Assembly: GCA_020631155.1 (NCBI GenBank) | Contig: JAHDHV010000001.1 | Location: 1 to 64,000, forward strand | Direction: 5' to 3' | DNA: 64,000 nt | Origin: Bacteroidota bacterium | GTDB lineage: Bacteria > Bacteroidota > Bacteroidia > Chitinophagales > UBA2359 | Shown here: in pieces, positions 1-64,000 of the stretch | How the letters are laid out: each line of letters begins with the position of its first letter | Position numbering within the stretch: position 1 is the stretch's first letter | The notes under the pieces: model-generated | What the model was told of the DNA's origin: nothing | Database searches by the model: none | Seen by the model: only the letters and a program-made list of their open reading frames with translations | Made by a program: the position numbers and the translations under genes

Positions 1-49
1 ATGTCTATTTAAACAGTATTTTGCCATTCCCTAAATTCTTGACACACTC
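1..49. mobile_element. Right end of a GAGTGTGTCA-ended non-autonomous element (family E), cut by the window edge
   Basis: The sequence ends in CTTGACACACTC preceded by a CCCTAAA-type stretch. This matches the right terminus of the complete copy at 43505-43932 (ending CTGACACACTC after CCCTAAATTT) and of the copy at 16461-16881. The element continues to the left of the window, so its target duplication cannot be tested here. No coding capacity is visible in the part shown. Confidence 0.6.
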
Positions 50-62
50 AAATCATTTAAAA

Positions 63-360
63 GGGTACACAAATTAAAACAATATTTTCTTAGAGTGTTG
101 AGTTGCTTTGTTTAGGGGGGAAATGTGTTTAAATACTACTGAAACCCTCGCCGAAAATAGGGTCTGAAACTCCACGATTGCCTTCGGCGACTTACTTTTT
201 GCAGTCGCGAAAAAAGTAAGCAAAAACGCTTGTCAAAAATATCGTTCTTGCGCTTCATGCCTGCGCTTTGCTACCGATTTTTAACCTGCTCGCGCTTCTT
301 TTTCGTAAAGCAGATTCATGAATCTGCTTTACGAGAAAAAAAGATGACTTTTGTGTACCC
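63..360. mobile_element. ~298-bp element with GGGTACACAAA inverted ends (family F), no coding capacity
   Basis: The left end reads GGGTACACAAATT and the right end reads TTTTGTGTACCC, an 11-bp inverted repeat. The flanks ATTTAAAA (55-62) and TTTTAAAA (361-368) match at 7 of 8 bases, suggesting an 8-bp target duplication. The interior has a short perfect palindrome around the CAGATTCATGAATCTG segment near 311-326. It has no open frame of useful length. The same terminus, in the opposite sense, begins again at 63951. Confidence 0.6.
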
Positions 361-364
361 TTTT

Positions 365-511
365 AAAAAAAATCAAAAGCTTATATCCAGTAGGGAAGTT
401 AAAAAGTGATTTATTTTAACTAATTTCTGATCGCTAATTTCTAAGAACTAAAAGTCTAAATAGCCAAATAGCAATTTTAGAAACAAAGTGTTAGGAAGAA
501 AATAAAACATA
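365..511 (-). mobile_element. Fragment of the GGTATGTTTCA-ended element (family A)
   Basis: In reverse orientation this resembles the left half of the complete copies at 38496 and 42135: the shared blocks are the AAGTGATTTATTTTAACTAA region, the 'tagccaaatagcaattttag' stretch, AAACAAAGTGTTAGGA and a terminal AAACATAC. The other half of the element is absent, so this is a truncated relic lying next to the family F element. Confidence 0.55.
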
Positions 512-540
512 CTCTTAAAACAGTTTTTTTGAAATGTTAT

Positions 541-588
541 AAAAAGTGCCTTCCAAATTATGAAAAGTTTGGAAGGTCACTTTTTTTT
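541..588 (-). terminator. Bidirectional intrinsic terminator after the metalloprotease gene
   Basis: AAAAAGTGCCTTCCAAA (541-557) can pair with TTTGGAAGGTCACTTTTT (from 568) across a 10-base loop, with T-runs on both outer sides. It lies 65 bases beyond the minus-strand stop at 653 and is well placed to end that transcript. Confidence 0.65.
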
Positions 589-652
589 CTACACATTAAA
601 AATACAGAGCTTGTTTTTTATATGTTACTACTAAAACAAGTTCTCACAACAT

Positions 653-2653
653 TCACTTTTTCAAAACCATTTTTTTCGTTATGTTTTCCTGTTCTGTTGC
701 GAGGCGATATAAATAAATGCCGCTGGATAATTGATTGGCATCAAAATTTATCTTATGTTGCCCACCTTCTAATGTTTGCCCATCCAATAAAACGCGGACT
801 AATTTGCCTGTTACATCATATATCTCCAAATTAACTTTTGTGGCATCTGTTAAATGAATATCAAAAGTTGTGTGATTGGAAAATGGGTTGGGGATGTTTT
901 GGATGGATGTAGAAAACTGGCTAGAAAAATTAGCTGTTGATGAGTATTTGCCATGATTCATTACTGATTCTTTAGCTAAACCACTAGAAGCAATTCGTGC
1001 TCCATTACAGCCATCAATATGTGCCAAAAAGTCAGAACCATTTCCAGAATCTGCAATAAAACCTGGGTTTAAGCAAATAAAGCCGCCAGCATCATAAGTA
1101 ACTGATTGCCCTGCTTGAATAACGCCATTGGATGTAATTGAATTAAAAGCTTCATATAGATGAGTAGAGATGTCTCCCGGAAGGGATAGATCATTCACAC
1201 AATATACCGTACAGTCACCTGTACAATTTGCATTATTATAACGGTCTGTAATTAAAGCTCCAGGTTGTGCCCCAAAACCAAGACTAAGATTAATCCCTAC
1301 ACCTAAACTTTGAAGATGACAATAGCTCATAATTGTTCCACCATTAGGGGGAGGAATAATTGGATTATTTGGATCGTAACATGGCTCAGGAGTGCCGTAT
1401 TGTGGATTATCATAAAAAAACTTATTTCCACAGTCATCTATTTGGCTATCATTGTTTGCATTCCACTCACAGTCATGAGTGTGTCTTGAGCCAAAATTAT
1501 GCCCCATTTCATGAGCAAATGTAGATACATTCCAACTGTAAGTAGGGAATGGAACAACTGTTGTGGCCATATTTGCAGTAACTGCATGAGCATTATCTTG
1601 ATCTGAAGGATCGCCATCATTACGTCTACATAGGACATCAACCCATGCTAATCCGCCACCCATATTTCTGGTTGAAATAAGATGTGCTAAATCACCATCG
1701 AAACCTTGTCTTGCTTGCGTAAAGGCAGGTAGTATGATACCAAGATCATCGTCTAAAGAGGCAAATGGATCAACGCTAGACCATATACCCATTCCAGATA
1801 ATAGTATGTTGATATTTTCATTGAGGTATATTGTACAGGTCTGATTAAATAAGTCTACTATAAATGCTGTTACATTGTCTAGGTTTGAGCCATGACTCTG
1901 AAAGGTTGCATAATCTGCTTCAACATATATATTGATACAGCTAGTATTTGAGTTTCTACTTTGCTGAATATTTGTTAATTCCTCTTCTATTTCTAGTAAA
2001 TGTTCACTAGAGGTATGGCAAGTAAAATTATTACTAACTCTTAAATTTGAATCGTTATATAAAATATATTTGTTAGAGTTAGAAGTTGTCTGTGCTAATA
2101 CATAATTACCACTGTTGTCAGATATAATGGCTCTAATATGATCTTTAAATACGCTTAGGGTAGCAATAGAGTTGGAATCCCCCTTCACAATTCCTCTATA
2201 GAACACCCCAGGAAAATTATCTGAATTATACAATACCCTGCCATTGATAGTTTTTGCTTCAAAGTTAGGAGCAAGGATATTTACTTTTACTAATTCTAAT
2301 TGAAAACTTTGTCTAGTAGAAACTGGTATATCTAAAGTTAGCGTATTTGAGCGAGTTCTAAATAAAGTCTCTAATGAAAGACTTTTTAGCTCCAGATACA
2401 CCTGATCTTTAATATAATTTTGGTGTGCTGTACGCATGTTCTGTTCTGATAACTGAAATAATGAAACCGACTCAAATTTACTGGTAGCCTGTGCTGTAGC
2501 AACTTGTTGAGCAATTCGATTACTGGTGGAATTATTATTCTTGTTATTCAGACCTAGTTGTGTATTTTTAATTAAGTCTTGCGCTGTTATTGTAGATGCA
2601 ACAAAGACCAATAAACACCCTATTATGAATATTTTTTTCATTGTTTTTTTCAT
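653..2653 (-). CDS. Secreted reprolysin-like zinc metalloprotease with T9SS type A sorting domain
   Basis: A 666-aa predicted secreted endopeptidase. A hydrophobic signal peptide follows MKK and ends near TITAQD. A pro-region fills the first ~220 residues. The catalytic domain is centred on HEMGHNFGSRH at about residues 380-392, the HExxHxxGxxH zinc motif of metzincins, with a downstream M in the 'GTIMSYCH' turn that fits the Met-turn. The 'HDC', 'CYDP' and 'CTGDC' cysteines fit disulfides of the reprolysin (M12B) class. The last ~75 residues begin 'IPNPFSNHTTF' and end 'TKKMVLKK', the hallmark of a type A T9SS sorting domain, so the product should be exported to the surface and cleaved there. 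A second Met (MKKIF, at 2641) is an equally good start. The substrate cannot be told from sequence. Confidence 0.88.
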   Translation of the reverse strand: MKKTMKKIFIIGCLLVFVASTITAQDLIKNTQLGLNNKNNNSTSNRIAQQVATAQATSKFESVSLFQLSEQNMRTAHQNYIKDQVYLELKSLSLETLFRTRSNTLTLDIPVSTRQSFQLELVKVNILAPNFEAKTINGRVLYNSDNFPGVFYRGIVKGDSNSIATLSVFKDHIRAIISDNSGNYVLAQTTSNSNKYILYNDSNLRVSNNFTCHTSSEHLLEIEEELTNIQQSRNSNTSCINIYVEADYATFQSHGSNLDNVTAFIVDLFNQTCTIYLNENINILLSGMGIWSSVDPFASLDDDLGIILPAFTQARQGFDGDLAHLISTRNMGGGLAWVDVLCRRNDGDPSDQDNAHAVTANMATTVVPFPTYSWNVSTFAHEMGHNFGSRHTHDCEWNANNDSQIDDCGNKFFYDNPQYGTPEPCYDPNNPIIPPPNGGTIMSYCHLQSLGVGINLSLGFGAQPGALITDRYNNANCTGDCTVYCVNDLSLPGDISTHLYEAFNSITSNGVIQAGQSVTYDAGGFICLNPGFIADSGNGSDFLAHIDGCNGARIASSGLAKESVMNHGKYSSTANFSSQFSTSIQNIPNPFSNHTTFDIHLTDATKVNLEIYDVTGKLVRVLLDGQTLEGGQHKINFDANQLSSGIYLYRLATEQENITKKMVLKK

Positions 2654-2731
2654 GTTTGTTTTTTAAAAAACTACACTAACTACAAATTTTTTGAGGTAAG
2701 ATTATAGTTAAGATTAAGTTTTATGAATGAT

Positions 2732-3643
2732 TTATTTCTTTTGCTCCTCTAAATTCTTTATTGCTTCTTTCAATGAATCATTCTCTTTTTTCATATCAAT
2801 CATATGCAACCACAATTCTTCAATTTGTCGTAAAAGGGTTGCATCCATTTCTGCTACATCAATGCCATTTTTATATACTTCTGCTGCCGAAGGTACATTA
2901 GGTAGGTGTTTGTTTTTCTTTACAAAATCATCTACTTGCTCCAAACTATTGCGTTTGTAATCTGCTTCAAAAACATAATCTGACCAGTTAGGGTTAGGAT
3001 TACCAGGAGTAGGTTTAAAAGCCACTTTTACTTTTGTACTAAGTATGCCTTTGCCTAAATAGAGTGCATATTCAGAAGGATTTACAACATCACTTGGGTC
3101 TATTGCGATGCCTATATATTCATCTGTGAAATCACCATATATAAGAGAATTGTTTTGGTTATTTGCAATATGTAATTTATTACTGCCTGTTTCATTGTAA
3201 CCTGCATTGTATCCTATACATAGATTGTTGCTACCATTGATATTTGAGTAGCCCGCATTTACACCTAAAAAAGTATTGCTATTTCCAACAGTGTTTCTAT
3301 AACCTGCACTTCTACCAAAAAAAGTATTATAACTGCCTAGAGTATTATATCTACCAGTACTAGAACCAACAAATAAGTTTTGTTTACCTTTAGTATTTTC
3401 ATACCCACAATTAGAACCTAAGAAAACATTGTGATCCCCATTGACAGTTTTTCTACCTGCATTTGCACCTACAAATGTACAGTGCTCATTATTTCCTGTA
3501 GCACCATTTCCCGCATAATAGCCAAAAAAACTATTGTTTGTTCCTCTAAAACCAGCTTGATCACCATAAGTTGTAACTCTTGTCTGCCCATAAACCATTC
3601 CTGTTACTAAAAGAGCAGATAAAAATAAAATTAAATTCTTCAT
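2732..3643 (-). CDS. Secreted protein with YadA-head-like repeats and coiled-coil C-terminus
   Basis: A 303-aa protein of unknown function. A signal peptide (MKNLILFLSALLVTGMVYGQ) is followed, at about residues 28-165, by some seven ~20-residue repeats of the pattern N-T-F-x-G-x-x-A-G-Y/R-x-N, which resemble the left-handed beta-roll head of trimeric adhesins. After a linker comes a block (W-x-D-Y-V-F-x-x-D-Y ... HLP-x-V-PSA-x-E-V) that I know as a recurring C-terminal motif of many Bacteroidota surface proteins, and then a charged coiled coil to the end. No T9SS sorting domain and no membrane anchor are visible. The gene lies 78 bases upstream of the metalloprotease on the same strand, and co-transcription is possible. 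A structural or adhesive role is likely; phage tail-fibre origin is an alternative. Confidence 0.75.
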   Translation of the reverse strand: MKNLILFLSALLVTGMVYGQTRVTTYGDQAGFRGTNNSFFGYYAGNGATGNNEHCTFVGANAGRKTVNGDHNVFLGSNCGYENTKGKQNLFVGSSTGRYNTLGSYNTFFGRSAGYRNTVGNSNTFLGVNAGYSNINGSNNLCIGYNAGYNETGSNKLHIANNQNNSLIYGDFTDEYIGIAIDPSDVVNPSEYALYLGKGILSTKVKVAFKPTPGNPNPNWSDYVFEADYKRNSLEQVDDFVKKNKHLPNVPSAAEVYKNGIDVAEMDATLLRQIEELWLHMIDMKKENDSLKEAIKNLEEQKK

Positions 3644-4042
3644 GATTTTTTAAATTTTAATTGTAATAAAAATAATTTTGCTGTTAAAAGTGTAAGGACT
3701 TTGTTAGTATGATAACTTTTGTGTGATTTTGTATTTTTGTAGGAAAAAGAAAATCACGTAAAAATTTTCACTAGCAACCGCTATTTTGTATCATTACAAA
3801 ACAGACTTTAGCCAATGTCATACACTCTTTAGTGTATGAGTAGTAGAGTTTCGAGGAAGTATGATAAGTGCTTTAAAATTAAAGATTTATGAATTTTAGT
3901 CTGAGTGTTGTAGTTTGTTGATTATCAGGTTTTTAGTAAAAGGTTTTGTAAGTACTACACAATAATTAAACGGGACTCTTTGTTTGATTAAAGCAATGAA
4001 AGTTAATACTTTAATTAATGGAAACCTGAAAAGGTGACAGGA
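3644..4042. other. Intergenic, 399 bp, no gene seen
   Basis: No credible frame. It holds a short hairpin (CATACAC...GTGTATG, around 3820-3839) without a T-run. The part at about 3948-4020 resembles the AAGTACC element family (AAGTACTACACAATAATTAAAC ... TTAATACTTTAATTAA in outline), probably a decayed copy. Confidence 0.4.
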
Positions 4043-4906
4043 CTAAAATTTCACTAATTTTTTAGTTTGTGTATACCCATCTACATTCAGCTGATAATAA
4101 TAAGCACCAGAGGGAAGGGGTGGAGCGTTCCAAATTTGCTGTTGTTTACCAGCCGCTTGTTTTTGATGGTCAAGTAGTTGTGCAACAGTTCTGCCTTGCA
4201 GGTCAAAAACCTGTAGCGAAACAGTTGCCTCTTTAGTTAAAGTATATTCAATAGTAGTTTGTGAGCCAAAAGGATTGGGTTTTGTGGATAATGTTATATC
4301 TTTAGGAGAATAAGCCATTGAAGTAGTTTTGCCAATAATACTAATATTAGATAAACAGTTTGGGCTATTGGGATTACAAGGAAGCGGTTCATTAAGATCA
4401 AACAGTTGGATATCTACTACAGAAGCATATATTCCTGTTGCCATGCAAGAAAGACAAGCAAACTGAAACATAGATGGATTTGAAGGAACATATACGCCAT
4501 CTATTAAGCTGTAAACAATAACAATAACAGTCGGAGAACAATTTTTAGGTATTAGTGCTTGGCAATAAGCGTGACTTGGATTAGCTATATTAGCATCTAC
4601 TGTTTGTCCCCAATTTAAAGATAAGGCTGCATGAGAAGCATCAGTGCTTAAGTTCGTCCACTGACTTTTGTAATTGATATCATTTGGCTTTTGACAAGCA
4701 GTTATGTATTGTATTAAATATTGGTCTGTTTTTTCTTGATGTGTTCGAGGAGTAGTCCAATCTAGTTGTAAAGTATTACCACAGCTTGAAAAACTATTAA
4801 AACTGATAGGAAGATTTGCTGCTTTCTGTGCCCAAAGCTGATTTTGTATGATAAGGCAAGAAGAAATATACAGTAGTAAGCTTAGAAAAAAGAATTTGTT
4901 TTTCAT
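4043..4906 (-). CDS. T9SS type A cargo protein, paralog 1 of a tandem set
   Basis: A predicted 287-aa secreted protein of unknown function. I choose the ATG at 4906 (MKNKFFFLSL) rather than the frame-extending ATG at 4978. The promoter-like box TATCTTTG (4942-4949, minus) lies inside the longer version, and the divergent paralog at 7265-8134 starts with its own signal peptide at the equivalent place. The order is signal peptide ending LWAQ, a Cys-containing domain of about 170 residues, and a type A sorting domain ending 'GYTQTKKLVKF'. Its body is identical to that of the next gene except for three residues close to the C-terminus (PP...A here, QH...V there). The protein probably ends up on the cell surface or in the medium. 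Confidence 0.8.
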   Translation of the reverse strand: MKNKFFFLSLLLYISSCLIIQNQLWAQKAANLPISFNSFSSCGNTLQLDWTTPRTHQEKTDQYLIQYITACQKPNDINYKSQWTNLSTDASHAALSLNWGQTVDANIANPSHAYCQALIPKNCSPTVIVIVYSLIDGVYVPSNPSMFQFACLSCMATGIYASVVDIQLFDLNEPLPCNPNSPNCLSNISIIGKTTSMAYSPKDITLSTKPNPFGSQTTIEYTLTKEATVSLQVFDLQGRTVAQLLDHQKQAAGKQQQIWNAPPLPSGAYYYQLNVDGYTQTKKLVKF

Positions 4907-4941
4907 TAGATAATTGTTGTTAGTTATGAGCTTCTTTACTA

Positions 4942-4949
4942 CAAAGATA
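4942..4949 (-). promoter_or_regulatory. Bacteroidota -7 box TATCTTTG for the gene ending at 4043
   Basis: TATCTTTG matches the TAnnTTTG -7 element. It lies 36 bases before the chosen ATG and is preserved at the same place in all three paralogs although the flanking sequence of the third has diverged. No clear -33 TTTG is visible. Confidence 0.55.
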
Positions 4950-5089
4950 AATCGAAAAAATAATTTATGCGAGCACATTTTTTAGCAGGAATTAAAGGGA
5001 ATTTGATGTGCTATTATTTATATGTAGTTGATTAGTAGTTGTTTGTGTGCTGTTGGAATGTGTGGGCGTTAATTAGGGTAGGTGTTTTT

Positions 5090-5400
5090 ATGAAAAAAAT
5101 AAATCATTTATCTTACTTGAACACTTAAATATTAAACAATTATAGCCTTCTTTTTTTACGTAGAAAAGAATTTGAAAGTGTATAAGTTAATTTGTAAATT
5201 ATTTGCTTGTTAATGGATAGAAGGGAGCGTTTAGTAATGTTAAAAAAAGAAGATGTGTCTGCTTAGATTTACTTAAAAGAGCCATTTAAGATAGTAAAAA
5301 CTAATTAATTGATAATTTTTTAGTAATAAAATATTTTAATTTGATTGTTTTTTAATGTGTAGTGGATGGTAATGTGATCTTGTTATTGTACAATAACTTA
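5090..5400 (+). pseudogene. Decayed 5' part of a paralog of the 481-codon gene at 8320
   Basis: Starting with 'gtgttttta' plus ATG, this stretch aligns by eye with the start of the intact gene at 8320: ATGAAAAA, AAACTTACTTGAA-like, TTTTTTTA-GTAGAAAAGAA, GGATAGAAGGGAGCGTTTAGTA, TTAAAAAAAGAAGA and a TTAATTGATAATTTTTTA-like segment appear in the same order. The frame is broken at once (stop after about a dozen codons) and by several indels. The similarity fades near 5400, so only the first ~100 codons remain. It sits head to head with the T9SS cargo gene, exactly as the intact gene does with the third cargo gene. Confidence 0.6.
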
Positions 5401-5554
5401 AATTAAAAGTGGAAAGTTAACAATTTGGAGATTATTTTTTTTTGCTCAGTAGAACACAAGTTTTTGCTTTTTTAGGTGCTTAAGTACTAATACTAAAGTA
5501 GCTAAAGTTATATTATAGAAATCATGCAAAAAAAGGAATTACAGAAATAACAAA

Positions 5555-5597
5555 ACTAAAAAAAGCCCTGTTCTGTATAAATACAAAACAAGGCTTG
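5555..5597 (-). terminator. Minus-strand intrinsic terminator-like hairpin in the duplicated spacer
   Basis: AAGCCctGTTcTGTA (from 5563) pairs with TACAaAACAaGGCTT (ending 5596). On the minus strand the stem is followed by a run of seven Ts. It lies about 57 bases past the minus-strand stop at 5654. Confidence 0.6.
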
Positions 5598-5653
5598 ATT
5601 TAATGTAATACGCTACACATTACATTAAGAGGAAACTTGAAAAGATGACAGGA

Positions 5654-6517
5654 CTAAAATTTCACTAATTTTTTGGTTTGGGTATACCCATCTACATTCA
5701 GCTGATAATAATAAACACCAGAGGGAAGGTGTTGAGCGTTCCAAATTTGCTGTTGTTTACCAGCCGCTTGTTTTTGATGGTCAAGTAGTTGTGCAACAGT
5801 TCTGCCTTGCAGGTCAAAAACCTGTAGCGAAACAGTTGCCTCTTTAGTTAAAGTATATTCAATAGTAGTTTGTGAGCCAAAAGGATTGGGTTTTGTGGAT
5901 AATGTTATATCTTTAGGAGAATAAGCCATTGAAGTAGTTTTGCCAATAATACTAATATTAGATAAACAGTTTGGGCTATTGGGATTACAAGGAAGCGGTT
6001 CATTAAGATCAAACAGTTGGATATCTACTACAGAAGCATATATTCCTGTTGCCATGCAAGAAAGACAAGCAAACTGAAACATAGATGGATTTGAAGGAAC
6101 ATATACGCCATCTATTAAGCTGTAAACAATAACAATAACAGTCGGAGAACAATTTTTAGGTATTAGTGCTTGGCAATAAGCGTGACTTGGATTAGCTATA
6201 TTAGCATCTACTGTTTGTCCCCAATTTAAAGATAAGGCTGCATGAGAAGCATCAGTGCTTAAGTTCGTCCACTGACTTTTGTAATTGATATCATTTGGCT
6301 TTTGACAAGCAGTTATGTATTGTATTAAATATTGGTCTGTTTTTTCTTGATGTGTTCGAGGAGTAGTCCAATCTAGTTGTAAAGTATTACCACAGCTTGA
6401 AAAACTATTAAAACTGATAGGAAGATTTGCTGCTTTCTGTGCCCAAAGCTGATTTTGTATGATAAGGCAAGAAGAAATATACAGTAGTAAGCTTAGAAAA
6501 AAGAATTTGTTTTTCAT
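5654..6517 (-). CDS. T9SS type A cargo protein, paralog 2 (chimeric tandem copy)
   Basis: A 287-aa near-copy of the gene at 4043-4906; start chosen for the same reasons. Signal peptide, central domain and most of the sorting domain are identical to copy 1. The last ~30 codons and the downstream ~30 bases instead match the third paralog at 7265 (QHLPSGVYYYQL; TTTTTGGTTTGGGTATACC). The gene therefore looks like a recombinant: N-terminal and central part from copy 1, 3' end from copy 3. Secretion through T9SS and surface or extracellular location are inferred from the sorting domain; the central domain is not one I recognise. Confidence 0.8.
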   Translation of the reverse strand: MKNKFFFLSLLLYISSCLIIQNQLWAQKAANLPISFNSFSSCGNTLQLDWTTPRTHQEKTDQYLIQYITACQKPNDINYKSQWTNLSTDASHAALSLNWGQTVDANIANPSHAYCQALIPKNCSPTVIVIVYSLIDGVYVPSNPSMFQFACLSCMATGIYASVVDIQLFDLNEPLPCNPNSPNCLSNISIIGKTTSMAYSPKDITLSTKPNPFGSQTTIEYTLTKEATVSLQVFDLQGRTVAQLLDHQKQAAGKQQQIWNAQHLPSGVYYYQLNVDGYTQTKKLVKF

Positions 6518-6552
6518 TAGATAATTGTTGTTAGTTATGAGCTTCTTTACTA

Positions 6553-6560
6553 CAAAGATA
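6553..6560 (-). promoter_or_regulatory. Bacteroidota -7 box TATCTTTG for the gene ending at 5654
   Basis: Exact tandem copy, 1611 bases on, of the box at 4942-4949, again 36 bases before the chosen ATG. Confidence 0.55.
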
Positions 6561-6700
6561 AATCGAAAAAATAATTTATGCGAGCACATTTTTTAGCAGG
6601 AATTAAAGGGAATTTGATGTGCTATTATTTATATGTAGTTGATTAGTAGTTGTTTGTGTGCTGTTGGAATGTGTGGGCGTTAATTAGGGTAGGTGTTTTT

Positions 6701-7011
6701 ATGAAAAAAATAAATCATTTATCTTACTTGAACACTTAAATATTAAACAATTATAGCCTTCTTTTTTTACGTAGAAAAGAATTTGAAAGTGTATAAGTTA
6801 ATTTGTAAATTATTTGCTTGTTAATGGATAGAAGGGAGCGTTTAGTAATGTTAAAAAAAGAAGATGTGTCTGCTTAGATTTACTTAAAAGAGCCATTTAA
6901 GATAGTAAAAACTAATTAATTGATAATTTTTTAGTAATAAAATATTTTAATTTGATTGTTTTTTAATGTGTAGTGGATGGTAATGTGATCTTGTTATTGT
7001 ACAATAACTTA
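6701..7011 (+). pseudogene. Second decayed 5' fragment of a paralog of the 481-codon gene
   Basis: Identical to the remnant at 5090-5400 and displaced by 1611 bases. It was carried along by the tandem duplication after it had already decayed, because both copies share the same stops and indels. Confidence 0.6.
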
Positions 7012-7165
7012 AATTAAAAGTGGAAAGTTAACAATTTGGAGATTATTTTTTTTTGCTCAGTAGAACACAAGTTTTTGCTTTTTTAGGTGCTTAAGTACTA
7101 ATACTAAAGTAGCTAAAGTTATATTATAGAAATCATGCAAAAAAAGGAATTACAGAAATAACAAA

Positions 7166-7208
7166 ACTAAAAAAAGCCCTGTTCTGTATAAATACAAAAC
7201 AAGGCTTG
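7166..7208 (-). terminator. Minus-strand intrinsic terminator-like hairpin after the third cargo gene
   Basis: Same stem as at 5555-5597, now 57 bases past the stop at 7265. Since this is the original position relative to the third paralog, the copy at 5555 was probably brought in with the duplicated unit. Confidence 0.6.
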
Positions 7209-7264
7209 ATTTAATGTAATACGCTACACATTACATTAAGAGGAAACTTGAAAAGATGACAGGA

Positions 7265-8134
7265 CTAAAATTTCACTAATTTTTTGGTTTGGGTATACCC
7301 ATCTACATTCAGCTGATAATAATAAACACCAGAGGGAAGGTGTTGAGCGTTCCAAATTTGCTGTTGTTTACCAGCCGCTTGCTTTTGATGGTCAATTAGT
7401 TGTGCAACAGTTCTGCCTTGTAGGTCAAAAACCTGTAGCGAAACAGTTGCCTCTTTGGTTAAAGAATACTCAAGAGTAGTTTGCGCGCTAAAAGGATTGG
7501 GTTTTGTAGATAATGCTATATCTTTAGGAGAATAAGCCGTTGAGGAGGTTTTGTTGCCACCCGTGACAGACGGGCCTCCGCATGCTTCGGGATTTAGTAA
7601 ACATGTAGGATCAATATTAATATCTAAAACCTCTATTACAAGTTCTGCTGGCTCACAAAGGGTATATAAACATGGAACTTCAGCTTTAACTGAATATAAG
7701 CCTATATTATCTGAAAGGGTAGTACGATAGATATTGAAAAAGATAATGGGCTTTTCACAAGACGCTGGTATTGTAAGTTGAGCGGAACCACAGGAGGATG
7801 TATTATCAGGATCACTTATCTCCCAAGTGGGTTCTAGTATGATGTCTGTTGTTTGGGTAGTTTCTATTTCAACCCAGTCACCAAGGTTAGTAATATTCCC
7901 AAAACTATCTTCACAAGCAGTTCGATAAGTAATTAAGTAATTTGTAAGCATGTACATTGATGAATTGTAGGGTATAAAACTCAATGATATGGAAGAACAC
8001 TCTTGGGTAAGTGAAATGTTATCAGCACTCATAAACTGAGCTTCAAAAGTTTCTTTTTGTGCATAAAGATGGTTGTGTATTAGGCAAAAAAGGAAGAAAA
8101 AGGGTAAATTCAAAAAAATAAATTGTTTTTTCAT
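7265..8134 (-). CDS. T9SS type A cargo protein, paralog 3
   Basis: A 289-aa secreted protein related to the two genes downstream but clearly older. Signal peptide MKKQFIFLNLPFFFLF...LYAQ. The central ~190 residues are only distantly similar to the other two but keep the spacing of several Cys and the 'YLITYRTAC'/'YLIQYITAC' block. The sorting domain after 'STAYSPKDIALSTKPNPF' is almost identical to theirs and ends in the same 11 residues. The conserved domain resembles a fibronectin- or Ig-like fold in hydrophobic pattern, which I cannot confirm. It is divergently arranged with the 481-codon gene at 8320. Confidence 0.8.
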   Translation of the reverse strand: MKKQFIFLNLPFFFLFCLIHNHLYAQKETFEAQFMSADNISLTQECSSISLSFIPYNSSMYMLTNYLITYRTACEDSFGNITNLGDWVEIETTQTTDIILEPTWEISDPDNTSSCGSAQLTIPASCEKPIIFFNIYRTTLSDNIGLYSVKAEVPCLYTLCEPAELVIEVLDINIDPTCLLNPEACGGPSVTGGNKTSSTAYSPKDIALSTKPNPFSAQTTLEYSLTKEATVSLQVFDLQGRTVAQLIDHQKQAAGKQQQIWNAQHLPSGVYYYQLNVDGYTQTKKLVKF

Positions 8135-8170
8135 GGAAAAGTTGTTTTTGGTTAGTAAATTTCTTTGTTA

Positions 8171-8178
8171 CAAAGATA
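8171..8178 (-). promoter_or_regulatory. Bacteroidota -7 box TATCTTTG for the gene ending at 7265
   Basis: TATCTTTG lies 37 bases before the ATG at 8134, the same distance as in the two duplicated paralogs. The conservation supports both the promoter and the start choices. Confidence 0.5.
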
Positions 8179-8319
8179 AGTTGTTTAAATAAACCATACA
8201 GGCACATTTTTTAGCAAGAATTAGGGGTGATTTTTGTTTGTTAATATTTATATGTAATTGATTGTGAGTTTTTTAACTCTTTTTGGATGTGCTAAGTATT
8301 AATTATAATAAGTGTTTTT

Positions 8320-9765
8320 ATGAAAAATAGTAAACTATTAAACTTACTTGAATACTTAAGTGGTAAAGAGTTAGAGCGTTTAGAACGCTATTTACAGTCT
8401 CCTTTTTTTATAGAAGAAAAGAATACGGAAATGCATAAGCGAGCTTATAAACTATTTGTTTATATAATAGATAGAAAGGATAGTTTAGGAGTATTAAAAA
8501 AAGAAGAGGTATATGCTCATATTTACTCCAATCAAACTTTTAAAGCTATAAAACTGAATCAGTTAATGGCTTATTTGGTGAAAAAAATAGAGCAATTTAT
8601 TATTTATACAATACAAAATGATGATAGTTATATTAGCAATATTCGTCAAAAGCAACTGCTACTTGAATTTTATATAAGGAAAAAATCAAATAAGTGGTAT
8701 GAAGCACAAAAAAGAGAAATTGATAAATTTCAAGCTCAAATAAACTTGCGCGATAGAAATTATTATTTGTATCAATTTTTAATAGACGATAATAATGTAC
8801 AACTAACTACTTTACAAAGTAATAGAAAAGACAAAAAATCACTAAAAAAGATGCTCAATTCGCTAGATATCTTTTATGTATTAAATTTGTTAGAGGTTGC
8901 GTGTCTACTCAAAAGAAGTTTTACTTTTGATAGTGAAGAGTTTTCCTTATTAAAAGATAAAATTCAGTACATTGGCGATGCATATAAGAGTAAAAGTCCA
9001 TCTATAAAAATTTACCAGTATGCATTAGAGTTATTAGAACTAGACGGTAGAGAAAAAGATGAATTATATAAACTATATAGGAATTTTTTTGCAGAATATC
9101 ATCATTGCTTTTCTCAAAATGAAGCTAGGAATTTGTTTACACATGCCCTAACTTATTGCGCTGCTCAATTAAATAAAGGTAGAGAAGAATATTGTGAAGA
9201 ATGTTGGGATTTGTATTGTTTGGGTTTGATGAATAATGTTTTGTATATAGATAAAAGGTTAATGCCATCTGATTTAAAAAACATCATTACGCTTAGTTTG
9301 CGACTAAAAAAATACGAATGGGCGGAGGAATTTTTACATCAACATCAACATCAAATTCAGGCGACTAATCCCAAAGAAGTTTATGGCTTTAATCTGGCTA
9401 ATGTGTACTTTCATCAACAAAAATATTTGGAAGTCCACCAAATTCTGGCAAGTTTAAAGTGTAAAGATGTTTATTATGATTTAGCCATGCGTCGTTTAGA
9501 AATCAAGGTACTTTATGATCAAGAGGAACTAGAGGTATTATATGCTAAGTTGAATGCTTTTCGTGTTTTTATTCGTAGGCATCGAAGTGTAGATAAGAGC
9601 AATAGAGAAAGAAATGGCAATTTTTTAAGCTTAATGAAAAAGCTAATAAACATCATTCCTAGAGATAAAAAACAGATAGGTATATTGGAAAATAAGTTGC
9701 AAAATACCCCTGAACTAGCAGAACGCAAATGGATAGTTGCTAAATTGGAGGAGTTGAAAAGGTAG
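8320..9765 (+). CDS. Helical protein of unknown function, 481 aa
   Basis: I do not recognise a family. The protein has no signal peptide or membrane segment, is rich in Leu, Lys, Glu and Tyr, and looks entirely alpha-helical. Residues ~330-400 ('YEWAEEFLHQHQHQI', 'YGFNLANVYFHQQKYLEVHQIL') have the rhythm of TPR-like repeats, which suggests a protein-binding scaffold. The start (MKNSKLLNLLEYL) is supported by two decayed paralog fragments at 5090 and 6701 that keep the same ATG. It is divergent to the T9SS cargo gene and convergent with hisS, with 7 bases between the two stop codons. The repeated pairing of this gene type with T9SS cargo genes hints at a functional link, but that is inference only. 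Confidence 0.75.
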   Translation: MKNSKLLNLLEYLSGKELERLERYLQSPFFIEEKNTEMHKRAYKLFVYIIDRKDSLGVLKKEEVYAHIYSNQTFKAIKLNQLMAYLVKKIEQFIIYTIQNDDSYISNIRQKQLLLEFYIRKKSNKWYEAQKREIDKFQAQINLRDRNYYLYQFLIDDNNVQLTTLQSNRKDKKSLKKMLNSLDIFYVLNLLEVACLLKRSFTFDSEEFSLLKDKIQYIGDAYKSKSPSIKIYQYALELLELDGREKDELYKLYRNFFAEYHHCFSQNEARNLFTHALTYCAAQLNKGREEYCEECWDLYCLGLMNNVLYIDKRLMPSDLKNIITLSLRLKKYEWAEEFLHQHQHQIQATNPKEVYGFNLANVYFHQQKYLEVHQILASLKCKDVYYDLAMRRLEIKVLYDQEELEVLYAKLNAFRVFIRRHRSVDKSNRERNGNFLSLMKKLINIIPRDKKQIGILENKLQNTPELAERKWIVAKLEELKR

Positions 9766-9772
9766 AGATGTA

Positions 9773-11356
9773 TTATACTAAATACACCCCTAACAATCCA
9801 GCGACATATTTGCTTAAACTGTCCAATGGAATTTCTTTTTGAACGCGTGCGCGCCATTCGCGTTTATCAGTGATGGTTGCTGATAATTCTTTACCCAACT
9901 TTAGGTTTCGCACCGTTGCAATGCCTTTTTCCACCTCGTCGCCGCCAATCAAAATGGCAACAGGGCAGTTTTTTCGGTCTGCATAAGACAGTTGTTTTTT
10001 TAATCCTCTAAAACCTTTGTGGCAACCATAATAAATTTCTACATCTACTCCCTTTTCGCGCAATTTTCTTGCAATATTCTGGTAATCAAGCATTAAATTA
10101 TCGTCAAAATTGGCAATAAAAACGGGTCCGTCTGCTTTTTCTGGCACTTGTTTGGTGAGTATGAGCAATTCCGCTAGACGGTCTACACCGATGGATGCGC
10201 CAACGGCAGGAACGGACATGCCTAATAGTTGTTGTACTAAACCATCATAGCGACCACCGCCACAAATAGAACCAATTTGCTTTTTTTGCCCTCTTTTATT
10301 TCGGTAGGTTTGTAAGGATTCTACCTCAAAAATAGGACCTGTATAATAGGCCATGCCGCGCACTAAGGTTGGCTCAAAAATGACGTTTTCTTCGCCAAAA
10401 TTTAATTTGTCAAATATTTCGTCCATCTGCTGCAATTCGGCTAGTCCTTCTTGCGCTATGGCATTGTCTATTTTCGACAAACGGCTAATGATTTCTTTTC
10501 GACTTTGCCCACCTTCTGTAAATTGATTTAGAAAATCGTATATTCCTGTTACCAGTGTTTTATCCAAATTTAAGCCCACAATTTTTGCTCCTGATTTATC
10601 GGTTCGACCTGCGCCTAACTCTGCTTTTACGCCTTCCAAACCTATTTTATCGTATTTGTCCACAATTCGCAAAATGTCTTGCTCGGCTTCTGTTTTGTCA
10701 ATTCCTAAGGAAGCCAAAAAACCTTTTAAATATTTGCGATTATTTACTTTAATGCGGAAGGTGTCTTTTTTTAATCCAATTGCTTCTAAGGCATCCGATA
10801 AAATCATACAAGCTTCGGCATCTGAGGAAATGGCAGAGGTGCCGACCGAATCAAAGTCCAATTGCCAAAATTCGCGGAAGCGTCCCGGGGCTAATTTGAT
10901 TTCGTAGCGATAGACGGGACCGTACTGAAAACGGCGAAATAGGGGAGCTTTACCTACTTTAACTTGACCACGCAAATAGTCCATCCACAAACGTTCTGCA
11001 TATACACGCGCAAGCGGCGCAGTCAGATCGTAGCGTAAAGCAACAAAAGCATTTTCCATGATAACATCATTGCTTTCATCGCGCAGCGGCTCGCCATCTG
11101 TTGCGTAAACGGGCTCAATTTCAGGATTACTAAATGCATAAACCCCTTTATCCACTGTGTCATCATCAGGCATATATTTGCCCAAACAATCGGCATATTC
11201 CAAAATTGGTGTATCCCAATGCTCAAAACCGTAGCTTTTATAAACCGCACTTGCTCGCTCAATGATTTGAAGTTTCAACTGATTGAGACTGACATCAATA
11301 TCTCTAAAGCCTTTAATTTTTCTAGGAACTATTCCGCGCTGTTTGCTGACTATCAT
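9773..11356 (-). CDS. hisS: Histidyl-tRNA synthetase, alphaproteobacterial-like type
   Basis: Charges tRNA-His with histidine. A class II synthetase of 527 aa, about 100 longer than the E. coli enzyme. Visible landmarks: 'LRYDLTAPLAR' (~residues 105-115), motif 2 region 'GPVYRYE..LAPGRFREF' (~145-165), the histidine-specific 'LVRGMAYYTG' and 'GGGRYDGLV' blocks, and motif 3 'GASIGVDRL' (~380-390), followed by the anticodon-binding domain. The wording of these blocks (EYADCLGKYMPDDD, RYDLTAPLAR, PGRFREF.QLDFDSVG, LVRG.YYTGP) is what I remember from alphaproteobacterial enzymes, not from ordinary bacterial HisS. Those enzymes pair with a tRNA-His lacking G-1, and the tRNA gene 368 bases upstream on the same strand has that feature. 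The ATG at 11356 keeps the full N-terminus. Confidence 0.93.
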   Translation of the reverse strand: MIVSKQRGIVPRKIKGFRDIDVSLNQLKLQIIERASAVYKSYGFEHWDTPILEYADCLGKYMPDDDTVDKGVYAFSNPEIEPVYATDGEPLRDESNDVIMENAFVALRYDLTAPLARVYAERLWMDYLRGQVKVGKAPLFRRFQYGPVYRYEIKLAPGRFREFWQLDFDSVGTSAISSDAEACMILSDALEAIGLKKDTFRIKVNNRKYLKGFLASLGIDKTEAEQDILRIVDKYDKIGLEGVKAELGAGRTDKSGAKIVGLNLDKTLVTGIYDFLNQFTEGGQSRKEIISRLSKIDNAIAQEGLAELQQMDEIFDKLNFGEENVIFEPTLVRGMAYYTGPIFEVESLQTYRNKRGQKKQIGSICGGGRYDGLVQQLLGMSVPAVGASIGVDRLAELLILTKQVPEKADGPVFIANFDDNLMLDYQNIARKLREKGVDVEIYYGCHKGFRGLKKQLSYADRKNCPVAILIGGDEVEKGIATVRNLKLGKELSATITDKREWRARVQKEIPLDSLSKYVAGLLGVYLV

Positions 11357-11425
11357 GATTTACGCATTTTTGGAGTTTGGAAGGTTGTAAGGTTACAAAG
11401 TTTTAAGGTTTTTGTTTTTTCAACT

Positions 11426-11514
11426 AAGTAAGTAGACAAAATTAAACAACTATTGAATTTGCCATAAAACATTGATAATGATTGAGTTGTCTCACGTCTT
11501 AAGTCTAAGTACTT
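11426..11514. repeat. AAGTA...TACTT short element (AAGTACC family), copy upstream of hisS
   Basis: Starts AAGTAAGTAGACAAAATTAAAC and ends AAGTCTAAGTACTT, an imperfect inverted repeat at the tips (AAGTA..TAGACA / TGTCTA..TACTT type). Related copies lie at 15401-15496 and 52595-52690. About 90 bp, non-coding, in the hisS leader region. Confidence 0.5.
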
Positions 11515-11599
11515 AATGAGCTAAAAGCAAACTACTACTATGTAGTTCGAGTGAATTTAGTCCAAACTCTAGTATATTTAAAATAAGTTGATAATTTTT

Positions 11600-11685
11600 A
11601 TGAGATTAGACATAAGATACAAGATTTAAGACATAAGATAACTGGTTAATAATTTCTAACATCTGATCTCTAACCTCTAAATAAA
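11600..11685. repeat. Low-complexity 'agacataagata' tract
   Basis: Loose tandem repeats of the type GA(C/T)ATAAGATA, then 'atttctaacatctgatctctaacctctaa'. Similar tracts recur at 41390, 48985, 52337 and 60380. Confidence 0.45.
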
Positions 11686-11723
11686 AAAAGCATTATCCAA
11701 CAATTTGTGAATAATGCTTACTG

Positions 11724-11797
11724 TCCTGCCGAATGGATTCGAACCATTGACCTCCTGAACCACAATCAGGCGTTCTAACCAACTGAACTACGGCAGG
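11724..11797 (-). tRNA. tRNA-His (anticodon GTG), no encoded G-1, A73
   Basis: A complete cloverleaf of 74 bases on the minus strand: acceptor CCTGCCG/CGGCAGG, U8 A9, D-stem GTTC/GAAC, anticodon stem CCTGA/TCAGG with loop TTGTGGT (anticodon GTG), five-base variable loop, T-stem AATGG/CCATT with TTCGAAT loop. CCA is not encoded. The base before C1 is T, not the G expected at -1 for tRNA-His, and the discriminator is A73, not C73. Normal bacterial tRNA-His has G-1:C73. Absence of G-1 with A73 is the situation described for a clade of alphaproteobacteria, and hisS next door has the matching look. Confidence 0.93.
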
Positions 11798-11831
11798 ATA
11801 TAATATGATGATATTTTTGTTTCATGGGGTG

Positions 11832-11839
11832 CAAAGATA
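11832..11839 (-). promoter_or_regulatory. Promoter -7 box TATCTTTG for tRNA-His
   Basis: TATCTTTG on the minus strand, 34 bases before the tRNA 5' end, fits TAnnTTTG. The upstream A/T-rich stretch has TTTG-like sequence but no well-spaced -33 box. Confidence 0.5.
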
Positions 11840-12140
11840 ATTATTTTTTCAAAAAAAAGTATGAAAAAGTTGAATTTTTGCTGAGAGTTTATTTTTAGCT
11901 TAAAATAAACTCCAAAATAAATGTCAAAAATAAGGTGAATTTAAAAAGGGAACAGTCCAAAAAGTAGATTGGTTCCCTACTTTATAAATTTTTTTTTATT
12001 AATTTTTAATTAAAATGATGGAAAATGCAGAACTTCCTTACTATTCTTTCTTGACATTTTTATGAAAAAAAGGGAGTATTTATGTAAATTTACCGTATCA
12101 AAAAGACTTTGTTCCATTCCAAAAAAACTAAAGCATATTT

Positions 12141-13775
12141 ATGTTGTTTATAAATTATTATTTTCGTTATTTATTGGTGTTTAGTTGTATACTTGCCATT
12201 ACTTTTGCTGCGTGTAATACCAGTGAACAGAAATCTGATAAACGATTTTTTCGCTACAATCAAGCGTCAGGCATTACTTCGTTAGACCCTGCCTTTGCCA
12301 AAGATCAGGCAAATATTTGGGCAATTAATCAACTGTACACAACCCTCGTTCAAATGGATGATGAACTCAACATCAATCCCTACCTTGCCGAGCGTTGGGA
12401 TATTGTAGACAGTGGCTTGACCTACCTTTTTTACTTGCGTGATGATGTGTTTTTTCACGATCATGAAAAATTTCCCGAAGGCAAAGGCAGAAAAGTGACA
12501 GCACATGATGTTGCTTATAGCCTTAATCGTTTGATTGACAAAGAGATAGCATCTCCCGGTGCGTGGTTGTTTAATGATAAGGTAGCAGATAGCGAGCCGT
12601 TTAAAGCAGTCAATAATAAGGTGTTTCAAATGAAATTGAAACAAGCTTTCCGCCCAATGCTGGGAATTTTAAGTATGCAATATTGTTCTGTAGTACCCAA
12701 AGAAATTGTGGAACATTACGGTAAGGAGTTTAGAATAAATCCTGTGGGTTCAGGGCCATTTCAATTTAAATTATGGAAAGAAAATGAGGCTTTGGTATTG
12801 GAAAAAAATCAAGATTACTTTGAAATGAATGGTGAAGGGGAACGATTGCCTTTAGTAGACGGTGTGAAAATTTCATTTATAGAAAATAAAAGAAATGCAT
12901 ACCTGAAATTCATTGAAGGTGATTTAGACCTGCTATCAGGCATTGATCCGACTTATAAAGATGATCTAGTTAGTGGGGATGGTGAATTAAAATCAGAGTT
13001 GGAGGAGAAAATTAAATTGTTGCGTTCACCTTATTTGAATACAGAATATTTGGGTTTTTTAATGACTGATAAACAAGTAAAACCTTTACAAGACAAGCGA
13101 GTACGACAGGCGATTAACTATGGTTTTGATAGGGTGAAAATGATTCAGTTTTTGCGAAATAACATCGGTATTCCCGCAACTTCGGGTTTTGTGCCACAGG
13201 GTTTACCCTCTTTTGATGCCAAAAAAGTGAAGGGATACAGCCATAACCCTAGTAAAGCGCGTGCCTTATTAAAGGAAGCAGGCTATGAAAATGGCAAAGG
13301 GCTTTCCGAAATTACTTTGGAAACAACGAGTTCCTATAAAGATTTGTGTACCTATATTCAAAATCAGTTAGCAGAAATAGGAGTCAAAGTCAAATTGGAA
13401 TTGAATCCGCCTTCGTTTTTGCGTGAGAAAATGGCAAAGGGGGAATCTTCGTTTTTCCGTGCTTCTTGGATTGGCGACTATCCCGATTCGGAGACTTATT
13501 TGACCGTTTTATATGGTGGTAATCCTGCCCCCCCTAATTATACACAGTTTAAAAATGAGAACTATGATAAATTGTATCGGCAGGCTTTATTAGAGAATGA
13601 CGATGCTGCTCGTTTTGCCTTGTATCAGGAAATGGATAAGATTTTGATCGAGGAAGCACCAATTATTCCATTGTATTACGATGAAGTATTGCGATTTGTG
13701 CAAAAAGATGTGGAGCAATTAGGGGTAAATGCCTTTAATTTGTTGACTTTAAAAAATATACGTTTTAAAAAATGA
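12141..13775 (+). CDS. ABC-type peptide-binding lipoprotein (SBP family 5)
   Basis: A 544-aa extracytoplasmic solute-binding protein of the DppA/OppA class, which captures oligopeptides or related ligands for an ABC importer. A hydrophobic leader ends at a lipobox-like FAAC with Cys25, so the protein should be membrane anchored. Family landmarks: 'GITSLDPAFAKD' at the mature N-terminus, 'LAERWDIVDSGLTYLFYLRDDVFFHD' region, 'VVPKEIVEHYG...NPVGSGPFQF', 'RVRQAINYGFDR' and 'QLAEIGVKV'. Length is typical. No permease or ATPase genes are adjacent, so it works with components encoded elsewhere or as an orphan. A hairpin terminator follows at 13887. Confidence 0.9.
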   Translation: MLFINYYFRYLLVFSCILAITFAACNTSEQKSDKRFFRYNQASGITSLDPAFAKDQANIWAINQLYTTLVQMDDELNINPYLAERWDIVDSGLTYLFYLRDDVFFHDHEKFPEGKGRKVTAHDVAYSLNRLIDKEIASPGAWLFNDKVADSEPFKAVNNKVFQMKLKQAFRPMLGILSMQYCSVVPKEIVEHYGKEFRINPVGSGPFQFKLWKENEALVLEKNQDYFEMNGEGERLPLVDGVKISFIENKRNAYLKFIEGDLDLLSGIDPTYKDDLVSGDGELKSELEEKIKLLRSPYLNTEYLGFLMTDKQVKPLQDKRVRQAINYGFDRVKMIQFLRNNIGIPATSGFVPQGLPSFDAKKVKGYSHNPSKARALLKEAGYENGKGLSEITLETTSSYKDLCTYIQNQLAEIGVKVKLELNPPSFLREKMAKGESSFFRASWIGDYPDSETYLTVLYGGNPAPPNYTQFKNENYDKLYRQALLENDDAARFALYQEMDKILIEEAPIIPLYYDEVLRFVQKDVEQLGVNAFNLLTLKNIRFKK

Positions 13776-13886
13776 AAAAAATGCATAGAATTACCGCAAA
13801 AGCTGTTTTTTTTCTCCAAAATCTAAACAAATTTTAGGTAATTTACGTACTTAATGATAGTGCTTTTTTCATAATTGCTTGTTTTA

Positions 13887-13927
13887 CTTAGTCCCTCCAC
13901 ATGTTAGGTAGGGACTAAGCTTTTTTT
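13887..13927 (+). terminator. Intrinsic terminator after the peptide-binding lipoprotein gene
   Basis: CTTAGTCCCT (13887-13896) pairs perfectly with AGGGACTAAG (13910-13919), followed by C and eight Ts. It lies 112 bases past the stop at 13775. Confidence 0.8.
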
Positions 13928-14273
13928 AGATGCTTTTTCTTTTAAAATAAAAGTTATCTTAATTGAAAAGTAAAAACTTTCTAATAATGCCATTTCTGTC
14001 ACAGTTCTTTAATATTTTTTATTTATTTGACTGTTCTTTTCCCTTCTCATCTCCAAATAGCATATAAGCAATCAGGTGTATTGTTTATTGACATAATTGT
14101 TTACCTACTATAGTTTTTATATCACCATTTTAGGCAATGTTTCATAAAACTAAGCACAAACCATGTTAAAGTGTTTTTGTAGATTTTTTTTTCTAAAAAA
14201 TTCATTATTAACGCTTTATAATTAGTTTGTTAGATTTTTAACATTTTCTATCACTTTACTAAACCCAGCAATA
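13928..14273. other. Intergenic leader, no gene seen
   Basis: About 346 A/T-rich bases upstream of the small secreted protein gene. No frame, repeat or hairpin that I can support. Confidence 0.4.
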
Positions 14274-14630
14274 ATGAAACGAACCCACTATGTGTTTATG
14301 ACATTCACAATGATACTTTTATTATGTTCCAGTATTTTAACAAAACAAGCACAGGCACAAAATACTGATGTTGAAATGTTTGTGTTAGTACAACCAGATA
14401 ATGTAGTCAACGAGACTATTGCAATTCAACCTATTCCCTCAAAAACGCCTACTCAATTTAATAGTAATACGCACAAGAAAGAGGTGCCAGTTCAGAACTC
14501 CACAACCGTAAAGGACGTTATTACTAATAACACCCCAAATGACAAAGAATCACCAAATAGCCTTGAATATCCAAATCAAAGTGCTGTATCTCCTACACCC
14601 AATGAAACAAATGAAGCGATGCCTGAATAG
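14274..14630 (+). CDS. Small secreted protein of unknown function, 118 aa
   Basis: I do not recognise it. A clear signal peptide (MKRTHYVFMTFTMILLLC...TKQAQAQ) is followed by a ~85-residue mature part rich in Asn, Pro, Thr and Glu, with no Cys and a low-complexity, probably disordered make-up ('SPNSLEYPNQSAVSPTPNETNEAMPE'). It may be a small periplasmic or surface-attached linker protein. It stands alone, with about 500 bases before it and 990 after it. The only support is the signal peptide plus uninterrupted frame; it could be lineage-specific. Confidence 0.6.
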   Translation: MKRTHYVFMTFTMILLLCSSILTKQAQAQNTDVEMFVLVQPDNVVNETIAIQPIPSKTPTQFNSNTHKKEVPVQNSTTVKDVITNNTPNDKESPNSLEYPNQSAVSPTPNETNEAMPE

Positions 14631-14913
14631 TTTTATAGGTATCCGTAATACTCATTTGTTTATTTAGATAGATGACTCAAGTTTTATCTTTTCTAGTGTT
14701 TTTTTTTAACTGAATGAATAGGTAAATAATATAGAAAAGCTTCATTCATTATTATAGATAGATGCTGTTAAAAGCATCACAATCAATCTTTTATTTTTAT
14801 AAAAAGTAATTTTTGAAGCTATCTTTTATTATAATGAATATTTATTCAAGTGTTGTGAGCATCTATGTATTTAATGTTGTTATTTTTGTATGTATTATTG
14901 TAATGCATATTTA

Positions 14914-14955
14914 TAACCTCTAGCTTTAATATTTATTAGCTAGAGGTTTTTTTCT
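14914..14955 (+). terminator. Intrinsic terminator-like hairpin
   Basis: AACCTCTAGCT (14914-14924) pairs with AGCTAGAGGTT (14938-14948) and is followed by a T-run. It lies ~285 bases after the small secreted protein gene, so either that mRNA has a long 3' tail or a small RNA ends here. Confidence 0.65.
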
Positions 14956-15400
14956 GTTTATAGCATCAAACAATAGGTCAAGCAAGCGTCTGAAATGAGA
15001 ATTTTTATACGTCAATTATATTTTATACGTTCTGTAAGTAAAGCATTGTGTAAAAAAGTGATATTTTTACCTAAAAAAAGTAATTAGACGTAAATAAGAG
15101 AGAGGTATGGCAAGTAGGTTTGTTATAAAAAAATGAAAATGAATAAATTAGCTCGCGTCTCCTGTCTTAAATCTTATGTCTAAGATTTAGATATTTATTT
15201 AAAACACACACTAAAACAACCATATAGAAAGCAGGAACATCTTTTTTCTATTGAAAAGTTTTTTGCCATCAACAATATAGAAATAATGAGTTGAATCAGT
15301 CACCTTTGTTGTTTTGCACTGTATTTCGTTGAAAAGCCTTGTCTGTAGAAGTTATTACCATTAGGTAGTTACAAATATGTCTATTTTCACCTTATATTAT

Positions 15401-15496
15401 AAGTAGTTGGACAAAATTAAACGACAGTTGGATTTATAATAAACTATTGATAGTAAGTTAATTATCTCAAGTCTCATATCTTATGTCTAGGTACTT
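15401..15496. repeat. AAGTACC-family short element, complete copy
   Basis: Starts AAGTAGTTGGACAAAATTAAAC and ends TTATGTCTAGGTACTT; the tips form an imperfect inverted repeat. 96 bp, non-coding. Close relatives at 11426-11514 and 52595-52690 share the inner 'attgata...gagtta' centre. Confidence 0.55.
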
Positions 15497-15617
15497 ACAG
15501 CATAAAACACTTTGGTTTTGTAGGTCAACTTATCATTTTTTTATGATTTAATTAATGTTTGACAATTAAGTAGTTAAGGTAGCTAACTTCTAATATCTGA
15601 TTCCTAATCAATCCGTT

Positions 15618-16457
15618 ATGAAAAATAAACTGTATTGGCTCATTGTGCTTGGTTTTATTGTGGTATATGGTGCTTGCAGCATTGATAGTTCTCCGCAACA
15701 GTTTTTAAATGTGGCAAAACCTGAGCCCCTATCTATTACAGATAGTCAGTTTCAACAAATTTATGATACTTACAATGTAGAGGGAGCATTTTTATTATAT
15801 GATTTTCAAAATGATCAATACATTAGTTACAATGAGGAGCGCGTAGATGCTACCTTTTTACCTGCTTCTACTTTCAAAATAATCAATTCATTAATTGCTT
15901 TAGAAACGGGTATCTTAAAGGATGAGAATGAGGTGATTAGCTGGGATGGAATTATGCGAAAATATACGCGATGGAATCAAGATCAAACTTTGCGCTCTGC
16001 TATGAAATATTCTACCGTTTGGTTTTATCAAGCCCTTGCGCGCCGCATCGGACCCGATAGAATGAGTTATTGGGTTGATACAGTTGGTTATGGAAATACG
16101 GATATTAGCGGTAAAATTGACCAATTTTGGTTGACAGGCTCTCTCCGCATTACAGCACGTCAACAGATAGCATTTTTGAAGCAATTGTATAAAAATGAAC
16201 TGCCTTTTTCGAGGCGAAATATGAAAATTGTTCGCTCCATATTAATCCGTCAACAAACAGAGGAATATATTTTACGAGGTAAAACAGGACTAGTTGTTAA
16301 TAGCGAGCCCAATATAGGATGGTATGTTGGGTATTTGGAAACTAATAATAATGTTTACTTTTTTGCGAATAATATTGATATTCACAATTCAAAAGATAGG
16401 TCTGCGCGTGAAAATATCACACTAAAGGTATTTAGGGAGTTAGGATTGATAGAATAG
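15618..16457 (+). CDS. Class D (OXA-type) beta-lactamase, predicted lipoprotein
   Basis: Predicted to hydrolyse beta-lactam antibiotics through an acylated serine. All class D motifs are present: S-T-F-K with the active-site Ser and carboxylatable Lys in 'PASTFK' (~residue 83), S-T-V in 'KYSTVWF' (~residue 133), Y-G-N in 'GYGNTDIS', the Trp of 'DQFWLTGSLRI' and K-T-G in 'LRGKTGLV'. 279 aa is the usual length. The leader ends at YGAC with Cys20, suggesting membrane anchoring in the periplasm. The last codons overlap the 9-bp target duplication of the element inserted at 16461, so the end of the reading frame was preserved. A sensor-type BlaR domain is not excluded in general, but this protein is stand-alone and has no membrane helices beyond the leader. 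Confidence 0.9.
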   Translation: MKNKLYWLIVLGFIVVYGACSIDSSPQQFLNVAKPEPLSITDSQFQQIYDTYNVEGAFLLYDFQNDQYISYNEERVDATFLPASTFKIINSLIALETGILKDENEVISWDGIMRKYTRWNQDQTLRSAMKYSTVWFYQALARRIGPDRMSYWVDTVGYGNTDISGKIDQFWLTGSLRITARQQIAFLKQLYKNELPFSRRNMKIVRSILIRQQTEEYILRGKTGLVVNSEPNIGWYVGYLETNNNVYFFANNIDIHNSKDRSARENITLKVFRELGLIE

Positions 16458-16460
16458 AAT

Positions 16461-16881
16461 GAGTGTGTCAAGAAAAGAGGGAAATCAGATATATTCACCT
16501 TAATTCAAAAAGTGTTAGGATTATCTAGGGGTTTTTCTTTTTTCTTGATAAAAAAGAAACAAAAAATCAAGACGGTGAAACTTTTTCGCTAAAAATTGCT
16601 AGGAACATCTAAAATCTCCTAAGGTGATACTCTTTGTATAAACTAAAATAAGTGGTTGATAATCAAGGCTTAAAACTTTAGTTTACATTTGCTAGGCTAT
16701 TAGAATCCGTATTACTATGGATGCTTCTTAACGATGTTCCTATCAATTTTCTTAACGCAAAAACTTTCAAGGTCGCTCTCTTCAACACCAGTAAAAAAAG
16801 GATATTTTATTTTTGGGAAAAGCAAATGTTCATCTTTCATTTGAATAACATTTTGTGATTCCTTAAATCCTTGAGACACTC
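16461..16881. mobile_element. 421-bp non-autonomous element with GAGTGTGTCA ends and 9-bp target duplication (family E)
   Basis: The left end GAGTGTGTCAAGAA and the right end TCCTTGAGACACTC are inverted repeats with 12 of 14 bases matching. The 9-bp sequence GAATAGAAT flanks it on both sides (16452-16460 and 16882-16890). The interior shows no reading frame. A second complete copy lies at 43505-43932 and the right end of a third at 1-49. Shared interior blocks include 'aaatcaagacggtgaaac', 'aaaatctcctaagg' and 'ttaacgcaaaaactttcaag'. Confidence 0.85.
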
Positions 16882-16890
16882 GAATAGAAT

Positions 16891-17269
16891 GATTTTAGTT
16901 GTTTAACTGATAGTGGCTAGCAATTAGATTTTTGTTTTTTTAAAAAAAATTAATATTATTTTATGATTTGTAATTATTGATTCCCCATCAAACACATTTC
17001 AGTAATCCGATTGAAATGGAAAAAGTGAAGGTGTTAATGTTTTGATAATCAATTATTTGTGATGAATATTGCTTTTGACCTTCTTTGATAAACCCCAAAA
17101 ATAGTATTTTTTTTCCTTCCCGATCTTATTTAATTTTACCCTGTAGTTCGAGCTGTATAAAACATAAACAATTATTATGTTCAACTGCTGACATTTCTAT
17201 GAAGCTAGTACTTTGATTTTTGGCATTGAAAAATGTAATTTTATACTTTTTCTTGAAAGTTGTTAATTT
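16891..17269. other. Intergenic leader, no gene seen
   Basis: 379 A/T-rich bases between the element and the dehydrogenase gene. Nothing supportable apart from the presumed promoter of the dehydrogenase. Confidence 0.4.
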
Positions 17270-18235
17270 ATGTCATTAGGAAAAGTGCTGATCACAGAAA
17301 AAATTCATCCAGTTTTGGAAAAAGAACTGACCAAAGCTGGCTGGCAGTGCACACATATTGAGCAAATTACTTATGAAGAAATAACAGCAATTATTGCTGA
17401 TTATGTAGGTTTAGTTGTCCGAAGTAATATTCAGGTTGATAAAAAACTATTGGATATAGCAAAGCAGTTGCGCTTTGTAGGCAGGGCGGGCTCAGGTATG
17501 GAGTTGATTAATGTAGCCTATGCCAAGCAAAAAGGGATTTGCTGTTTTAACTCACCAGAGGGCAATAAGGATGCCGTTGCAGAACAGGTTATCGGGATGT
17601 TGATGTGCTTATGCCATAACATTGTGAAGGCTGATGCTTCGCTTCGACAGAAAAAATGGGAAAGACTGGCTAATAGAGGGAATGAATTGATGGGCAAAAC
17701 GGTGGGCATTATTGGTTATGGAAATACAGGAAGTGCCGTTGCCCAGAGACTACAAGGCTTTGATGTGAAAATACTGGCTTATGATAAATTCAAAACTAAT
17801 TTTAGCGATGCCTATGTACAAGAAGCTTCTTTAGAACAACTACACACACACGCAGATGTAATCAGTCTGCACATCCCCCTAAATGAAACAACATATAACT
17901 GGATTAACTACTCCTTTGTTCAGCAATTTAAAAAAAATATTTTTTTAATTAATGCTTCAAGGGGGGGGATCCTAGACACATTAAGTGTATTACAAGCCCT
18001 AGAAGAAGGGCTGTTACAAGGGGTAGCTTTAGATGTTTTTGAGAATGAACGTATGCAAGCTTTTACGGAAAAAGATTGGTTGTGGTTTGAAAAATTGATT
18101 ACTAAATCCAATGTAGTGATCACACCTCATACAGCAGGATTAAGTGAACAATCATCATACAAAATAGCTTACGTATTATCACAAAAAATCAATAAATATT
18201 TTTTGAATACAAAAAAAAAGTCGAAAACAAAATAA
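17270..18235 (+). CDS. D-2-hydroxyacid dehydrogenase (3-phosphoglycerate dehydrogenase-like)
   Basis: NAD-dependent oxidoreductase of the D-isomer 2-hydroxyacid family, 321 aa. The order is an N-terminal substrate half, a Rossmann fold with 'GIIGYGNTGSAV' (~residues 144-155), the catalytic Arg in 'NASRGGILD' (~residue 231), Glu in 'DVFENE' and His in 'TPHTAG' (~residue 286). It lacks the C-terminal ACT domain of long SerA proteins, like the short Bacteroidota phosphoglycerate dehydrogenases, so serine synthesis is the leading guess, though no serC or serB lies nearby. The codons for the Arg-Gly-Gly active-site segment form a run of eight Gs (17961-17968), unusual in this A/T-rich DNA. Confidence 0.88.
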   Translation: MSLGKVLITEKIHPVLEKELTKAGWQCTHIEQITYEEITAIIADYVGLVVRSNIQVDKKLLDIAKQLRFVGRAGSGMELINVAYAKQKGICCFNSPEGNKDAVAEQVIGMLMCLCHNIVKADASLRQKKWERLANRGNELMGKTVGIIGYGNTGSAVAQRLQGFDVKILAYDKFKTNFSDAYVQEASLEQLHTHADVISLHIPLNETTYNWINYSFVQQFKKNIFLINASRGGILDTLSVLQALEEGLLQGVALDVFENERMQAFTEKDWLWFEKLITKSNVVITPHTAGLSEQSSYKIAYVLSQKINKYFLNTKKKSKTK

Positions 18236-18366
18236 AACTATAAAAAGTTCCTCAAACTTTTTTATTTTTACTCGCTCTTTAAGAAATGCTAAAATATAAG
18301 CTGAAAAGCTTCGTTTTACAGCATTTTTTGAGCTAGTTTACAAAGAAATTTATTAATTATAAACTT

Positions 18367-21300
18367 ATGTCTATGGCAAGAACTTTATTGTTATTACTTT
18401 CATTCCTTGCAGCCACCAGTTTCGCCTATGCACAAACAGGCGAGATACAGGGGAAGGTGACTGATGCCGATACCGGTGAAGGAATACCATTTGCCAATGT
18501 TTCTTTATCGGTTAATGGAACATTAGTTGGCGCACAGACCGACTTCGAAGGTTTTTATACCATCAAGCCGCTGCCGCCAGGACAATACGAGGTGAAAATT
18601 TCGTATGTAGGCTACCAAGAACAAGTTATTCAAGATGTATTAGGTGAGGCCGATAAAATCACCTTTTTGGATGTGAAATTGCAAGAACAGACGGAGATGC
18701 TAGATATCGTCAAAGTCGTTGCGTATAGAGTTCCCCTACTTAAAGCAGATGAAACGGCCACAGGTGCTACCGTAACCAAAGAGCAAATTCAAAGCCTTCC
18801 TACTAGAGATGTACAATCTATTGCAGGTAATACCGCAGGGGTTTATCAGGAAGATGAAGGAAGTAGTGTAAATGTGAAGGGCTCTAGGGATGAAGCTACT
18901 GATTACTATATTGATGGTATCAAAGTGCGAGGGAGTTCAAACTTGCCAGCATCTGCTATTGAACAAATGACCATTGTAACAGGTGGTGTGCCTGCCCGTT
19001 ATGGTGATGCAACGGGTGGTATTATTAACATTACTACCAGAGGGCCTTCTAGTAAATTTGCTGGTGGTGTGGAGGTGATTACTTCCAAATTTTTGGACCC
19101 TTATGGCTATTACTTAGCTAACTTTAACCTTTCAGGTCCGCTTTTTTCTGTAAAAAAAGATGGCAACAAACGCCCTATTATGGGATTCTTTATTGCTGCT
19201 GAATACCTACATGAAGACGATGACGATCCTTCTGCTACTGGTATTTGGACAACAAAAGAAGATGTATTGGCAGATATCAAAGCCAATCCATTGCGACGCT
19301 CTGCTACTGCCACAGGTTTTGATAAGGCAGTAGACTTTGTAACCTTAGATGACCTAGAAAAAAGAGATACTAAGCAAAATATAGAAAAGGATCAGGTAAG
19401 TTTGGCAGGTAAAATTGATATTCAACCTTCTAATAATATTACTGTGACTTTAGGGGGGAACTTCAATTATAATAGAGGTGGTTTGTTAGACCGAACCTTA
19501 GTTACAAGGAGATTTGTACGTAGAAATGAATTGTTCAACATTGAACATACCCCTGAGTATAATCGTGATGTATACAGAGGCTATGTTCGATTTACACAGC
19601 GTTTTGCGAATAGACAAGATGAGGATGTGGAAGAAGGGGAAGAACGAAAATCGTCTTTGTTACAAAACGCCTATTACAATGTACAGTTTGACTATACTAG
19701 AAGTACTTTCAATGCCCAAGACCCTTTGTTTGAAGATAGACTCTTTGAATATGGGCATGTAGGGCAGTTTGCTGTGGATAGAACACCTGTTTATTCACAA
19801 GCAACCATTGGTAACTTACAAGGCTGGGAGTTTCAAGGATTCCAAGAAAATAATGTAACTTATAGCTCAGAAGGAGTAACCAATTTAGAGCGAGCAGCAC
19901 ATAACGACCAATATTTTGCTTTGGCAGGGGAGGATAGAGAACTTTATTACTCTAGTTTGAACCAGATTAGAGCAAACAATGGATTCATCAATGGCGATGC
20001 AGCTCCTTCTTTAGAAGGCTCTTATAGTTTATGGCATACACCAGGTACGCCTTATGGTACATTCAGGAATTTTACAGGAGACCAATATCGTTTGTCATTT
20101 AATGGCTCTTTTGACTTAAAGCGACCAGGCTCGGCAGAGAGAAATAAACATGCCATTGGCTTTGGTTTTGAGTACGAGCAGCGTATAGATAGAGATTACT
20201 TCGTATGGAATGCCCCTGCTATATGGGACATTATGTTCAACAGAGTAGCACAGCCAGATAGAGGAATTGTTAGAGATTTAGCCAATCCTATCTTAGTAAT
20301 TGATGGTAATGAATATAGCTTGGGTGAATACGAAAATCTACAAAATAGCGGCTCCGATATTGTATTTAGTAGCAATGACACCATTAAGTACAACTATGTT
20401 CGAGTAGGAGAGCAAAGTAACTTTGATAAAAACTTTAGAGAGCGATTTGGCTATGATAATCTTGGTTTTGTAGATGTATTTAACCACAAACCCGAAGAAT
20501 TTTCATTAGATATGTTATCTCCTGATGAATTATTCAATGGTGGCGGTGGTTCTTCCATCTTTTTGGGGGTGTCTGGATATGATTATTCAGGAAATAGATT
20601 AAGCTCTAAACCTTCATTCAATGATTTCTGGACGGCTAAAGATGAGAATGGCAATTTTACTAGATTACAAGATGCCTTCCGACCAATTTATACGGCAGGT
20701 TATATTCAAGATAAATTTGCATTTAGAGACCTTATTTTCAACATTGGGGTACGTGTAGACCGATTCGATGCCAACCAAAAAGTACCTAAAGACCAATTCG
20801 TGCCACTTTACGGTACTTTCAAAGCAGGGGAAGTTAGCAGCATTGGCGGTGAATCCATTACACACCCAAGTACTGTTGGAGATGACTATGTAGTATATGT
20901 AGATGATGTGGTGAATCCTAGCAGAATTACAGGTTATAGAGACCAAGACCAGTGGTACAGCCCTACAGGTTTAGCTACTTCTGATCCTCGTACCCTTTTT
21001 GGCGAAACAGGTACCATAGCACCTTATTTATCTAATCCATTATCTGATAACCCAGCAGCCGATATCCGATTAGAAAATTACAACCCTGATGATGCTTTTG
21101 AAGATTATAAACCACAGGTAACAGTCATGCCGCGTGTGGCTTTTTCTTTTGAAATTTCAGAGGCAGCTATTTTCTTCGCTCACTATGATGTTTTATCACA
21201 ACGACCGCAATCAAGAATTGTCATGACTCCTTATGACTATTTCTTCTTCGCTTCTAACACCTTGTTTACTACCTTAAATAATGCCAACCTCAGACCAGAA

Positions 21301-22185
21301 AGAACCATTGATTACCAAATTGGTTTCAAACAAAAAATTTCTACTTCCTCCGCTTTAAGCGTTTCAGGATTTTATAGAGAATTAAAAGATATGGTACAGA
21401 TAGTGAACATTACGTCTGCTTATCCGAGTACCTATACCACTTTTGGTAACTTAGATTTTGGTACGGTAAAAGGTTTGGAGGTGTCTTATGATTTAAGAAG
21501 AACAGGAAATGTACGTTTAACCGCTAACTATACCCTACAATTTGCTGATGGTACAGGTTCGGGAGATGCTTCACAAGCTAACCTTGCTGACTTCGGGCAG
21601 CCTAATTTGAGAAGTATCTATCCATTGAGTTACGATGCACGACATATGTTCAACATCAATTTTGACTATCGCTATGGGGAAGGTAAAAATTATGATGGAC
21701 CTAAATTATTCGGTAAGGACATTCTTGCCAATGCAGGTATCAACTTTATTTTTAGAGGCCGTTCAGGTACTCCTTATACCAAACAGGCAGAGCCAACACC
21801 AGAAGCTCAATATGGTATTCCAACAAGACCAGTTATAGACGGAACCATTAACGGCTCTCGCTTACCCTGGAATATGCGTATAGATACACGTATTGAAAAA
21901 GATTTTAAATTAGATTTTAGTAAAAAAGAAGGCAAATCTTCTAAATATTTAACTGCTTACTTATTGATTCAAAACTTACTAGATACTGATAATATCGCAA
22001 ATATTTATGAATTTACTGGTAGTCCAGATGATGATGGATACATCCCATCTGCAATCGGACAGCAAAGTGTAGCGGCACAAACTGACCAACAAGCTTTTGT
22101 TGACCAGTATGCAATTAAAGTAGCAGACCCTAATAATTACAGTATTCCACGAAGAATACGTTTAGGACTTTCCTTTGGCTTTTAA
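18367..22185 (+). CDS. TonB-dependent outer membrane receptor with carboxypeptidase-regulatory-like N-domain
   Basis: 1272-aa outer-membrane receptor. Signal peptide MSMARTLLLLLSF...SFAYAQ, then a CarboxypepD_reg-like beta-sandwich (~residues 25-110: 'IQGKVTDADTGEGIPFANV', 'YVGYQEQV'), a plug domain (~125-225: 'QSLPTRDVQSIAGNTAGV', 'YIDGIKVRG', 'GGVPARYGDATGGIINI') and a large beta-barrel to the C-terminal 'RRIRLGLSFGF'. The substrate is not evident and no SusD-like lipoprotein follows; instead a 1566-aa surface protein and a PorV-family barrel come next. Together with these it resembles a module seen in several Bacteroidota and may handle a ligand presented by the surface protein. Terminator-like hairpin at 22422. 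Confidence 0.92.
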   Translation: MSMARTLLLLLSFLAATSFAYAQTGEIQGKVTDADTGEGIPFANVSLSVNGTLVGAQTDFEGFYTIKPLPPGQYEVKISYVGYQEQVIQDVLGEADKITFLDVKLQEQTEMLDIVKVVAYRVPLLKADETATGATVTKEQIQSLPTRDVQSIAGNTAGVYQEDEGSSVNVKGSRDEATDYYIDGIKVRGSSNLPASAIEQMTIVTGGVPARYGDATGGIINITTRGPSSKFAGGVEVITSKFLDPYGYYLANFNLSGPLFSVKKDGNKRPIMGFFIAAEYLHEDDDDPSATGIWTTKEDVLADIKANPLRRSATATGFDKAVDFVTLDDLEKRDTKQNIEKDQVSLAGKIDIQPSNNITVTLGGNFNYNRGGLLDRTLVTRRFVRRNELFNIEHTPEYNRDVYRGYVRFTQRFANRQDEDVEEGEERKSSLLQNAYYNVQFDYTRSTFNAQDPLFEDRLFEYGHVGQFAVDRTPVYSQATIGNLQGWEFQGFQENNVTYSSEGVTNLERAAHNDQYFALAGEDRELYYSSLNQIRANNGFINGDAAPSLEGSYSLWHTPGTPYGTFRNFTGDQYRLSFNGSFDLKRPGSAERNKHAIGFGFEYEQRIDRDYFVWNAPAIWDIMFNRVAQPDRGIVRDLANPILVIDGNEYSLGEYENLQNSGSDIVFSSNDTIKYNYVRVGEQSNFDKNFRERFGYDNLGFVDVFNHKPEEFSLDMLSPDELFNGGGGSSIFLGVSGYDYSGNRLSSKPSFNDFWTAKDENGNFTRLQDAFRPIYTAGYIQDKFAFRDLIFNIGVRVDRFDANQKVPKDQFVPLYGTFKAGEVSSIGGESITHPSTVGDDYVVYVDDVVNPSRITGYRDQDQWYSPTGLATSDPRTLFGETGTIAPYLSNPLSDNPAADIRLENYNPDDAFEDYKPQVTVMPRVAFSFEISEAAIFFAHYDVLSQRPQSRIVMTPYDYFFFASNTLFTTLNNANLRPERTIDYQIGFKQKISTSSALSVSGFYRELKDMVQIVNITSAYPSTYTTFGNLDFGTVKGLEVSYDLRRTGNVRLTANYTLQFADGTGSGDASQANLADFGQPNLRSIYPLSYDARHMFNINFDYRYGEGKNYDGPKLFGKDILANAGINFIFRGRSGTPYTKQAEPTPEAQYGIPTRPVIDGTINGSRLPWNMRIDTRIEKDFKLDFSKKEGKSSKYLTAYLLIQNLLDTDNIANIYEFTGSPDDDGYIPSAIGQQSVAAQTDQQAFVDQYAIKVADPNNYSIPRRIRLGLSFGF

Positions 22186-22564
22186 GCACGATATAGCAAC
22201 TTTAGCAATGTGATTTGAAACGCTAAAGTAATAAATAAGTAATTAGGCAAAGTGAAGCGACATTTGAACTTGTGATAAATTATTAAAATGCTCAGTAATA
22301 CGGAAATAATAAGTTGCACCATAAAGGCAAAATAATAAAGGTGACTTGTTTCATTGTTATTGTAGAGTTACTCAAGCCCAGTGTCTCTTATCTTATGTCT
22401 AAGTACACACTAAAATCAACCAAAAAAAGCAACATTGGTAGCTAAAAGTGGCTGCTATAGCTATTAAGCTACCAATGCTTTTTCATTAAGAGAAAAAAAC
22501 ATAGACAGACAAAATCTGTTTCTGAATTTTTTTTAATAATGATAACTAATTAAAATAAATATAA
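22186..22564. other. Intergenic region with element remnant and terminator
   Basis: 379 bases. The part ending 'ttatcttatgtctaagtac' (to ~22405) resembles the right end of the AAGTACC family, and 'acggaaataataagttgcacc' recurs in similar form near 15280 and 31395. A terminator lies at 22422-22483. No gene seen. Confidence 0.45.
22422..22483 (+). terminator. Intrinsic terminator between the TonB receptor and the 1566-aa protein gene
   Basis: AAAAAAAGCaacATTGGTAGCT pairs with AGCTACCAATGCTTTTT across a ~23-base loop and ends in a T-run. This suggests the receptor and the next gene are mostly separate transcripts. Confidence 0.65.
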
Positions 22565-25500
22565 ATGAATATAAAAAATATAACTCTATTCATTTTAATC
22601 TTGCTTTTAGCTAATCCATCTTGGGCCAGAGAAAATATAGGTGTTTCTTTGGCAAACAAGCCAATTAAAGCCAATAAGGAAACGATGGATTGTAATGAAG
22701 CTACCGCACAAATAGATTTAGCAATCAATAATGTAAGAGCAAGATTATTAACAGGAGGAGACCTCTGGTGGGACCCTGTTTCAACACAGCCACACTATGA
22801 AGTGCCAAGAGTACCTCCAGGTTCTGACCAACCTTCCATTCACTCCATTTTTGCAGGGGCTTTGTGGATTGGTGGTATTGACCAATTAAACCAATTAAAA
22901 GTAGCAGGACAAACCTATCGCCAAACAGGAAATGACTTCTGGCCAGGACCATTAGGCGATGATGGCGAAACAGCTGCTTCTACCTGTAGTACTTTCGATA
23001 GATTCTGGGTCGTTTTTGGTCGAGATATTGACGAATACTTAGGTAAACTAGAAGAAGGCGGCGGAACTGTTGCTAAAGGGGATGTGCCAGAGTCCATTTT
23101 ACAATGGCCAGGTCGTGAAAATCCCTTCTTTACCAATTTTGACCTGCCGATTAATAAAACACTCGCGCCCTTTTGGGATGCAGATGGTGATGAAATATAC
23201 GACCCTACAAAGGGAGATTACCCTGTAATTGACCCCGAAGTAGAAGGGGTATATGCCGACCAGATGATCTGGTGGATTTTTAATGATAAAGGAAATATTC
23301 ACACAGAAACAGGTGGAGAAGCTATTGGTTTGGAAGTCAATGCCTTAGCTTTTGCCTTTGCTACTAATGATGAGGTGAATAATATGACCTTTTACAAATA
23401 CATTGTAGATAATAAATCAACACAACGACTAGATAGTGTGTATTTCGGTCAGTGGGTAGACCCTGACTTGGGAGCTTTTGACGATGATTATGTTGGTTGC
23501 GATCCTGATGAAGAAGTGGGTTTTGTTTACAATGGTAATAGTAATGATGCCGAATATGGCTCTAAACCACCTATACTTGGCGTAGACTTCTTTAAAGGTC
23601 CTAAAAAATTTGAAACTCGTCTGGACGGAACAATAGATACCATTATTCAAGGAATGTCCGCTTTTGTTTACTATAATAATGATGGTACTGTACAAGGAAA
23701 CCCAGATAATGCATCGCATTTTTATGGGTACCTAGCAGGAGTTTGGAAAGATGGAACACCTTTTACCTTCGGTGGAATTGGAAAAGGCGGCGATACGCCT
23801 ACCCCTTATATGTTCCCTGATGAGCCTTCGGACCCAGAAGGATGGTCGGAGTGTACAAATGGAAACGAACCTGATGATAGACGATTCCTACAATCCTCAG
23901 GCCCATTTCAATTAGAACCCGGTGCAGTGAATGACATCATTGTGGGGGCGGTATGGGTGCAAGAAGGTTTGGAATATCCATGTCCAAGCTTGGAGGTTTT
24001 CTTGCGTGCAGATAAAAAAGCACAGGCCTTATTTGATAATAATTTTAAACTGAAAGACGGCCCTGATGCACCAAGTATGACAATTCGAGAATTAGATAGG
24101 GAGTTAATCATTACATTGTGGAATGATTCTTTAATTTCTAATAATGCTTTTGAACAATATGAAGAAGTAGACCCAGTATTGGCAAAACAAGGCTTCCAAG
24201 ATTCTACTTACACTTTCCAAGGGTATAAGTTGTATCAAGTATCAGGACCTACCGTATCACCATCCGAATTTGGTGATGCAGATAAAGCTCGTTTAATTTC
24301 TATTGTTGATATAAGAGATGGCATCAGCCGATTAATCAACTATGAGCAGCAAGGCGCGCTAGGCTTAGTGCCTATTGAAAAAGTCAATGGATTAGATGAG
24401 GGCGTACAACATACCTTTAAAGTTACAGATGATCTATTTGCATTAGGAGCACGTACATTAGTCAACAACAAAAAATACTACTTCTCTGTAGTAGCCTATG
24501 GATACAATGCACATACTCCATACAGTTTAGAGCAAAGTGAAACGGCACAGTTAGAACCTTATATTGAAGGGCGTAACAATATTAATGTATATGTGGGTAT
24601 TCCACACATTTCTACTCCTGAAGGTGGTGGAACAGTCCTAAATGCAGCTTACGGTGACGGACCAGAGATTACCTTAATACAGGGTATCGGAAATGGTGCT
24701 AATTGTTTATCATTAACTGACCAAACTATAACAGATATACTGTCAAGCTCTAGCCATAAAGTAGACAATCCCGTTTACATAGGTGGTGCAGGCCCTGTTG
24801 GTGTTCGCATTTTCGATCCTTTAAATGTGCCTGCCAACGACTTTGAACTACAAGTCCATAATAGAGATTTCGCTTCTGTTACACAGCCATCTAATGGCTC
24901 AGTAACAGTAAATTCGGATGGAACCGTAACCTATAATCCAAATGGCGGATTTGAAGGTTATGATGCCTTTACTTATGAAATTACTGATGTTAATTGTGAT
25001 AGTGATCTTGCTACAGTATTAGTCAAAGTAGGTAATCCTCAAGTGAGTAGTATCATTGCTTTTGATAATAGTGTAATGACTACTAAGCACGTAGATGATA
25101 ACAGTAATATAGATTCACTAGCTGCAATTATAACAGTTTCGCCACTCAATAATGATTTTGCCCCAGAAGGTGTAACAATTAATATTAACAATATTACAAC
25201 ACCACCTGATAATGGAGAAATTTTAGAATTTAGTGCGGCCGATGGCACCATTACTTATATTCCAGATCAAGGATTTGAAGGATTAGATAAATTTAGCTAT
25301 TCTGTGACTGATAGCACTTTCCTAACAACTCCGAGTGGTACAGAAGTATTAAGTATAGCAATCGCAACAGTTTATGTGAAAGTAACAGGAAACAGTAGCC
25401 CTACCGAAGCTGTAGATGACATTGTAGAGGTAAGTGGTAGCCAAGCATTGTCTATTTTAGAGAATGATAATGGTATAAATGTAGGTTCAGAAACATTAAC

Positions 25501-27265
25501 ACCTTATGCTCGTTGGACGCTGACTAATAAAACAACTGGTGAGGTTTACAAATCAGAAAACAATATCAAAAAACCTAATGAGCAAGCTATTGGCGGTTGG
25601 GAAGAAACAAGCCTTGGTTTTTATGTAAATGTAAGCCAAACCTTAAATCCTTCTAGCACTCATAACGGCTTTATTGATGCAGACCTAAGCTTTGAACAAC
25701 CTCAAAACCGTTGGCTGACACTTATTACTGATGGTGAATCAGGTGATATGTTCAATTGGATTCGTGCAGGTGAATATATAGATGCAAACAATGGTTCCTA
25801 CAATGATAACCGTTTTGATGCTAATAGCTATTATGACCCAGAACAATACTACGAAACCATATTAGACGGACAGGTTGCTCCTTATTGTTTGACAAATAAT
25901 AAACTAAGTACAACAGGCGGCAGTACCATAGCTCCTGCTTGTAGCGACTGTGAAGGTTCTGATGAAAGTGGTGGTAGTACTTCTCCAACTTACAATTTGG
26001 AGGAATTACCAAGCTTCCGTTTAGTATTAACAGCCGATAAAAGCCACTGGACAAAATGTATAGTAGTAGATATAGGTACTAACCAATCTATTACAGAAGG
26101 TGGGGCAACCAAAAATGGACTTCGCCGACATGCTTCTTGGAATATGAGCGTTGACGGTTCTGGCAATCCTGTTTATAGTGACCCAATGACGGAAACAAGC
26201 TTACAACCAAACTGGGACTACTTCGTAGGTGGAACTTCTGCTTCTTATATAGAATATACCAATAGCGCAGGAGAAACCAGAACGATACCAGGCAATACAT
26301 TCTTTAAAGCAGATGATATTAGCGGAGCAACAAACTTTGCTAGAAACAATAGTGCCTTGGTTTACAAATCCAGTGATGTGGGCTACTCTTGGTTCCCGGG
26401 TTATGCCATTAATATGGAAAATGGAGAGCGTCTGAACATTATCTTTAGCGAAAATAGCTTCTTGGGCGGTGATAATGGCTTAGATATGTTATGGAATCCA
26501 ACAGATGTTGTTTTCTCGCCAAACTCTGGCATCAGCGGCAACAACCTAAGAATAGGTGGTGAGCACTACATTTATGTTACCAATACTTTATATGATGAAG
26601 GCGTAACACATCATGATAAATTGGTACAAGCAGCGATATTGAAAGATAAGGAAGAAGATATTTTAGTATATGGTTCTAAGAAAAGAGAAGTATATGATGA
26701 AGTAATGTGGGTAACCGCACCATTGTTAACGCCAACTTTTGAGCTAACTTCTTTTGAAGAAGGATATATTCCAACTACTGTTACCATGAATGTAAAAGTA
26801 GGACGCTCTTACGAAGAACCTGCTCCTAATGAACCACTTATCTATCAATTTAGCTTTAATGACTATGCTACACAACAAACAGATGCAGCAGTGGCAAAAG
26901 AAGCACTAGACCTCATTCGCATTGTGCCTAACCCATACTACGCCTTCTCTACTTACGAAGCTAGTCAGTTAGACAACCGAGTACGCATTACTAACTTACC
27001 TGCTCGCGCCAATATTTCTATTATGACCGTAGACGGAAACCTAGTTAGAACCATCAAGGCAGATAATACAGGTTTGGACACTGCGCTAGGTGCCAAAGCA
27101 GGAGAGGAGCAAATCAACTCTGTTGATTGGGATGTGAAAAACTTTAAAAACTTACCAATTGCGAGTGGCCTTTATTTAATCCATATTGAAGCACCTGATT
27201 TGGGTGAAGAAAGAACCTTAAAATGGTTCTGCATCAATCGCCCTGTTGATTTGGATATTTTCTAA
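22565..27265 (+). CDS. Large secreted surface protein with cadherin-like repeats and T9SS-like C-terminus
   Basis: 1566 aa, function unknown. Signal peptide MNIKNITLFILILLLANPSWA. Residues ~30-740 form an acidic region with many aromatic and Asp-rich turns ('FWDADGDEIYDPTKGDYPV', 'GQWVDPDLGAFDDDYVGCD'), which may bind calcium. Two Ig/cadherin-like units follow (~755-825 and ~855-935), each with the 'GTVTYNPNGGFEGYDAFTY' signature. The C-terminal ~110 residues start 'IRIVPNPYYAFSTYE' and have 'SIMTVDGNLVRTI' and 'PIASGLYLIHIEA', like a type A sorting domain but with an extra tail 'WFCINRPVDLDIF'. It lies between the TonB receptor and a PorV-like barrel, which fits T9SS export and surface retention. 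Confidence 0.82.
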   Translation: MNIKNITLFILILLLANPSWARENIGVSLANKPIKANKETMDCNEATAQIDLAINNVRARLLTGGDLWWDPVSTQPHYEVPRVPPGSDQPSIHSIFAGALWIGGIDQLNQLKVAGQTYRQTGNDFWPGPLGDDGETAASTCSTFDRFWVVFGRDIDEYLGKLEEGGGTVAKGDVPESILQWPGRENPFFTNFDLPINKTLAPFWDADGDEIYDPTKGDYPVIDPEVEGVYADQMIWWIFNDKGNIHTETGGEAIGLEVNALAFAFATNDEVNNMTFYKYIVDNKSTQRLDSVYFGQWVDPDLGAFDDDYVGCDPDEEVGFVYNGNSNDAEYGSKPPILGVDFFKGPKKFETRLDGTIDTIIQGMSAFVYYNNDGTVQGNPDNASHFYGYLAGVWKDGTPFTFGGIGKGGDTPTPYMFPDEPSDPEGWSECTNGNEPDDRRFLQSSGPFQLEPGAVNDIIVGAVWVQEGLEYPCPSLEVFLRADKKAQALFDNNFKLKDGPDAPSMTIRELDRELIITLWNDSLISNNAFEQYEEVDPVLAKQGFQDSTYTFQGYKLYQVSGPTVSPSEFGDADKARLISIVDIRDGISRLINYEQQGALGLVPIEKVNGLDEGVQHTFKVTDDLFALGARTLVNNKKYYFSVVAYGYNAHTPYSLEQSETAQLEPYIEGRNNINVYVGIPHISTPEGGGTVLNAAYGDGPEITLIQGIGNGANCLSLTDQTITDILSSSSHKVDNPVYIGGAGPVGVRIFDPLNVPANDFELQVHNRDFASVTQPSNGSVTVNSDGTVTYNPNGGFEGYDAFTYEITDVNCDSDLATVLVKVGNPQVSSIIAFDNSVMTTKHVDDNSNIDSLAAIITVSPLNNDFAPEGVTININNITTPPDNGEILEFSAADGTITYIPDQGFEGLDKFSYSVTDSTFLTTPSGTEVLSIAIATVYVKVTGNSSPTEAVDDIVEVSGSQALSILENDNGINVGSETLTPYARWTLTNKTTGEVYKSENNIKKPNEQAIGGWEETSLGFYVNVSQTLNPSSTHNGFIDADLSFEQPQNRWLTLITDGESGDMFNWIRAGEYIDANNGSYNDNRFDANSYYDPEQYYETILDGQVAPYCLTNNKLSTTGGSTIAPACSDCEGSDESGGSTSPTYNLEELPSFRLVLTADKSHWTKCIVVDIGTNQSITEGGATKNGLRRHASWNMSVDGSGNPVYSDPMTETSLQPNWDYFVGGTSASYIEYTNSAGETRTIPGNTFFKADDISGATNFARNNSALVYKSSDVGYSWFPGYAINMENGERLNIIFSENSFLGGDNGLDMLWNPTDVVFSPNSGISGNNLRIGGEHYIYVTNTLYDEGVTHHDKLVQAAILKDKEEDILVYGSKKREVYDEVMWVTAPLLTPTFELTSFEEGYIPTTVTMNVKVGRSYEEPAPNEPLIYQFSFNDYATQQTDAAVAKEALDLIRIVPNPYYAFSTYEASQLDNRVRITNLPARANISIMTVDGNLVRTIKADNTGLDTALGAKAGEEQINSVDWDVKNFKNLPIASGLYLIHIEAPDLGEERTLKWFCINRPVDLDIF

Positions 27266-27383
27266 TATTATAGCAAATCAAGCGTGTTTAAATATTTTAG
27301 CGTTTGGAATTTGGGTTTGCACCTAAAACCTTATAGCTTTATAAGCTTCCAAACTCCAAAAATATTTAATAATTAAAATGTAG

Positions 27384-27424
27384 GTTGCTGCCAAACAATA
27401 GCGTTTGGCAGTAACTCACATTTT
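27384..27424 (+). terminator. Intrinsic terminator-like hairpin after the 1566-aa protein gene
   Basis: GTTGCTGCCAAAC (27384-27396) pairs with GTTTGGCAGTAAC (27403-27415) with one mismatch across a 6-base loop; a T-run follows after six bases. Confidence 0.6.
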
Positions 27425-27425
27425 T

Positions 27426-27529
27426 AAGTGCCAAGCACTAATTAATTGTGCACAATTTTGTTATAAAATATTGATTTTAATTATTTTAATCAATTAAATG
27501 GTTTCCATTTAATTATTGTGTGGTACTTA
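27426..27529. repeat. AAGTACC-family short element, 104 bp
   Basis: Starts AAGTGCCAAGCACTAATTAATTG and ends GTGGTACTT. The reverse complement of the element at 30327-30426 aligns along its whole length (AAGTGCCAAGCACT, the inner 'TATTGATTTT', GGTACTT end). Confidence 0.55.
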
Positions 27530-27887
27530 TATGATGAAATAATAGTTCTTAATCGGTAAGTTTCAAATGATATGTTTCAAACACTGTACTTTTTAAGCAA
27601 ACATTTTATACCTATTTTTAATAGTTAGTTGATTGGTAATTTGTCGAGCAGTGATTAGTTGTTCCATGCTTCATTACTCTTTAAGTAGGAGAGGGGACAA
27701 CTTCTAATCCCTGTTCATGAAGGGGCTGTTTTGATTTTGTTTTTTTAGCCAAAGGATAGAATCAAGTTAACCTCTAAGCTCTAAAAGCTAAACAACACTC
27801 ATATAACTAAAGTGCTAGGAGTACAATGAAACATGCCTTTTAAGCTATCCATAAAAAATATAATAATTAATCAACTAATTAAGCAAT
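27530..27887. other. Intergenic leader of the PorV-like gene, no gene seen
   Basis: 358 bases, A/T-rich. No frame, RNA gene or strong hairpin seen. Confidence 0.4.
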
Positions 27888-28964
27888 ATGAGAAAATTCA
27901 ACATTACCATTATATTATTGCTATTTTTATCTACCCTTTGCTTATTAGCTCCCCAAGATAGTTTTGCAGGTAACAAAGACAGGGTAGGGCAGGCAGGAGC
28001 CTCCGAACTGCTCATCAACCCATGGGGACGAAGCTCAGGATTTCACGGCATGAACAGCTCTATAGTTACAGGCTTAGAGGCAATGCGTGTCAATCCTGCG
28101 GGATTAGCGTTTACTAGAAAAACAGAAATTATTTTTGCCAATAGCATCTGGCTTAGAGGCAGCGATATTAGTGTAAACGCCTTTGGTTTTGCTCAAAGAG
28201 TTGGCGAAACAGGCGTATTAGGCTTCAATGCAACATCCATGACCTTCGGCGAAATTGATGTAACTACTGTTAATTCTCCAGAAGGCGGAACAGGCTCTAC
28301 TTTTCGCCCACAATTGTTAAATTTGGGTTTATCTTATGCCAAATCCTTTTCCAACAGTATTCATGTAGGCTTTTTATTTCGTGTTGTCAGCGAATCGATT
28401 GCCGATGTAACCGCTTCAGGTTTTGCAGTAGATATGGGCATCCAATATGTAACAGGGCCTACCGATAATGTGCGTTTTGGCATTGCCCTTCGCAACATTG
28501 GTACGCCCTTGCGTTTTAGAGGGGACGGTCTAGCCATTCAATTGCCATCGTCTACAGTTGGAGGCAGTTACACCATTACTGTAGACCAGCGTTCTGAAAA
28601 ATTTGAGTTACCTTCTATGTTAAATATCGGTGCTTCCTACGATTTCAACATCACCGATGCACACCGTTTGACGGCTTTGGCTAACTTTACTTCCAACTCT
28701 TTCATTAAAGATTACATCGGGGTAGGCTTAGAATACTCGCTTAATGATATGTTTATGCTACGTGCTGCTTATCGCTATGAAAGTGGCATTACCAGCGATT
28801 TGAGCTTGGAAGACCGTTCTTCTGTTTACACAGGTTTAAGTGCTGGTGTGAGTGTAGAAGTGCCATTTAAAAAAGATGGCCCTGCTTTGGGAATTGATTA
28901 CTCCTATCGTACTTCTAACCCTTATGCGGGCACACATACTATAGGCGTGCGTTTTAATCTGTAA
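27888..28964 (+). CDS. PorV/PorQ-family outer membrane protein
   Basis: 358-aa beta-barrel. The signal peptide ends near QDSFAG. The mature start 'DRVGQAGASELLINPWGRSSGFHGMNSS' and 'GLEAMRVNPAGLAF' are the family landmark: a FadL-like fold in which an N-terminal 'NPAGLA' segment is typical. PorV moves T9SS cargo from the translocon to the sortase PorU; PorQ and paralogs have less certain roles. This copy follows the TonB receptor and the 1566-aa surface protein, so it may be a dedicated shuttle for that protein and not the housekeeping PorV, which is normally next to porU. The C-terminal aromatic end 'HTIGVRFNL' is typical for barrel insertion. Confidence 0.85.
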   Translation: MRKFNITIILLLFLSTLCLLAPQDSFAGNKDRVGQAGASELLINPWGRSSGFHGMNSSIVTGLEAMRVNPAGLAFTRKTEIIFANSIWLRGSDISVNAFGFAQRVGETGVLGFNATSMTFGEIDVTTVNSPEGGTGSTFRPQLLNLGLSYAKSFSNSIHVGFLFRVVSESIADVTASGFAVDMGIQYVTGPTDNVRFGIALRNIGTPLRFRGDGLAIQLPSSTVGGSYTITVDQRSEKFELPSMLNIGASYDFNITDAHRLTALANFTSNSFIKDYIGVGLEYSLNDMFMLRAAYRYESGITSDLSLEDRSSVYTGLSAGVSVEVPFKKDGPALGIDYSYRTSNPYAGTHTIGVRFNL

Positions 28965-29140
28965 ATAGAAAAAAGGCAAAAATGAAGAAATTCTTGACTA
29001 AAATCTTGAAGTTCGTAGAACGTTTTGGCAATTAAAAACGTTTCTTCATTTAGGCTTTTAAAAAAGTAAACAATATTAGAGATAATATGTAGGCTTTTTT
29101 AGCTAAAAATGCTTAACTTTATCTTTAAATATCAAATAAA

Positions 29141-29186
29141 ACAAGTAGCATATACTATTTTTATAGTGTATGCTACTTGTTTTATA
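29141..29186. terminator. Strong bidirectional hairpin before greA
   Basis: ACAAGTAGCATATACTAT (29141-29158) pairs with ATAGTGTATGCTACTTGT (29163-29180) over 18 positions with a 4-base loop, with As before and Ts after. It is the likely terminator of the PorV-like gene. Confidence 0.75.
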
Positions 29187-29279
29187 TATAGGTGCACGCA
29201 GTTTAGATATTCTGGTGATTACTTAATCATCACTATTTAGATTATATTTTAAGAACAAAAAATAAACATATATCACATC

Positions 29280-29753
29280 ATGGCAATTAAATATTATACT
29301 CCAGAGGGACTGGAACAAATGAAACAAGAATTACATCAGCTAAAAACAAAGGGACGAGCTGATATGGCCAAGCAAATAGCAGAGGCAAGAGAAAAAGGAG
29401 ATTTGTCAGAAAATGCCGAATATGATGCTGCTAAAGAAGCACAAGGATTACTCGAAATGCGGATAGCACAACTAGAAACGGAATTGGGGCAGGCGCGTTT
29501 ATTGGATGAAAGCAAAATAGATGTTTCAAAGGTAATGATATTATCAAAAGTAAAAATAAAACATCTTAAGCTAAATAAAGCAGTGACTTACATGATTGTA
29601 TCAGATCAGGAAGCGAATGTAAGAAAAGGAAAAATTTCTATCAAATCGCCAATTGCTAAGGGCTTACTAGGTAAAAAAGTAGGAGAAAAAGCAAATGTTG
29701 TTTTACCAAACGGTAGAGTAGTAGAATATGAGGTTTTGGAAATCAATCGCTAA
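29280..29753 (+). CDS. greA: Transcript cleavage factor GreA
   Basis: Binds RNA polymerase in the secondary channel and stimulates cleavage of backtracked RNA so that elongation resumes. 157 aa, standard length. The N-terminal coiled coil has 'YYTPEGLEQMKQEL' and the acidic tip 'AREKGDLSENAEYDAAKEAQ' (~residues 37-56) with the Asp-Leu-Ser-Glu motif that positions magnesium. The C-terminal FKBP-like domain has 'SPIAKGLLGKKVGEKANVVLPNG'. Followed after 11 bases by a REP-like palindrome and then the HIT gene, likely in one transcript. Confidence 0.96.
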   Translation: MAIKYYTPEGLEQMKQELHQLKTKGRADMAKQIAEAREKGDLSENAEYDAAKEAQGLLEMRIAQLETELGQARLLDESKIDVSKVMILSKVKIKHLKLNKAVTYMIVSDQEANVRKGKISIKSPIAKGLLGKKVGEKANVVLPNGRVVEYEVLEINR

Positions 29754-29764
29754 ACAATACAGGC

Positions 29765-29792
29765 TGTAGAGACAATTCACGAATTGTCTCTC
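29765..29792. repeat. REP-like palindrome (GTAGAGACA type)
   Basis: GTAGAGACAATTCACGAATTGTCTCTCC: an imperfect 28-bp palindrome with the same GTAGAGACAA-start as the palindromes at 46585 and 47108 but a different core. It sits between greA and the HIT gene. Confidence 0.6.
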
Positions 29793-29852
29793 CTATTTCA
29801 TAGCTCCCATCTCATGTCTCCCGTCTCCCATCCCAAAAAACAAGCAAAACTT

Positions 29853-30248
29853 ATGGCAAGCATTTTTTCCAGAATAGTAGCAGGTGAAATACCTTCTTAT
29901 AAAATAGCAGAAAACGAGCATTATTATGCATTTTTAGACATCAATCCAGTGGTAAAAGGGCATACATTGGTCATTCCAAAGAAAGAGATAGATGATTTCT
30001 TCGATTTGGAGGATGATTTATTAGGCGGTCTAATTGTTTTTGCCAAGCGAGTAGCAAAAGCAATTGAGAAAACCATCCCCTGCAATCGGGTAGGGGTAGC
30101 GGTGATAGGCTTAGAAGTGCCACACGCACATATACACCTAGCACCAATTAACACGATGAACGACATCAACTTTGCGCGCCCCAAATTAAAGTTATCACAA
30201 ACAGAATTTGCAGACATTGCCCAGCGCATCTCCGCTAATTTTGAGTAA
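29853..30248 (+). CDS. HIT-family nucleotide hydrolase/transferase
   Basis: A 131-aa histidine triad protein, which hydrolyses AMP-linked or dinucleotide substrates such as aminoacyl adenylates. 'MASIFSRIVAGEIPSYKI' opens the domain and 'HAHIHLAPI' (~residues 87-95) is the catalytic His triad. The frame runs upstream to 29784, but those extra codons come from a low-complexity 'ctcatgtctcccgtctccc' tract and do not look like protein, so I take the ATG at 29853. Shares its transcript with greA in all likelihood; terminator at 30291. Confidence 0.92.
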   Translation: MASIFSRIVAGEIPSYKIAENEHYYAFLDINPVVKGHTLVIPKKEIDDFFDLEDDLLGGLIVFAKRVAKAIEKTIPCNRVGVAVIGLEVPHAHIHLAPINTMNDINFARPKLKLSQTEFADIAQRISANFE

Positions 30249-30290
30249 GTTGATTTGCCTCCAATCTCATATCTAATTAAAAAAAACAAA

Positions 30291-30324
30291 AAAGGCAGCA
30301 ACCGTTCAGAACGGAGCTGCCTTT
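30291..30324. terminator. Bidirectional terminator between convergent genes
   Basis: AAAGGCAGC (30291-30299) pairs with GCTGCCTTT (30316-30324), with an inner CCGTTC/GAACGG stem. As precede it. It separates the HIT gene from the PKD-domain gene on the other strand. Confidence 0.75.
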
Positions 30325-30326
30325 GT

Positions 30327-30426
30327 AAGTACCTAGACAAAATAAAACGGCACTTTTTTTAATTAAAGTATTAAAAATCAATACTTTAGAGCAAAATAGT
30401 GCTCAATTAAACAGTGCTTGGCACTT
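30327..30426. repeat. AAGTACC-family short element, 100 bp
   Basis: Starts AAGTACCTAGACAAAATAAAAC and ends CAGTGCTTGGCACTT. In reverse orientation it matches 27426-27529 end to end. It starts two bases after the terminator. Confidence 0.6.
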
Positions 30427-30473
30427 AAATAATGTTCAACCTTCCTATCTAAAATTAATTAACCATATAATTT

Positions 30474-31196
30474 TTACTGAATAACCATTTTTCTTGTATA
30501 AGTTTGTTCGGCGACTGTAGCTTTCACAAAGTAAGCTCCACTTGCCAATGTTTGCCGCTCAAATTCAAAGCTTTGTGTTCCTTGAAGCATCTCCTCATTT
30601 GCTAATAATTGCACCAATCGCCCCGAAATATCATACACACTCAATGCTACTTTTGCTCGCTCCTCCAAATCAAAGCTAATCGTTGTACGGTCGCTAAATG
30701 GGTTAGGATAATTGTTTAAGTGAGTTAAATAGCTTGCCGAAACCATCACTGAATTGTCAATTTTTAACTGCTCATCATTTTTGGCTTCTGCTATTTGAGC
30801 TATATTTTGCGTAGTGGTATTGTTGTTTTCTGCTATCACTGATGGAGTAACTGTTTCCTCTGTGGGTTCAACAGATTCCTCTTCTTTTACATTATTCTTC
30901 AAATCAAAAATGTAAACCTTACCCTCAAAAGTTTCACTACATCCTTCTTCATTAGCAATTGTCAAAGAAAAAGAATACATACCCGGTTTACTATAAGTAT
31001 GTTTTGGATGGATTTCTTTAGAAATTGTTCCATCTCCCATATTCCATTCTACAGATAAATAATCTCCCTTAGATTGATTTTTCAAAACTAAGGTCTTACC
31101 TTTCGTTGAATAAGCAAATTTGGGTGCCAAATCGCAATTTGCATAAGCTGTTCCCACATATAACAGTAACATCAGAACTATCAGCATTCGTTTCAT
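30474..31196 (-). CDS. Secreted PKD-domain protein with T9SS type A sorting domain
   Basis: 240 aa. Signal peptide MKRMLIVLMLLLYVGTAYA, then a PKD-type beta-sandwich (~residues 25-100: 'VEWNMGDGTISKEIHPKHTY', 'YSFSLTIANEEGCSETF'), a Glu/Thr/Asn-rich linker (~105-155) and a type A sorting domain starting 'NNYPNPFSDRTTI' and ending 'AEQTYTRKMVIQ'. The PKD fold usually binds carbohydrate or protein partners, but no catalytic domain is present, so its job is open: adhesin or matrix component are options. It is a single gene on the minus strand with no operon partners. Confidence 0.85.
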   Translation of the reverse strand: MKRMLIVLMLLLYVGTAYANCDLAPKFAYSTKGKTLVLKNQSKGDYLSVEWNMGDGTISKEIHPKHTYSKPGMYSFSLTIANEEGCSETFEGKVYIFDLKNNVKEEESVEPTEETVTPSVIAENNNTTTQNIAQIAEAKNDEQLKIDNSVMVSASYLTHLNNYPNPFSDRTTISFDLEERAKVALSVYDISGRLVQLLANEEMLQGTQSFEFERQTLASGAYFVKATVAEQTYTRKMVIQ

Positions 31197-32286
31197 GATT
31201 CTTATATCCTTTTATCTCTTTTTAGCAGATGAATTAATAAAACATCTGCTTGATTCATTTAGAAAAAAATCCTTTAACCATTTATTTACATGGATATACG
31301 CCAAAGAAAAATTTTAGTTACGTATTTCATCATTTTTTTGTCAGTTTTTTTTGATTAATTGATGACTGATTAAGGGGTTTTCTTCTTACTATAGTAATAT
31401 GGAAATAATCAATTGAGCTATAAAGGTGAAAAACATAGGCATAGTCGAAACTACGGTGAGTATTCTTAATGAAGTATGACGGGAAAAGAACCTTTAAAAA
31501 ATTTGTTGATAGTTTTTGTTTAGGTATTTTTAACATAGGGGCAAAAAAAAAAGCCTCCCCATTTTTATGAGAAGGCTAAGAACCCATTACTAACAACTAC
31601 TACTGATTTTATATCTATTATTTTGTTTGCTTACAACTATATATACGGGGGCTATTTGATTAGGTTACAATTTGATGGATTTTTTTTTAAAAATTTTTAA
31701 CTATTTGATAACTATGGCCTTATTTACTTGATTTTGTTTCACTTATGCAAGATACTTTATCGTAACACGCCTTTATTTTTTTAAAAAAAGTACTTATTCT
31801 ATTAAGTTATTCCAAATAAAGCCCTTTATATTTATAAAAGACGTTCACTCAATAGAGCGATTTATCGGTCACTTATAGGCTTTTTGAGGAAGTATAATTA
31901 TTAAACAATTCTAAATATTAAACTTTACACAGTTCCGATAATCCAAAGCATCATTTATATACCTTATTGAAACAAATTTTCAGTTATTGAAAAATAGAAA
32001 GAGCAAAAGATGGCAAGCATTACATGATTCAATCGTTATTAATGGACATAGGAGTGCTAATAATGCTTGATTTTCTAACATCTTATTTCTAAAAATAATT
32101 TGCAATAAAAAATATACAATATAGATGAAAAAAAACAAAACTTATTTTAATTTCTTTCGTAATCTAGCTTAGATTTTGTAATGAAAATGTCAACATATTG
32201 AGAGAAAAAATACTAGGTAAAAGCATAATCTAGCCCACTACACAACTGCTTTATCAGTAATTTATTCTTAAAACTGCAAAATATAT
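31197..32286. other. 1.09-kb gene-free region upstream of the TIR-HSP90 gene
   Basis: A/T-rich with no convincing frame; a 68-codon frame on the minus strand (31330-31536) has no start context or protein-like composition. 'atatggaaataatcaattgagctataaagg' around 31395-31425 echoes sequences near 15280 and 22295. No tRNA, REP palindrome or element end was found. The promoter of the downstream gene must lie here but I cannot place it. Confidence 0.45.
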
Positions 32287-35200
32287 ATGCCAAAAATTAA
32301 GCGATCCCCCACTGTTAACATACTATTAATTCATTCAAATACGGATGAAGATAAAAAATATGTTGAGCAAATACGTAAACGTTTGCATATCCTAAAAAGG
32401 AGTAAACCTATTGATATTCAGGATGTTAATGAAGTTTCTTTTGGTAAAGATGTGCCAAAGGAAATAGAACAAATGAGCCAAGATGCACATATTATTTTGA
32501 TATTGCTCAGTTCTGACTTATTGGCTAATAGTTATAGCCCAAGCCAGAAAGACCTTTATTATTATGATATTGCTGCTCAGTCAGTTGAATGTCATACAGA
32601 TAAAGTGATTTTACCCATCTTATTGAGAGATGTAGATATAGATGCCATCACATTTTTAGAGTGTGTAGACCCAAGTATTTACAGCAGAAAGCCCATTTCA
32701 CATTACGCCAACACAGATAAGGTATATACAGAAATTAAGCAAAATATTGAAGATGCTATTGATGAGGTTCGAGACCATCAATCGGGGGATGCACTATTTA
32801 AACGCTTCTCTTTCAGTGCTTTATCAGAAGGATTTGTAGAGATAGTTGGCCAATCACACCCCCATTTATTAAACAATATCCAAAAGGTTTTGCACAATAT
32901 TGAGCCAATGATTCAAAAAATTGGCGTAAAAATAGAAAAAGAAACGGGCTATTTTCTAACACACCTAAATGATATTAGAGCCATTTGGCTATATGGCTTG
33001 CTCATCAAAAATTCTGCAAAACCCAGTGTAAAATGGGAAAGCAACCTTTCTGCACCCGAATTATATACCTTATATCTTGCTTCTTGCTTATTCCCGATAG
33101 GTTTATACGAGGCAGAAACTTCGCTAACAAACGGCAACAATGAAAAAACTGCTGTTACAACAAGGCATTATACAGAAAAAAGCTATAATTATATTATGAA
33201 AAATTGGCAGGAGTTGGGAATTTATCCTAGCTATGCCGAGCCTATTGCGCGTCTTATTAAAGCCATTGGCCTTAAGGATTTAGATGCCCGTTTTACGAAA
33301 GATTATCATGTCGATTTTCACACAAGTCTTTGTCTGCCATTTCTTGCGCGACTATTACAGTTAGCTCATTTATTAGACATTGCGAATATATTACCCAATA
33401 CTTTGTTAGGAACGCAGCACCTTCCGCATATTGATAAAAGTAAAGAAAGATGGCTAAAGGATACAGCCAAAAAATCTTTGATGGCTCCCAAAAGTAGGGG
33501 CGATGTAATTTTATTGCGCCGACAATGTGAAGACCAAAATATATATAATGCGCTGACGAGCTATGCGAAAGAACTGCAAAATCAAATCAATCGCTCCCTA
33601 AAAACGGTAGCTCCTTTAGACAAAGAGTTCCCTATTAAAGCGGTCATCAATGCCATTCAGCCAAGCAATTTTCCTGCACATAATATTGGCTTTACACTAG
33701 ACGAGGAAAATATTTTTGAGGCATTTATCGGAGAACGCTTGTATAGCAATAAATTTGTTGCCTTGCGTGAGGTCTTGCAAAATGCAATTGATGCCTGTAA
33801 TCATCGGCAAAAAATAGAGCCTTTTTACCGACCTAAAATTACGGTTTGCTTAGATAAAGACCAGCTCATTGTGATGGACAACGGTTTGGGCATGGACGCA
33901 GATATTGTAGAACATTATTTTGCTAAACTAGGACGTAGTTATTATATACATGGAAATGGAAAAAAAATATTTAACAATGCCATTGCTCAATTTGGCGTAG
34001 GTGTTTTTTCTTATTTTTTAATTGCTGATTCTTTTTATGTAGAAACACGCAAAACAGGGCATCCATCATTGTCTTTTAGAGTAGATAAAGACCCTAATAT
34101 TCATTTCTATTTTTATAATGATGCTTTTCATGTTCAAGATGGAACGAAAATTAGTTTGCAACTCAAAGAAGAATTGGAAGATGTACTAGACTTTGAAGAA
34201 TTGGTTTACTTAGTAAAACATTATGTGCCTTACCCTAATATAGAAATCGTTGTAAAACAAGCTGATAAGCAAGTAAATATTCAAAAAGAAGCTTTTCATC
34301 TGTCTTATGAAAAAGATGTATTGCCTTTATTAAAAATATTGGGAAAAAGGTATCAAGAGCAGTTTCATTTGATAAAAGCTCCTATCAAAAACACAGATTT
34401 TGAAGGCCAAATAGGTTTGGTGATTGCCGAAGAAGGACATAAAAAAATGAAAGATTATTTGGCAATATATGATTATTTAGAGCCAGAATTTACAACAGAA
34501 AATCCCGTTTTAGTAGCACAAAAGGGTATTTTAGTTACAGAAAAAGTGGATTTTACTTTCTTCAAAACCCTTATTGGCAGCCTTAACCTAATTAAAGGAT
34601 TTCCTTTGAGAATGCACCGCAATGAGCTCAATAATAAGCAACATTTGGTAAATATACTCAATCGTTTTCAGGCAAAAGTCATTGAGCAATTATTCGATCA
34701 TTGGGGCGATTTATCTGCCAAAGCGAAGGCGAAAAATACGGAAACACTGTATTCATACATCAACTATCGCTACGGTATTTTTTCAAAACCTCATAATACC
34801 GTTTTGAGAAAAGCGATTTGTAAGCATTTTTACATAACAGTTGTAGATGATAAACAATATCATTATGTGGCATATGAAGATTTGCCTAAATTTTTTGAGC
34901 AATTGATACCTATAAATACAAAGCACTATAAAGGTGACCTGCGAGTGTTAGCAAAAAATTATAATAGTGCTTTATTATTGACGACCTACGATCATCTTAT
35001 TGTCGAATTATTATCGCTGGATTATGAGGGAAGGGTAGTCGTGAATGAGGGGCAGTCCTATGGTGTTTTTCATCTACAACAACAGCAAACAGCCATGCAT
35101 TTGGTGAAGCATAAAAATAAGCGAATCAGTTTTTGTGTGCCTTTTGAGCAAACGCAGTATTTAACTACACATATTATTGGTGCGCCTTATTCGCTATTTA

Positions 35201-35499
35201 ATGTTGAGCATCCCATTGTTCAGTGGTATATCAAGCATCAAAAGTATGTGGCTAAAGACCGTTTGTTGAAGCAATATTTTGAACAATTCTTTTCTTTGTT
35301 AGATAAAATTAGCGGACAAACAGAGGAGTTAAGCGCACAACTTACTTTAAAGGTACTACAGTCCCTAAATGGAATTTTGAAAAAAATTAATCAAGCTACT
35401 ACCGAAAGCAAGCACCGAAACATTAAAGGTACTGCCTTTTTACTTAGTACTGCCGATTTTCCCTTATGGATGACTCAAGAAATTATTGTAGATGCTTGA
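32287..35499 (+). CDS. TIR - degenerate HD - HSP90-like ATPase protein, candidate conflict/defence effector
   Basis: 1070 aa, cytoplasmic, standing alone. Residues ~8-150 form a TIR-like domain ('VNILLIHSNTDEDKKYVEQI', 'EIEQMSQDAHIILILLSSDL', 'KVILPILLRDVD'); where catalytic TIRs have Glu near the end of the 'S-x-x-Y-x-x-x-E' segment, this one shows 'LYYYDIA', an Asp. Residues ~170-430 look like the HD-type domain that precedes HSP90-like ATPases in bacterial conflict proteins, but the HD doublet is missing: 'CLFPIG' stands where 'LLHDIG' is expected and 'LAHLLDI' where 'LADELDI' is expected. Residues ~485-640 are a GHKL/HSP90-type ATPase with 'LREVLQNAIDAC' (N box, ~492), 'VMDNGLGMD' (G1) and 'FGVGVFSYF' (G2). 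The rest (~640-1070) is unrecognised and may include an HSP90 middle-like region. Confidence 0.8.
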   Translation: MPKIKRSPTVNILLIHSNTDEDKKYVEQIRKRLHILKRSKPIDIQDVNEVSFGKDVPKEIEQMSQDAHIILILLSSDLLANSYSPSQKDLYYYDIAAQSVECHTDKVILPILLRDVDIDAITFLECVDPSIYSRKPISHYANTDKVYTEIKQNIEDAIDEVRDHQSGDALFKRFSFSALSEGFVEIVGQSHPHLLNNIQKVLHNIEPMIQKIGVKIEKETGYFLTHLNDIRAIWLYGLLIKNSAKPSVKWESNLSAPELYTLYLASCLFPIGLYEAETSLTNGNNEKTAVTTRHYTEKSYNYIMKNWQELGIYPSYAEPIARLIKAIGLKDLDARFTKDYHVDFHTSLCLPFLARLLQLAHLLDIANILPNTLLGTQHLPHIDKSKERWLKDTAKKSLMAPKSRGDVILLRRQCEDQNIYNALTSYAKELQNQINRSLKTVAPLDKEFPIKAVINAIQPSNFPAHNIGFTLDEENIFEAFIGERLYSNKFVALREVLQNAIDACNHRQKIEPFYRPKITVCLDKDQLIVMDNGLGMDADIVEHYFAKLGRSYYIHGNGKKIFNNAIAQFGVGVFSYFLIADSFYVETRKTGHPSLSFRVDKDPNIHFYFYNDAFHVQDGTKISLQLKEELEDVLDFEELVYLVKHYVPYPNIEIVVKQADKQVNIQKEAFHLSYEKDVLPLLKILGKRYQEQFHLIKAPIKNTDFEGQIGLVIAEEGHKKMKDYLAIYDYLEPEFTTENPVLVAQKGILVTEKVDFTFFKTLIGSLNLIKGFPLRMHRNELNNKQHLVNILNRFQAKVIEQLFDHWGDLSAKAKAKNTETLYSYINYRYGIFSKPHNTVLRKAICKHFYITVVDDKQYHYVAYEDLPKFFEQLIPINTKHYKGDLRVLAKNYNSALLLTTYDHLIVELLSLDYEGRVVVNEGQSYGVFHLQQQQTAMHLVKHKNKRISFCVPFEQTQYLTTHIIGAPYSLFNVEHPIVQWYIKHQKYVAKDRLLKQYFEQFFSLLDKISGQTEELSAQLTLKVLQSLNGILKKINQATTESKHRNIKGTAFLLSTADFPLWMTQEIIVDA

Positions 35500-35522
35500 G
35501 GTATAAAATTTAATGTATGATG

Positions 35523-35574
35523 AAAAAAATAGCATGTGTATGTTGAAAACCAATCGTACACATGCTATTTTTTT
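35523..35574. terminator. Bidirectional terminator after the TIR-HSP90 gene
   Basis: AAAAAATAGCATGTGTA... pairs with ...TACACATGCTATTTTTTT across a ~14-base loop, 25 bases after the stop at 35499. Confidence 0.8.
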
Positions 35575-35650
35575 ATTTGCTCGTAAAGATAGTTTGATTT
35601 ATTTTAAATTCGTAATTCGGAACGAGTAATTCGTAATTCGTAATTAAAAT

Positions 35651-36277
35651 CTACCATCTCCCTCGACTATTTCCTTGTTTAGCTGCACTTAGATAAGCTT
35701 CTTGCGTTTTTTTATCATAAATAATTACACTACTTCTGTTTTGCTTTAAAAACGACATAATGCCATTAAACATATCTATGTGATAGGCTAATTGTAAGCT
35801 GTTGTTATCGTTCATTTTCGCTTTTTCTGATAAAGCTTTTGCATTAGTACTATAGAAGTGTAAACTGCCTATTCTTTTGGCTTCGTTTCCATTGCCATCA
35901 AACAAGTCAATTGTGCTTAAAGGCTTATTTTGAGTAGGTAACGTATTGGCAGGAAAAGATATTTGATGTGATTTGATTACTAATAATTGCTTATTTTCAT
36001 CTTCCAATATTTTCGCAAACTCGCCTTTAGTAGCTGTAGGCTTTGTGTTATTAGGAGTAGCTACCTGTTTCCCTTGTTTAGTGGCATTGAAATTAGTACT
36101 TTTAGCCTTAGAAATACTACTATATTTATTTTGTTTTAGCACTGCTTTGCTTAAATTCAATTTAGACGCTTTAACAGCTGTTTTACCATTTTTAACTCTT
36201 TTGGATTGTGCTTGAATGGGATGAATAGCTGATATACAGATAGCTAAGACTAGCGTTAAGTAAAATGAGATTTTCAT
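35651..36277 (-). CDS. Secreted basic protein of unknown function
   Basis: 208 aa, not recognised. Signal peptide MKISFYLTLVLAICISAIHPIQAQ. The first ~65 mature residues are Lys-, Ser- and Asn-rich and probably disordered; residues ~85-200 look folded ('FAKILEDENKQLLVIKSHQI', 'LSTIDLFDGNGNEAKRIGSL', 'KQNRSSVIIYDKKTQEAYLS'). There are no cysteines, no sorting domain and no membrane anchor, so periplasmic location is most likely. It is a single gene. A TATATTTG promoter-like box lies at 36412-36419 on the minus strand, 135 bases upstream. Confidence 0.65.
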   Translation of the reverse strand: MKISFYLTLVLAICISAIHPIQAQSKRVKNGKTAVKASKLNLSKAVLKQNKYSSISKAKSTNFNATKQGKQVATPNNTKPTATKGEFAKILEDENKQLLVIKSHQISFPANTLPTQNKPLSTIDLFDGNGNEAKRIGSLHFYSTNAKALSEKAKMNDNNSLQLAYHIDMFNGIMSFLKQNRSSVIIYDKKTQEAYLSAAKQGNSRGRW

Positions 36278-36472
36278 AAATGTATTTTTGATTTAGTAAT
36301 AGTTGGAGAATGTACTATTTGACTTTTTATCCTTTTGATTATTGAGATTGAAAATATATACTATAGTTATTTGTTAAAAGTAAAAAAAACTTTAAAACTT
36401 TTAAAACAATTCAAATATAACCTTATTTATTCAAATAATGTATTTTTAAGAAAATAAATCAAGCATTATTGG

Positions 36473-37390
36473 CTAAATAGTGGGAAATTTTTGAGCTAAA
36501 AAATCTATGATACTGTTATAATCATTTACCTCAAACCAGTGAATATCTTTGTCCTTACGAAACCAAGTATATTGTCTTTTGGCATATCTTCTAGTATTTC
36601 GTTGAATAAGAGCAACCGCTTCTTCTAGTGAAATATGCCCATCTAAGTAATTAAAAAGCTCCTGATAACCAACAGTTTGCAAGGGATTAAGCTTTTTATG
36701 TGGATACAGTTTTTTTACTTCTTCTAGCAAACCTGCTCCCATCATTTTTTCCACCCTTTTATTGATGCGTTCATACAATTGCTCACGCTCCATTGTCAAG
36801 CCAATTTTGACTATTTGAAAAGGGCGATTGACTTTTTTTTGTTGGCGAAAAGAGGAAAAAGGCTGTCCTGTTGATAAACAAATTTCTAATGCACGTATCA
36901 TACGCTGTGGATTTTGGGTATCTACTTGCGTAAAATACACAGGATCAAGCTGTTGTAAGGTGTTTTGTAAATAAGCAATGCCTTCCTGTTCATATTTTTC
37001 TACAATCTGCTCCCGAATTTTTTTATCCACTGCTGGAAACTGATCCAAACCTTCACAAACAGCCTTAATATATAAACCAGAGCCACCAGCCATAATAACA
37101 ATCGACTGATTTTCAAAGAGTTGAGAGAGTAGTTTTAGCGCATCTTGTTCAAAATCACCAACGCTATAATTATCAAAAATAGAATGAGAATTGATAAAAT
37201 AATGTGGCACAACTTGTAATTCGTCTACATCAGGTTTGGCTGTGCCAATGTTCATTTCTCGAAAAAACTGCCGACTATCACAAGATAAAATAACAGTATC
37301 AAAGTATTTTGCTAGTTGTATACTTATTGCGGTTTTCCCCACAGCCGTAGGTCCTGCAACTACCAACAATGTTTTGGTTAAATAAGTCAC
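36473..37390 (-). CDS. miaA: tRNA dimethylallyltransferase MiaA
   Basis: Transfers dimethylallyl from DMAPP to A37 of tRNAs reading codons that begin with U, a step that supports reading-frame accuracy. 305 aa. P-loop 'AGPTAVGKTAISI' (~residues 12-24), 'LSCDSRQFFREMNIGTAKP' (~residues 35-53), 'GGSGLYIKAVCEG', 'RRYAKRQYTWFRKD' near the C-terminus, all standard for the family. It is 22 bases downstream of the dTDP-glucose dehydratase gene on the same strand, so it is probably the last gene of that transcript. Confidence 0.96.
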   Translation of the reverse strand: MTYLTKTLLVVAGPTAVGKTAISIQLAKYFDTVILSCDSRQFFREMNIGTAKPDVDELQVVPHYFINSHSIFDNYSVGDFEQDALKLLSQLFENQSIVIMAGGSGLYIKAVCEGLDQFPAVDKKIREQIVEKYEQEGIAYLQNTLQQLDPVYFTQVDTQNPQRMIRALEICLSTGQPFSSFRQQKKVNRPFQIVKIGLTMEREQLYERINKRVEKMMGAGLLEEVKKLYPHKKLNPLQTVGYQELFNYLDGHISLEEAVALIQRNTRRYAKRQYTWFRKDKDIHWFEVNDYNSIIDFLAQKFPTI

Positions 37391-37412
37391 TGTTTATCAG
37401 GTTATCAGGTAT

Positions 37413-38471
37413 TTACGTTCTTTCTGCATACTGTTGATTGTAATAGCTTTTGTAATTTCCCGAAGTTACATTTTCTAGCCATTGCTCATTATCTAAATAC
37501 CAATCAACGGTTTTGCGCAGCCCTTCCGCGAATTGTAAAGAAGGTTGCCAGCCCAATTCACGCTTAATTTTACTCGCATCAATCGCATAACGGCGGTCAT
37601 GTCCTGCACGGTCTTTAACAAAAGTGATCAATTTTGCACTACTACCTTTAGGTCGGTCGAGTTTTTCGTCCATAATTTCACAAAGCAAGTGAATCAGATC
37701 AATATTTTGCCATTCATTATGTCCGCCAATATTGTAAGTCTCAGCAGTTTTGCCTTCATGATAAATTAAATCAATGGCTTCGGCATGATCTTTTACCCAT
37801 AACCAATCTCTAGTATATTTTCCATCTCCGTATATAGGAATGGTTTTATTGTGTTTGATATTATTAATGGCTAAAGGCAATAATTTTTCGGGAAATTGGT
37901 AAGAACCATAATTATTAGAGCAGTTGGAAAGGATAACAGGCATATGGTAGGTGTGCCAATAAGCGCGCACAAGATGGTCGGCACTTGCTTTAGAAGCGGA
38001 GTAGGGCGAGCGCGGATCGTAGGGCGTTTCTTCGGTGAATAAACCCGTTTTGCCAAGTGTTCCATATACCTCATCTGTGGAAACGAGGTAGAAGCGTTTA
38101 CCCTCAAATTGTCCTGACCATGTTTTTTTAGCAGCGTTCAACAAGTTAACCGTCCCAACGATATTGGTAAAAATAAAATCCATTGGACTTAAAATAGAGC
38201 GATCCACATGAGATTCTGCTGCCAAATGAATAACTCCGTCAAATGCTTCTTTTTCAAATAGATTGTTTATGAAATCGGCATCTGTAATATCGCCTTTCAC
38301 AAATTGATAATTAGGCAAATGCTCAATGGCTTTCAAGTTTTCCAGATTTCCTGCATAAGTCAATGCATCTAAGTTAACAAACTGATAATCAGGATATTTA
38401 GGCACCATTAAATGCAAAACATGAGAGCCAATAAAGCCCGCACCGCCTGTAATTAATATTTTTTTGTTCAT
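37413..38471 (-). CDS. rfbB: dTDP-glucose 4,6-dehydratase
   Basis: Converts dTDP-glucose to dTDP-4-keto-6-deoxyglucose, the entry to rhamnose and other deoxysugars of surface glycans. 352 aa, short-chain dehydrogenase fold: 'ITGGAGFIGSHVL' (NAD binding, residues ~6-18), 'STDEVYGTLG' with catalytic Asp-Glu (~residues 131-140), 'YSASKASADHL' with Tyr-x3-Lys (~160), 'GDGKYTRDWLWVKDH'. The family match is full length. No rfbA, rfbC or rfbD is next to it in this window; upstream on the same strand, beyond an inserted element, come the two other nucleotide-sugar genes. Confidence 0.95.
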   Translation of the reverse strand: MNKKILITGGAGFIGSHVLHLMVPKYPDYQFVNLDALTYAGNLENLKAIEHLPNYQFVKGDITDADFINNLFEKEAFDGVIHLAAESHVDRSILSPMDFIFTNIVGTVNLLNAAKKTWSGQFEGKRFYLVSTDEVYGTLGKTGLFTEETPYDPRSPYSASKASADHLVRAYWHTYHMPVILSNCSNNYGSYQFPEKLLPLAINNIKHNKTIPIYGDGKYTRDWLWVKDHAEAIDLIYHEGKTAETYNIGGHNEWQNIDLIHLLCEIMDEKLDRPKGSSAKLITFVKDRAGHDRRYAIDASKIKRELGWQPSLQFAEGLRKTVDWYLDNEQWLENVTSGNYKSYYNQQYAERT

Positions 38472-38495
38472 TTATTTGATTTTTAGAAGTTAGCA

Positions 38496-38799
38496 GGTAT
38501 GTTTCATTTTTATCCTAACACTTTGTTTCTAAAATTGCTATTTGGCTATTTAGACTTTTAGCTCTTTAGCTGTTAGAAATTAGAGACCAGAAATTAGTTA
38601 AAATAAATCACTTTTTGATTTTTCTAATGGATATAAGTTTCTGATTTTTATAGTATTATGATGGCTAAAGCCTTCGTTATAGAAAACATCCAAAAAGAAA
38701 TCAATCAGTAAAAAATGCCCAAAAACGAATCACGAATCCACGAACTGTCAAAGTGACCACAAACTGTTTGGTAAAAAAACACGCTATTTGAAACATACC
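38496..38799. mobile_element. 304-bp non-autonomous element with GGTATGTTTCA ends and 8-bp target duplication (family A)
   Basis: The left end GGTATGTTTCA and the right end TGAAACATACC are an 11-bp perfect inverted repeat; further in, ATCCTAACACTTTG mirrors CAAACTGTTTGGTA imperfectly. AGTTAGCA flanks it on both sides (38488-38495 and 38800-38807). No coding frame. It lies between tviB-like and rfbB. Other copies: 42135-42449, 63359-63655, fragments at 365-511 and 49100-49243, and a deletion derivative near 59538. Confidence 0.85.
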
Positions 38800-38875
38800 A
38801 GTTAGCAATTAGAAAACAGATGTTAGATTTTGTAGATTTATTCTTTTTATATGAAGTTTTGCGAATCCATGAATC

Positions 38876-40210
38876 CTACAAAGTCCAATAAGGAATATCT
38901 TTTATTTGGTGATTAAATACGCCTTTTATATCTATAAAAATGCCATCTGGTTTTAAAATACTTTTAAAATAGGGTTCATCTAATTGCAAATATTCCTCAT
39001 GTTTAACGGCTAGAATAATACCATCGTAGTCTTTTCCAATTTCGGGGCAGAGTTGTAAGCCGTATTCGTGTTCCACTTCTTTGGTAGAGGCATGTGGGTC
39101 TACAAGGTCTACATTGATGAAAAAAGATTGTAGTTCTTCCACCAATTGAGCGACTTTGGAATTGCGAATATCGCTTACATTTTCCTTAAAAGTTGCGCCC
39201 ATGACCAACACCTTTGTTTGTCCAATATTTTTACCTAATTGAATCAATTGTTGCACTGTTTTTTTTGCGACATAAGCAGCCATTTCATCATTAATTCGCC
39301 GACCACTAAGTATTATTTGAGGCTTATATCCTAACTGAATAGATTTATAAGTTAAATAATAAGGGTCAACGCCAATGCAATGACCGCCAACTAGCCCGGG
39401 GAAAAAACGCAAGAAATTCCACTTTGTTCCTGCTGCTGCCAATACATCAGGTGTATTGATATTCATTTTATCAAAAATAATAGACAACTCATTCATCAAA
39501 GCAATGTTGAGGTCGCGCTGTGTATTTTCAATCACCTTCGCTGCTTCTGCCACCTTAATTGAACTAGCCCTATATACCCCTGCCTCAACAATTAGTTCAT
39601 AAACTTTGGCAATCACTTCAAGCGACTCGGCATCACAACCAGACACAACTTTTGTGATTTTAGAAATGGTATGTTCTTTATCTCCGGGGTTAATACGTTC
39701 TGGCGAATAGCCAATTTTAAAATCTGTAACTGCTTTTAAACCAGATAGTTTTTCTAAAACAGGTATGCAATCCTCTTCGGTGCAACCGGGATAAACCGTT
39801 GATTCAAAAACGACATAATCCCCTTGTTTAAGCACCGAACCAATGTTGGTAGAAGCACTTATTAGGGCTTTGAGATTGGGAATTTTATGCTCATTAATGG
39901 GAGTAGGTACAGCAACTATGTAAAAGCGCGCTTCTTGCAGATCGTCAACATTATGAGTGAATAGAATGTCTTTATTTTCAAAATCCGTTGCCACCAATTC
40001 TCGACTTGGATCAATGCCTTCTTGCATCATCGCAATTCTTTGTTTGTTGATGTCAAAGCCGATTACAGATAGTTGTTTGGCAAATTCTAGGGCAATAGGC
40101 AGACCTACATAGCCTAAACCAATGACCGCAATTTTTACTTTTTTATCAATTAATGCTTGATAGAGGTCAGTGCCAGATAATTTTTCCGTAGTTATTGTTT
40201 TATTTGTCAT
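38876..40210 (-). CDS. tviB: UDP-N-acetyl-hexosamine 6-dehydrogenase (TviB/WbpO type)
   Basis: NAD-dependent oxidation of the C6 of UDP-GlcNAc or UDP-GalNAc to the uronic acid, for capsule or O-antigen. 444 aa. 'IAVIGLGYVGLPIALEF' (~residues 31-47) is the nucleotide fold; 'VVFESTVYPGCTEEDC' (~130), 'KVAEAAKVIENTQRDLNIAL' (~230), the active Cys in 'GLVGGHCIGVDPYYL' (~280), and 'VLVMGATFKENVSDIRNS' (~345) define the Vi-antigen TviB branch and not plain UDP-glucose dehydrogenase. It starts 20 bases after the wbpE-like gene, so the two are co-transcribed. Confidence 0.9.
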   Translation of the reverse strand: MTNKTITTEKLSGTDLYQALIDKKVKIAVIGLGYVGLPIALEFAKQLSVIGFDINKQRIAMMQEGIDPSRELVATDFENKDILFTHNVDDLQEARFYIVAVPTPINEHKIPNLKALISASTNIGSVLKQGDYVVFESTVYPGCTEEDCIPVLEKLSGLKAVTDFKIGYSPERINPGDKEHTISKITKVVSGCDAESLEVIAKVYELIVEAGVYRASSIKVAEAAKVIENTQRDLNIALMNELSIIFDKMNINTPDVLAAAGTKWNFLRFFPGLVGGHCIGVDPYYLTYKSIQLGYKPQIILSGRRINDEMAAYVAKKTVQQLIQLGKNIGQTKVLVMGATFKENVSDIRNSKVAQLVEELQSFFINVDLVDPHASTKEVEHEYGLQLCPEIGKDYDGIILAVKHEEYLQLDEPYFKSILKPDGIFIDIKGVFNHQIKDIPYWTL

Positions 40211-40230
40211 GTATAATAAATGCTAAAATT

Positions 40231-41376
40231 TTATTGAAGAACGGTTTTAGGTGCGCCTATCAACTGCTTCACAGATTCCGAAATATAAGCCAACTGCTTG
40301 GTAGATAATTCTGTGTGCATAGGGAGAGAAATTACTTGTTGACAAACGCGCTCTGTGATCGGCAAATCACCTTTTTGGTAACCATAGTGAATGTACGCTT
40401 TTTCTAAATGCAAAGGATAAGGGTAATAAATCATGCTTGGAATCCCTTTGTCCAATAATGCCTTTTTTAGTGCATCTCTATCACCATCAACTAATAAAGT
40501 ATACTGATGAAAAACATGTGAAGAATAAGGCGCGCGATAAGGAATCGTTAATTTTGGGTGATTTTCAAAAGCAACATCGTAGTAGGCAGCCGCCTTTTGG
40601 CGATTTTCAATATACTGATCCAAGTATTTTAATTTGGTATCAAGTACAACAGCTTGTAAGCTATCCAAACGCGAATTGATGCCTACCAAATCATAATGGT
40701 AACGCTTGGCTTGCCCATGATTGGCAACAAGGTAAATTTTTCGGGCAAGTTCGTCATCATTGGTAAAAATAGCTCCCGCATCGCCATAAGCTCCCAAATT
40801 TTTAGACGGATAAAAAGAAGTACAGCCGATGTGTCCAATGGTACCGGCTTTTTTAATGCTTCCATCCGAAAAGCGAATATCTGCCCCAATTGCCTGTGCA
40901 TTATCCTCAACAACATATAGGTCATGCTGATTAGCAATATTCATAATTTGCTCCATGTCAGCACATTGACCATATAAATGAACAGGTACAATACACTTTG
41001 TTTTTGGTGTAATAGCTTGTTGAAGCGCGTTTACATCCATGTTAAAAGTTTGCGGATCAATATCTACAAATACGGGCTTTAGTCCTAGTAGCGCAATCAC
41101 TTCGGCTGTAGAAACAAAGGTATGAGAAACGGTGATGACCTCATCGCCGGGTTGTAAATCCAATGCCATCAATGCAATTTGTAGCGCATCAGTACCATTG
41201 CCACAGGCAGTTACATGGGCTACATTTAGGTAGTCGGCAAGGCTTTGAGTAAATTTTTTAACCGCAGGACCATTAATAAAAGCACAACTTTGTAGTACTT
41301 CCTGCCATCCTGCCTGAATTTCGTCTTGTATTTTTGCGTATTGACCCTTTAAGTCAACCATTTGGATTTTTTGCAT
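40231..41376 (-). CDS. wbpE: Sugar aminotransferase of the DegT/WbpE family
   Basis: PLP-dependent enzyme that transaminates a keto nucleotide sugar with glutamate. 381 aa. Landmarks: 'CGNGTDALQIALMALDL' (~residues 57-73), 'GDEVITVSHTFVSTAEV', 'VPVHLYGQCADM', 'VVEDNAQAIGA' with the PLP-binding Asp (~156), and the PLP Lys in 'TSFYPSKNLGAYGDAGAI' (~186). The wording is close to Pseudomonas WbpE, which makes UDP-GlcNAc(3NH2)A downstream of WbpA; here the neighbour is a TviB-type dehydrogenase, so the sugar could be a 3-amino uronic acid. No 3-dehydrogenase (WbpB) or acetyltransferase (WbpD) is present, so the pathway is incomplete locally and the symbol is by similarity only. Confidence 0.85.
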   Translation of the reverse strand: MQKIQMVDLKGQYAKIQDEIQAGWQEVLQSCAFINGPAVKKFTQSLADYLNVAHVTACGNGTDALQIALMALDLQPGDEVITVSHTFVSTAEVIALLGLKPVFVDIDPQTFNMDVNALQQAITPKTKCIVPVHLYGQCADMEQIMNIANQHDLYVVEDNAQAIGADIRFSDGSIKKAGTIGHIGCTSFYPSKNLGAYGDAGAIFTNDDELARKIYLVANHGQAKRYHYDLVGINSRLDSLQAVVLDTKLKYLDQYIENRQKAAAYYDVAFENHPKLTIPYRAPYSSHVFHQYTLLVDGDRDALKKALLDKGIPSMIYYPYPLHLEKAYIHYGYQKGDLPITERVCQQVISLPMHTELSTKQLAYISESVKQLIGAPKTVLQ

Positions 41377-41389
41377 GGCTATTTTATTA

Positions 41390-41420
41390 GATGTAAGATA
41401 TAAGATTTGAGATATAAGAC
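41390..41420. repeat. Low-complexity 'agatataagat' tract upstream of wbpE-like gene
   Basis: 'ttagatgtaagatataagatttgagatataagac' type heptamer repeats in the presumed 5' leader of the sugar operon. Confidence 0.45.
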
Positions 41421-41538
41421 CTTGGTTATTAGTTTTTTAGAGTTTTTTGAAAAAAGTATTTTGATTTTTAATCATCCTTAATACTGATACATAATTTCTA
41501 GAAGCCAAAAATCTAAAAAGCCAAAAGTCTAATTAATG

Positions 41539-41546
41539 CAAAGATA
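41539..41546 (-). promoter_or_regulatory. Possible promoter -7 box TATCTTTG for the sugar-gene operon
   Basis: TATCTTTG on the minus strand, 162 bases before the ATG at 41376 and 12 bases after the NUDIX gene stop. It implies a long leader that contains the repeat tract. Confidence 0.4.
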
Positions 41547-41558
41547 ACACTATTTTGT

Positions 41559-42095
41559 TTACTCTAATTGTGGATACTGGCCAATATGTGTTGAAGCTGT
41601 GCCATTTTTGCGGTCTTGAAAGTAACGTTTTAGGGCAAAAGTGGTGGAAGTGAAGGCAATGTCTGCCCAAGGAATGTCTTTTTCTTCAAATAATTTGACC
41701 TCTAAGCTTTCATCGGTTGGTTGAAAATTTAGATTATCTAATTTTGCTAAAAATAAAATGTATACTTGGTTGACTTTGGTGATGCTGTAAATGCAATGCG
41801 GTCGCTGAATACTGACAGTTGTATTGGTTTCTTCCCATGCCTCGCGTTTAGCACCCTCTGGTACTGATTCATCATTTTCCATATAACCCGCAGGCACATT
41901 CCAAAAACCATAGCGCGGTTCAATGGCTCTACGGCATAAAAGTACTTTGTTTTCCCAATAGACCAAGCAACCCGATACAATTTTAGGATTTTGATAATGT
42001 GTTGTTTGGCAGTGGGTACAATAAAAACGAGGTAAATGATCGTTTGGCAAAACAGTTAGCTGGACAGTTTGCCCACAATAGCTACAAAAATTCAT
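41559..42095 (-). CDS. NUDIX hydrolase with N-terminal zinc ribbon
   Basis: 178-aa Mg-dependent pyrophosphohydrolase of nucleoside-diphosphate derivatives. The N-terminal 'NFCSYCGQTV...FYCTHCQT' (two CxxC pairs, residues ~3-33) is a zinc ribbon as in NADH pyrophosphatase-like proteins. The NUDIX box runs G-x5-E-x7-REAWEE at 'GYMENDESVPEGAKREAWEE' (~residues 73-92). The substrate is unclear; ADP-ribose or NADH-type compounds are usual for ribbon-containing members. Single gene between the sugar operon and a family A element. Confidence 0.92.
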   Translation of the reverse strand: MNFCSYCGQTVQLTVLPNDHLPRFYCTHCQTTHYQNPKIVSGCLVYWENKVLLCRRAIEPRYGFWNVPAGYMENDESVPEGAKREAWEETNTTVSIQRPHCIYSITKVNQVYILFLAKLDNLNFQPTDESLEVKLFEEKDIPWADIAFTSTTFALKRYFQDRKNGTASTHIGQYPQLE

Positions 42096-42134
42096 ATCAT
42101 AATTTTTTTTGGGAAAATGAATTTAGTTTTTAAT

Positions 42135-42449
42135 GGTGTGCTTCATTCTCTTCCTAACACTTTGGTTCTGAGATTACCTTTTAGCTATTTAGACTTTTGG
42201 ATATTTAGCTTTTAGAAATTAGCTATTAGTGATTAGAAATTTTTTTTTTGAACTTCCTTGTAGATATAAGTTTTTGACTGTTAAATACTTATAACAACTA
42301 TGGCGACTAAAGCCGTTGTTACAGAAACCGCCTAAAGTCGTCCGAAAAATTATTTGAACACGAATCACTAATCTACTAATCACCAATCCACGAACTGTCG
42401 AAGTAGCCACAAACTGTTAGGTAGAAAAACGCTGTATTTGAAACATACC
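42135..42449. mobile_element. 315-bp family A element with perfect 8-bp target duplication
   Basis: The left end GGTGTGCTTCA (two changes from GGTATGTTTCA) and the right end TGAAACATACC. TTTTTAAT lies on both sides (42127-42134 and 42450-42457). Its interior is collinear with the copy at 38496, including CCTAACACTTTG, the 'tagctatttagacttttgg' stretch, 'aaagccgttgttacaga' and 'ccacgaactgtcgaag'. Confidence 0.85.
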
Positions 42450-42507
42450 TTTTTAATTATGAATCCACAAAATCTCATATCTCACGTCTCATTTCTTATG
42501 TCTAAAT

Positions 42508-43407
42508 CTAAAATAAAGTTAATTGTTGTGGTAGATTCTTTTCTTTATCAGCAGGCCAGATAGGCATTTCGCCAACAGAAAAACGAGTATTTGCTAGAGC
42601 TTGTTGCAATAATTGATGAAATTGACGGCAAATATGTGGAGAATAAAAATCATTGCCGCTTGGAGAATGTAAAAAAATGTAAGGAGTTCGACCATCTTGA
42701 ATCCATTTTGCAGAGGCTTGCGCCAATTCTGTCAACCTAGGCAGGTTTGGTTCAATGGTAGGATGACCAACAAAACGGAGAAAGGGCTGTTTGGCTGTAA
42801 CGGTCAGTCTAGGAGGCATTTTCGGCTTTTTATGTTGCGCTATTAATATATGTTCATCCGTAGCTGTTTGTATTTGATGTAAAGTTTGGGTATCAAATAA
42901 AGCTCGGTTGACTTTAAATTGCTGGAGTACCTCATTGAAACGCTGCTCTATAGCTCCATTATCAAAAAAGTCAAGGTGTCGAACTTCTACAGCATAATTA
43001 AAATCGGGGGGAAGCAATTCTAAAAATTGAGTTAGAGTTGACAAGCCATTTTTTTTAAAAGAAGGCGGAAGTTGTAAGAAAAAAACACCTATACGTTCAG
43101 ATAAAGGCTCTAAAACTTTAAAAAACTGAGAAAGTTCACTTTTTATATTTTTCAATTTATAAGTGTGGCTAATTATTTTTGGAAACTTAAAGCAAAAGCG
43201 AAAGGATTCAGGGGCTTCAATTTTCCAACGCAATACACTTTTTGATTTAGGGAGTCCATAAAAAGTGTGATTCCCCTCAATGGTATTAAACACTTGAGTA
43301 TACTGTTTGAAATAATCTTTAGGCTTTGCTTTTTGGGTGTAAACTTCCCCCGCCCAGTCTTTATTAGCCCAAATCGGGCAGCCGAGATAATAGTTTTGAA
43401 ACGGCAT
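42508..43407 (-). CDS. DUF72 (YecE-like) protein
   Basis: 299 aa, TIM-barrel-like family of unknown biochemical function. Recognised by the N-terminal 'YYLGCPIWANKDWAGEVY', 'FNTIEGNHTFYGLPKSKSVLRW', 'FRFCFKFPKIISH', 'GVFFLQLPPSF', 'YAVEVRHLDFFD' and the C-terminal 'PYIFLHSPSGNDF' region. Length is normal for the family. Single gene, flanked by element families A and E. Confidence 0.88.
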   Translation of the reverse strand: MPFQNYYLGCPIWANKDWAGEVYTQKAKPKDYFKQYTQVFNTIEGNHTFYGLPKSKSVLRWKIEAPESFRFCFKFPKIISHTYKLKNIKSELSQFFKVLEPLSERIGVFFLQLPPSFKKNGLSTLTQFLELLPPDFNYAVEVRHLDFFDNGAIEQRFNEVLQQFKVNRALFDTQTLHQIQTATDEHILIAQHKKPKMPPRLTVTAKQPFLRFVGHPTIEPNLPRLTELAQASAKWIQDGRTPYIFLHSPSGNDFYSPHICRQFHQLLQQALANTRFSVGEMPIWPADKEKNLPQQLTLF

Positions 43408-43504
43408 AATTGCTTATTTAGAAAGTAGCCATTAGATATTAGCACTAGAACATTTGAAATATTTTATTGGCTTGATAATCATTGAATTATCTCCTGTCTC
43501 TTGT

Positions 43505-43932
43505 GAGTGTGTCAAGAAAAGAGGGAAATCATATAATAATAGCTATTTGCTTTAATTTAAAAAGTGTTGGGATTATCTAGGTTTTTTTCTTTTTGCTTGA
43601 TAAAAAAGAAACAAAAAATCAAGACGGTGAAACTTTTTTACTAAAAATTGGCAGAACAATCTAAAATCTCCTAAGGCGATACTTCTTTTTTTGATTAAAA
43701 TAAATAGCTGATAGTCAAAAATTTAAAGTTTGAATAAAATTCACTAGGTTTTTAAATTCCGTATCACTGCGGATATTTCTTAACGATTGTTCTGCCAATT
43801 TTCTTAACGCAAAAACTTTCAAGGTCGCTCCTCAAAGCCAATAAAAAAAGGATGTTTTGTTTTTTGGAAAAGTAAACATTCATCTTTCATAGTAGCGTGT
43901 ATTTTGTTTTTCCCTAAATTTCTGACACACTC
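43505..43932. mobile_element. 428-bp family E element with 9-bp target duplication
   Basis: The left end GAGTGTGTCAAGAAAAGAGGGAAA and the right end CCCTAAATTTCTGACACACTC are inverted repeats (GAGTGTGTCA/TGACACACTC perfect, with the inner AGGGAAA/CCCTAAA blocks also matching in part). The flanks GTCTCTTGT (43496-43504) and GTCTTTTGT (43933-43941) differ by one base. The interior is collinear with 16461-16881. It lies 32 bases beyond the dynamin-like gene stop. Confidence 0.85.
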
Positions 43933-43964
43933 GTCTTTTGTCTAATATCTCCTGTCTAGTAATA

Positions 43965-45698
43965 CTAGCCTTCCAATTCCAAATCTTTGATAAGGCTAGA
44001 AAATTTGCCTTCAATAGCTTGATTTTTTTCTGCTAATTCGTCTAAATTGCGTTTTTCTTCATTGATAAAAGTATCAAACTCTAAGAAGTTATTATCAATT
44101 TTAATGCGGATTTCCTTAATGTATGCTTTCAATTTTTCGCGCACTTCTTCCTCTAATTTTTGGCGGCCTTTAGCAATTTCATCCCGAAATTCTCTGATGA
44201 TACGCTTACGTTTGAAGGCTGTCCAAATACCTGTAACTGAGAGTGCTACAGCAGAAACAACGCCTCCTGTTATATCAAAAGCAACACCATGAACAACCGA
44301 ACCTAAAATCAATGCAATGGCAGCAATACCACTACCTGTTGCAATATCAGGAACGATGCTAGAGCTTTTTTTCAACATATCTGTATTGAGAAATTCCTCT
44401 GTTTCATCCGAAAATTCGTGAATATGTTGTTGTAATTTTTCTAACTTTTCTTGCCGTTTATTGGCAATGTCACTGAATACCTGATTATTGCTTCGGATAC
44501 CTGATTTGTTTTTGCGAATCTCCACATCAATGATTTCCGACATCTGCCGAATCCCGTCAGCAAGATTGACAATACCATCTTTGAGGCGTTGTTCTAGGGC
44601 AGGCTTTAATTTGTTATCTACCTTATCAGTGATGCCATTCATCCACTCTTTAAGGCTTTGTTTTTCATTAAATAGAGAAAAAATAGATTTTTTAAGTAAA
44701 GTAAATACCCCTAAACCTTCCTCAAATTCATCGCGAATATCTGTTGTATGTTTGTCGTATTCTCGCAGCATTTCTTCTACCAATTCGTCTACTTGATCCC
44801 CTGATTTTGCTTCCGCATTATCTAGTAGGGTATCTACTTTTCGGCGGAAAACAGCATCATGTTCTAATTGTTCATGTCTTTCTTCAATACCTTCAGAAAT
44901 GCTGTGACGTATTTTTTTAGAAGTATCCAACAAGCTTTGAATTTTTAAGCGAATGTTGTTGCCACCTGTTACTGTGTTTTTGATAAACTCGCGAACAGGG
45001 GCAAAACCACTTTCTTCTGTCAAGCCTTTCAACTCATTTTTGGCAGATACACAGAAAATACGCGGCTCATCAATGCCTCTTTGTTTAGCATAATCTATCA
45101 CACCCTTCACGTTTACCTCTAAATCATCTTCCTCCATCAAATCAGATTGTTGTAGGACAAAAATGATTTTCTTTTGCCATTTTTTTATATACTCAAAAAA
45201 TTTCCATGCGGATTGACGGTAAGGATTTTTAGCCTCAAAAACAAAAATAATTAAATCACTAACAGGAATAAAACGCTCCGTAATTTCCTGATGATGAGCA
45301 AGAACTGCATTTGTACCCGGTGTATCTACAATTGCTACCTTTTTGAGAATATCAACAGGTAACATAATTTTTTTCAAATACTCATTAATAGTAATGGTTT
45401 TTTCTTGTACACCATATACAATTTGCTGAATGGTATCTGTACAAGGGTCAGGAGCAACTTTACAAACCTCTGATTGTGTTTCAAGTAGCGCATTTACAAA
45501 GCTACTTTTGCCAACTTTTACCTCACCAACAATCACAAAAAGGAAGGGCTCATTTAAGCGAGTACGGATGTCGTCTACTGTTTGCGCTAATTCTTTATTT
45601 CGTATGTCTAATGTTAATTGATGTAATTCCTTGAAAACATCGTTAATTATAGATATATAACTTTGGAAATGACTATCTAAAACGGCGTTATTCTTCAT
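43965..45698 (-). CDS. Dynamin-like GTPase with membrane hairpin
   Basis: 577 aa. The G domain has 'VVGEVKVGKSSFVNALL' (P-loop, ~residues 55-71), a conserved Thr in 'PCTDTIQQ' (G2), 'VDTPGTNAVLA' (G3, ~124) and 'QQSDL' at G4, where the usual Asn/Thr-Lys-x-Asp is replaced. A helical stalk follows, with a paired hydrophobic segment (~residues 450-495, 'GSGIAAIALILGSVVHGVAF' and 'GGVVSAVALSVTGIW') and a C-terminal coiled coil with many Lys and Glu. This order fits bacterial dynamin-like proteins that bind or remodel membrane. Most such genes come as pairs; here there is one copy. Its start codon ATG at 45698 follows 'ttgttgttaagc'. Confidence 0.85.
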   Translation of the reverse strand: MKNNAVLDSHFQSYISIINDVFKELHQLTLDIRNKELAQTVDDIRTRLNEPFLFVIVGEVKVGKSSFVNALLETQSEVCKVAPDPCTDTIQQIVYGVQEKTITINEYLKKIMLPVDILKKVAIVDTPGTNAVLAHHQEITERFIPVSDLIIFVFEAKNPYRQSAWKFFEYIKKWQKKIIFVLQQSDLMEEDDLEVNVKGVIDYAKQRGIDEPRIFCVSAKNELKGLTEESGFAPVREFIKNTVTGGNNIRLKIQSLLDTSKKIRHSISEGIEERHEQLEHDAVFRRKVDTLLDNAEAKSGDQVDELVEEMLREYDKHTTDIRDEFEEGLGVFTLLKKSIFSLFNEKQSLKEWMNGITDKVDNKLKPALEQRLKDGIVNLADGIRQMSEIIDVEIRKNKSGIRSNNQVFSDIANKRQEKLEKLQQHIHEFSDETEEFLNTDMLKKSSSIVPDIATGSGIAAIALILGSVVHGVAFDITGGVVSAVALSVTGIWTAFKRKRIIREFRDEIAKGRQKLEEEVREKLKAYIKEIRIKIDNNFLEFDTFINEEKRNLDELAEKNQAIEGKFSSLIKDLELEG

Positions 45699-45870
45699 AC
45701 TATTGTTGTTAAGCTAATGCTTTGGTTGTTGTTATATTTGGAGTTTGGAAAGTTGTAAAGTTAAAAGGTTGTAAGATTTTTATTTTTTTAAAAAATCTAA
45801 AGCTTATACCTAATAATCTTATTATCAGGTAAATATAAAGCTGATAAAAGCACATTGTTTGTGTAATTAA

Positions 45871-46034
45871 TAGACTTGTTCGGCTGGGGCAGATTGGTGG
45901 GAAAATTGGGCTATTTTCAACCACTTGAAGGCTTTTTGAGGGCGCATAGCCTTAGCTACGTAACCGAAAAAAGGCATAAAGTGGGAAGAAAAGAGACCAT
46001 TTTAGCCCGATATGATACCCGCCGAACAAGTCTA
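45871..46034. mobile_element. 164-bp fold-back element with perfect 14-bp inverted ends (family H)
   Basis: TAGACTTGTTCGGC (45871-45884) is the exact reverse complement of GCCGAACAAGTCTA (46021-46034). The arms continue to mirror each other imperfectly (GGGCTA...CCACTT versus AAGTGGG...TAGCCC), so the whole element can fold into one long hairpin. The outer TA on each side fits a TA target duplication. No coding frame. Confidence 0.7.
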
Positions 46035-46327
46035 ATAAGCTAAACGGCTAAAAAGTCAAAATGTAATCTAGTCCAAACTCTGATATTTTTTAAATTAGGT
46101 AATGATAAATTGCGAAGTTACTAAACAGTTAGTAATAAGCCTTACTGTTTGGACAATTTCCTTGCCATAATCGTTCATATAATAGACGGTAAACTCTGGT
46201 TTTCGTTACTGTTTGTATAAAAACTGACCTATATTGTGCGAGATTATTTTGTTTTTGGGTGTTGTTTGAAGTGGAAAGTAGTTAAGGTATTGTATTGTTT
46301 GGTTACTTGAAGTGATTTTATGATGTT
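46035..46327. other. Gene-free stretch after the fold-back element
   Basis: 293 bases downstream of the RAYT gene. No frame, terminator or repeat that I can support. Confidence 0.35.
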
Positions 46328-46972
46328 TTAATGGAACCTATCTGTTTGCCAATTGGCAGGGTTGTTAATAATGTATTGTGAAATGTTATCGAATGATTGT
46401 TCATTACGAATAATATGATCGTAAAAGCGAGACTGCCAAGCAAATTCCAATTGTAAACGATTCGCATGTTTGGTAACTGCCGATTTATATCCGCCTATGA
46501 TAGAAGAAATGGAATTTTTACCTTGATTTTGAAATCGTTTTTGACCAATTGTTTGCGTTTTTTGGGGTTTGGGTTGTTGGTTCTGTAGAGACAAGGCATG
46601 CCTTGTCTCTACGTTGGTACGCATTGTCTCTACGTTAGTGCGCCTTGTCTCTACCTTGAAATTTGTGTTTTTGTCATCATTTCCATCAAAATGATCGTTA
46701 GGATTATTCAATATCAATATGCCATGAATATGGTTGGGCATAACGATAAATTCACCTAATTCAATGAATTTTGCATGATTTTTTATTTCATACCATAAAA
46801 TATCAGCTACGATTCCAACTTTGTTGAGATGCATTACACCATTTTTGATTTGACCAAAAAAATGCTGTTTATCCAACGTACAAATGGTAATAAAATAGGC
46901 CGCAGCCCATCGGTAATCCCAATTTTGCAAACGAGTAGACTCAACACGATATTTGTTTTTGTAAAGTGCCAT
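46328..46972 (-). CDS. REP-associated tyrosine transposase (Y1/IS200-like) with in-frame REP sequence
   Basis: 214 aa. Single-strand DNA transposase fold: 'YFITICTLDKQHFFGQI' near the N-terminus, the metal-binding His-x-His in 'FIVMPNHIHGILIL' (~residues 75-88) and the catalytic Tyr in 'ISQYIINNPANW' near the C-terminus. RAYT proteins cut and join REP palindromes. Here, residues ~107-123 ('VETRRTN', 'VETMRTN', 'VETRHALSLQNQ') are encoded by a REP palindrome at 46585-46612 plus two further half-sites up to 46654, so the transposase gene has taken up its own kind of substrate without frame loss. A second palindrome lies upstream at 47108. No IS200-type ends are seen, so it is a domesticated or solo RAYT. 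Confidence 0.9.
   Translation of the reverse strand: MALYKNKYRVESTRLQNWDYRWAAAYFITICTLDKQHFFGQIKNGVMHLNKVGIVADILWYEIKNHAKFIELGEFIVMPNHIHGILILNNPNDHFDGNDDKNTNFKVETRRTNVETMRTNVETRHALSLQNQQPKPQKTQTIGQKRFQNQGKNSISSIIGGYKSAVTKHANRLQLEFAWQSRFYDHIIRNEQSFDNISQYIINNPANWQTDRFH
46585..46654. repeat. REP-like palindrome with extra half-sites inside the RAYT gene
   Basis: GTAGAGACAAGGCATGCC with its complement forms a perfect 28-bp palindrome (46585-46612), then two more CCTTGTCTCTAC or CATTGTCTCTAC half-sites follow at ~21-base spacing up to 46654. All 21-base steps are multiples of three, so the reading frame survives. Confidence 0.85.
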
Positions 46973-47107
46973 AATGTGTGGGGGGGGGTAAATATTTATA
47001 TTTTTATATGAAAATGTGTTTTTTTGTTTATTTATATGAAGTGATAAACGAAATAATAATAGGTTTTATTATTTCGGATAATAAATCATATTCAATTTAT
47101 TGGTTTT

Positions 47108-47135
47108 GTAAAGACAAGGTATGCCTTGTCTCTAC
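47108..47135. repeat. REP-like palindrome upstream of the RAYT gene
   Basis: GTAAAGACAAGGTATGCC followed by its near complement (26 of 28 positions match the copy inside the gene), then CGTTGGTA as in the internal copy. It lies 136 bases before the RAYT start. Confidence 0.8.
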
Positions 47136-47303
47136 GTTGGTATGTTTTGGAAAAAATAAAAATTATTTTTTTACCACTAGGAATTGTATTTTTGCCTTTT
47201 ATTTACAGAAATAATTCATCAATTGTGTTTACCTTAGCCATTAAAAAAAACATACAAAAAGTCTAGGCAATAGATAGTTTTTTATGTGTTAAATAATAAT
47301 AAT

Positions 47304-48980
47304 ATGAAATTAATTGAGTGTATACCAAATTTTTCGGAAGGGCGAAATATGGAAGCCATTCGTGCAATTACGGATGAGATTGAGGCAGTAGAAGGCATTA
47401 AATTGTTGGATGTAGACCCCGGGAAGGCGACTAATCGCACTGTGGTTACTTTTGTGGGAGAACCTGAACAAGTTGTGGAAGCAGCTTTTCGTGCTATTAA
47501 AAAGGCGGCAGAAGTCATTGATATGCGGCAACATAAAGGCGAACACCCACGTTTTGGGGCAACAGATGTTTGTCCATTGGTGCCGATTTCTGGTATTACA
47601 ATGGAGGAAACAGTCTTGTATGCCAAGGAGTTAGCCAAAAAAGTAGGGGAGGAGTTGGCAATTCCTGTGTATTTGTATGAATATGCGGCAAGTACTCCAG
47701 AGCGCAAAAATTTGGCAGCAATTCGGGCAGGGGAATATGAGGGATTGGCTGAAAAACTGGCGAATCCTGATTGGAAACCCGATTTTGGGGCAACTCAATT
47801 TAATGAAAATGTAGCCAAAACAGGGGTAACCGTCATTGGGGCGCGCGATTTCTTGATTGCCTATAATATAAATTTGAATACGACATCGGTACGGCGCGCT
47901 AATGCAGTGGCTTTTGATGTGCGCGAAAAGGGGCGAGTGAAAACAAAGGGTGGCAAGCCTGTGAAGGATAAAGACGGCAACAACATTCGCATTTTGGGTG
48001 CGCTGAAAGAGGTAAAAGCAATTGGTTGGTATATTGAGGAGTACGGAATTGCCCAAATTTCGATGAACTTGACCAATATCAATGTCACCCCTGTATATAC
48101 TGCTTTTGAGGAGGTGCGAAACAGTGCAAATAGGCGAGGAATGCGTGTAACAGGTTCGGAATTGGTGGGTTTGATTCCGTTGAAATGCATGTTGGATACA
48201 GGAAAATATTTTTTAAAACAACAAAAACGCTCGCTCGGTATTTCGGAGGAGGAAATTATTAAAATTGCTGTTAAATCTTTGGGATTGAATGACTTAACAC
48301 CATTTGACCCCAAGAAAAAAATCATTGAATATGTATTGGCAGATGAGGCTAGTCAGCCATTGTTGCAGATGGATTTGAAGGCCTTTGCTAATGAAACAGC
48401 ATCGGAATCGCCTGCTCCCGGTGGTGGGTCTATTTCGGCATATGTGGGTGCGCTCGGCGTATCGCTCGGCACAATGGTTGCGAACTTATCGGCGCATAAA
48501 CGGGGCTGGGATAAGCGTTGGAAAATCTTTTCTAAATGGGCAGAAAAAGGGCAGACTTACAAAACGGAATTGCTGGATTTAGTGGATAAAGATACAGATG
48601 CTTTTAACCAAATTATTGCTGCGATTCGTTTGCCTAAAAAAACAGATGCAGATAAAAAAGCTCGTTTAACAGCTATTGAAGCGGCAACTAAAAATGCAAT
48701 TAATGTGCCGTTTCGTATTATGGAGGTAGCTCTACAATCTATGGAGGTGATGAAAAAAATGGCGGAAATTGGCAATCCTGCTTCGGCTTCTGATGCAGGG
48801 GTTGGTGCTGCTTGCGCTCGAACAGCAGTATTGGGTGCTTACCTAAATGTAAAAATAAATACTAACGATTTAACAGATAAACAATTTGTAACTGAAAAAT
48901 TAATGGCTGCCAAGCAAATGCTAGAACAGGCAAATCAATTGGAGCAAGAAATTTTGTCTATTGTGGAAGCGAATTTGTGA
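47304..48980 (+). CDS. Bifunctional glutamate formimidoyltransferase / formimidoyl-THF cyclodeaminase
   Basis: 558 aa. The N-terminal half moves the formimino group from formiminoglutamate to tetrahydrofolate (histidine breakdown); the C-terminal domain cyclises it with release of ammonia. 'MKLIECIPNFSEGRN' opens the transferase and 'HPRFGATDVCPLVPI' holds catalytic residues (~residues 80-95). The cyclodeaminase begins around residue 365 ('FANETASESPAPGGGSISAY') and contains 'DSYFNQI'-type sequence as 'DTDAFNQIIAAIRLPK'. The frame can be extended to a GTG at 47286, but the added codons (LNNNN) are not conserved, so I use the ATG at 47304. No other hut genes are in the window. Confidence 0.93.
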   Translation: MKLIECIPNFSEGRNMEAIRAITDEIEAVEGIKLLDVDPGKATNRTVVTFVGEPEQVVEAAFRAIKKAAEVIDMRQHKGEHPRFGATDVCPLVPISGITMEETVLYAKELAKKVGEELAIPVYLYEYAASTPERKNLAAIRAGEYEGLAEKLANPDWKPDFGATQFNENVAKTGVTVIGARDFLIAYNINLNTTSVRRANAVAFDVREKGRVKTKGGKPVKDKDGNNIRILGALKEVKAIGWYIEEYGIAQISMNLTNINVTPVYTAFEEVRNSANRRGMRVTGSELVGLIPLKCMLDTGKYFLKQQKRSLGISEEEIIKIAVKSLGLNDLTPFDPKKKIIEYVLADEASQPLLQMDLKAFANETASESPAPGGGSISAYVGALGVSLGTMVANLSAHKRGWDKRWKIFSKWAEKGQTYKTELLDLVDKDTDAFNQIIAAIRLPKKTDADKKARLTAIEAATKNAINVPFRIMEVALQSMEVMKKMAEIGNPASASDAGVGAACARTAVLGAYLNVKINTNDLTDKQFVTEKLMAAKQMLEQANQLEQEILSIVEANL

Positions 48981-49045
48981 TGGGAGATAGGAGATAGGAG
49001 ATGGGAGACATGAGATATAAGATATAAGATATAAGATATAAGATT
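48981..49045. repeat. Tandem 'gataggaga' and 'gatataa' tract
   Basis: Directly after the stop at 48980: GGAGATA repeats, then about four units of the 7-mer GATATAA. Same style as 11600, 41390 and 52337. Confidence 0.6.
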
Positions 49046-49099
49046 GTTGTGTAATGTATTTACTAGGGTATTTTTTTGAATAAAAGTTTAGACGTAAAT

Positions 49100-49243
49100 A
49101 AGTACCTAAGCCCTCTGGGAAGTTAAAAAGCAATTTATTATTGCTCCTTTCTACGCTCTAATTTCTAACAGCTAAATAGCCAAAAGTCTAAATAGCCAAA
49201 TATCAATTTTAGAAATAAAGTATTAGGATGATAGTGAAACATA
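49100..49243 (-). mobile_element. Truncated family A element
   Basis: Reverse-orientation copy of the left half: ends in AGTGAAACATACC, with 'aaataaagtattagga', 'aaatagccaaatatc' and 'aagttaaaaagcaatttatt' blocks collinear with 365-511 and 38496. The right half is missing; both truncated copies break near the same interior point ('gggaagttaaaaag'). Confidence 0.55.
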
Positions 49244-49270
49244 CCAATAAAAAGTGTAGTAGTAAATACT

Positions 49271-49278
49271 TATCTTTG
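49271..49278 (+). promoter_or_regulatory. Promoter -7 box TATCTTTG for the lipoprotein gene
   Basis: TATCTTTG fits TAnnTTTG and lies 66 bases before the ATG at 49344, about 30 bases beyond the truncated family A element. Confidence 0.5.
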
Positions 49279-49343
49279 CCGTAATAAGTTTAGTAATTGA
49301 TGAAATGCTAGAATCCATTTACTGATACAAAAATGCTAATTGA

Positions 49344-50117
49344 ATGAGAAAAACTACTTCTATACTTTGTCTTTGCTTATTCTTGTTGGGAAATGTTAGC
49401 TTGTTGCTGTTTCAATCCTGCAAAAAGAATGCTGAAGACCCCGGCTTATCTTTTATTACTCGTACCTCTCGATTGGCGGGAGATTGGGAGTTAGAGGTCT
49501 ATTTTTTAATACGCACCGAAATTGTGGAAACAGAATTGGCGTTTAGTAGTATTCAATGTGATACAAGCTCTTTGAGTGGAAAGGAAACCATTAAAACGAT
49601 CATTGAGAGTCAGTTTAATAAACCAACATTATCCTCAACAGTTACCGAAACAAATGGCAGTATTGGAACGACAAAGCTGTATGAGATTGACTTAGATTAT
49701 CGTCTAAAGATAGATAAAAATGGTACCTATAATTGCAGGGGGAGTTATGAATATGAGGACGACACGCAAGATGCAATTATTACAGGCAATTTCACGATTG
49801 ATAAAAATATTTGGTTTTGGGAATCCAGCTCCGATGATAAAACAGCCGTTACTTTCCTCAATTTTCCGATGATTAATATGGTAGATATTGAAGCGAATGA
49901 ATCACCGATTGAATTTGTTCCTGCCCAAGTTTTTGATGTGCGAAAGCTTTCAAATGGCGAAATTAAATTTCAAATTGAATCAGCACGGACTGATACCAAT
50001 ACAGTGACGTATCAATCTTATGCCTTGGTTATTAGCGGTGATACGATTAATACTTGCGCGCAATTGGATAGGGTGAGCACGGATATTAACAGCAATTCAA
50101 TTTGGACGTTTAAGTAG
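49344..50117 (+). CDS. Lipoprotein of unknown function, 257 aa
   Basis: I do not recognise a family. Leader with a lipobox-like end (LLFQSC, Cys26) followed by Lys-Lys-Asn, typical for Bacteroidota lipoproteins. The mature part begins 'RLAGDWELEVYFL' and later 'YRLKIDKNGTYNCRGSYEYED', 'WFWESSSDDKTAVTF', 'QIESARTD..TVTYQSYALV': alternating beta strands of the lipocalin-like 'AGxW' kind, which are common among Bacteroidota outer-membrane lipoproteins. A lipocalin-like fold is a guess. Single gene. Confidence 0.72.
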   Translation: MRKTTSILCLCLFLLGNVSLLLFQSCKKNAEDPGLSFITRTSRLAGDWELEVYFLIRTEIVETELAFSSIQCDTSSLSGKETIKTIIESQFNKPTLSSTVTETNGSIGTTKLYEIDLDYRLKIDKNGTYNCRGSYEYEDDTQDAIITGNFTIDKNIWFWESSSDDKTAVTFLNFPMINMVDIEANESPIEFVPAQVFDVRKLSNGEIKFQIESARTDTNTVTYQSYALVISGDTINTCAQLDRVSTDINSNSIWTFK

Positions 50118-50211
50118 GTGTTTAGGGGGGGGAGTTTGGAAGGTTGAAAAGGTTTGAGCTTGTTTATTCCTTTGAGATTCATTTCTCTAGCTAATAATCA
50201 GGTTGTAATAT

Positions 50212-50997
50212 TTAAGTTGTATATACGAAATTGATTAAGTTTTTAAAAGCAATGTTTTCTTTTTTTTCTTGAGAAATGTCTTTAGCAAAAAAATCAAAAC
50301 GCTGTCGGAGGGCTTGATGACTGTATTCGGGAAAGTCTGTTCCGATGCAAATACGGCGATCAAATTGTTGGAACAAAAAGCGAATGTCCATATCTATTGA
50401 ACTGCCTTTGTATTTCATTATCGTGAGGGAAAGATCGAGGAGGAGATTGGGGTTAAAACGGACGAGTTCGGCATAGCGTAATAGCTGTACATCGCCGCCG
50501 TGAACGAGAACAACCTTTGCTTTTGGTGCTACTTTTAGCCATTGAATTAATTGAAAAAATGGGTCAATAGTGGGGTAACTGTGGAGGGAACAATGTAAAT
50601 AAGTGCAGTAAAAAATGACTAAATTTCGTGCTGCTGCTACTTTAAAAACTGCTCCTAAATCATATTTTCCCACCTCAATTTTTGAGAATCTAGGGTGAAT
50701 TTTAATGCCTCTAAAACCTAGTTGTTTAATTTTATCTAACTCCTTACATACATTTTCACTAGCCAAAGGATTAAAACCAGCTATGGGCACTAATTTATCC
50801 GAAGTCGCCCGACAATTCTGTATAAATGCCTCATGCTCATAGCCTTCTATATCCGCCATACCAATAGCACAAGCTCCCAAATAATTGGACTGTTCGAGCT
50901 CATTTTTCAATTTTTGAAAGGTAGCGCATTGTTTTTCCCTTTTCAACCAATTGCCTGAAAGGGTCGGATGTGCTAGGGAATCGAAGATGGGAAGCAT
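50212..50997 (-). CDS. Amidohydrolase-family protein (TIM-barrel)
   Basis: 261 aa, metal-dependent hydrolase family 2 / TatD-like by overall pattern. 'GFRGIKIHPRF' (~residues 95-105), 'VIFYCTYLHCSLHSYPT', 'VVLVHGGDVQLL' and 'CIGTDFPEYSHQ' (~218) give the His, His and Asp expected of the barrel. The N-terminal metal motif Asp-x-His-x-His is degraded: the start reads 'IFDSLAHPTL', with one His only, so metal binding may be altered or the enzyme may not be a hydrolase. The substrate is unknown. Single gene, minus strand, ~94 bases from the convergent lipoprotein gene. Confidence 0.75.
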   Translation of the reverse strand: MLPIFDSLAHPTLSGNWLKREKQCATFQKLKNELEQSNYLGACAIGMADIEGYEHEAFIQNCRATSDKLVPIAGFNPLASENVCKELDKIKQLGFRGIKIHPRFSKIEVGKYDLGAVFKVAAARNLVIFYCTYLHCSLHSYPTIDPFFQLIQWLKVAPKAKVVLVHGGDVQLLRYAELVRFNPNLLLDLSLTIMKYKGSSIDMDIRFLFQQFDRRICIGTDFPEYSHQALRQRFDFFAKDISQEKKENIAFKNLINFVYTT

Positions 50998-51300
50998 AAT
51001 TTAATTACGAATTAGCAATTACGAATTACGAATGAATTTAATGGTTTCCGTAACGATGGCTTTAGCCGTCAGATAATTGCAAATGTTTAAAAGTTAAGAA
51101 AAATATACATGTTAGAATGGTTAAGTAATGTTATGCAAAAAAAAACAAATAAGAAATTTAACAACCTTTGCTTTTGTTCTGCTTTTGGTATAATTGTTAC
51201 TAAAATCTAAAAATCTAAAAATCTAAAAATCTAAATAGCCAAATAGCCAAATAGCCAAATAGCCAAATAGCCAAATTGATTTAATTGCGAATAATTTTAC
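50998..51300. other. Gene-free stretch with octamer repeats
   Basis: Contains 'acgaattacgaat' repeats near 51005-51030, a segment ('ccgtaacgatggctttagccgtc', ~51050) related to the middle of family A, and the octamer tract 51201-51276. No gene seen. Confidence 0.45.
51201..51276. repeat. Octamer tandem repeat AAAATCTA x4 then AATAGCCA x5
   Basis: Two adjoining 8-bp-period arrays, nearly perfect, between the amidohydrolase and the PorP gene. The same words (aatagcca, aatcta) are scattered as parts of the family A element. Confidence 0.75.
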
Positions 51301-51322
51301 AAAAAAAAGGTGAATTTCACCT
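51300..51322 (-). terminator. Intrinsic terminator after the PorP/SprF gene
   Basis: On the minus strand AGGTG-AAATT-CACCT is followed by a run of Ts (51300-51307 on the plus strand are As). It lies 79 bases after the stop at 51401. Confidence 0.6.
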
Positions 51323-51400
51323 ATTTCTACAGATAAAATCCACCTTTAGGTATAACTATTTTAGTCTCATATCTCTTGTCTAATGTCTCCCATCTCCAAG

Positions 51401-52318
51401 CTAGTAACCATATCCATTTGGATTAAAGTCGTAACCGATGGTGATTTCGTGAGCACCGCTACTCACTTTATTGAGGTTAGAGGTAGTGAAATCGTAGGAG
51501 TAGGCTAAATTAAAGCCATTATCTAGGCGTAAACCGAGCATTATGGCGAGTGCGTCCTCTGTTCTAAGCCCTAGACCGAGCCAATATCTACCGTCATAGT
51601 AGGCTTTTGCGCCGATCTCAAACTGTGGATTCGTGCCTTTTACACTTTTCAATAAAACAGATGGCTCTAAGTCAAATGTTTCGGTTAATGGGAATAAGTA
51701 ACCGCCCATTAAGTAGATGTGTCTGGCATTTTGCACGTTTTCATTCGCACCAGAAAAAGTAAATTTGCTCGCAAATAATTGATTAAAAGATAAACCTACC
51801 CAAAATCTATCTCCTTGCAAGAAAGCACCCAAATTAGCATCTGCCCCAAATTTTGATTGTGATTCATTAGCCAATTGTGGATCAGATTCATCTCGCCAAA
51901 CTAAATCAGCAAAATTTAATCTGTATTGCATAAAAGAGCCAGAAATTCCTAAGCCTAAGTACATGGTTTCATCGGCTAGAGGCAGGTGGTAGGCATAGGC
52001 TAATTGCAAGCCTGTTCTACGGGTTGGTCCTGTAGCATCAGCATAAAGGATAGCACCAACACCCAGCGTTTTTTGCTCGCTAAAATTGCCGTGAACACTC
52101 AAAATACCTGTTGTCGGAGAGCCTTCTAAGCCCGTCCATTGCTTGCGGAAGTTGACTTTTGTAATGAATTGCTCATTATTACCTGCTACGGCAGGGTTAT
52201 AGGCAAAGGGATTCAACATATAGTGGGTTAATTGATGAATTTGCTGTGCCTGTATTTGTTGTGGAGTGCCGTTTAGAAAAAATAAAGTGACGGCTATAAA
52301 AATAAATATGCGTTTCAT
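51401..52318 (-). CDS. PorP/SprF-family T9SS outer membrane protein
   Basis: 305 aa. Signal peptide MKRIFIFIAVTLFFLNGTPQQIQAQ, then 'LTHYMLNPFAYNPAVAGNN' and 'NFRKQWTGLEGSPTTGILSVHG', the family signature. A beta-barrel-like protein that ends 'EITIGYDFNPNGYGY'. Members of this family pair with proteins carrying type B sorting domains and help retain or secrete them; here the gene follows the 2245-aa type B protein on the same strand, the usual arrangement. The spacing of 381 bases contains an AAGTACC-family element, so a separate promoter is possible. Confidence 0.92.
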   Translation of the reverse strand: MKRIFIFIAVTLFFLNGTPQQIQAQQIHQLTHYMLNPFAYNPAVAGNNEQFITKVNFRKQWTGLEGSPTTGILSVHGNFSEQKTLGVGAILYADATGPTRRTGLQLAYAYHLPLADETMYLGLGISGSFMQYRLNFADLVWRDESDPQLANESQSKFGADANLGAFLQGDRFWVGLSFNQLFASKFTFSGANENVQNARHIYLMGGYLFPLTETFDLEPSVLLKSVKGTNPQFEIGAKAYYDGRYWLGLGLRTEDALAIMLGLRLDNGFNLAYSYDFTTSNLNKVSSGAHEITIGYDFNPNGYGY

Positions 52319-52334
52319 TTTTTTTTATTTTAAG

Positions 52335-52366
52335 ATGGTTAGATGTAAGATATAAGACATAAGAAA
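52335..52366. repeat. Low-complexity 'agatgtaagatataagacataag' tract
   Basis: Heptamer-like repeats just upstream of the PorP/SprF gene, similar to 41390 and 11600. Confidence 0.45.
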
Positions 52367-52594
52367 ACCAATTTTTTGTAACAAATTGGAATGTCTTTTC
52401 CTGTTATCTAACTACCTATCTAAAAGATTTTTTTGTTAATATGATTGATGATTTAGATAGGGAAAAGGCAAATTGAGACTACAGTTATTAGAAATTAGAA
52501 GTTAGCTTTTTAGATTTTTTTTAAAAAAAACTTTCAATCTTCTAACTTTAAAACTTTTGTAAATTCCAAATTATTTGCCTTTTCCCATATTGCT

Positions 52595-52690
52595 AAGTAA
52601 CTAGACAAAATTAAATAATAATTAAGTTTATTATGAGTCATTGACAATGAGTTGATTATCTAATATCTCATGTCTCCTATCTAATTACTT
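52595..52690. repeat. AAGTACC-family short element between the sortase-like gene and PorP/SprF
   Basis: Starts AAGTAACTAGACAAAATTAAAT and ends TCTAATTACTT. 96 bp, with the same centre (CATTGACAATGAGTTGATTATC) as the copies at 11426 and 15401. It begins immediately after the stop of the 2245-codon gene. Confidence 0.55.
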
Positions 52691-52699
52691 ATCTAAATT

Positions 52700-55600
52700 T
52701 TATTTTAAAACAGTAATATTTCCCGAAAGGGGTTCAGTGCCGTCATTGATGTAGACAATGTAGTAATAAGTACCTTCCGCCAATTCATTGCCACTGCTGC
52801 TGAGACCTCTAAAGCTTTTCGTGCCGCCGTCATTATTATAGCCAGAAACACTAAATACTTGCTGCCCCCAACGGTTGTAGATTTCTACGCGAATATTGGG
52901 GTTGGTCAATGCTTGTGGAATGTACCAGTAATCATTATAGCCGTCTGTGTTGAATGGAGTAATTACATTCGGTAGAGTGTAGTCGCAATCTTCACTTAAT
53001 GTAAGGGTGATATTCTCTGTTTTAGAACAAATGGTATCAGAAATAGAGGTTAAAGTCAATACGGTAGAGTCGGCAAGCATCACATAATTAATTGTATTGG
53101 TAGAATCTATTTGAGAACCGTTGAATTCCCATACATATTGATCGGCTGAACCTTCTGTTTCAATGGTTACTTGATCGCCGATACAGAAAACTCGACCGTC
53201 ATCTATGATGGATGCATCAGGTGTTTGCCCAACACTTAGGTATTGCGCTTCTACCAGTTGAGTCGTTTGCTCGCCACATTGAGCAGCTACTTCTAAAGCA
53301 ACCGTATACAAACCTGCCGATTCAAAGACAATGGATGGGTTTTTGTTTTCGCTGGTAATTTCTTCACCTGTTGTTTCATTGGTAAATGTCCAGTTGTAGA
53401 CTTCGGTATTTTCTGAATCATTAGTAAAAATGATTTCGCTGCCTGTGCAAATGCTTGTTTTTGTCGTAGAAAATGCCGCTAAAGGTGGGTCGAATCCTAA
53501 ATCAGTTACATTAACCGAAGCCGTTTTGGTACAACTACCAACACTCACCTCTACCGTATAAACCGCCTCTTCGGTTACGCTAATGGTTTGAGTTGTTTCG
53601 CCATTTGACCAAGTATAGCTATCATAGCCTTCGCCAGCATCCAATTCAATAGGTTCCCCTAAACACAATTCTCTATCTACTACTAATTCCGTAGGAAGGT
53701 CTGGAACAGAGGAAACTTCTACCGTAACAGAAGTATTGCCTAGACATCCAGTTGCGGTAGATACTGTTACATCGTAAGTGCCGCCTTCGGTAATGTCAAT
53801 GGTTTGTGTAGTGGCTCCTGTAGACCATTCGTAGGTTTCATAACCGCCGCCTGCATCTAAGGTGCCGCCGCCTTCACAAACAACGGTTATTTCTTCGTCA
53901 TTTACCAAAATAGTTGGTTGTAATTGTTCGGTTACCTCAACCATTAATGAAGTGGAAGTTGTACAGCCGTTTGCATTAGTGATGGTTACATCGTAGGTGC
54001 CGCCTTCACTAACGTCCAAAGTTGCGCCACTTGTTCCATCGCCCCATACATAGTCAGCAAATTCATCATCTAAGCTTAATGTAGCGGTTTCCCCTTGACA
54101 AAGGGTAGTGGTTTGCGCGCCATTTAACAAAATATTAGGAGCTGAAATACTAGCTTCACTAATATTGAATATTAAGTTTGCTTGACAACCACCTTCATCT
54201 GTTACCAATACGCTGTATTCTCCAAAACCGACAATAGTAGCGGTTTGTCCTGCTTCACCATTTGACCATTCATAACTTGCATAGCCAGCACCGGCATCTA
54301 CTGTTGCTTCTTCGGTAGCACATAATAATATATTTTCGGGCTGATCGCCATTAACGGAGACTGTAGGAGCTTCAATGGTTTTTTCCGTAATGGTAATACT
54401 GCCACTTGCCCGGCAACCATCAGGATCAGTGACAGTGACAACAAAACTACTTGCACCAACTACAGTGATGCTTTGTCCTGTTTCACCATTAGACCATTCA
54501 TAATTTGCATAGCCCGCACCTGCATCTAAGACCACTTCTTCCAATTCACAAGCCTCGGCGGTTGTTGCTCCATTGGCTAAAATCGTAGGACTACCAATGA
54601 ATCGCTCCTCTACAGTTGCTTCGTTAATCGCTTGACAGCCATCTGCATTAGTAACTGTAACACTGTAAATATCTGGAACATCAATTTCTGCGGTTTGGGT
54701 AGTTGCACCATTTGACCAGAGGTAGGTGGTATAGCCTGCCCCTGCATCTAAAGTAGCTAATTCGCCATTACAGATGGTGGCAGTTGCTGCGCCATTAATT
54801 AGAATAGTTGGTGTAGTGATGGCACTTTCTACAATGCTGATGCTGTTGGTAGCTTCACAGCCTGTACCATCTGTTACGGTTACAAAGTAAATGCCTATAT
54901 CGTTAACGGTAGTTGTTGCGCTTGTAGCCCCATTTGACCATAAATAAGTTTGATAAGAGCCTTCAATTTCTAATACTGCTTGGCCACCATCACAAATAGC
55001 GGTACTACCAGCTACGCCATCTACCAAAATATTCGGTGCAGCTAATTGTCCATCTATAATAGCAGTAGCAATAGATACTTCTTGGCAGCCGTCTTCATTG
55101 GTTACTGTTACCGTGTATTCTCCTACACCCACATTAACGGTTTGAGTAGTTTCGCCATTTGACCAAAGATAAGTTGTATAGCCTGTATCTGCGCTTAATG
55201 CAGCCGTTTGGTTGCCACAAATGGTATTGCCAGTGCCTACCCCTGTTACTGTTACATTTGGTTTAGCGATTTCACTTTCTGTAATAGTGATGGAGTTGCT
55301 CCACTGACAGCCGTTTTCATCGGTAGCGATAACAGTATAAGTGCCCGGTGATGCAACGGTAGCGGTTTGTTCAAAAGAAGTAATGCCTTGCCAAATATAG
55401 GCATCGAATCCAGCAGAAGCAAGTAAGGTAATTTGGTCGCCAAAGGCACATAAAACGGTATCATTTCCAGAAGCTTGAACTTCCACAACTCTTTGCGGTG
55501 CAGCTTGTAAGGTATAGCTTTGTACACCGCTACAACCTGCTTCATTAGTTACAGTTACACTGTATTCCTGTGCAGTAGTTGCTTGAATGGTAGATGTTGT

Positions 55601-58600
55601 AGCACCTGTAGACCAAGTGTAAGACTGGAAAGCTTGGGTTAAACCTAAACTGACGGTTGCACCTTCACAGAGAAAGTCTCTTTGGCTGCTGATAAATGGT
55701 GTCGGATTGTCTAATACACTAATCGTTCTAGCAGGCGCAGCATAGGTACAACTCCCTTGAGTGTAGGTATAGTTAATCGTATAAGTTCCTGCTTGATTGG
55801 GATTAAATACGCTTGTTGTTTCACCATCAACAGTAAAGGAACCACCTGTGGGTGTACCTAGTAGGGTAAGTTCGCCACTATTAACACAATAGCTATCAAA
55901 TAAGCCATCAATGCTCACTCCTATAGGTGGGCAGTCGGCTTGGGCAGTACAGCTTAAGCCTGCGACTTCACTATTGCCACAAGGGCCAGAACTAATTGCT
56001 AAGATGGTAAATTGAACCGTTTCATCAATTTGTAAACCGCTTACTTGGTAAAAATTAGTTCCTGCGGTTAATATTTCTGGCTCACCATCATTTATGGTAA
56101 TCTGATAGCTTTCTGCATTACCGACCAAATCCCAACTAAAATCAACACTACTTTCAGCAGAATTACAAGTTACATTGGGGGTTGTTAAAGGTACATCTAT
56201 TACTATAGGAACGGTTACTGTTTCTGAGGCACAGTTATTTTTTTCTACGGAAAAAGAAACCTGTTTAGTACCCGGATTCGACCAAGTGACCGTATAAGGC
56301 CCTGCGCCTTGTCCGATAGCGGCACCACCATCAAAATCCCATGTATATACACCATCTAACACATTAGCAGCATTAATTTCAAAGGTTTCTCCAATACATA
56401 GAGCCTCTGCGCTAATTGTGCTAATGCTGGCAACAGGTAATTCGGTTACGGTCATGGAAAGCGTAGCAGAAACCTCACAACCAGTTGCTTGATCGGCATA
56501 GGTATATGTAAGCAAATGAGTGCCATCACCTGCATTACTGGGGTCAAAGTTGGCAGTAACAACACCATTCCCATTCCAAACGCCACCAGTAGGAGTAGCA
56601 GATAAGGCAACAGGAGCATCGCCAACACAGTGGGCTAGAGGAATAGCATTATCAATCACAGGAGCAGGAACGCCAGCACAGTTAGGCGGTTGAATATCCA
56701 CGCCAATAGCTACCGTATTATTGTCCTCGCAATCTTCGGTATAAGCATTTTCAGGGTCTACAATAATGGAAAATGTATTTAAGCCTGTTGTATTATTAGG
56801 GTCTAAATTTTCGACTAGAATGGAGTAGGTTTCTGCTGTAACAGGGGCAGGTACTGTTTCTTCTGCTACGGTTACGGTGCTGCCATCAGGAAGTGTACGA
56901 ACAATTCGGATAACAATATTGCCATTAATAGTACGGCCAATGCTGTTGACAGTTACTTGGAACTCCAATTCATTCGTAGAAGTCAATACAATAGGAGAGC
57001 CTGTTAACAGATTTCCACTAGAGCTGTAAACTGTTACATCATTGTACAAATTGTTATTTTCAATAACCAATTCAGGTTGATGATAGCTACCTGCTAATAT
57101 GATGGCGGGGTCGCCTTCTAAAGTATACTCCTCACTAGTTGCTCTAATGCCTTTAAATTTTGGATCATTAGGGTTGCTAATGTAAATATTGTTGAGGGTT
57201 TGTAAAATACAATAACCGATAGGCTGCCCATAACTATCTATGGTAAATTGACGATATAATTCTTCACAAAAAGTATTTAAGATGGTAGGGAAACCAAAAG
57301 AAACAGTGGCTAAGAAACCAATTGCTCCGCTATTTTCTGCTAAAACAAACTGCTCTGCTTGGGAGTCTTGCTCAGGATTATGAATATTTCCAACAAAACA
57401 CGAACCTGATAAAATAAAAGGATATTGCCCTTCATTCATATAGCTCTCAGGTGTTTGGAGTTCTAAATCCCAATTACCCGCTTCTTGTGAATGTCCCATT
57501 AAAGTGATAAGACCAACACCATCCCTAAGATTTTGCTCAAATTCAGGAAAACGTACTGTACTTGATGATAAAGAAAGACTGGTGGTATACGTAGCAATCA
57601 CATCTCCACCATACAAAGGGCCTTCTACAATATTTTCATAATTTTGCACATAATCTGTAAACTCGGTCTGTTGAGATGCTCCTTTTCCAAGTACTAAATG
57701 CACTATATCTCTAGCCCACTCTCGGTCTGCTCGATTACACTGATCGTCGGGCGTTTCATGCTCAATGACTTTATCTAAATAACTGCGTACCTCCTCAGGT
57801 GTTAAGGCACTAATGCGCCCTACTGCCAAACGAGTAACATAAGAACCAATTTCATCGGTAGTTAATAAATTATCGGAAGCGGTTTGCCCAAAAGTAGGTA
57901 CCAGGCAATTTCCAAAAGCCGCAGGACTAAACCGTGTACGACCATAATTTATAGATTTACCTAAGAGTAAAAGATACTCTGGTTGTAAGCTCCAATTATC
58001 TATAGCATAATCCACAAAATGACGAATAGACATTGGATGCTTGGCAATTCCCCAAGCAAATTGATCATATAATTCTTCAATATCTACAACCGTTACACCA
58101 TAATCCCCCCCTTGGTCAGAACGCCGATAGTTGGCATAGGCCAATACCTGATCTGTCGGCCCTTGACGCAATTTGTTATGGGTGATAATAATATAATTAC
58201 CTTCATTAGCTGCTTGACTGTAATCTGTGAAAGTAATAGGAGTTAGATTGTCAATAAAATGCAAAGCAGGTTGAGTATCTGTTGTATTAGTATTAATGAA
58301 AAATAGTTCTCTTTTTTGAATTACATCAGCCTCAGCAGGTAAGTGAAATTTATATATACCATTATCTATTTCGGGAATATAGCGTTTATTATAAGTCAAA
58401 TCATATAAAACAGGGGCGTTACCGCCTGCAAAATCCGTAATTTCTAAGTATTTTTCCTCGCTATTTTCTAGGATAAAATGATATTCTCGTTTATTGTCAA
58501 AACCATAAGAGTGCGGATAAGTAAGAGAGGTGTAAACCATAGAAAGTTTTACTTCTGCGGATAGTTCACCAGGAGCAGTATAGGTAATCTTCGTAGTAGG

Positions 58601-59437
58601 GCTACTAACATTATTTAAAAAGACGGTATTTGCCTGATAGGTATGAACTTCATAAGCTCTAAATACTTTATCCAGATATAACTGCCCATTAATTTCTACT
58701 TGAATTTGTTGGTCCTCAATGAGAACAAAATCATCATGTCTACCAGCTATCCTACATTCAAAGGAGGCATTCGGAGCATCTGCTTCTTGATATATGGAAG
58801 GAGTTCGTATATTGTAATCCCTGCTTTTTGTAGTCCCAAAACCACTAGGGATAAGACTACTAGAAAAGCCTTCTCCCCTTCCAAAATCAGCAAAATAATA
58901 GTTGACCCCCGGAAAGCGGTCAGGTTCTCCATTGTTAAAGGCATTAATGTGTACTTCCAATGCTTCATGCATAAAGTACTTCTCCTTTGCAGGTGGATTA
59001 TCAATGTTATTAGGAGCTTCCACATAACGATTGCCATTATTTGATGATTCCCAAGTCAAATAATAGCGGCTAGTATCCGTAAATAAACTGCTTTTATCGG
59101 TTAATTGCCAAGAATGTTCTTCAAATAATTGGGTATCAAATTCGCCATCATTCTGCTCCCCAAAAAATTCGATGTAATCATTTGTTGATAATCCACCATT
59201 AGTACTTACATAAAGTGGAACTTCCTCTCCTTTATAAAATAGCCTAAATTGACTCCCTTGTACACCCTCTAAGCCTACATTTTGCAAAGCATCGTAGTTA
59301 ATTCGATAGATGCCATCTTCATGCACTTTAAATTTAAAGTACTCCTTTTGATAGTCTATCCACTCATTATAGTGGGGCTGTGCATAGCCTATCCAATAAG
59401 GTAGACAAAAGAGTAAAAGTAATGTCAGTTTCTTCAT
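52700..59437 (-). CDS. Giant C25 sortase-like (PorU2-type) surface protein with ten Ig-like repeats and T9SS type B domain
   Basis: 2245 aa. Signal peptide MKKLTLLLLFCLPYWIGYAQ. Residues ~20-400 are a beta-rich N-terminal region. A gingipain-like C25 domain follows (~400-760) with 'LLLLGKSINYGRTRF', 'GLITLMGHSQEAGN' carrying the catalytic His (~649) and 'FILSGSCFVGNIHN' carrying the catalytic Cys (~679). Then come a CARDB-like unit (~790-900), fibronectin- and PKD-like units, and from ~1245 to ~1985 ten units of ~72 residues of the form 'C-x-G-x2-A-x-LDAG-x-GY-x2-Y-x-WSNGATTQT ... Y-x-VTVT-x3-GC'. The end is a type B sorting domain ('LPNVITPFNTDGYNDYWYIP', 'VEIYNRWGQQVFSV', 'LAEGTYYYIVYI'). 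Such C25 proteins are annotated as putative PorU2 sortases. The PorP/SprF gene follows. Confidence 0.88.
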   Translation of the reverse strand: MKKLTLLLLFCLPYWIGYAQPHYNEWIDYQKEYFKFKVHEDGIYRINYDALQNVGLEGVQGSQFRLFYKGEEVPLYVSTNGGLSTNDYIEFFGEQNDGEFDTQLFEEHSWQLTDKSSLFTDTSRYYLTWESSNNGNRYVEAPNNIDNPPAKEKYFMHEALEVHINAFNNGEPDRFPGVNYYFADFGRGEGFSSSLIPSGFGTTKSRDYNIRTPSIYQEADAPNASFECRIAGRHDDFVLIEDQQIQVEINGQLYLDKVFRAYEVHTYQANTVFLNNVSSPTTKITYTAPGELSAEVKLSMVYTSLTYPHSYGFDNKREYHFILENSEEKYLEITDFAGGNAPVLYDLTYNKRYIPEIDNGIYKFHLPAEADVIQKRELFFINTNTTDTQPALHFIDNLTPITFTDYSQAANEGNYIIITHNKLRQGPTDQVLAYANYRRSDQGGDYGVTVVDIEELYDQFAWGIAKHPMSIRHFVDYAIDNWSLQPEYLLLLGKSINYGRTRFSPAAFGNCLVPTFGQTASDNLLTTDEIGSYVTRLAVGRISALTPEEVRSYLDKVIEHETPDDQCNRADREWARDIVHLVLGKGASQQTEFTDYVQNYENIVEGPLYGGDVIATYTTSLSLSSSTVRFPEFEQNLRDGVGLITLMGHSQEAGNWDLELQTPESYMNEGQYPFILSGSCFVGNIHNPEQDSQAEQFVLAENSGAIGFLATVSFGFPTILNTFCEELYRQFTIDSYGQPIGYCILQTLNNIYISNPNDPKFKGIRATSEEYTLEGDPAIILAGSYHQPELVIENNNLYNDVTVYSSSGNLLTGSPIVLTSTNELEFQVTVNSIGRTINGNIVIRIVRTLPDGSTVTVAEETVPAPVTAETYSILVENLDPNNTTGLNTFSIIVDPENAYTEDCEDNNTVAIGVDIQPPNCAGVPAPVIDNAIPLAHCVGDAPVALSATPTGGVWNGNGVVTANFDPSNAGDGTHLLTYTYADQATGCEVSATLSMTVTELPVASISTISAEALCIGETFEINAANVLDGVYTWDFDGGAAIGQGAGPYTVTWSNPGTKQVSFSVEKNNCASETVTVPIVIDVPLTTPNVTCNSAESSVDFSWDLVGNAESYQITINDGEPEILTAGTNFYQVSGLQIDETVQFTILAISSGPCGNSEVAGLSCTAQADCPPIGVSIDGLFDSYCVNSGELTLLGTPTGGSFTVDGETTSVFNPNQAGTYTINYTYTQGSCTYAAPARTISVLDNPTPFISSQRDFLCEGATVSLGLTQAFQSYTWSTGATTSTIQATTAQEYSVTVTNEAGCSGVQSYTLQAAPQRVVEVQASGNDTVLCAFGDQITLLASAGFDAYIWQGITSFEQTATVASPGTYTVIATDENGCQWSNSITITESEIAKPNVTVTGVGTGNTICGNQTAALSADTGYTTYLWSNGETTQTVNVGVGEYTVTVTNEDGCQEVSIATAIIDGQLAAPNILVDGVAGSTAICDGGQAVLEIEGSYQTYLWSNGATSATTTVNDIGIYFVTVTDGTGCEATNSISIVESAITTPTILINGAATATICNGELATLDAGAGYTTYLWSNGATTQTAEIDVPDIYSVTVTNADGCQAINEATVEERFIGSPTILANGATTAEACELEEVVLDAGAGYANYEWSNGETGQSITVVGASSFVVTVTDPDGCRASGSITITEKTIEAPTVSVNGDQPENILLCATEEATVDAGAGYASYEWSNGEAGQTATIVGFGEYSVLVTDEGGCQANLIFNISEASISAPNILLNGAQTTTLCQGETATLSLDDEFADYVWGDGTSGATLDVSEGGTYDVTITNANGCTTSTSLMVEVTEQLQPTILVNDEEITVVCEGGGTLDAGGGYETYEWSTGATTQTIDITEGGTYDVTVSTATGCLGNTSVTVEVSSVPDLPTELVVDRELCLGEPIELDAGEGYDSYTWSNGETTQTISVTEEAVYTVEVSVGSCTKTASVNVTDLGFDPPLAAFSTTKTSICTGSEIIFTNDSENTEVYNWTFTNETTGEEITSENKNPSIVFESAGLYTVALEVAAQCGEQTTQLVEAQYLSVGQTPDASIIDDGRVFCIGDQVTIETEGSADQYVWEFNGSQIDSTNTINYVMLADSTVLTLTSISDTICSKTENITLTLSEDCDYTLPNVITPFNTDGYNDYWYIPQALTNPNIRVEIYNRWGQQVFSVSGYNNDGGTKSFRGLSSSGNELAEGTYYYIVYINDGTEPLSGNITVLK

Positions 59438-60380
59438 GGTTTATTTATTATTTGTATTTAAAACTTTTAGCTAGAAAGTTTTTTAATTTTTGTTTATTTA
59501 TAAGTAAAATTATTTTTTTAAGAAAGGAACAACTTAGCATGTTTCATTTTAACTCCCAACACTTTTGCCTAATTACAAATCACCAATACACCAAGCACCA
59601 ACCCATTAATTGTTAAATATAGACCAAGCACGCTGTAGCATTTGAAGCTTGCTATTATTGTTTATTCGCTACTCATAGACGACTTGTATAGAAAATTGGA
59701 TGTAAGCTAGAGCAATCATTTTTGACTATTTTCTATTAAATATTCATTAAATTTATTGGCAGTGAGTAAGTTAAATGTGCTAGATAAGTCGTATTTGTTA
59801 AAAAAAAGTAATCAGTGAGTGATGTTTTATACACTTAAAGCTGTCATTTTGTCACTTTTAAATAAAATGAGATGACAAAAAATGCTTTTTATAGCCTTCC
59901 AGAAGCTAGGGCACATAAATTGTAGAGAGTTCTGTGAAATAATGCAACATTATTTAAAATAAATCCAATGTGAAAATGAAGTATAGACAAATTAAGGTTT
60001 GTTCATATGCCAACTTTATTAAAAATTGATAGAACAGGAGAAGTGAAGAAGTTGTTTGTTTTTTTCAGCAACTTATTCCAAACAGTTAGGAAATAAAGAA
60101 TGTGGAAATAATACGTTAACTATTTAAGTTATTATTGTAACATTCCTAAAAAGCATTTGAAAAGAGTTTTTTTTAAAGGAGCATTTTGTTTAGTTAATAC
60201 TAACAAACTATGTGAGTTGTTGTTTTATTGTTTAATTACTAGAAATTTTTACTGATAAGCATTTTACAAGGTTGCAAATATAGTACAAACTTATGAAGCT
60301 ATAACATTTTTTTGACAATAAAAAGAGTGATTATTTCCCAATTACTTAATGATAAATGACAAATTTTAGATTTTAATGCT
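59438..60380. other. ~940-bp gene-free region upstream of clpB
   Basis: No frame of protein-like composition. It holds a shrunken family A copy at 59537-59655 (GCATGTTTCATTTT ... ACTCCCAACACTTTT ... TAGCATTTGAAGC type ends). Promoters for the giant sortase-like gene (minus) and clpB (plus) must lie here; TATATTTG on the minus strand near 60271-60282 is a weak candidate. Confidence 0.45.
59537..59655. mobile_element. Deletion derivative of the family A element
   Basis: Keeps the left end (GCATGTTTCATTTT, CCCAACACTTTT) and something like the right end (CACGCTGTAGCATTTGAAGC), but lacks the middle 180 bp. Degraded, so the assignment is tentative. Confidence 0.4.
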
Positions 60381-60381
60381 G

Positions 60382-60505
60382 AAAAGTAAAATCTAAAATC
60401 TAACGTCTAAAATCTAACGTCTAAAATCTAATTTCCAACGTCTAAAATCTAACTTCCAACTTCTAACGTCTAATTTCTAAAAGCCAAAAAGCCAAACATC
60501 CAAAT
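60382..60505. repeat. CTAAAATCTAACGT repeat tract in the clpB leader
   Basis: About 120 bases of degenerate repeats (AAAATCTAACGTCT x3, then AACTTCCAACTTCTAACGTCTAA and AAAAAGCCAAAAAGCCAAAC) run up to the base before the clpB start codon. There is no room for a conventional ribosome-binding site downstream of it. Confidence 0.7.
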
Positions 60506-60507
60506 TA

Positions 60508-63147
60508 ATGAATTTCAATAATTTCACCATAAAATCCCAAGAAGCCATTGCATCAGCTCAAGGAATTGCCTTCAACCACAAGCATCAGACAATGGAAACT
60601 ACCCATTTGCTGCGCGGCATCCTTGAAGCAGATACCAATGTGATACCTTATATACTAAAGAAAAATAGCGTTAACCTCAATCGCTTAAAAAAGAATTTGG
60701 ACAACACCCTAGAGCGTTATCCCAAACTTTCAGGCGATGCACAACAACCCTATCCAACGCCACAAATGGGGCAGGCTATTTTCAAAGCGCAAGCCATTGC
60801 CAAAAATTATAAAGACGAGTTTGTTTCGGTAGAGCACTTGCTCTTAGCCATCATTGATGTGGGCGGCGAAGCAGTTAGTTTACTCAAAGAAGAAGGCGTA
60901 AAAAAAGAAAACATTGAAAAAGCCATCAAAGAGCTTCGCAAAGGCGAAAAGGTAACTGATGCCAGTGCCGAAGCTAAATACAATGCCCTTGATAAATACG
61001 CTATCAATCTCAACGAAATGGCCAGTGTCGGCAAGCTCGATCCCGTTATTGGGCGAGATGATGAAATTAGAAGATTATTACACATCCTATCCAGACGCAC
61101 CAAAAACAATCCGATTTTGCTAGGCGCGCCAGGGGTAGGAAAAACCGCTATTGCAGAAGGTATTGCCCATCGCATCGTTAATGGAGATGTCCCCGAAAAC
61201 CTCAAATCGAAAACTATATTTGCCCTTGATATGGGGGCAATGATGGCAGGGTCTAAATATCGAGGCGAGTTTGAAGAACGCCTCAAGGCAGTGATCAAAG
61301 AAGTCTCCAAGTCCGATGGGCAAACCATTTTGTTTATTGATGAAATCCATACGTTGGTGGGGGCAGGTGCTACCGAAGGTGGTTCTTTAGATGCCGCCAA
61401 CATCCTAAAACCTGCCCTTGCTCGCGGTCAACTTCGCGCCATTGGTGCAACAACCTTAGCCGAGTATCAAAAATATATGGAAAAAGATAAGGCACTAGAA
61501 CGCCGTTTCCAAAAGGTACTTATTGAAGAACCGAAAGTAGACGATGCTGTTGCCATTCTTCGAGGCTTAAAGGAACGCTACGAAACCCATCACAAGGTCA
61601 AAATCAAAGACGATGCGATTATTGCCGCCGTTGAACTCTCTGATCGCTACATCACTGAGCGTTTTTTGCCCGATAAAGCCATTGATTTAATTGATGAGGC
61701 AGCAGCTAAATTGCGCCTAGAAATTGATTCTATGCCAGAAGAATTAGATGAAATAGAACGGAAAATCCGTCAGTTAGAAATTGAAAAAGAGGCCTTAAAA
61801 CGGGAAAATGACGAGCATAAAATCAATGCGATCAACAGCAAAATCGGCAAGTTAAGCAATGATAAGCAGGAGTTTATGGCTGTTTGGAAGCGAGAAAAAG
61901 ATTTGGTAGAAAACATACAAACAGAACGTAAAAATATAGAGTCCTATAAGCTAGAAGCCGAGCAAGCCGAGCGTACAGGGGATTACGGAAAGGTAGCAGA
62001 ATTGCGTTATGGCAAAATTCGTGATGCCCAACAAAAAGTCGAAACACTAGAAGGAGAACTCAAAGCCTTAGATGCCAAACGTATCATCAAAGAGGAGGTA
62101 GATGCGGAAGATATTGCCACTATTGTATCTAAATGGACTTCGATTCCTGTACAAAAAATGTTGGAAAGTGAGCGCAAAAAACTCCTTCGTTTGGAGCGCG
62201 CACTAGGTCGGCGAGTAGTAGGACAGCGCAAAGCCATACAAGCCGTAGCCGATGCCATCCGCCGCAGCCGCGCAGGCCTCAGCGATCCGAAACGTCCCAT
62301 TGGTTCTTTCATTTTTATGGGAACAACAGGTGTAGGAAAAACCGAATTAGCCAAAGCACTTGCCGAATTTTTATTTAATGATGAAACGGCAATTACACGC
62401 ATTGATATGTCAGAATATCAGGAAACATCCTCAGTTGCTCGTTTAATTGGCGCGCCTCCGGGCTATATCGGTCATGAGGAAGGCGGACAGTTGACGGAAG
62501 CAGTGCGCCGCAAGCCGTATTCGGTCATTTTGCTGGATGAAATGGAAAAAGCCGACCCCGATGTATTCAATATCTTACTGCAAGTACTCGACGATGGGCG
62601 TTTGACCGATAGCAAAGGGCGAGTAGTTAATTTTACCAATACCATCATCATCATGACTTCCAATATCGGTTCACAGATCATTCAAGAAAATTTTGAGGGA
62701 GTAGAAACTGAGGAAGATATTAAAGAAGTTTATAAAAAAACAAAAGGGGAGGTACTTGATTTATTAGAAGAAATAATGCCTCCAGAATTTTTGAATCGGG
62801 TTGATGAAGTGATTATGTTTAAAGTGCTGACTCGTAGAGATTTGCGTAGGGTTGTTACCTTGCAACTCGAATATTTAGACGAATTACTCGCCAAACAAGA
62901 CCTCCAAATTCAAGTGACAGAACATGCTAAAGATTGGTTGGCAGAATATGGTTATGATCCGCAGTATGGGGCGCGACCTTTAAAGCGCGTCATTCAGCGA
63001 GAAATTACCAATGAACTGTCCCGTAAAATTTTATCGGGCGAATTTGGCAAAGACCGCACCCTCTATGTAGATGCGATTGATGGTCGTTTAGTATTTTACA
63101 ATAAAACAGAAAATGAGGAAGATGTATTGAGTGATTTATTGAATTAG
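60508..63147 (+). CDS. clpB: ATP-dependent disaggregase ClpB
   Basis: 879 aa. Hexameric HSP100 chaperone that, with DnaK, pulls polypeptides out of aggregates. N-terminal Clp-N repeats (residues ~1-145), NBD1 with Walker A '[15 protein letters not shown]' (~205) and Walker B '[14 protein letters not shown]', the coiled-coil middle domain (~410-540) that is typical of ClpB, NBD2 with '[16 protein letters not shown]' (~608) and '[15 protein letters not shown]', and the C-terminal '[15 protein letters not shown]'. Length fits the family. No stress-promoter or CIRCE element was seen upstream, where instead a repeat tract touches the start codon. A terminator follows at 63295. Confidence 0.97.
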
Positions 63148-63157
63148 ATGGTGTGGT

Positions 63158-63212
63158 GTAGAGTCGTATTGCAATACGACTTCTCCAATTGCAATACGAC
63201 TTTTACAGACAA
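63158..63212. repeat. REP-like palindromes after clpB
   Basis: GTAGAGTCGTATTGCAATACGACTTC is an imperfect palindrome (core AGTCGTATTGCAATACGACT), and AATTGCAATACGACTTTT repeats the right arm at 63186-63204. The GTAGAG start matches the RAYT-linked family while the arms differ. Confidence 0.6.
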
Positions 63213-63294
63213 GCTTTTTCAAACGAAACGGGAACTAATTTCTGCTTTTGTTGGTTGTTCCTAATGCAGTTTGACAACAACAACCAATTCCTAA

Positions 63295-63333
63295 AACTCT
63301 GTGGTGCTTATAGTGCTACGGAGTTTTTTTTTT
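63295..63333 (+). terminator. Intrinsic terminator after clpB
   Basis: AACTCTGTGGTGC (63295-63307) pairs with GTGCTACGGAGTT (63313-63325) with two G:T or mismatched positions, then ten Ts. Confidence 0.75.
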
Positions 63334-63358
63334 GATATGTGCCTTAATTTTTATTCAA

Positions 63359-63655
63359 GGTATATTTCATTCTCTTCCTAACACTTTATTTTTAAAATTG
63401 CTATTTAGCTATTTAGCCTTTTGGCTCTTTAGCTGTTAGAAATTAGCGAACAGAAATTGGAAATTATTTTTTGAACTTTCTTGTAGCTATCAATTTTTGA
63501 TTGTTAATTATTTATAAGAACTTTAACAGCTAAAGCCGTCGTTATACAAATCATTCAAAAAGAAACTAAAAAGCCCAAAAACGAATCACGAATCCACGAA
63601 CTGTCAAAAAGTAAACACAAACTGTTAGGTGGAAAAACTCGGTATTTGAAACATA
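63359..63655. mobile_element. Family A element, third long copy, right end damaged
   Basis: The left end GGTATATTTCA; the right end stops at TTTGAAACATA, where an AAGTACC-family element begins. Interior collinear with 38496 and 42135 ('tagctatttagcc', 'taaagccgtcgttata', 'aatccacgaactgtc'). The sequence TTATTCAA (63351-63358) recurs at 63941-63948, right after the AAGTACC element, as if the second element had entered at the end of the first. Confidence 0.75.
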
Positions 63656-63938
63656 AGTACCTAGACAAAATTAATGTTATTAGAGTTTGGAGCTAAATTG
63701 GCTTTTAGCCTGTTATTTCATTGATAAAAAAATAATAACTTATTTTAGCTTTGTATAATATTGACTAACAAATCAAAAAGCATTAAATTTAAAATTCATT
63801 AAAAAAAGTAAAAACCTTAAAACCTTGTAACTTTTCAACCTTCCAAACTCTAAAATGTTGCAATAGTAAAAGACTATACTACTCATTTCTAATACTTTAG
63901 CACAAAGTTGTGCACAATTAAATAGTGCTTGGCACTTA
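63655..63938. repeat. AAGTACC-family element enlarged by a nested repeat
   Basis: Starts AAGTACCTAGACAAAATTAA and ends AATAGTGCTTGGCACTT as in the copy at 30327, but is 284 bp long. The extra part, 'agagtttggag' ... 'ccttccaaactct' (~63680-63851), is itself bounded by an inverted AGAGTTTGG/CCAAACTCT and resembles loose repeats at 11370, 45740 and 50130. Confidence 0.5.
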
Positions 63939-63950
63939 CTTTATTCAAAA

Positions 63951-64000
63951 GGGGACACAAAAGTCATCGTTTTTTTAGTAGAGCAGATTTAAAAACTTTT
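63951..64000. mobile_element. Left end of a family F element, cut by the window edge
   Basis: GGGGACACAAAAGTCATC matches the reverse complement of the right end at 343-360 (GGGTACACAAAAGTCATC) with one change, then runs on through a similar AGAGCAGATT-like part. Confidence 0.55.

Follow-up and report, generated by a model that had tools for sequence, protein, structure and literature searches.

In the standard histidine identity system of bacteria, tRNA-His carries an encoded G at position -1 opposite the discriminator C73, and according to PMC3937112 this G-1:C73 pair is contacted by a Gln in motif 2 of histidyl-tRNA synthetase (HisRS), in place of which the alphaproteobacterial enzymes have a Gly. 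The closest described departure from this system is the pair of HisRS and G-1-less tRNA-His in alphaproteobacteria such as Caulobacter, Sinorhizobium and the Rhodobacterales (work of Ardell and Andersson in 2006, Wang et al. in 2007 and Yuan et al. in 2011, as reported in PMC9976931, PMC3937112, PMC4284800 and PMC7590224). Its experimentally defined tRNA-His signal consists of G1:U72 and A73 (PMC9976931, PMC7590224), and the lack of G-1 has been regarded as confined to one alphaproteobacterial group (PMC3937112, PMC4284800, PMC9976931, PMC5370408, PMC7590224). The HisRS of Trypanosoma brucei and of Acanthamoeba is likewise independent of G-1, and this eukaryotic case is described as being without sequence similarity to the bacterial one (PMC4284800).

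The window analysed here, i.e., the whole stretch of 64,000 nucleotides, harbours a tRNA-His gene and a hisS gene (Table 1) which share with the alphaproteobacterial pair the lack of an encoded G-1, A73, a HisRS of one deep clade with an internal insert and a C-terminal extension, the loss of the motif-2 Gln, and the absence of a detectable Thg1. However, the window has C1:G72 instead of G1:U72 and Ala instead of Gly at the motif-2 position, its tRNA-His gene lies upstream of hisS where alphaproteobacteria have a hisS-hisZ-hisG cluster, and the hosts belong to other phyla. When compared with the window HisRS, the trypanosome enzyme scores below those of human and Nostoc, and human HisRS falls outside the clade of the window enzyme (88-row tree, see below). 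No report of a G-1-less tRNA-His in Bacteroidota or other phyla was found in a search of mostly open-access literature. Relative to the literature searched, a G-1-less pair outside the alphaproteobacteria and the linkage of synthetase and tRNA gene are new, as is the apparent loss of G1:U72 together with a motif-2 Asp in the window's lineage.

We propose that the two genes constitute a matched, G-1-independent histidine identity module which would have been transferred jointly and would later have shifted at the 1:72 pair, and we assign a probability of roughly 80% to this reading. RNase P would cut the precursor at C1 to leave a normal acceptor stem of 7 bp, and the divergent HisRS would recognise the GUG anticodon and A73 and thereby charge the tRNA in the absence of G-1:C73. 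The pair in the window is not a chance occurrence, as dozens of loci combine this tRNA end with this type of HisRS.

The tRNA-His and hisS genes

Table 1. Features of the tRNA-His/hisS locus in the window
Feature	Position	Strand	Remarks
hisS, divergent histidyl-tRNA synthetase, related to the alphaproteobacterial A73 type	9773..11356	minus	527 aa
Motif 2 hairpin of HisRS (residues 140-171), class II element probing the acceptor end	10844..10939	minus	
Ala156 codon, tip of the motif-2 loop	10889..10891	minus	Alignment of HisRS types
Intrinsic terminator between tRNA-His and hisS	11688..11719	minus	12-bp stem and T run
tRNA-His(GUG)	11724..11797	minus	ARAGORN and Rfam calls; C1 = 11797, A73 = 11724
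Position -1 of tRNA-His	11798..11798	minus	T in the orientation of the tRNA, where standard bacterial tRNA-His has G

The only tRNA gene that ARAGORN and Rfam detect in the window is the tRNA-His(GTG) gene, called concordantly by both programs and with an Rfam score of 71.8 bits (gathering score 29). Read from the sequence, its acceptor stem is CCTGCCG/CGGCAGG, i.e., C1:G72 followed by A73; T8 and A9 are present, and CCA is not encoded, A73 being followed by 'CA'. An initial annotation had described a cleanly folding tRNA-His with C1:G72, U8, A9, A73 and a T at position -1, all of which the two programs and the sequence reading bear out, and its interval of 9773-11797 does cover both genes. 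It was also right in placing hisS downstream on the same strand, but the gap is 366 bp and not 368 bp. The -7 promoter consensus of Bacteroidota is TAnnTTTG. The sequence TATCTTTG, located 5' of tRNA-His (11832..11839, minus strand), matches this consensus and is probably the promoter of the gene. Hairpins like the terminator of the window, AAGCATTAT..ATAATGCTT, are found in the same spot of many Saprospirales loci carrying such a pair.

The HisRS of the window passes the curated cut-off of NCBIfam TIGR00442 (323.8 versus 286.75 bits) and has the class II motifs and catalytic-domain signatures, namely the motif 2 Arg/Glu, RGMAYYTG, GGGRYDGL and GASIGVDR. Its predicted fold looks ordinary, with HisRS as the best fold matches, and the tip of the motif-2 loop is modelled at low confidence. 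The enzyme is 38% identical to that of Paracoccus, which it matches at the profile level over its full length, internal insert and C-terminal extension included, in contrast to about 30-34% identity to the standard Bacteroidota enzyme. The standard Bacteroidota pair has the same function and is found in most relatives, even in the genus of one genome carrying the divergent pair, but has the motif-2 Gln and a G-1:C73 tRNA encoded apart from hisS. At the site of Ala156, standard enzymes have Gln, alphaproteobacterial ones Gly, and the G1:U72-associated members of the pair clade and of families f40 and f47 Asp (see below). In the window the standard Gln is gone, with Ala156 rather than Gly as the substitute, so that the pair has neither an encoded G-1 opposite C73 nor the motif-2 Gln of the standard bacterial system.

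The genome from which the window derives (G000) is a metagenome-assembled genome (MAG) with a completeness of 91.6%, as most of the genomes compared are MAGs. It was found to contain one hisS gene and, by two sequence patterns of different stringency, one tRNA-His(GTG)-like sequence, tRNA-His being counted in whole genomes by such patterns. Of the three genes that the initial annotation had suggested looking for, i.e., a second hisS, a second tRNA-His, in particular one with G-1:C73, and a Thg1-like enzyme (PF04446), none was found in this 91.6% complete genome, the positive control for Thg1 having worked; because of the incompleteness, a second tRNA-His or hisS may sit on missing contigs. A eukaryote-like mechanism, in which a Thg1-like enzyme adds G-1 opposite A73 after transcription, would fit A73 being the eukaryotic state (PMC9976931), but given the negative search and the loss of the standard motif-2 Gln from the HisRS we consider it scarcely credible. 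Contamination of the MAG was considered and dropped, as the 67-kb contig of the window carries type IX secretion and TonB genes and the near-complete genomes G767 and G752 have the same pair.

Phylogeny and distribution of the divergent HisRS

HisRS trees were built from 88 rows and, with the columns of the motif-2 loop removed, from 70 rows. The window enzyme falls into a clade of similar enzymes (the pair clade) with a support of 99 in the former and 100/99 in the latter tree, and the 70-row tree places this clade as sister to the alphaproteobacterial A73 enzymes (98/94) and the standard Bacteroidota HisRS on the opposite side of a 100/100 branch. The tree proposed in the initial annotation thus does not group the window enzyme with standard Bacteroidota HisS in either version. 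The resemblance to alphaproteobacterial enzymes noted there holds as kinship but not as membership within that type, and likewise its tRNA-His 'of alphaproteobacterial type' is so with respect to the missing G-1 and A73 but not to the first base pair, which is C1:G72 and not G1:U72. Families f40 and f47 of the same phylum branch near the pair clade. By revealing a sister group among bacteria, these trees also bear on the disputed origin of the alphaproteobacterial HisRS.

The pair clade comprises enzymes from Bacteroidota, Ignavibacteriota/Chlorobiota, Acidobacteriota/Aminicenantes and one genome labelled Myxococcota. A search of GTDB species returned 59 loci of divergent HisRS, hosted by Saprospiraceae-like, Bacteroidales, Ignavibacteria, Kapabacteria, Aminicenantes and Acidobacteria genomes and by one 'Deltaproteobacteria' MAG, which the taxonomy places in Myxococcota. 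Within this range the distribution is patchy: divergent HisRS was found in four of 20 genomes of the family-level search, the other three being 59-72% identical to the window enzyme and nearly all remaining genomes having standard HisRS, and in 9 of 398 genomes sampled across the order. Among phage sequences the search yielded 18 records, all weak and below 60% identity (best E 5e-34), and hence no close relative; among plasmids (PLSDB) it yielded alphaproteobacterial megaplasmids and chromids.

As an alternative to joint acquisition, the initial annotation had named independent co-divergence, by which the standard hisS and tRNA-His of Bacteroidota would have been altered without any transfer and have come to resemble the alphaproteobacterial pair by convergence. 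Convergence has indeed been suggested for the alphaproteobacterial case (PMC5370408), and the tRNA body of the window is barely nearer to foreign pair tRNAs than to the standard ones of its family. However, the tree contradicts such a scenario by joining the window HisRS with the alphaproteobacterial enzymes outside the standard Bacteroidota clade, the internal insert and the C-terminal extension are common to both, and both states occur within one genus (see below). We therefore regard co-divergence as very unlikely. Joint acquisition is favoured over it by the linkage of the genes in many phyla, by the mixed genus and by tRNA bodies that are somewhat nearer to foreign pair tRNAs than to the standard ones of the family.

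Linkage and probable joint transfer of the pair

In the order, the end of tRNA-His matches the type of HisRS without exception: the divergent enzyme is accompanied by a tRNA-His without G-1 and with A73 in 9/9 genomes, and the standard enzyme by a G-1:C73 tRNA-His in all 12 genomes examined (p = 3e-6, Fisher's exact test, uncorrected for relatedness). The two states can occur side by side in closely related genomes, as genus g13 contains both the divergent pair (G017) and the standard one (G012, G019), and family f55 includes a genome with a standard tRNA and a distant HisRS (G254) amongst relatives with the divergent pair.

Moreover, 41 of 58 divergent hisS loci have a tRNA-His without G-1 directly upstream on the same strand at a distance of at most 166 nt, and of those without it four had less than 210 bases of upstream sequence in view. 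No tRNA-His was found beside standard hisS in 26 loci retrieved together with flanks of at most 1.5 kb, nor beside alphaproteobacterial hisS in the loci retrieved, where in the annotated ones hisS is followed by the gene for the ATP phosphoribosyltransferase regulatory subunit (hisZ), mostly together with hisG. In addition, nine pair loci, whose hosts are labelled Bacteroidota, Ignavibacteria and Acidobacteria, encode one subfamily of PF00221 aromatic amino acid lyases downstream of hisS. These lyases are 47-74% identical to each other (47-64% across phyla) but only 30-34% to a lyase beside a standard hisS of the same family. The hisS of the window has no adjoining lyase gene. Both the linkage of tRNA-His and hisS and the lyase subfamily shared across phyla favour a transfer as a block, and the patchy distribution together with the linkage suggests that the module displaced the standard hisS and G-1:C73 tRNA-His by joint horizontal transfer of both genes. 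A replacement at the site of the old hisS was considered and dropped, as the neighbourhoods of standard and pair hisS are generally unlike, the aromatic lyases excepted. In this regard, PF00221 lyases of two different subfamilies lie next to hisS of both types (L207:2040-4022, L208:14213-15835, L205:9219-10718); their best fit is to models of histidine ammonia-lyase, although the copies of the pair type fall short of the hutH cut-off.

For the alphaproteobacteria, Ardell and Andersson (2006) reportedly proposed a transfer of the synthetase followed by adaptation of the resident tRNA-His. A transfer of the synthetase alone would also here agree with the weak signal of the window's tRNA body (78.0% for foreign pair tRNAs versus 76.3% for the standard tRNA-His of the family). 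However, the tRNA-His genes directly upstream of hisS in several phyla, never seen beside standard hisS, would imply that this adjacency was either created or moved together with hisS, and in G004/G013 and G017 the tRNA body resembles foreign pair tRNAs more than the standard tRNA-His of the family, by 6-7 points. Transfer of the synthetase alone is therefore improbable when compared with transfer of the whole module. The presence of related pairs in several phyla, mostly with adjoining genes, and their substitution for the standard pair even inside a single genus suggest a direct answer to how a tRNA identity rule may change, namely by both of its halves moving together.

A proposed second shift at the first base pair

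G1:U72 is found in most members of the pair clade outside the window's lineage, in the f40/f47 genomes and in the alphaproteobacteria. Members of the window's lineage have C1:G72 instead, apart from two with U1:A72. After the transfer, G1:U72 would have been replaced in this lineage, and the motif-2 Asp that accompanies it would have been lost, by which changes the identity set of the window would differ from the characterised alphaproteobacterial one. According to our reading of the alignment, the motif-2 column at Ala156 corresponds to the published position 123. In this column, Asp is present in 25/25 enzymes of the pair clade and the f40/f47 clades that go with G1:U72, while those that go with C1:G72 or U1:A72 show Ala, Thr, Leu, Met, Gly, Ser, Val, Gln or Glu. 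Overall, Asp and G1:U72 agree in 50 of 52 rows. Exceptions to the link are L096 (Asp with G1:C72) and the alphaproteobacteria (Gly with G1:U72). When the tRNA ends of seven genomes were predicted in writing from the HisRS before being viewed, six proved right and L096 was the one missed; two closely related enzymes with KLTPGR have a tRNA-His with G1:C72, as predicted, and represent an independent loss of G1:U72. On the tree, each of the two traits changes four times but in just two to three independent pairs, so that a sign test cannot reach 0.05 and the link remains short of significance.

The large number of different residues replacing Asp suggests that the contact of motif 2 was given up rather than exchanged in these lineages. 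We lean slightly towards the view that histidine identity in the window's lineage depends on a set of elements that has not been described before, lacking both G-1:C73 and G1:U72, which would have arisen by this second shift within a self-contained tRNA-synthetase module crossing phyla. Recognition of the tRNA would rely on the anticodon and on A73, the latter possibly paired with U-1, whereas motif 2 would no longer contact the first pair. Two bases of the acceptor end C1:G72 with A73, namely A73 and G72, have been published as proline elements in bacteria.

The discriminator of the G-1-less tRNA-His in the pair clade is A, G or U but never C (variants in L079, L108, L110, L081, L086, L093, L098 and L177), and varies mostly where G1:U72 is kept; lineages without G1:U72 have A, with the exception of L086. 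With the natural series of G1:U72, C1:G72, U1:A72 and G1:C72 pairs, in which position 73 is A, G or U, it should become possible to test how the motif-2 loop reads the tRNA, and engineering of the genetic code gains further candidates for orthogonal pairs.

Two further members of this group deserve mention. The genome of L096 has a tRNA-His (L182) with G at -1, G1:C72 and A73, i.e., a eukaryote-like end, and its HisRS is basal in the pair clade. On the Ignavibacteria branch, the HisRS of L105 has Gln at the motif-2 position, from which a tRNA-His without G1:U72 would be predicted; a tRNA-His was not found for L105.

Position -1

RNase P might also leave U-1 in place, such that a U-1:A73 pair stands in for G-1:C73 as the histidine identity element. 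In the predicted fold of the window tRNA-His, U-1 does pair with A73. T-1 is present in 42 of 47 distinct G-1-less tRNA-His with A73 or G73, as opposed to 12 of 30 other tRNAs nearby (p = 7e-6, Fisher's exact test, uncorrected for relatedness), and a -1:73 pair is possible in 45 of 50 G-1-less tRNA-His, both U73 lineages having a purine at -1. However, this pair is broken in at least five lineages (L095, L099, L166, L167, L182) and also in L178/L179, RNase P sites show a general preference for U-1, and T-1 is found in alphaproteobacterial tRNA-His genes as well. As to the latter, Wang et al. are said to have shown in 2007 that tRNA-His of two alphaproteobacterial species is without any extra nucleotide, which counts against a role of U-1. 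As T-1 is commoner than in the neighbouring tRNAs although several lineages break the pair, we keep U-1:A73 as a rival to a mature tRNA starting at C1, albeit as one of low probability.

Other features of the window and its genome

Elsewhere in the same genome, a short stretch (L170, contig C387) contains six or more tRNA genes in a row, some of which look odd and which may be phage-borne. In the window, a protein with a penicillin-binding transpeptidase domain and a weaker beta-lactamase match is encoded at 15618-16457 and may be class D beta-lactamase-like. At 4020-8233, a gene whose product is secreted and ends in a C-terminal domain of the type IX secretion kind is present in three tandem copies, these being spaced by 1611 nt and showing 98% and 93% identity over 300 nt.
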